DNA of 64,000 nucleotides from Chrysoperla carnea. Its lineage: Eukaryota; Arthropoda; Insecta; Neuroptera; Chrysopidae. The number at the start of each line of letters is the position of its first letter. The first letter of the stretch is position 1. The DNA lies in assembly GCF_905475395.1 (NCBI RefSeq), contig NC_058340.1:76796181-76860180 (forward strand). The letters are read 5' to 3'. The notes below the pieces were generated by a model. That model was not told the DNA's origin and did not search any database. It was given only the letters and a program-made list of their open reading frames with translations. Made by a program: the position numbers and the translations under genes. This document shows positions 1-64,000 of the stretch, one piece after another.

Positions 1-175
1 TGTGGCTAGCATAGTCACTCGCGCACTCAATTCTTATATAAGAAAAATTATATAATTTTTCTTTGGTCTGCTTAAAAAACTGGTAATTATTTTGTGTGTG
101 TGAAGTTGCTACCCCTGGCGATAGTCCTGTTCTGCATCTAACGAATATAATTTTTTTAAATTGTAACTTTTCTAG

Positions 176-301
176 GCACCTTTGTATAAAAAACCAAAGC
201 GTACTGGATTAACTTATATAGACACACTATGGTTGCCAAGTGATACACATCCAGATCATTGGATACTCCGTGGAGTAGCCTTGTTATGTGATACTAAATA
301 A
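176..301 (+). CDS. Terminal exon of an unidentified host gene (partial)
   Basis: A pyrimidine-rich stretch ending in TTTTCTAG (to 175) is followed by 41 codons open to a TAA at 299-301. The peptide is conserved-looking rather than low complexity: it is rich in W, P, H and D and contains the strings TGLTYIDTLWLPSDTHPD and WILRGVALLCDTK. A poly(A) signal follows 35 bp after the stop. Together this fits a 3'-terminal coding exon whose upstream exons lie left of the window. The phase at the acceptor is assumed to be 0. I do not recognise the family. It could alternatively be a processed fragment, but it sits next to no obvious transposon end. Confidence 0.45.
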   Translation, partial: APLYKKPKRTGLTYIDTLWLPSDTHPDHWILRGVALLCDTK

Positions 302-335
302 TCTTCCATTTTGTACTTTTACTTTTAAATTTTAA

Positions 336-341
336 AATAAA
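336..341 (+). promoter_or_regulatory. Poly(A) signal AATAAA for the exon at 176-301
   Basis: AATAAA lies 35 bp downstream of the TAA stop, followed by a T-rich stretch (358-370) that could act as a downstream element. Confidence 0.4.
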
Positions 342-588
342 AGATATTCGAAAATCAATTTTTTTTTTACTTGAAATCATCAAAAACCAATAAACAAAAA
401 TAAACGTGTTAGGTGATACTAAATAATCTTAATAATTTATTTTTCCTCATGATAAATTTTGTCCTATATTAGTCGGATAAAGGAATACATAAAAGAGCCA
501 TTCAGAGGTAGTCCTCAAAAACAGCTACTTAATGAAACATTACAGATAGGGGAAATAATTTGGAGAGGATTTTTTTTTATTAAATTTT
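342..588. other. Intergenic, no gene seen
   Basis: AT-rich sequence with a short direct echo of the preceding exon end (taggtgatactaaataatct at 411-430 resembles 285-304). No coding potential seen. Confidence 0.4.
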
Positions 589-1075
589 GCATTTCATATT
601 TTGTCTAACTAGTTTTCGAAAGACCATCGTAAACTATAACAACACGGGCATTTCATATTTTGTCTGCCTACATTTCGCAAGAAATTGTAAAATTAAACAA
701 TACGGGCATTCCTTATTTTGTCTTACTAGTTTTCGCAATACTATTTGAAACTTAAATAACACGGGCAATCCATATTTTGTCTAACAAGATTTCGCAAGAC
801 TATTGTAAACTTAAACAACAGGAGCATTTCATGTTTTGTTTAGCGGGTTTTCGTAAGTCTATTTCTAATTTAAGTGACACGGACATTTCATATTTTGTCT
901 CACTTATTTTCGCAAATCTAGTGTTAAGTTAAACAACACGCGCATTTCCTATTTTGCGTAGGGAGCCTTCGTAAGTTTATTGTTAATTGAAGTAACACGG
1001 GCATTTTATATTTTGTCTAATTAGTTATCGCAAGAATATGTAAAATTAAACAACAAGGGCATTTCATATTTTTCA
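589..1075. repeat. ~62-bp satellite, block 1
   Basis: About eight degenerate tandem units built around cgggcatttcatattttgtc, then a (c)tagttttcgcaag segment and a ttaaacaacac segment. Units diverge by 10-20% by eye and are not homogenised. The same satellite recurs at 1970-2597 and 11084-11650. Confidence 0.8.
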
Positions 1076-1969
1076 TAGCACCAGTATCCTAAAATGCAGC
1101 CGAATTTTGTTTAATAGCTCCAGTCCTTGTAATGAGAATGAATGAGTAGAATGCTTCTAAATATTTAAATCATTCATAGAATAAGTGTGAATGTAACTTA
1201 ATTATTTTTTTTATTATTATTGTATAATAGGGAATATTCATGAAATTTAAATTTGGTTCAAATATTTTTTTTCCGTAACTTTGTTGGCTGGAAATTTGGA
1301 CTAAACCATAATTTTAGTAATTAATTACTTTTTAATTACTTAAAATCAATTAATAAAAGTACAAATTCAGTGAGAAAATTCAAAATTTCTAAAACGGGAA
1401 ATTCAAATTTTTAAACGGACGTGACATCATAGTACGGGCTTGTCAAATTTGTTGACATACTGTATGGTATTAATTACTTACATTTTGCATGGTATTACCA
1501 AGTATTATATTAATTTCTATTATTCTACGGCTTTTTATTAGAAAACTTAATGATAACGAGTGTAAATTCTGTTTTGTAAATTCATTTTTTTAAATTGTAA
1601 ATTATACATTGAACTGTCACCTACGGAAGCCTGAATGTCTCAATAGCTTTTTTTTTAAAGTGTCTACCCACAAATATAAAACCAACTAGAGTTCACTTTC
1701 AACAAGTGTACTTGTGACTTGTGGGACATTATGGAAACAAACCTTTTTGAAAATGTCAGTCGGTAATGACTAACCTTTAATTAGCCACTACCGAAACTGC
1801 CTGGAATTATTAATAATTGTATGTCCGGATTTAATGATAATAATTAAATTTAATGATAATGTTTATAATTTGTCTTACGTAGTTAGTTAAAAGTTTTTAT
1901 TAATATTATTAAAAAAATATAATGCTTTAATTAGCCTTTTTCCTCAGAAGATCCGATAGATCCCAAGTG
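1076..1969. other. Intergenic spacer between satellite blocks
   Basis: AT-rich. Positions ~1078-1125 (caccagtatcctaaaa, gccgaatttt) match a piece of the inverted-repeat element at 31600-31690, so this part is a diverged repeat fragment. No ORF or RNA gene recognised. Confidence 0.4.
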
Positions 1970-2597
1970 TTATCATGTTTTGTTAGGGAGCCTTTACAAT
2001 CAATCAATCATGTTTTGTTAGGGAGCCTTTACAAGTCTATGTTAATTTTATTGACACTTGCATTTTATATTTAGTCTAATTTTCGTAATATAATTTTTAA
2101 TTTAAGTGACACGTGCATTTGATTATTTGTCTAAGGAGTTTTCGTCAGTCTATTGGTAATTTAAGTGGCACGGGCATGTCATATTTTGTCGAACTAGTTT
2201 TTGCAAGATAATTTCAAAATAAACAACGCGGGCTTTTCATATTTTGTCTAGCGAGTTTTCGCAAGTCTATCGTTAATTTAAGTGACACGGGCATTTCATA
2301 TTTTTTCTAACAAGTTTTTGCAAGTCTATTGTGTTAATTGAATGAACAGGGGCATTTCATATTTTGTCTTACTAGTTTTCGCAAGGCTATTGTAAACTTA
2401 AACAACACGGGCATAGCATATTTTGTCTTACTCTTTTTCGCGAGACTATTGTAAACTTTAACAACACGGGCATTTCGTGTTTTGTCTAACTATATTTCGT
2501 AAGATTATTTAAAATTAATTAAAACAGCATTTTAAATTTTGTCTAGCTAGTTTTCGCAAGAATATGTAAAATAAAACAACACGGGTATTTCATATAA
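1970..2597. repeat. ~62-bp satellite, block 2
   Basis: About ten degenerate units of the family seen at 589-1075. The last unit stops at cgggtatttcatat, where the truncated 5' LTR of BEL-1 begins. The next unit segment (ctagttttcgcaag) resumes at 11084 after the 3' LTR, so blocks 2 and 3 were one array before the insertion. Confidence 0.8.
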
Positions 2598-2979
2598 TTA
2601 TTTGCATAGGTAGATATTTGTTGTTACAAAAATATTAATAAACAAATAATACTTTATATAATTGTACAAAAATCCGAATTTGTCATGACCTACAACACAG
2701 TCTGTTAGTTGGATCAAGTAATTGAAATATATAACACAATTTTTATACCGCTAAATTATAGTATTTTACCTCTAATAATACGAAACTTTTCATAATTAAA
2801 CTTTCTTTTAAAATAATTAAACTAGTGTGTGAAAAAAATTAATTCAATTTAATCCTAATAAATCCTTATTTCCAATCCTTTTACCATTCTCATATCATGT
2901 GTTTGTTTGTGAATCTCACATGTTTTTTTTTTTTTTGTTTTTTTTGGTGATTTGGGTAAGTTTTTATTTTATGATATTT

Positions 2980-5034
2980 AAAGTTCCATGAACTTGGAAC
3001 AACCAAAGTTGCACAACCAGGTAAACAATACGGGGTTAATTAGTACTCGATTATTACTAATTAATTACCCAAAAATTGAATTTTTTACTCCATTTTTTTT
3101 AAAAATTAACACTAGTTGTGCTGGCTTCCACCGAAAGCTAGCACAACAGCTTCAAAAAACTTCGTATTGGTACAAAAAATTAAAAACTCATTTATTACTA
3201 ATTTATTACCATAAATTTTAATTTATTACTAATTAATTACCGAAAAATTGAATTGATTACTCCATTTAAAAAAAAATTAACACTAGTTGTGCTGGCTTCC
3301 ACCGAAAGCTAGCACAACAGCTTCAAAAAACTTCGTATTGGCATAAAAAATTAGAACTCATTTATTCGATACTAATTTATTACCATAAATTTTAATTTAT
3401 TACTTGTAAAATTCTATAGTAATTAAAAATTGTCCAAGTTTTCTCGTGAACCTGTAACAACAAGTTTTTTTAAAAATGGAGTAATTAATTCAATTTTTCG
3501 GTAATTAATTAGTAATAAATTAAAATTTTTGGTAATAAATTAGTAATAAATGAGTTCTAATTTTTTATACCAATACGAAGTTTTTTGAAGCTGTTGTGCT
3601 AACTTTCTGTCGAAGCCAGCACAACTAGTATTAATTTTTTTTAAATGGAGTTATAAATTCAATTTTTCGGTAATTAATTAGTAATAAATTAAAATTTATG
3701 GTAATAAATTAGTAATAAATGAGTTTTTAATTGTTTGTACTAATACGTAGTTTTTTGAAGCTATTGTGCTCAGGGTTCGAGGATATATATCAATGGATAT
3801 ATATCATGATATATATCCGATATATATCCGATATATATCACGTGAATTTTTATGATATATATCAATACAAAAATGATTTAAAATAATTTAATATTATTTA
3901 GTAATTTTTGGCGATTGTTACCGTATTTCTACTTCCTCCATTTTGATGGCATTAGAGTAGAGTTAAAACCTACTAATACTAAGCTCAAATCGTGTCGTGT
4001 CAGAAAAAGTTCGTTACTAAAGAGTAAGTTTAAGTAAGATTCAGAATTGGAAGATGATCTAGCTTTATCTTCCTTGCAGTCAAACCAAGCACAATTATGA
4101 AACGACATTTTTTTAATTTTTTATGGGATAATTAACAGTTTATTACGAATGACTGATGACTGATTTGATAATTAAAAGACTGATTACACTCTAGAGTTAT
4201 TATTTGTAATGTTTATTGTTTTGTTGCCTAAGTGCAGGTACGGCCATTGACTGATAACAATTTATAAAATTGTTTTTTGTTTTAAAGTTGATTTTTATTT
4301 ATAAAAATTTTATTATTTTTAATTGCTTTTGCCTGATTTAGAAGAATATTTTATGTTTTGGTTTCATTTTTCTGATTTGAAGTGTCTAAGTAAGTAAAAC
4401 CTTTAAAACATTTTAGTTTTTTTTAAATATCAAAATTTGGATATATATCGGATATATATCGGATATATATCAAAATATCCGATATTTTGATATTTATAAT
4501 AAATATCGGATATTTTCGAACCCTGAATTTTGTGCTAGCTTTCGATGGAAGCCAGCACAACTAGTGTTAATTTTTTTTTAAATGGAGTAATCAATTCAAT
4601 TTTTCGGTAATTAATTAGTAATAAATTAAAATTTATGGTAATAAATTAGTAATAAATGAGTTTTTAATTTTTTGTACCAATACGAAGTTTTTTGAAGCTG
4701 TTGTGCTAGCTTTCGGTGGAAGCCAGCACAACTAGTGTTAATTTTTTTTTAAATGGAGTAATCAATTCAATTTTTCGGTAATTAATTAGTAATAAATTAA
4801 AATTTATGGTAATAAATTAGTAATAAATGAGTTTTTAATTTTTTGTACCAATACGAAGTTTTTTGAAGCTGTTGTGCTAGCTTTCGGTGGAAGCCAGCAC
4901 AACTAGTGTTAATTTTACAAAAAATGGAGTAATAAATTCAATTTTTGGGTAATTAATTAGTAATAATCGAGTACTAATTAGCCCCGTATTGTTTACCTGG
5001 TTGTGCAACTTTGGCTGTTCCAGGTTCATGGAAC
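2980..5034. mobile_element. Inverted-repeat (foldback) element in the BEL-1 5' LTR
   Basis: The ends are inverted copies over about 50 bp: gttccatgaacttggaacaa at 2983 against a reverse complement ending gttcatggaac at 5034. The left flank tgatattt (2972-2979) is repeated at 5035-5042, an 8-bp target duplication; the uninterrupted 3' LTR at ~10881-10900 is a related empty site. The interior is made of ~135-bp subrepeats carrying the palindrome-like cactagttgtgctggcttcc ... gaagctagcacaac, in opposite orientation in the two halves. No protein is encoded. The small ORF at 2988-3221 is repeat sequence. Confidence 0.8.
3771..4525. mobile_element. hAT-like non-autonomous element nested in the foldback element
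   Basis: The termini are CAGGGTTCGA at 3771 and TCGAACCCTG ending at 4525, a typical hAT-style end. The flanks attgtgct (3763-3770) and tttgtgct (4528-4535) look like an imperfect 8-bp duplication; uninterrupted subrepeats nearby (e.g. 4690-4710) read ttgtgctagctttcg and act as empty sites. Subterminal ggatatatatc palindromes occur at both ends. No transposase ORF. Confidence 0.75.
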
Positions 5035-5350
5035 TGATATTTTATTTTATTTTGGTGTATTATTAATATTATATTTTTCTTATTATTTTTATTTCAATTC
5101 ATCGCATATTTTTTTCGCAAAACTCCATGTATGATATTGGACTAGAAACCCGCAAATTGTAGAATCTGCCCGCTTTTATTAACAGTCCACTTTTATCGAC
5201 CGCTTTGGTCCAATACTGTACATTTTGGACCTTCGACCCTAGATAGAATCATTATTTTAATTACCGCTATTTTTGAAAAATATTTTCGCGTTAAAATCGT
5301 AAATATTTCCGAATTTTCTATCATTTTGGTTATTTTCATTGCATTTTAAA

Positions 5351-6850
5351 ATGGCAAGCAAGGATGCACAACAGTTAACCTTGCTCACAGCCAAAAAGGA
5401 AGCTCTTTTCCGCAGAGTTCAATTATTTTACGATGCTAGTAAAGACACGAAAGCTTACATACAACTAGACAGTCTTTTGCAGAAATTATTGATTCCATTA
5501 ATGCTTTTCAAATGAAAATGGATCAAGATTTCAAGACCTGACTTTCAAGCTTTGGATAGTTTCGAGGAACTTTGCGGTCATTGCCAATAGTTAATCCTTA
5601 ACCGCATAGGTCATTACCAAGGCTTTCTGTTGATATAAATTAATAATTCAAATATAGTTTGATTTGTCAATCAACAGATGGCAGCACAACATACTATTTG
5701 ATTAATGTACTAATTTAGAATGTAAAGCATGGTATATATTAACAGTTTATATAGTGTATTATTGAGAGTCTTTGTTTGGTCGTTGTTAAGACTAGTTTGT
5801 ACTGTGTGTAGAACAATAAAGAATATAAGAGCACATGTTTCATTAATATATAAAAAGAATATGTATTTTGTTTTATCAAGTGTAATCGTCAAATTTATAA
5901 ATACTATTTCATTATTTTACTAATTAAAAACAGTTTATTTATTGAGAACATTTTACCCATAACAATATTTTTTTATCACTTTCAAAACTGGAACTATCCA
6001 CATTTTCGGGAGAAATAGCACAATGGCCTATATTTGATCAATGCTTCAAAAGCATGATTAACGATAATTTAGAATTATAAAACACCGATAGAAACCAATT
6101 AAAAGGAAATGCACTGACTATATGTTCAGGTATCCTTCCTGTATCAGAAAATTATTCAATTATCTGGCAGACCTTAATTGATAAATATGAGGATAAGCGG
6201 GCTTTAGTTTCTGATTATTTAAAGCAAATTTTCGAATTTAAGTGTTCCAATTCAGAATCCGCAACGTATTTGAATTTATTAGAAAAATTCGATACCGTCA
6301 TACTGGCCTTACAAAAATTGAATATTCCAGATTTATCAAATTTTATTTTTGCATATTTATCTTTGTCTAAATTAGATTCTGAAACCTCTCGGCTGTTTGA
6401 AATTACCAGGAAGGGTAAACCTGTACCAAAGTATGAAGATATTATAACTTTTGTAAAAGAGCAGGTAAAAATACTGTCGCGCTCTCGCCCTAGTTTAAAT
6501 ACTACCGCTAATCTATACTATAATATAATACTATCGATTCCAAAAAGTAACGCTTGTTATTCTAAAACTAAATATTTTATGGTAAAGAAGGATGAGATTA
6601 AATCATCGAACACAAAATGTATAATATGCAGTGACATCGATCAATATCAAGTATATCGGTGCCCTAAATTTGGTAGTCTCTCTCCTCCGAAAGATATAAT
6701 TTGGTGTTACAAAAACACCTCTGCATTAATTGTTTGAGCGAGAGACACTTTATTGCTAAATGTGCTTCGAAATCCAGGTGCTCAAAATGTAAACAACGTC
6801 ATCACACCCTGTTGCATTTCGAGAAGCAAACTGCCTCGCCAAAGGTTGCT
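5351..6850 (+). pseudogene. BEL-1 gag remnant (interrupted)
   Basis: The region opens with ATG at 5351 encoding MASKDAQQLTLLTAKKEALF, an N-terminus of the kind seen in Pao/BEL gag. Stops and shifts follow by ~5515. Coding similarity resumes at 5984 with a KLELSTFSGE segment characteristic of the DUF1759 region and runs through 6270-6737. A CCHC-like zinc knuckle follows in another frame at ~6716-6800 (C-x2-C ... H-x4-C). Gag packages element RNA. Here it is disrupted by in-frame stops, a frameshift near 6700-6737 and a solo LTR at 5628-5978. Not functional. Confidence 0.75.
5628..5978 (+). mobile_element. Solo LTR (copia-like) inserted in BEL-1 gag
   Basis: A 351-bp unit beginning TGTTGATATAAATT and ending TTTTATCA (TG...CA). 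It is flanked by ctttc on both sides (5623-5627 and 5979-5983), a 5-bp target duplication, and removing the unit plus one ctttc makes the surrounding gag frame read across the junction. It contains caacagatggcagcac, a string typical of copia LTRs, and AATAAA at ~5814. Orientation is inferred from that signal. The ORFs at 5710-5923 are spurious. Confidence 0.8.
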
Positions 6851-7582
6851 TTAAAGTCGTTCTCCATCTTGGAATGTCGTAGGCGTTTAGGCTTACACAT
6901 GTCGAAAGTATACAGTTCGGTTAGTGGTATCGGATCAACTTTGAGTACAGTTCATGGACAAACTGATATAGTAGTTTCTTCACGTTATGACTCCTCAAAA
7001 GTTTATACTATCCAAGTATTGGTAGTGAATAAAATAACGGACAAGTTGCCCACGACATCAGTGCATATTGAATCGATTCCCTATTTAAAGGATTTGCCTC
7101 TTGCCGATGATAACTTTCATCAACCAGGTCCTATTGATGGAATAATTGGTGCACAATTATTTCCATATTTATTCGCAAATGGTAAAACTATTACTTTACA
7201 ATCTTCACCAACAGCTATTAAAACCAGTCTTGGTTATGTGGTCATGGGATGTGCTCCCATTGAAGATGATCTCGGTGCTCCTTCTTATTACATACCGCAT
7301 CATCCGGTTTTCAAGGCGAGTTCTTCGACTCCACTTCGTGTAGTGTTTGATGCCAGTATGAAAACATCGTCAAATTATTCATTGAATGATATTTTACATA
7401 CTGGACCGAAGCTTCAAACTGATATTCGCTGCATACTTCTTAATTTTAGATTATTTTCTGTAGCTATGTGCTCTGATATTCGTCAAATGTATCGTCAAAT
7501 TATTTTGGCTAAACCGCATAGACGATATCAACGAATACTTTGGCGTTTTCTCCGGATGAACCGATTAATGAATATAATTTAA
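6701..7582 (+). pseudogene. BEL-1 pol part 1: zinc knuckle, protease, RT N-terminus
   Basis: An open segment of 293 codons. Residues ~8-40 carry Cys/His knuckles. Residues ~60-180 match the Pao/BEL aspartic-protease and DUF1758-like region (HIESIPYLKDLPLADDNF; IDGIIGAQLFPYL; SLGYVVMGCA). The expected catalytic D-S-G-S stretch upstream of RRLGLHMSKVY is absent, so protease activity is lost. Residues ~215-285 are the RT fingers and first palm motif (LRVVFDAS; SDIRQMYRQI, which contains a catalytic Asp). The frame breaks at ~7583. Confidence 0.75.
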
Positions 7583-7680
7583 ATACAGTTTCTTTCGGTA
7601 TTAAAACTTCTCCGTATATAGCGCTTCGAGTAATTTAAGAATTACTCGAATTATAAGAATTAAGAATTACTGCGGCCGCC

Positions 7681-8739
7681 AAGTCTGCACTTAGAGACTT
7701 TTATATCGACGATTTTGTGTCTAGTATTGATTCACTGGAAGAAACAAAAATACTGTACTTCGAAATAGTAAATTTATTCAAGTCAGGAGGTTTTGATTTG
7801 GTAAAATGGTCATCCAACTGTAAAGAGTTGTTAGAACTTATCCCTGGCGAGCGACGTCTAACAAACATGATTCAGTTTGAATCAGATACATTAAAAATAT
7901 TAGGTCTTCAGTGGTATCCGCATCTTGATATCCTGTCTTTCAACGTGAATATTTCAAATCGTGAATGCTCTAAACGGATCATTTTATCCACTATAGCTCG
8001 TTGTTATGATCCTCTTGGTCTTTTGTCACCTGTTATATTGTACGCAAAATTAATGATCAAAGACTTATGGCCTCTTAACCTTGATTGGGATGAGATCCCA
8101 CCCGCTCGCATAGTGTCCAAATGGACACGCTTTATAGAAGAATTACCGATCCTAGGTGGTTTTCAAATACCACGCCACGTAAATTATTTCCTAAATAGCT
8201 CAGTAATTCTAGTAGCATTCGCAGATGCTTCAGAGAAAGCGTATGCTGGTGTAGTTTATGTGCAAACAATTTCTCATAACCGTAAAGCTTCAGTTTCGCT
8301 ATTGTGCGCCAAATCGAAGGCAGCACCTTCAAAAACCATTTTCATTCCCCGTCTCGAATTATGTGCAGCATTATTACTTTCAAAATTAGTATCATTTGTA
8401 TTAGATTCCTATGGTTCTCGCATGCACATTCAAGAAATTTACGCCTTTTCGGACAGTACTGTGGTGTTAAGCTGGCTCAATGCTTCACTTTCTAGATGGG
8501 TAACATTTGTAGCTAATCGGGTGTCAAAGATTACCGAAGTATTACCAAAAGAAAGGTGGTATCATATTGATGGTCAATCAAATCCAGCGGACCCGTTATC
8601 TCGTGGTTTATTCCCATCTGAATTTTTAGACCATCCACTCTGGTTAACTGGGCCATCTTGGTTATCGTTGGATAGAGTGTACTGGCCGATTAAACCAATT
8701 GATAATACTTTGGCAAGTAATTTAGAAGTACTACAGTAA
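7681..8739 (+). pseudogene. BEL-1 pol part 2: RT YIDD, connection and RNase H
   Basis: The frame is open from about 7681 and includes FYIDDF (RT catalytic YxDD box) at ~7700-7716, just before the GTG at 7717. The connection region follows (WYPHLDILSFNV; RCYDPLGLLSPV), then RNase H motifs (VAFADASEKAYAGVVY; PRLELCAALLLSKLV; FSDSTVVLSWL; NPADPLSRG). About 130 bp around 7583-7680 are scrambled, so RT is split from its N-terminal half. Typical order and spacing for Pao/BEL. Confidence 0.8.
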
Positions 8740-8762
8740 ATATTTTACGTTTCCTGCATTTA

Positions 8763-9433
8763 TTGATCGGAAAGGACCGTATCATCGCTAGTGACTTAGA
8801 AGATGCCATTGATTTCAAAGAAGCCATTAATTTGTTAAAGTTAGATAAAGAATGTTCTTCGCCTTTAAGAAAATTAAGACCATTTTTAGAAAATGAACTC
8901 TTCAGAGTGGAGGGACGGTTATCTAACTCCACATTAACGCACGAACAACAACATCCTTTTCTTGTTCCCAAAAAGGATCCGTTTGTAAATTTACTTATTG
9001 AACATTATCACCGCTCAAATTTACATACCAGACCTTTTCTGACCACAGCACTCATACGACAGAAATATTGGGTTCTCGCTGCTAGAGGAGTTACACGCAA
9101 CCGCATACAATCCTGCAACTTTTGTTTTAGATCAAAACCAAAAAATTATTTTTCCCTTATGGCAGATGTTCCAACGCCTCGAGTGCTAGACTCTTGCATT
9201 TTATCATACGGCCGTAGATTACCTTGGGCCTATTAATATTTGTATTAGTAGAAAACCAGGGCAAAGATCACATAGGCGTACATTTGTCTTTTTATTTGCC
9301 TCAGCTTCGCAGCGATCCATCTAGAGCTAGTCAGTTCCTTGTCTACGAACCATTTTTTACAAGCGTTCAAACGTTTTTTAGCTCGCCGTTGAGTATGTGC
9401 TTGTCTCTATTCGAATCAAGGGACAAATTTTGA
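8763..9433 (+). pseudogene. BEL-1 pol part 3: integrase zinc finger and core remnant
   Basis: The open segment at 8763-9236 encodes the HHCC integrase zinc-binding region (LIEHYHRSNLHTRPFLTTAL ... CNFCFRSKP). The catalytic core, from 9224 onward, is heavily decayed; short islands of similarity appear in shifted frames (9500-9560: WKFNVPAAPHFGG after shift). Integrase joins element cDNA to the target; this copy cannot. Confidence 0.7.
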
Positions 9434-9617
9434 TGGAGCCAAGTCAAATTTAGATGAGTTGTACCATTAAGTTGTCTCTGATGAGTATAACCGGACTATA
9501 TGGGATGAACTTGCGCTTCGGAAAATAGATTGGAAGTTCAATGTTCCCGCAGCCCCTCACTTCGGTGGAATTTAGGAGCATAATGTTCGTTCAGTTAAGA
9601 CGCATTTATATAAAGCT

Positions 9618-10112
9618 ATGAACAATCAGCTTCTATCATATGAAGAACTGGCGACCTTACTAACCCAAATTGAGGCTTTGTTGAATTCTACACCTCTATG
9701 TGTTCTAAGGTCGGATCCGACTGCACCACAAGCCTTTACTCCGAGCCATTTTCTTATGCCCAGTCCGTTACAAAATCTACCCGAACCCGATCTGACTGCA
9801 GAGCCGCTTAATCGACTTGACCGCTTTCAACTAATAGCTAGAATGGTACAAGATTTTTGGCATCGTTGGCGTATTGAGTACTTGACTACTATGCAAACCC
9901 CTGAAAAATGGAACTCTCTCTCAGCCCAATTAAAGCCAGGCACGGTAGTTGTTTTAAAACAAGATGAAGGACCACTCCTTAAATGGCCTCTTGATATTGT
10001 AGAAGAAACTTTTCCTGGTAAGGACAATAGAGTTCGAGTGGTTTCGATTCGCACGAAACAAGGACTCTTTAAACGACCAGTGGTAAAAATTTGTCCACTA
10101 CCGTCGCAGTAA
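9618..10112 (+). pseudogene. BEL-1 pol part 4: integrase C-terminus (DUF5641-type)
   Basis: 164 codons to TAA at 10110-10112. Motifs are typical of the Pao/BEL integrase tail: ALLNSTPLCVLRSDP, ALTPSHFL-like FTPSHFLMPS, FWHRWRIEYLTTMQTPEKW and a final DNRVRVVSIRTKQGLFKRPV. The stop lies ~160 bp before the 3' LTR, as expected for this class. Confidence 0.8.
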
Positions 10113-10274
10113 TAGAATCTCGCATTTTTTATTTTATTTTCTTTTCTATAGTTTGTTGTTTTTTTTTTTCGTTTTCCTTTAATAAGGACATTATTAATTA
10201 CAATTTTAGAATTCTGTTTGCTTTGAATATTTGAATTCCCTGACTTATGAAATTATATTTCATGGCGGAGGGAA

Positions 10275-11083
10275 TGTTCAATCCCAATTGAACTTAGTGG
10301 CGTAAAGTACAGTTTGGATCGGACGAACTATTAGGTAGCATAGGTAGATATTTGTTGTTACAAAAAAATTAATTAATAAATAATACATTATATATAACTG
10401 TACAAAAATCCGAATTTGTCATGACCTATAACACAGGTCGTCTGTTAGTTCGATCAAGTAATCGAAATATACATCACAATTATTATACCGCTAAATTATA
10501 CCTTGGTGGAAAAAATATTTGAAAAAAGAATAAGTCTTAATAAGTCTTAGGAAACTCTGAAAAAGTCTTAGAAACTTTAAAAAAGTATTAAGAACTCTGA
10601 ATAACTCTGAATTAGACTAGTCCGAAAACGTTGAGAAATTCAAAGTTCCTAAGACTTCTTATTCTTTCTTCAAATATTTTTTCCACCAGGGTAGTATTTT
10701 ACCGCTTAATAATACGAAACTTTTCATAATTAAACTTTCTTTTAGAAAAATAAACTAGTGTGTAAAACAAATGAATTTAACTTAATCCTAATAAATCCTT
10801 ATTTCCAATCCTTTTACCATTCTCATACCAAGTGTTTGTTTGTGAATCTCACATGTTTTTTTTTTTTTTTTTTTTGATGATTTAGGTAAGTTTTAATTTT
10901 GTGATAATTTATTTTAGTTTGGCGTATTATTAATATTTTATTTTTCGTATTATTTTAATTCACCGCATATTTATTCGTAAAATCCTATGTATAATATTGG
11001 ACTAGAAAACCCGCAAATTGTGGAATCCGCCCGCCTTTATTAACAGTCCACTTTTATCGACCGCTTTGGTCCAATACCGTACA
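10275..11083 (+). repeat. BEL-1 3' LTR
   Basis: Starts TGTTCAATCC right after a purine tract (ggcggaggga, 10264-10273) and ends ccaataccgtaca. Length is 809 bp including a 191-bp MITE plus one TA, so about 616 bp originally. It is followed directly by satellite sequence (ctagttttcg). Confidence 0.8.
10501..10691. mobile_element. TA-flanked MITE in BEL-1 3' LTR
   Basis: 191 bp with long terminal inverted repeats: ccttggtggaaaaaatattt at the left, and aaatattttttccaccaggg at the right. TA is present on both sides (10499-10500, 10692-10693). The 5' LTR reads straight through (ctaaattatagtattttacc, ~2751-2770), a clean empty site. The TA duplication suggests Tc1/mariner-type mobilisation. No ORF. 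Confidence 0.85.
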
Positions 11084-11650
11084 CTAGTTTTCGCAAGACC
11101 ATTTAAAATTAAACAACACGGGCATTTCATATTTTGTCTAGAGAGTTTTCGTCAGTCTATTTTAATTAATTATTTTGGCCAACTAGTTTTCGCAAGATAA
11201 TTTCAAAATTAAATAACACGGGTATTCCATATTTTGTCTAACTAGATTTCGCGAGATTATTTTAAAATTAAACAACACGGACATTTCATATTTTGTCCAG
11301 GGAGTTTTCAGGGACCATTGTAAAATTTAACAACACGGGCATTGCCTATTTTGTCTAACTAAATTTCGCAAGGCGATACTAAAATTCTACAACACGGGCA
11401 TTTCATATTTTGTCTCACTAGTTTTCGCTGGATTATTGTAAAATTTATCAACACGGGCATTTCGTATTTTGTCTAACTAACTATTGTAAACTTTAAAGTT
11501 TTCGCAAGCTTTAGTAAAATTAATCAACACAGTATTTCATATTTTGTCTAACTAGTTTTCGCAAGACTGTGTAAACTTAAACAACACGGGCATTTCATAT
11601 TTTGTCTAGCGAGTTTTCGCAAGTCTTTTGTTCATTTAAGTGACACATAC
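11084..11650. repeat. ~62-bp satellite, block 3
   Basis: About nine units of the family at 589-1075, lying between the 3' LTR of BEL-1 and the LTR of BEL-2. It ends in ttaagtgacac at the BEL-2 junction. Confidence 0.8.
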
Positions 11651-11891
11651 TGTTAATAATAACGAGTTTATTTATCTTCAAAAAACAATATTTAATTCAC
11701 AACAAAAAGCACAAACTTATTTATTTTATTTTATTTTTCTTTTGCACAAAATAATATCAAAAGTCTTTTTTTTTTTTTACCAAAAAAAAAGCACTACAAC
11801 AACGTTCAAATTTATTTTTCACAGCACACTCCGCAACAGTAAAAATTTAAAGCCGCCAGAGCTAACCTTGCAGCCAACTCATGAAGCAACA
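11651..11891 (-). repeat. BEL-2 3' LTR
   Basis: Read on the minus strand it starts TGTTGCTTCATG just after a purine tract (ggagga, 11897-11892) and ends GTTATTATTAACA at 11651. It contains AATAAA (gaaaaataaattt). Length 241 bp. It abuts satellite block 3. Confidence 0.7.
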
Positions 11892-11911
11892 TCCTCCGAC
11901 CTATTTGAAGC

Positions 11912-12919
11912 TCATTCAAATAAGTAATACTCTGTAGAGTTGAACAAGTCCAGTTTCTGGGGTCGCTTCACAAGCCTGTCTCCTCTGGTCTTTCTTCCGA
12001 TGGCCTCAACAATTTCCTCGTCTCGCCGTTCGCTTTGCACTTCAGGAGTGTCAGTAACAATTGGAGATAATGCATTAAGTTCTAAAGGATATATCCGTTG
12101 AATAGGTCTTATCAAAATACCACTGGCTGTCTTCACGGACACGCATCTTACGACCTGATCTTTTCCTGGATGCAGCTTGGTTATTATCCCTAAAAGCCAG
12201 TTTACTCTCTTTAGTTGGTCATCGCCTACAAAAACCACTGCTCCCACCTTGCAGGTATAAGGAATCTTTTTGCTGGAAGCTTCCTTCGCCAATAATCCAA
12301 GATATTCACTCCTGAAGCGCTGTTTCAAATCAGATACCAGTTTATGACGGTATCGTATTCTTTTATGTAGATGAGCGATGTCACTTACCCCTCCCTGTTT
12401 CAAGTCTCTCAAGAACAGAGAAGGAGTAAGGGGAATCAGTTCATCCGAGTCTCCAGAACAACAGGCTAAAGGACGTGAATTAATCACGGCTTCACACTCG
12501 CACAACACCGTAGAAAGTTCTTCAAAATTCAGATGATTCCTACCTAATGTTCTTCTTAGGAGCTCTTTTACAACACGTACTAACCGCTCCCACCATCCGC
12601 CCCACCAAGCGGCTGTGGGAGGGTTGAATTTCCAACTGATGTGTACAATATCACCTTCTTGCGTAATTTTATTCCAATCTAAGGCACTTAATTTATTTTC
12701 CGCACCACAGAAATTAGTGCCATTGTCGGTATAAATGACAGATGGTCTCTCTCTTCTGGCGATAAATCGCCTTAAAGCCTTTTCTTCCTTCACGAATAAC
12801 GGGCCAGCAAGATCTATCCCTGTAACTTTAAATGTTGCTCTATCTTCCACTCTATCTTTCGGTAAACCACTGGTTCTGGATTTATAGGTTTCTGAGAGAA
12901 TCTTTTGCAACGAAGACAT
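11912..12919 (-). pseudogene. BEL-2 integrase core and C-terminal domain
   Basis: 335 codons. Core motifs are visible: VTGIDLAGPLFVKE (first Asp), YTDNGTNF (second Asp) and NPPTAAWWGGWWERLVRVVK (Glu region). These are followed by a DUF5641-type tail (YLGLLAKEAS; VGAVVFVGDDQLKRVNW; RCVSVKTASGILIRPIQRIY). The stretch between the first and second Asp is about 45 residues shorter than usual (FVKEEKALRRFIARR), consistent with an internal in-frame deletion. The HHCC finger lies just upstream (12920-13046) in a frame with stops. Confidence 0.8.
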
Positions 12920-13046
12920 TTATTAAACACTTTCCTTATGGCTTTTTTAGCTCCCATTATCCAAAACCTCTCTCTTCAAACACCAAATAATATTTGAGAT
13001 CCTGCATGACAACTTCCACGATGTTCTTCCTCAATTAATCTTATTA

Positions 13047-13763
13047 TTAAAGGATGATCTCCGGCAGCACTATAGGATACAAAAAGTCATGGGAATCCTT
13101 TCTTTCTGTAATTTTAGTTTCCATTCGAAGAATGTTTTTATTATCTATTCGAATTTTGGTGAGACTTTGTTTACGATGTCCAGCAATAGCCTTCTCTTGC
13201 ACACCACGTATTAGGGTTTTCTCCGCCAGCATGCACTCTTCACTGGAAAGTTCCCCAACAATTCTGGTATTGCTTCTTCTTGAACTATTTACAAAACGTC
13301 TCATCCAAGCTACCATCCTTAAGATTCTTCGATAGGTAGAAAAGTATTTGAGTAGTTGCTGATCAAACTCCTCGTCATCTTTATTTATGTCACAAAGCTG
13401 AAGGTTTATCGATTCTACATCCTGTCCAGATCCTGAAGCTGTCAGTTCCTTCTGCTTAGGCCAATGCTCCTCTGCAAGGCGTAACCAAGCGGGTCCTTCC
13501 CACCATTTTCTTTCAACATTTTTCTCTCTGGAAGGAAGATCCGCAGGGTTGATTTCGCCAGGCACATAAATCCATTGTTCTGTAGTTGTTAAAGCGCGAA
13601 TTTCCTTTATTCGATTCAACACAAAATTAGTCCAAGCTCCATCCTTGTTTATCCACCAGAGTGAATTTAGTGAATCACTCCAACAGCAAACCTTCATGTT
13701 TTCATCACCCAGAGCTTGTTTTATTGAATTTACCAAACGAGCACTCATAAAACATGCCAGCAA
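13047..13763 (-). pseudogene. BEL-2 RNase H C-terminal half and integrase N-terminal region
   Basis: The segment begins exactly at the P-like element insertion (LLACFMSARLV). Motifs: VCCWSDSLNSLWWI, WIYVPGEINPADLPSR, GPAWLRLAEEHWP, and downstream LSSEECMLAEKTLIRGVQE leading into the integrase finger. The opposite-strand ORF at 13054-13335 is a shadow. Confidence 0.75.
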
Positions 13764-14439
13764 CCATAGATAATAAATATTTATATTATACTATAGATAG
13801 GCATCTCTATCATCACCAAGGAAACTTGAGATTTAGTTCTCACTCTGTTCACCAGATAGCGCTTCAATCAATTGACCGCCTTTTTTAAAATACTCAATGC
13901 CAAATTCTAAATACAATTTAAATTTTTACTTTTTTTTTTTGTTTTACTGTTTTAGAACATATTTTGGTATAAAATTTTTATTTGAAATGCTATCAAATAT
14001 CTTTTTTCCAAATCATAAAAACTTAAACAGTAAAACAAAAAATAAATATTTTAAAGAAAAAAAAAACGCTTTTAAATTATAAAATAAATTTATTAAACAA
14101 CTAATCTTTTATTGTTATTTATACTTTTATATCTAATTTTTTTAAATATTTAATAAAAATTTTAAATTGTGTTTCTTTCAACTAAAATTAAAACTAAAAA
14201 ATGTTTGCATCCGTGTTGTAATTAACAGTTTTAGATTTTGCAAATACGCAAACTGAGGTAAATACGAATGCATTATCTCGAAGCATTTTGAATATATTGT
14301 TCGAAAACGTGTGTTTGGCCGCAACAATAATTTTTTTTTTAATATGTCCTAATTTCAATTCAGGTATGTTCATTATCTGAAGCAGCATCTTCTGTTCATG
14401 GTGGTAATGCAACTGCGGTTGATTCGCTGATTTGTTCCT

Positions 14440-14579
14440 CTTCAATATTTAAAGCCACTGAATCTTGAAACTCGGAATTTCATTTCGTCGGCGAAATGTA
14501 AATCGCAGACACGATAGTTTTCTCGTTTAGAATATTCGATGTCCGTTCGACCAATCGCTATCGTCCATTTTTTAAATCG
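14440..14579 (-). pseudogene. THAP domain exon 2 of the P-like element
   Basis: Starts after a TTTTACAG acceptor (intron 14580-14637, 58 nt) in the same phase as exon 1. The peptide has the invariant-type Trp (RFKKWTIAIG) and the C-x2-H pair (YRVCDLHFADEMKF). TGA stops the frame near 14440. An 83-codon ORF continues to 14194 in another frame and is probably decayed transposase sequence. Confidence 0.65.
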
Positions 14580-14637
14580 CTGTAAAATTAAGTCTTTCAA
14601 GAAGATATTTTCCCAAGTTAATAATTCTTTTACTTAC

Positions 14638-14718
14638 CTCAGAATTCTTAGGAATCATATGTAAACTAATCTCGTTTTGCATTTTTCCACAAGCTTTCAC
14701 ACAACAATGAAAAACCAT
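14638..14718 (-). pseudogene. THAP domain exon 1 of the P-like element
   Basis: ATG at 14718; 27 codons MVFHCCVKACGKMQ ... HMIPKNSE, ending at a consensus donor (GAG|GTAAGTA). The Cys pair near the N-terminus and the position of the intron fit the first half of a THAP zinc finger, the DNA-binding domain of P-type transposases. Confidence 0.65.
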
Positions 14719-15019
14719 CTTTTAATTTTAATATTTTTAATTTTAACTGACACTATTTCAGAATAGTTTTTCTATCAAAGTCTGTCAAGTATGACCAGGT
14801 AACTACGATCAAATGGTTTCTATGGTTATATTTTTATGTTTGTAGAAATTAAGAAAGTTTATGTGATACATAAAACGTTTTTGTAGTATTCATTGCCTAT
14901 AATATTTAAGTTAAGAGCTTGAATCTACTTTAGTGACATCTTTTGAATGGAGTGATAAGTTTTTGGAGCTCACATGGTAAAAACTGTTCAACTTTCCCAT
15001 CTATATTATAATTTATTGT

Positions 15020-15786
15020 CTATGCCAGCAACTCCAGACGTGGTATTGTAATCTTCTCTATAGGTACGACTCGTAATTTTGCACGCAAAAGTGTTATTGT
15101 TATACCTTCTTCACTAGACGTTCTCAGAAATACAGAGGCTGCATATGCTTTCTGACTTGCATCAGTAAATACGTGTAATTGGGAATCCGGATCTCTATGA
15201 GTAAATCTTGGCAATTCAATAGTTCCCAAAAGAGGTAATTGCTTTTTACATTTCTCAAATTTTGTTTGAAATTCTTCTGGAACTGGTTCGTCCCAGCCTT
15301 TTTTCAAAGACCATAGTTCTTGAAGTAATATCTTCGGATATAAGGTCACAGGACATGTATACCCGACTGGATCAAATACCCGTTGAGTGCACGATAAAAT
15401 TGTTCTCTTGGTCATCGTTTCACAATGCACCTCCGGTATCACGCATCGCAAGGTATCTCTACCTAAGTTCCACAGCAACCCTAAGACTGACACTTCTTTA
15501 TCTTCTTTGTTGGGTGTTGTTGAGGTTAAATGGTTACTTTCCCAACCTCTGAGATTAAAACGACCTTCATTCATGATGGAAATAGAATCAATTATAAAAC
15601 GCAAGAATCAAGTTCTTCCAAGTTAGCAACACTGTAAACACAATTATCAACGTAGAATGACTTCTCTAATTTCTGCACTGTATCACTGTATTTCTTCCGC
15701 ATTCTATTCAAGTGATACTTGAGGACCGCTCCAAGAAGAAACGGGCTAGAAGTCACCCCGAACACCACTCGTTTATGCCGATACAC
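15020..15786 (-). pseudogene. BEL-2 RT C-terminal half, connection and RNase H start
   Basis: Two overlapping frames. 15786-15592 has RVVFGVTSSPFLL and SFYVDNCVYS; the RT box reads YVDN instead of YVDD, a variant seen in Pao/BEL RTs. 15604-15020 has VSVLGLLWNLGRDTLRC, VFDPVGYTCPVTLYPKILLQ, VFTDASQKAYAASVFLRT and PRLELLA, where the P-like element interrupts. A frameshift sits between them at ~15600. Confidence 0.75.
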
Positions 15787-16660
15787 TTTATCATCAACTC
15801 CAAAAAAGCGTAAAAAATGTCGCTGCTCAGACTCAACTTCCAGCTGTAAGAACGTTTTCTCTATATCGGCGATGATACCTAATCTCTGAATCTTTCTAAT
15901 ATACTAGGTATCTCTTCTATTAAGTTCAATCCCTTTTCCAGACAATCGTTCAAAGAGATTCTTGTGGTGCTCCCTTCTTTAATTACAGGTCTGTGCGGTA
16001 GGTACAAGAATCATTTCCAGTAGTCACTATTTCAATGATACTCAAGTTTAACCACTCTTCAAATATTTTTTGATATTCTTGCAACAAATTTTCTCTCTCT
16101 AATTTCCTCTTGGTACTTTCCATTCTCCGCATCGCTACTGCCTTATTATCAGGTAAAGGTGGATGGGAAGATTTCCTGGGAAAACTTACTTGATATCGAC
16201 CATCCTCTCCCACCTTAACCGTTTCCATAAACTGAGTCATTATTTCTAAATGACGATCATGAACCGATTTACTTTCAGTTGGATCAGATATCCCAATTAA
16301 ATTTAAGCGACATAAATTTGAAATGGCCATATCGTTCACATACAAGGATAGGGTACTTATAGTAGAATCTTTCGGACTATCTATCGACCGTCTAAGTCTA
16401 CCCATCACTGCCCAGCCTAGTTTAGTATGTATAACCATCAAATTGGCATCTATAGGTTTAAGTTCTCCAGTCAACAATTTCGCGAAAATATCTGCACCAA
16501 TCAGCATCTGCACTTCCTGTGGACTATCAGATACTTCTGTTAAATTCAAGCAATATTTCTTGACCATAGATTCAATTTCTTCACTATTTAATGTTTCTAC
16601 AGCTGCACATATTGTAGGTTGTGTGAGTACTTCGAAATTGCACCTAAAAGAACACTCCAT
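15787..16660 (-). pseudogene. BEL-2 protease C-terminal region and RT N-terminus
   Basis: 16660-15983 encodes the DUF1758-like part (QMLIGADIFAKLLTGEL; THKLGWAVMGRL-like TKLGWAVMGRL) and the RT lead-in (YQVSFPRKSSHPPLPDNK; RRMESTKRKLER). 15787-15982 continues in broken frames. The plus-strand ORF at 16323-16673 is a shadow. Confidence 0.7.
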
Positions 16661-16669
16661 ACTGGCTAT

Positions 16670-16845
16670 TTAAATTATATGCACATCATGCGTTATAGGT
16701 TTAGTCTGAGTGCCTCCGTAAAGACCATGCACCATAGTTTCTTCTCGTAACCGACGTAATTTTAACTTAGTCACTAACTTCTCACTGATATACGTCCTTT
16801 GAGACCCAGAATCCATTATCCTCGATAACTTCTTTTTTATATTGT
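16670..16845 (-). pseudogene. BEL-2 aspartic protease N-terminal part
   Basis: Contains RIMDSGSQRTYISEKLV, with the D-S-G-S catalytic motif of Pao/BEL proteases intact (unlike BEL-1). Similarity ends about 16845; the upstream part of the minus-strand ORF (to 16900) is CRE-TIR repeat sequence. Confidence 0.75.
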
Positions 16846-18624
16846 AGTGGTTTACACAATTACGTAAATATGACGTCAAAATGATGTCATGCAATGTCAT
16901 AATTACGTAAGATATGAGTCATAGATCAGTCAGGTTTGAGTCATTATTTCCGCCCCCCTGACGTAAGATTTTTCCGTAAAAATGACGTAAGCATGACGTA
17001 AACGTGGCGTTAAATTGACATCTATATGACCTAATTGACATAATAATGATCTAAAAATGATATCACAGTGACGTCACGTTTGAGTCACAGATGAGTCATT
17101 ATTTCCGCCTTCCTGACGTAAGATTTTTACGTAAAAATGACGTAAGCATGACGTAAACGTGACGTTAAATTGACATATATATGACCTAATTGACATTATA
17201 ATGATCTAACAATGATATCACAGTGACGTCACGTTTATGTCAAATATCTGACTTAAGGTAGTACCAGCATGAAATCACTTTTCGACAGATTTGGCCGAAT
17301 TTTTTTTCTCGGGTTTATAATAGCTTTATTTATGAATTCCTAAAATTTCATAATTGTTGACCGTTTAGATCGCGAGATATTTAAAGACAAAGTTCGCGAT
17401 TTTGAGGGTCATGTCCCATTTAAAGCATGTAAAATGTCCGGTCTCTCCAACTATTTTTTATGATATTATTATATATTGAAGAAAAAGTAGAAAAAAATGT
17501 TTATACATTAATATTCTAAAAAAAAAATTTAGAAATTAATTTTCACTTTCGAGATATTAACTTTGACGTAAATTGATCGAAATTGGGACGTTGGCATAAT
17601 TATTTCCCATTTTAAACGGTCAAAATTTCTGAAACTTTGGGAATTAATAGTAAGCATTATTAAATTCTTAAATTTAATTTTTCGTTAAATTCTGTCGAAA
17701 AAAAAATTGTACCATTGCTTTAACATAGAAACTGCAAATATCATGCTGGTAATACCTTAAATATGATTTATCCTTACGTAAGGTTTACATAATTCTTACG
17801 TTATTATATGTCACGATATTGTAATTAAAATGACCTGGAAATGATGTCAAATACCTTCCTATAATATGACTTTTCTTTACGTAAAGTTTACCTAATTTTT
17901 CCGTTGCTCGATGTCACGAGATTAAACTGGCATCGATATGTAATGAATTGATCTATTTATTCGATATTCGATCTGTTAGACGATAATAATAAAAATTTAT
18001 ATATTGAATCAGAATAATGTACTTACTCATTGAGGGTTTGATCTTAGCTGTACAGCCGAGAAATCAAAACAATACCTACCTGTTGGTGAGGAACATGGTT
18101 ATATACCCTAAATTACATAAAACTAACTCCGCGAATAATACACAAATTTCTAACTAGTAGAAAGAAGCAGTGATATTCTAGTTGAAATGGGCATATATAT
18201 ACACAAGAGTATAAGTAAGTTTCTGAGATAAGAATGTGATTCCCACATTACGTAAATAATACGTAAATTTATGACTTTGATATGACCGTACAATATGACT
18301 AAAATATGGCATCAGTTTTACGTAACAATATGACCTGTTTCTAAGGTAAGAATATGATTCACATATTACGTAAATATTACGTAAACTTATGACTTTGATA
18401 TCACCGTACAATATGACTAAATAATGACATCAGTTTTACGTAACATTAAAGTCATAAAAATGACATCATAAAAAATCACATTTAATGTCAGTATGACATA
18501 ATAGTGAGGTCATTCAATATGACATCATATTAACATCATAAATTGAGTCACCATTATGTCATGTTTACGTAAAATATGACGTATGACCTATGATCTTTTT
18601 ATGACCTATGTATGACGTCATATT
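16846..18624. mobile_element. CRE-TIR element, copy A (left part; right end at 23095-23118)
   Basis: Same body as copies B and C. It is a succession of ATGACGTAA, TGACGTCA, TTACGTAA, TGAGTCA and ATGACATCA motifs with longer tandem subrepeats (e.g. 16961-17225 contains the cgtaagatttttacgtaaaaatgac block twice). The left end (agtggtttacac, ~16846) is a diverged form of CCCAGTGAACAC. The right end is displaced by the gypsy insertion and reappears at 23095-23118 (ggtcatgtgttcactgg). A TTAA-flanked MITE interrupts it at 17257-17756. No protein is encoded. Confidence 0.75.
17257..17756. mobile_element. TTAA-flanked MITE (piggyBac-type target) in CRE-TIR copy A
   Basis: 500 bp with termini GGTAGTACCAGCATGA and TCATGCTGGTAATACC. 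TTAA occurs on both sides (17253-17256, 17757-17760). Copies B (27255-27275) and C (52741-52760) read caaatatctgacttaaatat or similar without the insert, so they are empty sites. A TTAA duplication is the signature of piggyBac-type transposition; the TIR is not the canonical piggyBac sequence. Confidence 0.85.
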
Positions 18625-18749
18625 TGTGTAGACGAACACATTTTGGTGGGAATTATTATTAGTTATGATGAGTGAATAAATGCATAACATAGTAGAAAAC
18701 CTGTGTGTGATTATTAAAATAAAATCCTATCATTCAACAAACTATAACA
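18625..18749 (+). repeat. gypsy 5' LTR
   Basis: TGTGTAGACGAACAC ... AACTATAACA; contains two AATAAA signals (tgaataaatg; taaaataaaatcc). Unusually short for gypsy. It lacks the 50 bp that precede the matching sequence in the 3' region. Confidence 0.85.
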
Positions 18750-18766
18750 TGGCGCTGCTTAGCAGG
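18750..18766 (+). promoter_or_regulatory. gypsy primer-binding site (candidate)
   Basis: tggcgctgcttagcagg follows the LTR directly and starts TGGCGC, as gypsy PBSs commonly do. I did not assign the primer tRNA. Confidence 0.5.
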
Positions 18767-18871
18767 TTTAATTAAATTAAATAAACAAATTATACAAATA
18801 AATAATAAATAATTTAAATAAATAAAAGTGATAAATAAACTTTTACAAAAAAAAAAAATTAATAAAACAAA

Positions 18872-20563
18872 ATGACTGAAGAATTAACAGCCATTAAATT
18901 ACCGACAGGAATGTGCATGCAAGGTGATTTGAGTGTTAACTTCAAAAAATTTAAACAAAGATTCACAATTTATATGAAAGCTTCGGGTTTAGAAAAGAAA
19001 AAAAGTGGTGAACAAAAAGTGGCAATTTTGTTACATACAATTGGAGAACAAGCGCAAGAAGTGTTTGAAACGTTAGAGCTCGAAGATGAAACGAAAAATG
19101 ATTGGGAAAAAGTGTTAGAAGCATTTCAAAAACATTTCGTACCACAGTCAAATGAAACGGTAAATAGACACATGTTTAATATTAGGCAACAAAAAACAGG
19201 TGAAACGATTGATTCGTTCATAACGGATTTAAAATTATTAGCACAAAATTGCAATTTCGAAAATCTTAAAGATAGTTTGATAAGAGATAGGATTGTGTGT
19301 GGAATTAATGACAACAAATTAAGAGATCGTTTATTAAGAGAACCTAAATTAACTTTAAATCAATGCATACAAATATGCAAGGCTTCAGAAATTGCAGAAG
19401 CTCAAAATAAACAAATTAAAGATGAGGTAAAAGTATACGAAATTAAACAAAATAATACGCTTAAAAAATCACAAGGTGATAAAACAAAATATAAAAATAC
19501 TAAATTAAATTATCAATCAAACAATTATAATAAATCGTCCATTACAAACTGCACCAGGTGTGGAAAAAATCACGAAATTAATAAATGTCCAGCGTACAAA
19601 CAACAATGCAAAGCATGTTTGGCGTATAATCATTTTGCTACAATGTGCAAAAATAAAACGAAAAAACAAGTTCATGCAATTGAGGAAAAAGAAGAATTTT
19701 TTATTTCAACAGTGTCAAAAAATGAAACAAAAAAACTAAACGAAAAAGAATGGATTCAGGCGGTAGGCATTAATGGTCAAATGGTGAATTGTAAAGTGGA
19801 TACTGGTGCCGAAGTAAATGTAATTGGTAAAAATACAGCTCTAAAATTAAAAATTAAAATGGAACCTTCAAAAATAAAACTAAAGAACTATAATGGAAGT
19901 CAAATTGAAGTAATCGGGCAAGCAAGTTTGTTATGCAAAATAAAAAATAAAAGTAAAAAGGAAATATTTCAAATCGTTGATCATGAAGCACTCAGTGTAA
20001 TCGGATTACCATTTATTCAAAATTTTAATTTACTTAAGAGAGTAATGGAAATTTCAACACAAAAAGAAAACAATTTAAAGGAAATAATGGAAAAATATAA
20101 ACAGTTATTTTCGGATATTGGTAGTCTTAAAGGATACAAATATAAAATTAAATTAAAAAAAGACTGTGTGCCAGTAGCAGAGGCTCCAAGAAAAATACCT
20201 ATAGGAATTGAGCAACAAGTAAAACAAGAATTAGACAAAATGGAGCAGTTAGGTATAATTAAAAAAGTTCAACAACCAACAGAATGGGTTAGTCAAATGG
20301 TAGTAGTGAAGAAACCAAATAATCAAATACGAATTTGTCTCGATCCACAGAAATTAAATGAGGCAATAATAAGGGAAAGGTATCAACTACCAAATTTAGA
20401 AGAAATAACAGCAAGATTGGCAGGAGCAAAAGTGTTTACAAAATTGGATGCAAATAAAGGATTTTACCATGTTGAATTGGAGAAAGAAAGTCAACTACTT
20501 ACTACTTTCCATGCAGGAAAATACGGCAGATATTGTTATTTAGTACTTCCTTTTCCAATATAA
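18872..20563 (+). CDS. gypsy gag-protease-RT ORF (truncated by frameshift)
   Basis: 563 codons from ATG at 18872 in one frame. Residues ~10-190 are the capsid-like gag region. Residues ~227-259 are two Cys/His knuckles (CTRCGKNHEINKCP; CKACLAYNHFATMC). The protease motif VDTGAEVNVIG is at ~309-319. RT begins ~400, with VVVKKPNNQIRICLDPQKLN and the first catalytic Asp in TKLDANKGFYHVEL. The frame fails at LPFPI, where a small deletion with a shift removes the part of RT just before the FIDDIL box. The three minus-strand ORFs in this span are shadows. Confidence 0.85.
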   Translation: MTEELTAIKLPTGMCMQGDLSVNFKKFKQRFTIYMKASGLEKKKSGEQKVAILLHTIGEQAQEVFETLELEDETKNDWEKVLEAFQKHFVPQSNETVNRHMFNIRQQKTGETIDSFITDLKLLAQNCNFENLKDSLIRDRIVCGINDNKLRDRLLREPKLTLNQCIQICKASEIAEAQNKQIKDEVKVYEIKQNNTLKKSQGDKTKYKNTKLNYQSNNYNKSSITNCTRCGKNHEINKCPAYKQQCKACLAYNHFATMCKNKTKKQVHAIEEKEEFFISTVSKNETKKLNEKEWIQAVGINGQMVNCKVDTGAEVNVIGKNTALKLKIKMEPSKIKLKNYNGSQIEVIGQASLLCKIKNKSKKEIFQIVDHEALSVIGLPFIQNFNLLKRVMEISTQKENNLKEIMEKYKQLFSDIGSLKGYKYKIKLKKDCVPVAEAPRKIPIGIEQQVKQELDKMEQLGIIKKVQQPTEWVSQMVVVKKPNNQIRICLDPQKLNEAIIRERYQLPNLEEITARLAGAKVFTKLDANKGFYHVELEKESQLLTTFHAGKYGRYCYLVLPFPI

Positions 20564-21998
20564 TTTTCAAGATGTTTTTAAAGGTCTGGAAGGAGTAACG
20601 ATTTTCATTGACGACATTCTGGTGTTTGGTAAAGACAAAGAAGAACATAGGGTAAGATTGAATAACGTTTTAAAACGGGCTGAAGAATTTAATATTAAGT
20701 TTAACAAAGACAAATGTAAATTCGAATTAAATGAAGTAAAGTATTTAGGTCATATTTTTAGTGATCAGGGTTTAAAAGTAGATCCAGAGAAAGTAAATGC
20801 AATTTTAGAAATTAAAGAACCAAAATCAAAGAAAGAGTTAGAAACAATATTAGGAATAGTTACGTATGTAAGTAAATTTTTACCAAATGTTTCTACAGTA
20901 ACTGATCCGTTAAGACAGTTGTTAAAAAAAGAAAACGAATTTGTTTTTTATAAATCACATAAAGAGGCATTTGCAAAATTAAAAAAATTATTAACTGAAG
21001 TTCCGGTTTTACAATATTTTGATGTCAATAAAGAAATCACATTGTCTGTTGATTGTAGTAGCTACGGGGCCGGTGCTGTACTCCTACAGAATAACCTGCC
21101 AGTAGCTTATGCTTCAAAAGCATTAACAAACAGTCAAAAAACTTGGGCTCAAATAGAAAAAGAACTGTTGGCAATTGTATTAGGGTGTGAGAGATTTCAT
21201 CATTTTATCTATGGGAGGACCATAAAAGTAGAAACCGACCACAAGCCATTAGAATACATTTTCAAAAAATCAATAAATGAAACTCCACTTAGGCTACAAA
21301 AATTACGTTTAAGGTTACAAATTTATGATATAATAGTACAATACAAAAGGGGTAAAGACTTATTAATAGCTGACGCTCTTTCACGTTTTCCAAACGAGAA
21401 TATAAATAACTTAGAATGTAACATAGAAAGGGAGGTAGAAGCTCATGTCAATTTGATTACAGATAATTTACCAATCTCAAAGGATAAATTAAAATTATTT
21501 CAAAATGAAACAGAAAAAGATGTAGAATTAAACAAAATTATATATTATGTTAGAAACGGGTGGCCTAATAAAGAAAAATTAGATAGTCAGTTAAAATTTT
21601 ATTATTCAATTAAAGATGAACTTTTTTACGCAAATAAATTATTGTTTAAAAATCAAGCGGTAATAGTACCAAATTCATTAAGAAAAGATATGCTTAATTT
21701 AGTGCACTATAATCATTCAGGGGCAGAAAAATGCAAAATCAAAGCTAGAAAAGTTTTATTTTGGCCTTATATGTGTAAACAAATTGATGATGTAATACAA
21801 AATTGTAATACATGTTGTAAATTTGCAAAAACTCATCAGCAAGAAAGTTTAATGCTGAGAGAAATACCAGAAGGTCCTTGGCAAGTTTTAGGAGTAGATA
21901 TTTTTTATTTTAAACAAAAACCATATGTTTTAATTGTTGATTACTTTAGTAAATTCATTGAACTAAAGGATTACAAGATGAATCAACTGAAAATTTGA
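20564..21998 (+). CDS. gypsy RT palm, RNase H and integrase N-terminus
   Basis: Reads in the next frame. FQDVFKGLEGVTIFIDDILV with the catalytic DD occurs at ~20568-20625, upstream of the first listed start (GTG, 20622). RT thumb motifs follow (KCKFELNEVKYLGHIFSDQG), then RNase H (ITLSVDCSSYGAGAVLLQ; YASKALTNSQKTWAQIEKEL; VETDHKPLEYIF). The integrase HHCC finger (HYNHSGAEKCKIKARKVLFW ... CNTCC) and first core Asp (LGVDIFYF) come last. It ends at a single-base frame loss at ~21970. Confidence 0.85.
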
Positions 21999-22774
21999 TA
22001 GGCATACTTAAATGTAATTTTGCAAGATATGGAATACCTTATAAATTATTCAGTGACAATGGACCTCAATTTAATAATTATAAATTTATAGAATTTGTCA
22101 AAAGCTGGGGATTTGTTCATACCACCAGCAGTCCAACATATCCAAAATCTAATGGAATGGTGGAAAGGTATATACAAACATTTAAACAATTAATAAAGAA
22201 ATGCGAAAATAGTGGGAGAGATCCTAATCTTGCACTAATGGAGTATCGCAATACTCCAATAGGAGGTGGAATTAACAAATCACCCTGTGAATTAATGTTT
22301 GGTCGAAATATCAATGCTCTTTTTCCAACAAGTGAAACGTTTAGGCCAAAAGTATATAAAGAAAAAAATGATCTTGAGAAAAGACAATTAAAGTATAAAC
22401 AACAATATGATAAAAAACATAATTACAAACCGCAAAAATTTAAATTAAATGAAATTGTGTATGTAAAAAATATGAATGATGGTTCGAAAACTTTAGCTAA
22501 AATTTTAAGAAAAGCAAATAGGCCTAGAAGTTTTATTTTGGAAATGAGCAATGGTAGAATAGTTAGCAGAAACAGGCATCATTTATATAAAGCTCCGAAA
22601 AACATTGAATTTAATTCTAAGTTTAAAATAAATCAAAAAGATAATGAATCCAAGTCGGTAAAAAAGAAAACAAATGATCCAAGTACAGAGGACGAAAGTA
22701 ATTTAATAAACAGAACCAGATTAGGGAGAAAAATCAATAAGCCAGAATATTTAAAAGAATTTGTTGAATCCTAA
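21999..22774 (+). CDS. gypsy integrase catalytic core and C-terminus
   Basis: 258 codons in the third frame. The second Asp lies in KLFSDNGPQF and the Glu in SNGMVERYIQTFK, with correct spacing for a D,D-35-E core. The tail is basic and Lys/Asn rich, containing NEIVYVKNM, a typical GPY-like position. The stop at 22772 is ~145 bp before the purine tract. Apart from the two shifts the pol product would be complete. Confidence 0.85.
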
Positions 22775-22909
22775 AATCATGAGTTTGAATTTTGTGTATC
22801 ATGATTTTGAATTTTGTACTTTTAATTATAATTTAATTTTGTATCTAGTGTTTTGAATATGTACTTAATTTTATAAATATGTAATAAAATAATTTTGTAA
22901 TTAAATATA

Positions 22910-22919
22910 AAAAGGGAGA
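22910..22919 (+). promoter_or_regulatory. gypsy polypurine tract (candidate)
   Basis: aaaaagggaga precedes TGTAAGGTTGG at 22920. This is the best-looking PPT/LTR junction, but it lies 50 bp upstream of the point where sequence shared with the 5' LTR starts (22970, preceded by gtaagaga). Confidence 0.5.
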
Positions 22920-22969
22920 TGTAAGGTTGGTCACACTGTTGATAAAGTGGTTGGCCATACCGTAAGAGA

Positions 22970-23094
22970 TGTGTAGACGAACACATTTTGGTGGGAATTA
23001 TTATTAGTTATGATGAGTGAATAAATGCATAACATAGTAGAAAACCTGTGTGTGATTATTAAAATAAAATCCTATCATTCAACAAACTATAACA
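22970..23094 (+). repeat. gypsy 3' LTR (portion identical to 5' LTR)
   Basis: Identical to 18625-18749 by base-by-base reading, followed by the atatt target duplication. Confidence 0.85.
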
Positions 23095-23118
23095 ATATTA
23101 AGGTCATGTGTTCACTGG
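23095..23118. mobile_element. CRE-TIR copy A, right terminus
   Basis: atattaaggtcatgtgttcactgg: the last bases of the CRE-TIR body and its right inverted repeat, matching 54037-54059 of copy C. Confidence 0.75.
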
Positions 23119-23490
23119 ATCAGACTTTTTTCCATAAGGGATGTTTACGAAAAAATGTTTTTTATAAGGAACATTTTTTACATTTATCTTTTGTTCTATC
23201 TCTAACGGTTTACAAGATAGGTCCCACGGACCCATCCCCAAGACCCAAGACCCAATATTACTCATTTACGAACTCGACTTCACTTTTTACGTCCTTAGCA
23301 CGTTGTAAAAATTTCAGCTTGATATCTTTTTTCATTTTTGAGTTATCGTGATGGCAGATAGACAGGCAGACAGACAACAGGAAATGGACTAATTATGTGA
23401 TTTTGTTCATAGCATCAATATTTTTAAACGTTACAAACTTGGGACTAAAATTAGTATACCTTGGAATATTTCATATACATGGAATAAAAA
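23119..23490 (+). repeat. Dispersed repeat family R1, partial copy
   Basis: Shares caagataggtcccacggaccc ... gagttatcgtg ... gacagacagac ... tagcatcaatatttttaa ... ttcatatacatgg with copies at 28436-29018, 33366-33916 and 46438-46925 (reverse). Ends in catggaataaa. No protein. Confidence 0.7.
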
Positions 23491-24005
23491 AAAAACAACA
23501 TACTTTTTTTTATAGTTTTGGAGAAAATGGACCCCAAAGTTTTTTCCTATGTTGCCCCCTCGCGAGCAAACAGTGACGTTTTCGAAAGAATGATTCAAAT
23601 AAAAGTTCTTAATTTTTTTTATAAAGAATAAGTTTTAATTTTAAACTTTTGTTCTCTAACGGCTTACAAAATAGATACTTTTTCATTTGATTGAATGAGC
23701 AAAAATATTTCATTTTAAAATTGGCATATCTCGGTCAACTGTGAGGCTAGAAAGTTGAAAAAAAACGAAAATGTACACAAATACTTCAGCTAGAACTTTT
23801 AATTGAATTTTTTTTTATTTGATGCATAGTTTCTTTGTAATTTGTAGAAAAACTGATTAAAACCCCCAAAAAAGGAGGATAGGTACGCCCTTGAGAGATC
23901 GATTAGTTTTTCAAATTTTTACACCCTAATAAACAACTAATAAATAAAATTTCAAAGATGCATTCATTTTTTCCTTTTAGATATTTAGTTTCATTGTACC
24001 TACTA
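23491..24005 (+). repeat. Dispersed repeat family R2, copy 1
   Basis: Shares ttttggagaaaatgg, tttcatttgattgaatgagc, cacaaatacttcagc, gatgcatagtt and aaatttcaaagatgcat with copies at 26505-27040 (reverse), 30540-32085 (reverse, interrupted) and 32090-32640. Confidence 0.7.
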
Positions 24006-24029
24006 AATTGCGTGTTTTTTTTTTTAATA

Positions 24030-24035
24030 TTTATT
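24030..24035 (-). promoter_or_regulatory. Poly(A) signal for mRpL24
   Basis: TTTATT on the plus strand is AATAAA on the minus strand, 75 bp downstream of the mRpL24 stop and the nearest such signal. Confidence 0.5.
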
Positions 24036-24109
24036 GATCATCAATGTTAAAATAAAGTATGTATTTACAAACAATTAAAATAATAAATACAATTCAATCA
24101 ATACGGCGT

Positions 24110-24871
24110 TTAATACCAATAGGTTTTGGATGGAATTCGATCTTCTTCAATACCCATTTCTTTCATAATTTCCATTTCAAAAGTAAGTAATTTTGGTTGA
24201 AATGTTACTTCTGTTACAGCTTCAGATGTTGTATCTTTCTCGGCTCCTTTATAAGCATTCTTTGTTTTATAATCATAAGTTTCTTCAGCCAGTTTTGGAA
24301 TTGGTATTATTCTTCCAGTTCTTGTAGAAACCCGTACTTTTTCACCTTGCTCTGTGTAACGCCATTCAATAGTTGTGGACTTCAAATCTGCAGGGTCAAC
24401 TAATTTTACTTGACTTGTAACTAATAAGGGTGCTTCTGATCGTATTAATATGCCGGGAAAATCTTTATCTTTACCAATAGTTCTCAAATGAGTGTTTAAT
24501 CCGTCAACTATAACCCAATTTCTTTCTTGAATTATTTGTTTAATTATTCCTTGTTTACCTTTATCGCGTCCAATTAATACTTCAACTCGATCACCACGAA
24601 AAAATGACCATTCTTTAATAGGCTCCACAAATACTTTAGGTCGCCGTAAGCCTGGTTGATTTTGTTGACGAAACTGAGCAGTCCATGGTCTGTTAGTAGT
24701 AAATCGAAAATTTTTTCGTTCCACAGTTTTTGATAAATATTGAAACGGTCTACCACGAGGGGTTTTCCAATGAACTTGGTCCATACTTCTTTTAATATAT
24801 GATTCAGGTAGATTAGAAAATTGTTTGGTTAAATCACCAACTTTCGTAAAAAATGCTTGGGTTAGCCTCAT
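24110..24871 (-). CDS. mRpL24: Mitochondrial ribosomal protein L24 (uL24m)
   Basis: 253 codons, no intron. It is a component of the large subunit of the mitochondrial ribosome; uL24 proteins bind 23S-type rRNA early in assembly. The KOW motif is clear at ~90-125 (FFRGDRVEVLIGRDKGKQGI then IIQERNWVIVDGLNTHLRTI). Conserved flanks are RPKVFVEPIKEWS upstream, and PGILIRSEAPLLVTSQVKLVDP and TRTGRIIPIP downstream. The N-terminus (MRLTQAFFTKVG ...) is Ser/Lys/Arg rich and acid-poor, consistent with a mitochondrial presequence, and the ATG is the first in frame. Length matches insect homologues (~250 aa). The frame is intact despite dense transposons on both sides. The opposite-strand ORFs (24197, 24574) are shadows. 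Confidence 0.93.
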   Translation of the reverse strand: MRLTQAFFTKVGDLTKQFSNLPESYIKRSMDQVHWKTPRGRPFQYLSKTVERKNFRFTTNRPWTAQFRQQNQPGLRRPKVFVEPIKEWSFFRGDRVEVLIGRDKGKQGIIKQIIQERNWVIVDGLNTHLRTIGKDKDFPGILIRSEAPLLVTSQVKLVDPADLKSTTIEWRYTEQGEKVRVSTRTGRIIPIPKLAEETYDYKTKNAYKGAEKDTTSEAVTEVTFQPKLLTFEMEIMKEMGIEEDRIPSKTYWY

Positions 24872-26504
24872 TTTATATAATTTTTAATATTTGTTTATAA
24901 TCCTGTTATTTTTACAGGTTATGTTATTGTTTGACGTAACTTTTAGTAACTCCTTTGACAAGGGAGTAAAATGCTGAAAAGAAAGATTTCTTTTTTTGTA
25001 TCCGTTAGTAGTTTATTTATCGAAGAGATAGATGTCACAAGCAATATTTATTTTACATTTTTTTTTTTAATACAGATTTTCATTTTATTTCCAGCAGTAT
25101 GTCTAAAAACTATGTATGTGATAAAATGAATAACAAATATCTTATATCTTTGTCCAACTTATCATTGTCTGTGCGAAACAAAAATGATTAAATGAATCGT
25201 AATTGAAATGAAAAGGTCTGTTGCAGAGACCAAAATAGATGTAGTGGCCGAGACTCCGAGCCTATTTTATACCCTATTTAGAATTTTAGATGACCCAGTG
25301 CTCCGTTTCACCAACAATTTTTTTTATTATAAAAAAATTTCCATTATAAGCTAAAACTATTATCGGATGATTGTGATTTCAAAAAATTGAAATTTATATA
25401 TTAGTCTATTCTAAATATATTTTGTGTGTAATCTTAACCTTACGTCACCGTTTTCGAGATTTTAGAATTTTACGCTTTTTTTATTAACACTTATATCTGG
25501 AAATCAGTGAGGTAAGGTGAAAAATGACACAAAAAATGCTTAGAATGCCACAATGATTTCTTAAATTTCTTTATTTTTCAGCATGATTAGCTTGGGCGAT
25601 CTTCTAGGCGCGCACATAATATAATCACACTTTCTAATTAATATGCCTTGTTCTACACAATCAAACGAAAACTTTGAGCCAGATCCCATAAAAAATCATA
25701 TTATTCCACTGATTTACAACCTTAAATTCTGGTTTTCCTACAGTAATATATGAGATATAGTTTATTCTGTTTAAATTTTTAACGCCAAAATTAATTACTG
25801 GAAACCAATTCATGTAACGGAAATTTTCCATAATAGAATTTAATGAACTATTTTTTTTATAAACTGACATTAGAGGAGCACATAGAAAATGGCGACCAAA
25901 GTTAGAGAAAAACGGTTTATTTAGTTAAAAAAAAACTATTTATTTCGGATCGATCAAGTCCAGTCTTATGTAAAAAATTATTAAATAAATTATTTATTGA
26001 AAAAAAAAAAAAAAAAAATCGCATTTTTTAAAGACATTTAAATTTCGTGTCTCTTTGGAAAAACAAATTTGTAACAAAATTTGGTGAAAATTTAATCCTT
26101 ATAATAAGTCAAAGAATAGCATTCTTGCAAATTTGAAAAAGAGTTTTTTCAAAAATCGAGTTTTTAATAAAAGCGTTTTTTAAATCCAATTCAACTCATA
26201 AACTTATTTATTTTTATAAACGTTTCTGTTCTTAAAATTTTCGTCAATAGTTCCCGTAATAAGTGCGGGTTTTACGCTCTTGATTAATTGATCGGTAATA
26301 TGTGAAATATCGGTAAAAAATCGGTTGTGAAACATTTCGAAATACTATATTAATTATTTATTCTTTTTTTTTATATCAGTGGCCCGTCTCAATTTCACTA
26401 TAACTACTGACTTCGATTTCTACGTCTGTCCGAATTTCTATTTACGTGTGTATCAGTAGTCCGTAAGTGGAGGAGTCGCTAACTTAAATATTAGTACAAG
26501 TAAA
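24872..26504. other. Intergenic, upstream of mRpL24
   Basis: Contains the presumed mRpL24 promoter just right of 24871 (no TATA seen within 100 bp). The remainder is AT-rich with poly(A/T) runs (e.g. 26000-26017). Short stretches resemble other repeats in the window (25430-25470 resembles the cctcaccgttttcgat part of R3). No gene recognised; the minus-strand ORF at 25661-25870 looks random. Confidence 0.4.
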
Positions 26505-27040
26505 CTAAATATCTAAAAGGATATGAAGGAAAATTTATGCATCTTAGAAAATTTAATTTATTAGTTGTTTATTAGGGTGTAAACACTTCGTAAAAAAGTC
26601 GACCTCTCAGATGCGGGCCTAACTCGCTTTTTTGGGTTGTAGTTAGGGATTTTAATCAGTTTTTATCAGTTACAAAAAAAAAAAAAAAAACTATGCATCA
26701 AATAAAAAATATTCCATTAAAAGTTCTTGCTGAAGTATTTGTGCACATTTTAGTTTTTTTTTTCGATTTTCCAGCTTCAAAGTTGACCGACATATGCTAA
26801 TTTTAAAATGGAATTTTTTTGCTTATTCAAGCAAATGAAAAAGTATCCATCTTGTAAACCGTTAGAGATAGAACAAAAGTTTAAATATAAAAGTCCTTAC
26901 TAAAACTTCTAATTAAAAAATTAATAACATTTATTTGAATCATTCTTTCGTAAACATCACTGTGTACCCGCGAGAGCGCAACTTAGGAAAAAACTTTTGT
27001 ATCCATTTCTCCAAAACTTCATCTCCAGAACTATTAAAAC
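26505..27040 (-). repeat. Dispersed repeat family R2, copy 2 (reverse)
   Basis: Reverse complement of the 23491-24005 type: aaaggatatgaaggaaaat, gatgcgggcctaactcg, ctatgcatcaaataaaa and gtatccatttctccaaaac. It ends where CRE-TIR copy B begins. Confidence 0.7.
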
Positions 27041-27044
27041 AAGT

Positions 27045-27944
27045 CCCAGTGAGCGCAATGACGTAAATATGACGTCATAATTTACGTAAGATATGAGTCA
27101 CAGGTTTGAGTCATTATTTCCGCCTTCCTGGCGTAAGATTTTTACGTAATATAAATGACGTAAACATGACGTAAAATTGACATCTATATGACCTAATTGA
27201 CATTATAATGATCCATCAATGATATCACAGTGACGTCACGTTTATGTCAAATATCTGACTTAAATATGACTTATCCTTAGGTAAGGTTTACATAATTCTT
27301 ACGTTATTATATGTCACGATATTGTAGTTAAAATGACCTGGAAATTTTTTCCCATGCTCGATGTCACGAGATTAAAATGGCATCGATATGTAATCAATTG
27401 ATCTATTCATTCCTGTTAGACAATAACAAAAGTTTGTATATTGAAGCAGAATGATGTATTTACTCATTGGTTTGATCTAAGCTGTACAGCTGCAGCCGAG
27501 AAACCAAATCAACCTACCTGCTGGTGAGGAACATGATTATATACCCTAAATTAGATGAAACTAACTCCGCGAGTAATACACAAATTATAACTAGTAGAAA
27601 GAAGCTGTGATATTCTAGTTGAGATGGGAATATATATACACAAGAGTATAAGTAAGTTTCTGAGGTAAGAATATTTTTCACATATTACGTAAATATTACG
27701 TAACCTTATGACTTTGATATGACGTCACAATGTGACTAAAATATGATATCAGTTTTACGTAACATTAAAGTCATAAAAATGACATCATATCTAAATCATA
27801 TTTAATGTCAGTATGACATAATAGTGAGGTCATTCAATATGACATCATATTAACATCATAAGTTGAGTCAACATTATGTCATGTTTACGTAAAATATGAC
27901 GTATGACCTATGATCTTTTTATGGCCACTGTATGACGTCATATT
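27045..27944. mobile_element. CRE-TIR element, copy B
   Basis: Left TIR CCCAGTGAGCGC at 27045, then the same ordered body as copy C but with internal subrepeats missing (about 900 bp against 1528 bp). It includes tgacgtcacgtttatgtcaa, the gatattgtagttaaaatgac region, tagtagaaagaagctgtgat and a final atgacgtcatatt. The right TIR is absent; a different sequence (aaaatcaagtatataaag) follows. Confidence 0.8.
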
Positions 27945-27953
27945 AAAATCAAG

Positions 27954-27990
27954 TATATAAAGTTTTTCGAAAAAATGAAATCCATCAGTT
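27954..27990 (+). promoter_or_regulatory. Putative core promoter: TATA box and TCAGTT initiator
   Basis: TATATAAAG at 27954-27962, and TCAGTT at 27985-27990. The distance from TATAAA to the initiator A is 31 bp, the arthropod optimum. It lies directly after the motif-dense end of CRE-TIR copy B. Seen in sequence; function is inference. Confidence 0.4.
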
Positions 27991-28065
27991 TTATTTTAGT
28001 CAACTTTGTGCCGTTTGTGAAACTAAGTCTGAAAATTGTGAACTAAGTCTGAAAATTGTTAAACA

Positions 28066-28167
28066 ACAAAAAGTAGTTATTCTAAATGGTAAAAAAAATT
28101 ATGAAATTTGGAAATTTCAGTATAATATTGCTGTCCATGGGCAAAATGAAAATACTAACAAAGGATA
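28066..28167 (+). pseudogene. Short copia-like gag fragment
   Basis: An open stretch of ~33 codons to TAA at 28165 encodes KVVILNGKKNYEIWKFQYNI, resembling the start of copia-type gag (L-N-G-x-N-x-x-x-W-K-x-x). It follows the TATA/initiator at 27954 by ~80 bp. A directly repeated aactaagtctgaaaattgt (28020-28060) lies just upstream. Only a fragment; no further pol-like sequence follows. Confidence 0.4.
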
Positions 28168-28435
28168 AATAGTTTTTTCATAAACGGACAGTCTTTTAAG
28201 AAGTAGTTATTATTTGCAAAACATGATGTATGAAATGCTAATGAAACTAGAAGAATTGTATGGAATGAATGAATTTGTAAATAAAATTTGCAATAAAATA
28301 CTAACAATGTGGTATAAAAAGCCACCGTAATGTTGTAATGTACGTCAGATTGTAAACCAACTAGTAAAATTATAAATTTGACTTCCAGAAAAGGTCCAAA
28401 AAGCATCCCAACCTGTGCCAACTTGACCCAGACCA

Positions 28436-29018
28436 ACTAAAAACAAGTGAAAACAAACAATTGACTGAGTTAATTGTTGAAATACCATGTATAGACTGTG
28501 TTGATGCGCAGTCGTTTGTTTTTTTGACGTCACGTAAATAACAAAAGATATTAACTTTTAAATAGACACACACACAACTGATATTCCCATATTAATGCAT
28601 ACTATAAAATTTGCACCTAATAAGCGCCCTCGTGGGTAAACAGTGATGTTTACAAAAAAATGTTTCAAACAAAAGTTTTTTATTTTTTTATAAGGAACAT
28701 TTTTTGTTCTATCTCTAACGGTTTACAAGATGGGTCCTACGGACCCAATTGACCTATGATGCTCATTTATGAACTGGACCTCACTTTTTACGTACTGAGT
28801 ACGCTGTAAAAATTTCAGCTCGGTATCTTTTTTCGTTTTTGAGTTATCGTGTCCACAGACGGACGGACGGACGGACGGACGGACAACCGGAAATGGATTC
28901 ATTAGGTGATTCTATGAACACCTATACCAAAATTTTTTTCGTAGCATCAATATTTTTAAGCGTTACAAACTTGAGACGAAACTTAATATACTATGTATAT
29001 TTCATATATTCATGGTAT
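28436..29018 (+). repeat. Dispersed repeat family R1, long copy
   Basis: Runs from aaaacaagtgaaaacaaaca to the catatattcatggtata end. Contains a (GGAC)5-6 tract at 28857-28884 and the diagnostic ggtttacaagatgggtcctac and gagttatcgtgtccacagac. Confidence 0.75.
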
Positions 29019-29849
29019 AATAATGCAATTCGTTAATAAGTGTTGAACTAGTTCTAGTTAGAGTGTTTTTTTGTAACCAGTTTAGTATTTTAGGCTAGCA
29101 ATTTATTTTCAGAATTTTGTATATAAATTGTAAACGAAATTTAATATTTCATTTCACTAAAATTCGTAATTGGTGATTACGATAAAGAAATAAAAGTTTA
29201 ATACGAGTTCATGCTTATTAATTTTACGAAAACAACCATAAAAAAATTTTTATTTTTTAAAATAATATACCTAAAAAAATTTTTTTTTAATATTGAAAGG
29301 TATATATGGTTGAAAACCTTGCTAAATTAAAAACAGTGCGTCTTTAAGACGTAGGAGGGCTGGTTTTTTTTTTGAAAAGTTGTAGTTTCATTCTATCCGA
29401 TGCGATAGTGGCAACAGGTTAAATTATTGTATGGTGCTGCCATCTGTTGTTTGAATGAGTGGTTGATTGAATTCTAAGATGACAATGACATTGAGAAGAT
29501 ATGAGGATGATGAATAGAAATGTAATAATGTAAAAAATGAAATGATTATACGTGATAAATAATAAAGAAGAATTGAAAATTAATAAATAGATAAATAACT
29601 GCGTTTACTTGTATATCATATATATATATATATATATTTAGAGGAGGTAATCATAATTTGGAAGTTTGATTGAATAAGTTTAATAGTGATTGATAGTGAT
29701 CAAGATCATAACATAAATTGTAAAGTTATAACTATTTATTTTAAATATGTATGTAAACAAATAATACCATCAATTCAATTTAGTTGAATGTTAAATGAAT
29801 TGGGTAATATCTATCCATTCTATATTCTATAAATTTACAATACTTAAAT
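29019..29849. promoter_or_regulatory. Region upstream of TEX261
   Basis: Non-coding AT-rich sequence holding the likely TEX261 promoter and 5' UTR. A (TA)n run sits at 29617-29637. No CpG-like block or clear TATA was found near 29850. A 12-bp hairpin-like cgtctttaagacg sits at 29339-29351. Confidence 0.35.
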
Positions 29850-47266
<17,417 letters not shown>

Positions 47267-47335
47267 AGACTGCTAAGATAAGATCTAAATCTAAATATAA
47301 TTCTAATTCTAATATTTATTAAAACAAACAACTCA

Positions 47336-47381
47336 AATAAATATGTAATAATAATGTAGACAATTGTTGTAATTTAATAAA
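47336..47381 (+). promoter_or_regulatory. Tex261: TEX261 poly(A) signals
   Basis: AATAAA at 47336-47341 and 47376-47381, 70 and 110 bp after the stop, followed by T-rich DNA. Confidence 0.6.
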
Positions 47382-48061
47382 AGTTTTATTCAAATATAAT
47401 TATGTCTATTTATTTTTACTCATAGTATTCGTGACTCCAAGAAACTATTATAGGTAACACTTAAATGGGAATTGAAAAACATATTTCAAAATGATACTTT
47501 TTGTATATTATTTAAAACTTAAAACATTCCAGAGGAGGGAAATAATCCAGAGGGAGAATAGGCAAGTTTCAAGTTTCGAGAAGATATTGATTTAATATAC
47601 TGTAGGTGTCACATAAGAAAGGATTTTTTGAAATTCATCCCCTAAAAGGGTGAAATAGGGGATGAAAGTTTGTATGAAAATATATATATACAGTCAATTT
47701 TGAGTTCACTACTTAACCGATTTTATAAATTCTTTCACCTATAGAAAGCTATATTATTAGCAAGTAACATGAGCTATATTTTATTTTCAAAAAATTTAAG
47801 GTTCCGCACTGTTGTGTACTAATCAAATATATTTATTGAACCAAAATATGCCTGAGTACATTGGTATTAATTAGTAAATAACCAATTCATAGATATCAAA
47901 TTCATAAACTTATAAAATGAAAGAGGCAAATCATAGATATATAACACGCACCACAAAAAAAAATCCATTAAATAGCGAAACCGACATTTTTGAGTTTGAC
48001 TACGTAACCGATTTTAAGAATTAATTCATCTATAGAATATTACATTATCAGCAAGTAACAT

Positions 48062-51000
48062 TAGGCCAGTCATAAAGAACATTAATATTTGCAAGAAAAC
48101 GTCTAGTTCTGTATTTTAATATGTTGTTGGGACCACTATCAGTAGCATCTATCCAACGTTGCAGCTTCGAAAAACCTGTGCTAACTTTGCAGTACTTGAA
48201 AAACCTCGAAATTTTTGCCCTTTTTTTGTTTTCTCAATATAAGTCCAAAACTATGCGTTTTTTTCAAGTTTTTTAAATAAAAATGCTACAATTTGAGACC
48301 AAAATCAGCTCTGTACCTTCAATACTCACCGAGATATAGCTCTCTGAAAATCGGCAATTTTTTCGAACAAAGTGAAATTTTAATACTTAGTCTATTTTCG
48401 ACTTTGATATCGGGGAAAATATTCATTTTATGGATAAAATCGTAACAAAAAATGTTATTGCCAATTTAATTAGCTTTAATTTAAGCATAGAACGATGTCT
48501 TGAGGCCATATAGTTCACTCACAAATCTTAAAAAACTAAAAAAGAAGAAAATGGCATTTTTTCCCAATTTGCTCGGTTTAGTTCTCAAAATGGTTTGAAG
48601 GTACTTTGAAAGGATAAATCATTTACATCCACAATATATCGGATGCTAATCGCAAAATAACTTGGCCAATCGGTAATAGATGTGTTGTGGGACACTCGGT
48701 AGAAACTATGTTTCTTTCGTTTTTATTATTTATTTTTAAAATTTTCGTTTATCAAGTTCGGAAAATAGACATTTCCTTATTAAAAACTCAATAATCAGAA
48801 GTTATTAGAAGTTTAGTTCTTACTATGGTTTGAAGGTAGTTTGAAAGGATGTGAATTGTATACACAAGAAATATATGTTTCAAAAGAATATTTAAGACAT
48901 TACAAGGACATTTTTATTACAAACGATTATTTTTATACAAAGTATTCGACATCGTCTTCTCTTTCGCTTTCAATTTGAAGCTCGACGACGTTATTGCACG
49001 AGACACCGAAGCAATATTTGCAGAGTGCCGAGTGCCGAGCCCTGCTTTTATGCAGGTGCAACTGCCTCCTCTACAGCCTTTCTTGCACCCTCATGATAAA
49101 AATTTCAGAAGGGAAGGGGGTGCACTGAGTAGCATCTTTTTCCACCCCAAACCACTTCTGAACTTGGTGGTATATTCTGTAAACGTGCAATGTTGCACTA
49201 TCTTCCGTTGGGGGCAAACGGGCGAGGTCAACCTTAGCAAAGGCAGCTGTTCTTAAAAATTTTTTGAAGCGCAGGCTGTTGAGAGTATCTTGGGTGTAGT
49301 CACCTCCATACAATGCTACTAGACACTTTGCTCCGGCATCTTCAATGGTTTGGTAAGTTGCATTAGGTCAGAGGAACACTTCAGCTGTGGTGATGAGTTG
49401 ACCGTTTTCCTGAATTGCACTCCACAGTTTATTCTTCCATGCCAGAAAAGGGCAGAGGGAGTGTCGCACCCAGTGAAAGCGTGGAGAAACAGCTCGAATC
49501 CTTGGGAGATTTTTAAATCTCCACGATTAAATGAATTTGAGGAATATTGTAAGGGGCCAGAGTCACCTCCTCCACTTTTCGGGAAATAAACATTCTTCAC
49601 AGCTGAAATTTCGAGCCGATCCCAAACCATTGAGAAGGACAAGGAGATCCACACCCTGTCCAATGATTAGCACTGATTTAGAAGAGGTGCTCTTCTCAAG
49701 TGCCAACTTGACAATATCGCAGTCAGCATCCTCAAAAGCCTGCTTTGTCTCAATTCCCTAGCTTCGGAAGGCCGAGTAAATCAGTCGTCGCTTGTTGCAG
49801 TCGTTAGCTAATAACTTCTCCTGGGTCATTTTTATTATGGTTTACTCGTCAAAGACGACTTCGTTACACTGTAAAGAGCCATAGCGCCTTATGCGTTCGG
49901 CTGTTTTTGTGTTCCGCAACATTCCGTCCAAAATGACTGTTGGTGTAGCTGACATATTCTGGGACGGTATTCTTCACAGAGGTGTTACGATGCCACATCA
50001 CCGTGTGCAGTAAGTAACCATCTACCACAATAAACGTGTCGGCTCCTACTGAAATATTTTGAGGTAGTGTAGTGAAAGCTGAGTAGAACGTTGATTTTTT
50101 TCCCTTGTGCATACCTTCTTTTGTGAACAGTGCTGTGGGGTACGGAGAGAATTCATACTTGAAATGTTCCTTCAATTCTTTGTGTGATATCTTAATTATA
50201 CAACACAAACGCTGGAATATTGCTAGTGGCTCCATATCCACACGTTTGTCTCTCACTTTGATGGAAGTGCCCATTGATGCCAAGATATGCAATTTGTCTT
50301 TTCTTTTAATGAAACATTTCCAAAAGATTTGCCTGTAATTTGTTTGGCACCTTCTATTCCCATTTTTCTAGCCATGTGGCAATTAATCTCGGGGGCTCCA
50401 ACTACTGATGAATAACAGTTTATTTGTCACAGGAAATGGAGGGTAGATATCAAAGTAGTGCTTCACTTTCTCGACATCACTTGTGTCTCATTCAATCCGT
50501 GCTGCCCTCACATCAACATATTGTTCACTGGTGGTACACGAAATGTCCCAAAATGTCTCCACGCTCTCGATAATATTGAGCATAAACACCATACCTCCAG
50601 TACATCGTGAAAGAACGCTACTTGATATCCCCCGACCATGGGTCAATCCTCCCTGACTTTTCATTGACCTCATTAACACTTGTTCTATGGTTAAATCTGG
50701 CCATAGCCCAGACCAAAATTTTTCTGAGCGGCGAATCGTAAAGCCTCCTTTATTGAACATGCTCCATTCATTAGCACTAGCACTAGCCTAGCACTTTTTG
50801 CGTAAAAAAGTGCCCTGATGAATGGAAAAAAGGTTGCATTTTCCCACCTGTCGTTAGATGTAACGCCCGATCTCCCATTCTTTCCGCTTCAATGAATTGC
50901 TTCATTAGTGCGGTCATACTGCACCCAGGCTTTTGAAGTTGGTCCATTTGATTCAAGTTTATCCAGGCCTCTTTTAAATTTGGCACTATAAATTTGAAAA

Positions 51001-52102
51001 ATGTCATAGTCTTTGATGAGTAGAATTGATGACCTGTGACTTTCATTGAGGATGCTATCCGTTTCAGTTTGTTCTTCGTACGTGAACTGAACGTCAGCAG
51101 TCAAAATCAGGTGAGTAAGTGCTAAATTGGTGAGCATGTCAGCTCGTACAGCCCTAGAATACGCGTGGCCACTAAGAATCTTATCAACACTATTTTCGAC
51201 GTATATGGTGGAGAGGAATTAAGGAGAGGCTAGACCAAAAAATCGTAACAACTTTTTGTGTAATAAATATATATCATCGCTATGGAAACAAAATAAAGGG
51301 TAACAAAAAAATGAAAACCTATATAAAAATAATTAGGTAATTGATTCTGATCTTTGGTAACTTCTGATTATTAATTTTTTAATAAGGAAATGTTTTCAGA
51401 ACGTGATAAACGAAAAATTAAAAAAAAATCACCCACAACACATCTATTACCGATTAGACAAGTTATTTTGCGATTAGCATCCGGTATATTGTGGATGTAT
51501 ATGATTTATCCTTTCAAAGTACCTTCAAACCATTTTGAGAACTAAACCGAGCAAATTGGGAAAAAATGCAATTTTCTTCTTTTTTAGTTTTTTAAGATTT
51601 GTGAGTGAACTATATGGCCTCAAGACATCGTTCTATGCTTAAATTAAAGCTAATTAAATTGGCAATAACATTTTTTGTTACGATTTTATCCATAAAATGA
51701 GTATTTTCCCCGATATCAAAGTCGAAAATAGACTAAGTATTAAAATTTCACTTTGTTCGAAAAAATTGCCGATTTTCAGAGAGCTATATCTCGGTGAGTA
51801 TTGAAGGTACAGAGCTGATTTTGGTTTCAAATTGTAGCAATTTTTTTTTTTTTTTTTTTTTTTTTTCAAAACTTGTAGAAGATATCTTCTAAAAAAAACG
51901 CATAGTTTTGGACTTATATTGAGAAAACCAAAAAAAAAAAAAATTTCGAGGTTTTTCGAGTACTGCAAAGTTAGCACAGGTTTTTCGAAGCTCCAAACTT
52001 GGATAGATGCTACTGATAGTGGTCCCAACAACATATTAAAAATGCAGATGTAGACGTTTTCTTGCAAATATAGTGATTTTTATGTCAAATATGACTGGCC
52101 TA
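48062..52102 (-). mobile_element. 4.0-kb DNA transposon with ~745-bp terminal inverted repeats
   Basis: Termini taggccagtcat (48062) and atgactggccta (to 52102). Arms 48062-48810 and 51358-52102 are inverted copies (gggaccactatcagtagcat; caatttaattagctttaatt; cggatgctaatcgcaaaata). The 2.5-kb interior carries a decayed minus-strand protein (next entry). Long TIRs plus a coding interior indicate a former autonomous element. The target duplication is unclear. Confidence 0.8.
49071..51137 (-). pseudogene. Decayed large repeat-encoded protein of the long-TIR transposon
   Basis: Fragments in N- to C-terminal order: 51137-50783 (MLTNLALTHLILTADVQFTY; VQYDRTNEAIH; FIEAERMGDRALHLTTGGKM), 50760-50488 (FTIRRSEKFWSGLWPDLTIE, EQVLMRSMKSQGGLTHGRGI), 50292-49864 (AFTTLPQNISVGADTFIVVD), 49663-49319 (ELFLHAFTGCDTPSALFWHG), 49313-49071. 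Several frame breaks and stops separate them. The motif set W-x-D-x-x-I-E-Q-x-L-M-R, GGLTxGRG and HAxTGCDTxSA is one I associate with a widespread family of large, multi-copy metazoan proteins that includes a PIN-like nuclease region. That assignment is from memory and not checked. No complete product is possible. Plus-strand ORFs here (48975, 49350, 49531, 50105) are shadows. Confidence 0.55.
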
Positions 52103-52532
52103 CATGGCCGTATTTTCTTTTCAAAATTATTAGAGATTCCCACTAAAAGTACAATCAATTAAATAATGAACAAAAAGGAAGTTAAAAGTATTGAAGGCTA
52201 TAACGTAGATAACTTTTAGTTATTTATATTGTACAAAAAATTTTTTGTGCAATTTATGTAAATAATTCACTCTTGCGTGATTTTTTTCCACTAAAAAATG
52301 TATTTTGACTTAATAACAATAAAAATGAATTTTTGCTTTCGGTGTCGAGCCCTAACTTTTTTGAAAATAAAATACAGCCCATGTTACTTTCTGATAATGA
52401 AGCAATGAAAATTTTTAAAATCGGTTGAGTAGAGAACTGAAAAATGTAGATTTTTATATATTTTCATACAAAATTTTATCCTTTATTTCACCCTTTAAGA
52501 ATTAAAAAGAATTTCGAAAAATCTTTTCTTAT

Positions 52533-54060
52533 CCCAGTGAACAAAATTACGTCATAATTACGTAAGATATGAGTCAGGTTTTAGTCATTATTTAAGCCTT
52601 CCTGACGTAAGATTTTTACGTAAAAATAACGTAAGCATGACGTAAACGTGACGTAAAATTGACATCTATATGACTTAATTGACATTATAATGATCTAACA
52701 ATGATATCACAGTGATGCCACGTTTATGTCAAATATCTGACTTAGATATGATTTATCCTTACGTAAGATTTACATAATTCTTACGTTATTATATGTCACG
52801 ATATTGTAATAAAAATGACATAACAATGATATCACAGTGATGTCACGTTTATGTCAAATATCTGACTTAAATATGATTTATTCTTACGTAAGATTTACAT
52901 AATTCTTACGTTATTATATGTCACGATATTGTAATAAAAATGACCTAACAATGATATCACAGTGATGTCACGTTTATGTCAAATATCTGACTTAAACATG
53001 ATTTATTCTTACGTAAGGTTTACATAATTCTTACGTTATTATATGTCATGACATTGTAATTAAAATGACCTGGAAATGATGTCAAATATCTTCCTATAAC
53101 ATGATTTTTTTTTCGTAAAGTTTACCTAATTTTTCCTTTGCTCGATGTCACGAGATTAAAATGTCATCGATATGTAATGAATTGATCTCTTCATTCCTGT
53201 TAGACAATAATAACAATTTATATATTGAATCAGAATGATGTATTTACATGGTATTTACTCATTGTGCGTTTGATCTTAGCTTAGATCTAAATTACATAAA
53301 ACTAACTCCGCGAATAATACACAAAGTTATAACTAGTAGAAAGAAGCAGCGATATCTTAGTTGAGATAGGCATATATATACACAAGAGTATAAGTATGTT
53401 TCTGAGGGAAGAATGTGATTATCACATTACGTAAATAATACGTAAACTTATGACTTCGATATGACCGTACAATGTGACTAAAATATGACATCAGTTTCAC
53501 GTAACAGTATGACCTGTTTCAGAGGTAAGAATATGATTCATATATTACGTAAATATTACGTAAACTCATGACTTTGATATGACGTCAATATGTGACTAAA
53601 ATATGACATCGGTTTTACGTAACAGTATGACCTGTTTCTGAGGTAAAAATATGATTAACATATTACGTAAATATTACGTAAACTTATGACTTTGATATGA
53701 CGTCAATATGTGACTAAAATATGACATCAGTTTTACGTAACAGTATGACCTGTTTCTGAGGTAAAAATATGATTAACATATTACGTAAATATTACGTAAA
53801 CTTATGACTTGGATATGACGTCACAATGTGATTAAAATATGACATCAGTTTTACGTAACATTAAAGTCATAAAAATGTCATCATATCAAAATCACATTTA
53901 ATGTCAGTATGACATAATAGTGAGGTCATTCAATATGACATCATATTAACATCATAAATTGAGTCATCATTATGTCATGTTTACGTAAAATATGACGTAT
54001 GACCTATGATCTTTTTATGACCTATGTATGACGTCATATTAAGGTCATGTGTTCACTGGG
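52533..54060. mobile_element. CRE-TIR element, copy C (complete)
   Basis: 1528 bp with CCCAGTGAACA at the left and TGTTCACTGGG-type right end (gtgttcactggg to 54060). Flanked by AT on both sides (52531-52532, 54061-54062); the left arm of the enclosing inverted repeat (47600-47625) gives the empty site. The body has about three tandem ~127-bp units (52690-53060) and about four ~120-bp units (53400-53860). I count ~16 TTACGTAA, 4 TGACGTCA and 2 TGAGTCA sites. No ORF. Confidence 0.85.
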
Positions 54061-54349
54061 ATGTGACACCTACAGTATAAAATCAATATCTTCTCGAAAT
54101 TTGAAACTTCTATCATTAGCGATTCAGTTTGGGCGTCGCTATATCACTCGTGATATTGCCTATTCCCCCTCCAGATTAAATATTCCTCATTTTAAATAAT
54201 ATACAAAAAGAATCATTTTGAAAAAAAAAAATCATCAAAATCGGAGCTGTTATTGAGGAGTCCCTAAGAATGCCTATTTTATAAATTCCTTTATCCGATA
54301 TTTAATCGAGGAAATGAAACCAAAAAAACCATCTAACTGAGTATTCTCT

Positions 54350-55115
54350 CTTCGTCAGTAGATTTTTATGGCTGCCGGTGGAAAATGTTTTTCTGAGTGT
54401 ACTCAAATATGTCATATATATGACATATTTGAGTATATACGTGAGTGCTTGTGCTTTTTCGATTTACGTCCATGTGTCGGGGCCCTAGTTCCCTACTCCC
54501 GGACACCGTGTTTTCCTTATTAAACATTTTAAAAACTATTGGATTTTTAATTTTGGACAATTCTTAGTATTTTTTAATCCGTTAAATTTTTTACTTAACC
54601 TTTGTTGACGAAAATAAAGATTATTTCGTGATTCCGGTCAGAAATTTAATTAAAAAGTCATTAGATATTATATATTTTACTATTCTAAACATTTTTGTAC
54701 TCTTGACAATTTTCACCAAACCTCATCCTTTTTTATATATAAGGGATTGAAAAAAAAAAATTTCGTATTTTTGCCGAAAATGTAGATTTTTTTGTGGTTC
54801 TGGTTAAAAATTGGATTTGATAACTATATGACATTTTATTTTGGAGTATTCTAAACACTTTTTGACTTTTGGCATATTTTAAATAAACTTCGATATATAA
54901 GCATAAGAAAAAAAAGCATATTTTTGCCTCTATTTCAGTTATACATAAAAAAAAAATATTTTTAAGCTTATTTACTGACATTAATTATAGAATTTTGATA
55001 TCTACATTATGAAATGTTTATATTTTAGGCCTTTTTAGGAGCTTTTTGATTATTTTCATTTGTTACCTAACCTAAACTTGAAAAATTAAAAAAGTTATTA
55101 GTGTACAGTGATTTA
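54350..55115 (+). repeat. Repeat family R3, copy
   Basis: gatttttatggctgccggtg, gatttacgtccatgtgtcgg, ttccctactcccgg and cataagaaaaaaaagcat match 39700-40260. Partner in reverse at 55590-55920. Confidence 0.7.
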
Positions 55116-55589
55116 GACGTTCTCATTATTTTTAACGTAAAATATTTAGAACGTAGAAACCATTCTACATGCAGGAAAAACATGCCTGCTCCAGTTCAAC
55201 GATACACCTTTAACTTGCAAAAGATACAATGAAAAGTTATTTAAAAAAAAGTTTTGAATTGGCCTCGCTAATCGTGTATCTAAAAACCAGATTCTGGCTA
55301 GGTGGTCTTGTGATAGAACCGAAAAATTGGAGTTAAAAAGAAAGGGAATCCGATAAAATTCTAGTTCTCACAACATGTTGTAAACTGATAGGCCCAGCAC
55401 AATTGGTAGACAGCATATTTGCATGCAAGACTGGTTGTGGTTTTAGGTGCGGCTTCAGACGAAACGGGCTATTTTCCAACCACTCCAGTTAATAACGAAG
55501 ACGTCTAAATACAATAAATTTAAATTTAAATTGTCAAGAGTACAAAAATGCTAAGAGTAGTCCAATATATAATATTTAATAACTTTCTA
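55116..55589. other. Non-repeat-like spacer between inverted R3 copies
   Basis: Less AT-rich, with gacgttctc and gaagacgtc at the two ends in opposite orientation. Holds a tRNA-like string at 55400-55480 that does not fold convincingly. No ORF. Confidence 0.35.
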
Positions 55590-55920
55590 ATTAAATTTTT
55601 GACCGGAACCACGAAATCTTAAACCATAAATCTTTATTTTCGTTAACAACGAGTTTTCGGAAAAAATCCGCAATTTTTTTTTCAAATGCTTATATCTCGA
55701 AAACGGTGAGGTTAAGTAAAAAATGTAACGCATTAAAAAAGAGTTGTCCAAAATATAAAATCCAATAATTTTTTTAAATGTTTAATGAAGACAACATGGT
55801 GTCCGGGAGTAGGGAACTTCTGCCCCACCGCTAGGGCGTAAATCGAAAAAGCACAAGCACTCACGTATATGGCATTTGTGAGTACACTCAGACTGACGAG
55901 GAGAGAATTTCTGAGTCAAA
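55590..55920 (-). repeat. Repeat family R3, reverse copy
   Basis: gaaatcttaaaccataaatctttatttt, cgaaaacggtgaggttaagt and gggagtagggaacttctgcc in reverse orientation. Confidence 0.7.
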
Positions 55921-56561
55921 TGCTTCATTTCCTACAATATATTTGGTTCATAATTATGTTCGTAAGTAAAAAATTCCCTTTGTATGTCATTTATGTCCTA
56001 AGTTAATGTTTATACATTGACTATACAGAGCATGGGCTGATAATCGAAATTATTCCCCGGCCAAACATTGAAGATTGTGTTAAGCATGAGGAAGCCCGAT
56101 TCTTTTTAGGAGATTTCAAACATATTAAGCACATGTGCAACTTGTATTTCAGTAAATAGTAAACAGACGTACAGTAAATAGACGGTAGTCTTCGCGTCAC
56201 AGAGTATAGATATATAAAGAGGACCATCTAGATTTATTTACAGACAAAATAGGAAAGAACATACACAAATGAAAATTCAACTGAAATAAAAGTACAGGCC
56301 ATTGAAAATACATGGCAGAATGCTAGAAGAAAAGTCGAGAATTGGCAGGAAAAGAACAAAGTTTAAAACAGAACATAGAAACTATAACACAGCTAATAAA
56401 TAATTATGTCGAAACTGACTACACCGAACAAATTAGAAATATAATTAACACAAACAGAATTAAGTACAAACACGATACAATTAAGACACGATCCAGGGGG
56501 AGGGTGGGAATCGCCCACAAAAATGTGGGGCGGCAAATTCTTAAAATATGATATACAGCAA
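55921..56561. other. Unassigned region, possible retroelement debris
   Basis: Contains tatagatatataaagagg (56204), resembling a TATA box, and a G-rich ccagggggagggtggg stretch at 56491-56506. The plus ORF at 56342-56551 (IETITQLINNYVETDYTEQI) is Asn/Thr/Ile rich and unrecognised. Could be LTR/leader remains; not supported further. Confidence 0.3.
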
Positions 56562-56943
56562 CCTCGATATCGTGCCATGGCGATACAAAAAATTGACATT
56601 TTGATCCAAGTGAGTCCATGTGCATTTATTAAGGTCTAATATGACTGAATTAAGTATAAATTAACCAAAAATTATAAAATTTGAAATTTTACTATAAAGA
56701 AAAAAATTTTTTGAAAAATTTCGATTTCCCATCAAAGGTGCCATGACAATATAAAAAATTGACATTTTGATCCAAGTTAGTTGATGTGAATTTATTTAGG
56801 GCCAATATGACAGGATTCAGACTATACAAAATGCCATGCATTGTTGCCATGACTATACAAAAAATTGACATTTTAATACAAGTAAATCGATGTTTATATA
56901 GTTCCAGTATGATTGAATCTTATATATTTAAACGAGCAATTCT

Positions 56944-56945
<2 letters not shown>

Positions 56946-56989
<44 letters not shown>
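56946..56989. repeat. (TA)n microsatellite in the satellite array
   Basis: 44 bp of uninterrupted TA. Confidence 0.95.
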
Positions 56990-56990
<1 letters not shown>

Positions 56991-57300
56991 GATCTTGGAA
57001 ATGGCTCCAACGATTTTCATGAAAATGAGTATGTAGGGTTTTTTTGGGGCGATAAGACGATCTAAAAAGGTTTCATTTTAAAAAAACGTCGTTTTATTCG
57101 TTTTTTCATGAAAAACTGAAACATACATCGAAAAATATGACTCTTCCTGACATCTATTGGTGTATATCGTAGTTAATGAAATACAATGCAAATTATAACT
57201 CTTCCTGACATCTATTGGTGTATACTGTATATCGTAGTTAATGAAATAAAATTACCGGGACATTCAAATTGGTATTTGTGTGGAGACATTTAAAACGGTC
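56990..57300. repeat. Non-satellite insert with a tandem ~55-bp duplication
   Basis: Two copies of actcttcctgacatctattg ... cgtagttaatgaaata at 57139-57184 and 57197-57246. The first ~130 bp (cgatcttggaaatggctcca) do not match the satellite. Confidence 0.6.
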
Positions 57301-59059
57301 TTCTATTAGTGATAAAATTTGTGTCTTTTTTTAAAAAAAATTTTTTTGGAAAAACTTCGATTTCCATGACTATAAAAAATGACATTTTGTTCCAAGTAAG
57401 TCGATGTGCATATATTTAAGTCCAATATGACTGAATTGAGTATCAATCAGCCAAAAATAATAAAATTTGTCAATTTAATAAAAATAAAAATTTTTTTTTA
57501 TACACTTCGATTTCTCATCAAGGGTGCCATAGCTCTACAAAAAATTTGACTTTTGATCAAATTTAATCCATGTGCATTTATTCAGGTCCAATATGACTTG
57601 ATTAGGTATAAATTAACCAAAAATTATAAAATAAGTCATTTGACTATTAAAAAAAAAATTTAGAAAAATTTCGATTTCCCATCAAGGTTGCCATGCTTAT
57701 ACAAAAAATTCACATTTTGATCTAAATAATTCGATGTGCATTTATTTAGGGCCAATATGACAGGATTAAGTATAAATTAGCCAAAAATGAGAAAATTTGT
57801 CATTTTACTAAAAAAATTTTTTTGAAAAAGGGTGCCATGACTACACAGAAATTTGACATTTTGATCCAACAAAGTCGATGTGCATATATTTAGGCCTAGT
57901 ATGACTTGATTGAGTATCAATTAGCCAAAAAAATAATTTTTGTGATTTTCCCATCTAGGGTTCCATAACCATAGAAAAAATTGAAATTTTGATCAAAGTT
58001 AGTCGATGTATGTATATTTGGGTCCAAGATGATTGGACCCAATTTACCATAAAAGAAAATTTTTTGAAAAATTTGAATTTCCCATCTAGGGTGCCATAGG
58101 GTGCTATACAAAAAATTGATATTTTAATCCATGTATGTCGATGTTTATATATAAAGGTCCAATATGACTGGATTAAGTATAAATTCGCCAAAAAAGATCA
58201 AATTTTTCAATTAACTAAAAAAAATGTTTTTTGAAAAGTTTCGATTTCCCATTTAGGGTGCCATGACTGTACAAAAAGTGACAATTTAATCCAGGAGTGT
58301 CGATGTGTATATATTTTGGTCCATTATGACTGGATAAAGTGTAAATTATACAAAAATGATAAAATTTTTCATTTTACTATAACAAATTTTTTTTGAAAAG
58401 CTTCGATTTTTCATCTGTGGTGCCATGACTATACAAAACATTGACATTTTGATCCAAGAAAGCCTTTGTGCATATATTAAGGTCCAATATGACTGGATTA
58501 AGTATAAATTAGCCAAAAATTATAAAATTTGTCATTTAACTATAAAATTTTTTTTGAAAAGTTACGATTTCACATCGAGGGTGCCATGACTATACAAATT
58601 TGACAATTTGATCCAAGGTCGCTGTGCATATATTTAGATCCAATATGACTGGATTTAGTATAAATTAGTCAAAAATGATAAAATTTGTCATTTAACAAAC
58701 AAACATTTTTTTTTGAAAAACTTCGATTTCCCACCTAGGGTGCAATGATTCTTCAAAAAATTCACATTTTGATCCAAGTAAGTCGATGTTCATATAGTTA
58801 GGTCGAATATGACAGAATTAAGTTTAAATTAGCCAAAAATGAAAAAATAAGTCATTTTACTATTAAAAATCCTAATAAAAATGGGTGACATGACGATACA
58901 AAAAATTGACATTTTGATCCAAGTGAGTCGATTTGCATATATAAAGGTCTCATATGACTGGATTTGTGAGTAAAAAGCGGAAGAACATTCAAAAGACAGG
59001 TCGGTCACCTTCGATTCTAAATTTTTTTTCGCAAAATACTGAAAAACATTCAACGGAGA

Positions 59060-59789
59060 TTGGCTCTCTTTAAAAAACTTAAGCCAAAAAAAAGTCAACT
59101 AAATATAAAGAATGTGGTCATACGATTTTGGAATGCTGAAGGATTGAATAATGTGTTTAGTGAGTGTGGTCTAACAAACCAAGTGGATTTATGGTGTATC
59201 AGTGATACATGGTCAGTTCTGGAAAGTTTCGATTTGCCACTCTCTCTTTCAGAATTCAGTTTAATTGGATCGGGTGCATGAAGGACAGATCTAAAGACAG
59301 AGCAAGTGGTGATTTGGCTATTTTACTGAAAAATCCTTTAAATTTGAGATTCTGAATAGAACAGAATGTTGGATCATTGTGAAAGTGTGTGTTACTTATA
59401 TCGAATTTGTAACTGGAAATGTATATTTTAAACCAAGTTTAAAGTTAGTCGATGTTTTGGAATCGTTACAAATAGTCATTAATGATATAATCACAGATTT
59501 TCCATATCTATTGTTTATTTTAGGCGGTGACTTTAATTGTAGAATGGGCAGCTTGGGCCAATTGTTTCATGAAATATGCTTTGGCACTCAAGTAAATTAT
59601 GATAGAATATCTCTGGAAATGGTTAACAATCGTCGAGGAAAAGACTTGAATAATTTCATGGAACAGAACGGGTTTGTTCTATTTAATGGAAGAACCATAA
59701 GCGACTCACCTTCTCAGTTTACGTTTTGCAGTGCCTCTGGTAAAAGCGCCATTGACTTAGTTTGGTGGCATTCGAAGTTTCTGCATTAA
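59060..59789 (+). pseudogene. LINE endonuclease (APE) domain remnant
   Basis: 59060-59281 encodes the start of the fold (VVIRFWNAEGLNN; VDLWCISDTW, where family members have an E-T pair). A frame break follows at ~59281. 59379-59789 carries LFILGGDFNCRMGSLG (catalytic GDFN motif) and KSAIDLVWW. The His at the usual S-D-H motif near the end lies in the broken region (~59830, LSCHFPVEL). APE nicks target DNA for priming. Confidence 0.75.
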
Positions 59790-59846
59790 ATACAGGACCT
59801 TAAAGTTCTTCATGATGTCTCTTTATCATGCCACTTCCCTGTTGAA

Positions 59847-61250
59847 TTGACATTGGCGGTCAATTACAAGAGTTTTTTACCTACCGAAGATAATGAAACA
59901 GTGAGTGGCCTAAGATGGGATTCAAAAAAAGCAAATGAGTACGAGCAGCAAATGTTAACTCTATCCAAAGTAAGAATTGACTGGCAGTTAACGTCTGTCG
60001 ATGAGTTGTATGCAAACTTCTTAAGCGTAATTGACGAAGTTAGTTTATCTCTTAAATTGAAGTTCGACTTTAAGCCACGGGGAAATAGAACACCGAATAA
60101 TAATAAACCATGGTTCGACTTAGATTGAAGAGTTTCTAAGCTGGATGTTAAGAGTAAATTGAAAACATGTAGACGCAATGGCTTTTCTAACGATTCTGTA
60201 GCTGAATATTTGGTTCAGAAGTCCAAGTATAGGAAACTACTACGCGAATCCTGGAAAAGTGTTAACTCTTTTAAACATAAAAGAAACTATAATAATTGTA
60301 TTTCAATACAAGAATGGGAAAATTTTTATGAAAACTTATGTCACCAATCTTATAAGAATGATGACTTGTTCTATTTTTCGGACGCAGCACATCCTTTTTT
60401 AGATAGTGAAATTTCTCTCGATGAATTGTATGCCAATATTAGCAAGTCTAAAGAAAACAAAACGCCTGGTCTAGATAACATCACGAACGAATTTTTTAAA
60501 AATCTCCCCCAAAACTGGATTTTGTATCTTAATTCCTGGTTCAATAAAATAATGAACACAGGGGACATTCCCAAGGAATGGTCGCGAATTGCGGTCACTA
60601 TGCTGCATAAGAAAGGAGATGCAAGTAATCCGGAAAATTATAGAGGAATTGCTCTCTGTAACACTACACTAAAAATTTTTACGAATATTTTGCTAGAACG
60701 ATTGATGCTTTGGGCTGATGAAGCGGACGTTTTGATTGAAAATCAGTCAGGATTTAGAAAAGGCCGAGGGTGTCTTGACAATGTTTTTGTTCTCTCCTCT
60801 GTCACCCAATTATGTTTACTACAGCCAAAGAAAAAGGTATACGCAGCTTTTATAGATTTTAAACGTGCATTTGATACAGTTAATCATCAGTTACTGTGGC
60901 ACAAGTTGTTTAACTATGGCGTTAGCTCGAAAATCATTCGTATACTCAAAGCCATCTATGATAATGCAACAATTCGAGTAAAAATTGACAATAAATTTAC
61001 GAAACAGTTTAACGTGAATGAAGGTGTCCTACAGGGTATATCTCTAAGTCCATGGCTGTATTCTATGCTTATAAATGACGTTGAGGCTTTCTTCCGACAA
61101 AGGAGTGTCCAAGGTATAAAGATAGACGAGACGAATAATTTATTATTACTACTTTATGCGGATGATTTGGTAATTCTGGGCAACAGCTGCTACGATTTAA
61201 ACAGAAAGCTCGAGATTTTGAATGACTATGCGCGGCGGAAGAGTCAGTGA
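59847..61250 (+). pseudogene. LINE linker and reverse transcriptase
   Basis: 59847-60128 is the linker between EN and RT. 60159-61250 (363 codons) contains the RT core in order: NKTPGLDNITNEFF, KEWSRIAVTMLHKKGD, ENYRGIALCNTTLKIF, ENQSGFRKGRGCLDNVFVLS, AAFIDFKRAFDTVNHQLLW (first Asp), NEGVLQGISLSPWLYSMLIN and LLLLYADDLVIL (YADD catalytic pair). All the catalytic acids are present, but the ORF is closed on both sides by stops or shifts. Confidence 0.85.
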
Positions 61251-62000
61251 AAGAAAGGTATTTAGATGTGGGTCTGATAATATTGAAGTTGTCAATAAAT
61301 TGAACTATCTTGGGGTAACATTTTCCAGTTCTACACTGTTTTACTAATCTGCTCTTCACTTCGTTCGGAGAGCTAGAATTGCCACGGGTGCAGTGATGTC
61401 AATATTGGTAAATTCAAAATGTGTGTCGTGGCCAGCAAGATGTCAGCTTTTTGATAGTATCGTCACAACCTCTTCATTATTCTGTGCACCTACATTATCC
61501 GCTTAGAAACTGGTCATCGTCCCCTTTTAGTAAAAGCACCACGATCGGCTCTGTTGTACTGGCAAAGTGTAAATAGCTTAGAAAACTGCAGGCTACCAAA
61601 AATTTGTCTCCGCCGTCTCCTTAATTTTTCAATTAATGATACTATAGGTATGTCTACAAATAAGTATAATTGGGTTTTACAACTGAAGTTCCTTTTGTCA
61701 AATAATAACATGGAACTGACTTTGTTGGGCAGAGACTTATCATTCCACAATATAAACTGCAATGGGATGCTCAAGCATAATTAATGTCAAACTTGCCAAT
61801 TTCATTTTTAAGAATGGTATGCCAATTGCGCACTTGTGGAAAAAACAAACTCAGGCTAACACTAAATAGACTCGTATATACCATTGACACAGAAGCTGTT
61901 TGTACCGTTTGCAATTTAAATACTACTTAAGATTTACATCACATGCTACTTGTTTGTCCTGTCTATTCGTATATACGGGAGTGTTTCTTATCTTCGATAA
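61251..62000 (+). pseudogene. LINE C-terminal region with Cys/His motif
   Basis: Broken frames continue past RT (61554-61784, WVLQLKFLLSNNNMELTLLG). At ~61900-61975 a VCTVCNLN ... LHHMLLVCPVYSYIR string gives C-x2-C-xn-H-x4-C, typical of I/jockey-group C-termini, with an in-frame stop. Confidence 0.6.
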
Positions 62001-62205
62001 GATAGGAGGCCTGTGCACTTAGTTTACAAACACTAATGGAAATCTGCGGAGACGTAACTGTTAAATTAAAAAAATTTTTAATTTTTTAAAATCTGTCTTG
62101 TGCACAAGAGCATTCATTCTTAATGAATAATTAAGAACTTCCCGAAAATTCATTTTTATATTGCAGATATTATGTTGTTTTAATTAGTATAATTTCATTT
62201 TTTGT

Positions 62206-62395
62206 TTGTTTAATTGTTATTATTATTATTATTATCATTGTTATTTTTGCTATTTTTGCTATTGTTGTTCTCATTGTTATTATGGTTATTGTTGTTATCA
62301 TTGTTATTATTGCTATTATTGTTATTATTATTGTTCTTATTATTGTTCTTATTATTGTTCTTATTATTTTTATTGTTATTATTATTATTACTACT
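62206..62395. repeat. (TTA/TTG)n low-complexity tract at the LINE 3' end
   Basis: Imperfect triplet array (ttattattatta ... ttgttatta). It produces three long artefact ORFs in all plus frames. Confidence 0.9.
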
Positions 62396-62635
62396 TTTTT
62401 GTGTCTTTTTACATACTCTTATGCGAATATTATAATCTTTGTTATCTTTTTTTTTGTTTTGCTTCTCTCAAAAAATTATGTTTCCTATTTTGTTTTAAAT
62501 CATATGTATGAATTTGTTATTTTATTTATTTATTTTTTTTTTTTATTTCGATATCATCAATCTGTCCTTACAGAATGACTGACAGATCCTTTGAATAAGA
62601 TGATATATCTTAAAACAAATAAATATATTATTATT

Positions 62636-63175
62636 ATATGACTGGATAAAGTATAAATTAGCAAAAAATGATAAAATTTGTCATTTTACTATTTAAACAA
62701 AATTTTTCTTCTAGGGTGCCATAAAAATACATTGACATTTTGATTCAAGTTTTGCAATGTGTATATATAAGAGGCAAATATGACTTTATTAAGAAGAAAT
62801 TAGCCAAAAATTATAAAATCATTTTTCTAAAAATATTTTTTGAAAAATTTCGATTTTCCATCAAGGGTGCCATGACTACACAAAAATTTGACATTTTGAT
62901 GCAAGTTAGTCGATGTGCATATATTAAGGTTTGATATAACTGGATTAAGTATAAATTAGCCAAAAATGATAAAATTTGTCATTATACTATAACAAATTTA
63001 TTTTTGAAAAACGTCGATTTTATTTCTAGGGTGCCATGACAATACAAAACATTGACATTTTGATCCAAGTAAGTCGATGTGCATATATCGAGGTCTTATA
63101 TGACTAGATTAAGTATAAATTAGCCAAAAATAATAAAATTCGTCATTTTACTATTAAAAATTTGGAAAACGGTTG
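62636..63175. repeat. ~160-bp satellite array, right part
   Basis: About three and a half more units of the 56562-58963 satellite, starting mid-unit with the LINE target duplication and ending at tttggaaaacggttg. Confidence 0.85.
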
Positions 63176-64000
63176 ATCCTGTAGTCATCCCTGTAACGTC
63201 CCGCTAAGTATTGACTCATAACGTGTAAAAAATTTTATCTATTCTGATATATTCACTCGCATTTTATTGTAATTAGATGTGATCTTAGACTAAAATCTGA
63301 TTAAATTTTTACAATCATACTAAAATTTTTGAACGGAGTATTGGAAATAGAGGGAATAAGATAATAAAACTTGTGTAGAAATGTGATAGATTACTGTTTT
63401 ATTAAATTATATTACAAAAAAAATAATATACAATAATTAAGTGTAACAAGTATATATTTTCACATTTTTTTAATAGATCCTTTCAATTCAATATAAATAT
63501 GCACTCTTATTTAATAATATATGTTGATCCTATGAATAGGACCGAAAATTATTACAATTACAAATTATTTTCAAATGTATTTAATATAAATTGTAAAAAT
63601 GTTATATAATTATTATTCTAATTGGTGTAACTTTATAATAAATATAAGTAATTTAGTTAATATAATTTATTTTACAGAAGATTATATACAAATATATACA
63701 CACATTTTCATGTGTATAAAATATGTGAACAGTCATTTGTCATTCAAGTATGTAAACTTACGGCATAAATAATTATTTTTAATTTTTCTAAAAAAAATTT
63801 TATGGCATTATTGATAAAAAAGTCATTTTTATAAAAATCATTTTTATCGTTTTTTTTCGACAACGATATAATACGAACAAACAAACCGATTACGACCGAC
63901 TTGGTGGCGATCGATGTAGTTTTTACACGTTGAGAGCTGATTAGTTTTTGAAATCGATCGGTAGTTCCCTGAGCTCAAAAATGAAGATGTTCGATGCTTT
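63176..64000. other. Right-hand flank, no gene seen
   Basis: AT-rich, with several tgtataaa-like strings. The last ~200 bp are less AT-rich (gattacgaccgacttggtgg; gaaatcgatcggtagttccc) and resemble the edge of another repeat. No ORF above background. Confidence 0.35.

Follow-up and report, generated by a model that had tools for sequence, protein, structure and literature searches.

A probable non-autonomous transposon of the TRC type in Chrysoperla carnea with subterminal arrays of CRE-like palindromes

Introduction

Within the window (the whole 64-kb stretch of DNA analysed here, G000:C4:76796181-76860180), a segment of 1,528 bp at positions 52533-54060 of the + strand, called copy C below, contains 16 copies of TTACGTAA and four of TGACGTCA, palindromes that match CRE and PAR-type bZIP sites exactly. 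Do such sites recruit bZIP factors of the host, are they a by-product of tandem copying, or do they serve the element that carries them? An earlier note on this DNA had counted about 16 and four of these motifs, exactly the numbers found here, and had described copy C as a mobile element with terminal inverted repeats, each insertion of which might be a ready-made enhancer or decoy for bZIP factors; its fallback was that the palindromes are expanded transposase-binding subrepeats. The analysis below leads us to regard copy C as very probably a non-autonomous derivative of a TRC (CMC group) transposon, with palindromes that most likely act as docking sites for an element-encoded protein.

Results

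Structure and insertion of copy C

Copy C is a complete non-autonomous TRC/CACTA-related element, delimited by its termini, a 2-bp target-site duplication and empty sites. Its left terminal inverted repeat is CCCAGTGAAC (52533-52542, + strand) and its right one is GTTCACTGGG (54051-54060, + strand), and these are flanked by AT duplications at 52531-52532 and 54061-54062. Between them lie, all on the + strand, a left subterminal block of sites resembling TKACGTMA, in which base autocorrelation peaks at lag 11 (52543-52688; below), a tandem array of about three 125-bp units with palindromes in each (52689-53071), a tandem array of about four 118-bp units, each made of about two 59-bp halves (53397-53860), and a right subterminal block whose sites are mostly degenerate (53861-54050). 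The joined flanks of copy C correspond to uninterrupted DNA at three paralogous places, with 75 to 80% identity. One is in the other arm of the inverted repeat that hosts copy C, where the earlier note had already seen an empty site (47564-47804, − strand), and the others are two further loci, L024 and L021. Since these empty sites are uninterrupted, and the one in the window crosses the junction with a single AT, copy C inserted as a unit. The inverted repeat itself is large (window 47564-54110), with inner arms at 48275-48691 and 51432-51848 that are 98% complementary, and copy C lies in its right arm, towards the outside, where divergence is greater.

Three copies with common ends had been proposed in the window; copy C has both ends complete, but copies A and B are damaged. 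Copy A is split by two other elements: its left part (16854-18624, + strand) has a terminus without the first 8 bp and is broken at 17257-17756, and its right end lies at 23095-23118 (+ strand), where the terminus reads ...CACTGG and is followed by A. The element at 17257-17756 is 500 bp long, with ends GGTAGTACCAGCATGA.../...TCATGCTGGTAATACC and TTAA duplications at 17253-17256 and 17757-17760; the other is an LTR retrotransposon (18625-23094) with ATATT duplications and LTRs that are identical over the 123 bp compared. Copy B (27045-27954, + strand) has the left terminus CCCAGTGAGC and lacks the right one.

Copies across the genome

A search of the genome (559 Mb, 337 contigs) with copy C gave at least 73 matching pieces, which merged at 6 kb into at least 35 loci (40 of 98 candidates were scored), and the right terminus at up to three mismatches occurs 50 times compared with four for the reversed control. 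Nine of the loci are clustered within 0.45 Mb near the end of contig C4 (G000:C4:76.40-76.85 Mb). Target duplications were examined in the ten non-coding copies, from 20 loci and the window, that have both exact ends. Nine of them have a duplication of at least 2 bp: seven of 2 bp (AT in copy C and L010, AA in L012, TT in L017a, L019 and L027, and TA in L017b), one of 3 bp (TTA in L009) and one of 4 bp (ATAT in L018); L020 has none. Termini beginning with CCC are present in 10 of 10 non-coding copies and in four of four longer elements (below), in a sample picked by searching for such ends, and single copies deviate at their termini, as does the left end CTCAGTGAAC at C6:7412688. The description of a mobile element that moves as a unit is supported by these duplications, by the empty sites and by longer relatives that carry coding sequence between ends of the same class. 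A frequent match, CCCAATAAACTCAATTACGT, was excluded from the family: in L049 (C1:48134150-48135250), the sole copy checked, it is internal to an almost perfect palindrome of about 1 kb, an element that has CCCACCAAAAAC at its ends and perhaps an AT duplication. This inner sequence is very frequent in the genome.

Longer relatives and their transposase

Pairing of left and right termini identified three longer relatives, L029, L030 and L048, and a search with the right end of L030 identified a fourth, L047; all four have the same class of ends (CCC) and 2-bp duplications. L030 (8,854 bp, duplication TT) has one open transposase frame of 684 aa, and L048 (6,266 bp, CA) has transposase pieces in several frames. 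L029 (3,970 bp, TA) and L047 (4,333 bp, AG) are internal-deletion derivatives that have lost the transposase region through deletions with different breakpoints. Gaps aside, the parts they share with L030 have one mismatch in 3,981 aligned positions for L029 and two in 4,345 for L047, a near-identity that points to very recent movement. L048 is older than these three, and is about 25% diverged from L030. The L029 element is flanked by two open frames, 1-345 (115 codons) and 4297-4599 (101 codons), as though it had landed within coding sequence.

The earlier note had suggested a search for an autonomous relative that shares the ends. L030 has an open transposase frame and the same class of ends; no intact coding copy of copy C's own subfamily was found in the genome search. 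At C5:65903771-65904908 there are degenerate transposase pieces and, 0.9 kb on, copy-C-type 118-bp repeats at 90% identity, in a locus without a right terminus. A related family, L033/L034 (C3:25.43 Mb and C3:57.15 Mb), starts with CCCAGACAGCACGC (CCCAG), and its two members, 100% identical over at least 3,841 bp, have apparently also moved very recently. TKACGTMA is absent from L033/L034 over the 3.84 kb compared, a span with the right end outside it; the motif appears to be family-specific.

The L030 transposase fits the D, D, C2C, H3H, E order of the CMC/CMCT group; in the published CMCT order, D, D, C2C, H3-4H, E, the C(2)C and H(3-4)H pairs both follow the second catalytic D and precede the last E (PMC12730594, excerpt). 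D210, D288, C307/C310, H503/H507 and E527 of L030 are invariant in comparison with L033, and form a putative, pattern-assigned catalytic signature. The two D are 78 residues apart in L030 and 80 in DeMarco et al. (PMC1636069, excerpt); by eye, motif I of that paper has one residue fewer before F in L030, and motif A is one residue off its pattern in each protein (LDYQHLICLG in L030, IEYMHLVCLG in L033). With L030 alone, Pfam gave Transposase_21 (PF02992) at 22 bits and DUF4218 at 18.1 bits, both below their cut-offs (28.6 and 27, respectively); the scan of L033 gave no family, and a PDB sequence search with the L030 transposase gave nothing at E up to 1. The probable tie of L030 to PF02992 rests on an indirect link through two genomic proteins above the cut-off of that family (C2:63244084-63245355 and C3:8757606-8758907), to each of which the L030 transposase is 31% identical over about 400 aa, and which overlap two of the three places in the genome that pass the PF02992 cut-off. 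At least 68 transposase pieces related to L030 are present in the genome (65 of 99 candidates were scored). A structure model of the L030 transposase from a two-sequence alignment was unusable (pLDDT 30.9, pTM 0.27), and the literature search returned no paper on Transposase_21 with DUF4218 in insects.

A second gene

L030 has a second gene, on the opposite strand to the transposase and oriented away from it, with GT-AG introns; its 346-aa protein, assembled with splice sites and a last exon picked by eye, scores 39.6 bits against DUF4806, above the cut-off of 25. A genome search for this domain gave at least two other places, and missed the L030 gene itself, in which the domain is split by an intron. 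One of these, C6:18732901-18733104, is 588 bp from a transposase piece at C6:18733692 in a convergent arrangement, unlike that of L030, and for the other the closest of the listed transposase pieces is 17 kb away. L029 and L047 retain the first exons of the gene and, judging by the deletion coordinates, appear to have lost its end. A partial literature search outside Repbase showed no report of a transposon-encoded DUF4806 protein.

Number, placement and spacing of the palindromes

In 500 dinucleotide shuffles of copy C the means were 0.11 for TTACGTAA and 0.06 for TGACGTCA, and none of the 500 reached the observed numbers; copies A and B are also enriched for motifs by such shuffles. The predicted enrichment therefore holds for these two palindromes, but not clearly for the AP-1-like TGAGTCA, of which copy C has two sites, a number reached in 23 of 500 shuffles. 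Short tandem-unit expansion, which the earlier note had named as a possible refutation, does not alone account for the excess: when the 125-bp and 118-bp arrays are each cut to one unit, 13 TKACGTMA remain in 924 bp compared with 0.10 expected (300 shuffles), and so the motif enrichment in copy C is more than tandem copying.

In the longer elements the palindromes mark both subterminal blocks and are rare in the interiors of 7.7 kb (L030) and 5.4 kb (L048). The left 500 bp of L030 hold four TKACGTMA and 19 sites at up to one mismatch, and the right 650 bp hold nine and 21 (0.10 and 1.4 to 1.6 are expected in each block); its middle 7,704 bp hold two and 15 (0.46 and 12.3 expected). The corresponding values for L048 are seven and 24 on the left, four and 11 on the right, and none and six between. 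Base autocorrelation, calculated for lags 5 to 49 against first-order Markov resamples, has its top lag at 11 in all six blocks (left and right of copy C, L030 and L048; z 3.7 to 9.4), compared with 15 in an L030 coding stretch (z 2.8) and 25 in the L033 left block (z 4.0). Gaps between neighbouring sites are exactly 11 bp in 27 of 84 cases (4.1 by random placement) and differ by at most 1 bp from a multiple of 11 or 12 in 67 of 84 (38.7 by random placement), values that none of 5000 placements reached. In a periodicity test of the site positions, four blocks give a strong signal and two a weak one, which 94 and 200 of 2000 nulls reach. Eleven bases are about one helical turn, so that sites next to each other would point to almost the same face of the helix; the 11-bp spacing could come from an old tandem duplication.

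Between subfamilies the sites are better conserved than the spacers at the left end (the difference was reached by 26 and by one of 329 shifts) but not at the right end (75 and 123 of 339 shifts). Among the ten non-coding copies the consensus match at the right end is 0.961 for sites and 0.968 for spacers, and at the left end 0.947 and 0.930 (17 of 339 shifts reach this difference); among copies, the palindromes seem to decay about as fast as the spacers.

Discussion

The copy-C family is a new family of an already known type, because TRC elements with CCC termini and duplications of 2 bp have already been described in animals (DeMarco et al. 2006, PMC1636069, excerpt). The TRC element of Aedes aegypti (GenBank AAGE02020512; PMC1636069, excerpt) has a 10-bp terminus, CCCAGTCAAC, that is the same as the L048 left end and one base from CCCAGTGAAC and CCCAGTAAAC, and it likewise has a 2-bp duplication and a similar length (9.2 kb compared with 8.85 kb for L030); it encodes a Transposase_21-type protein. 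Compared by description only, it differs in that the excerpt describes no subterminal palindromes, DUF4806 gene or miniatures. Spongebob_HMa (EnSpm-4N1_HM) of Hydra shares the CCC start (CCCAGCCAACATTGAC), the 2-bp duplication and the TRC assignment, but its termini differ beyond the first bases and the excerpt mentions no bZIP-like arrays; Spongebob is present in Hydra and insects, with non-coding derivatives in several animals (PMC4298943, excerpt). The plant CACTA elements Spm/En and Tgmt* have a tnp2-type transposase and deletion derivatives that keep the ends, as here, and a second protein of the element is reported to bind family-specific subterminal repeats in Spm/En and other plant CACTA elements; they differ in their CACTA ends and 3-bp duplication (Tgmt*), and their second protein is not described as DUF4806 (PMC2613891, excerpt). 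With CCC ends and a 2-bp duplication the copy-C family is not of this plant type (Spm/En); other CACTA members, with CAC ends, also make 2-bp duplications (PMC6004678, excerpt). ATon elements, which end in ATAGGCC in the description available, were set aside.

Duplications of 2 bp are also made by other superfamilies, such as ISL2EU and Tc1/mariner, and the A/T-rich 2-bp duplications in many copies would suit them; that copy C belongs to such a superfamily is nevertheless extremely improbable, as AG and CA occur among the duplications, the transposase of a longer relative is of CMC type and the CCC ends agree with those of published TRC elements. ISL2EU and mariner were dropped once the transposase was found. 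We also think it improbable that host bZIP factors (CREB/ATF, PAR, AP-1) are recruited by the element, whether to transcribe it or to make enhancers or decoys of its copies, and that the element is kept for that purpose. The exact CRE and PAR-type matches far above chance speak for such a role, as does the location of sites on either side of the longer element's genes, where they would be available to a promoter, but the sites fill both subterminal blocks, many with one mismatch, on a regular lattice; in the ten non-coding copies they are kept no better than spacers on the right and only slightly better on the left, and they are missing from L033/L034 in the 3.84 kb compared. The ready-made enhancer or decoy of the earlier note thus left no sign in the DNA, where the motifs sit as CACTA-type subterminal repeats do and seem not clearly better kept than spacers; the literature search, as far as its sources extended, gave nothing relevant on CREB or bZIP factors with MITEs.

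The arrays might instead be a by-product of tandem growth, microsatellite-like and without binding function, as the 11-, 59-, 118- and 125-bp tandem structure of copy C and the lack of clear conservation of the right-end sites would allow. We consider this unlikely: L030 and L048 are about 25% diverged and have the same type of site with the same lag at each end, the sites are rare in their 7.7- and 5.4-kb interiors, and the enrichment survives collapse of the arrays. Expanded transposase-binding subrepeats, the fallback of the earlier note, remain the best-supported reading, and the subterminal position recurs in the longer elements.

We therefore return to docking by an element-encoded protein, proposed because the sites are subterminal and the motif seems family-specific, as in plant CACTA elements; by this analogy such a protein most likely binds the palindromes. 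A DDE-type transposase supplied by coding relatives elsewhere in the genome would cut at the CCC...GGG ends, and insertion by it would leave the 2-bp duplication. The subterminal palindromes (TKACGTMA and its one-mismatch variants), mostly 11 bp apart, would dock a DNA-binding protein that gathers and marks both ends of the element; the candidates are the transposase and the DUF4806 protein of the second gene, the latter in a role like that of TNPA of maize Spm. The array in non-coding copies may then have swelled as subterminal units of 11, 59, 118 and 125 bp multiplied in tandem.

A broader and more speculative idea, to which we give a modest chance, is that animal TRC transposons have DUF4806 proteins as the partners that bind their ends, and that in the present family this partner (or the transposase) has come to recognise palindromes with an ACGT core, identical in sequence to CREB/PAR sites, on an 11-bp lattice. 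Both the lattice of ACGT palindromes and the DUF4806 partner are possibly new; a literature search covering few subscription journals, and its sources in part, returned no report of either. An uncharacterised domain, DUF4806, is now tied to a transposon, and if the broader idea is true, host bZIP factors may compete with the element's protein for these sites throughout the genome. This one genome contains, side by side, an open transposase frame, deletion derivatives that are nearly identical and older miniatures, which makes it possible to test what subterminal repeats do in animal CACTA-type elements. Clusters of perfect CRE/PAR motifs can be the end-binding arrays of transposons and not enhancers.
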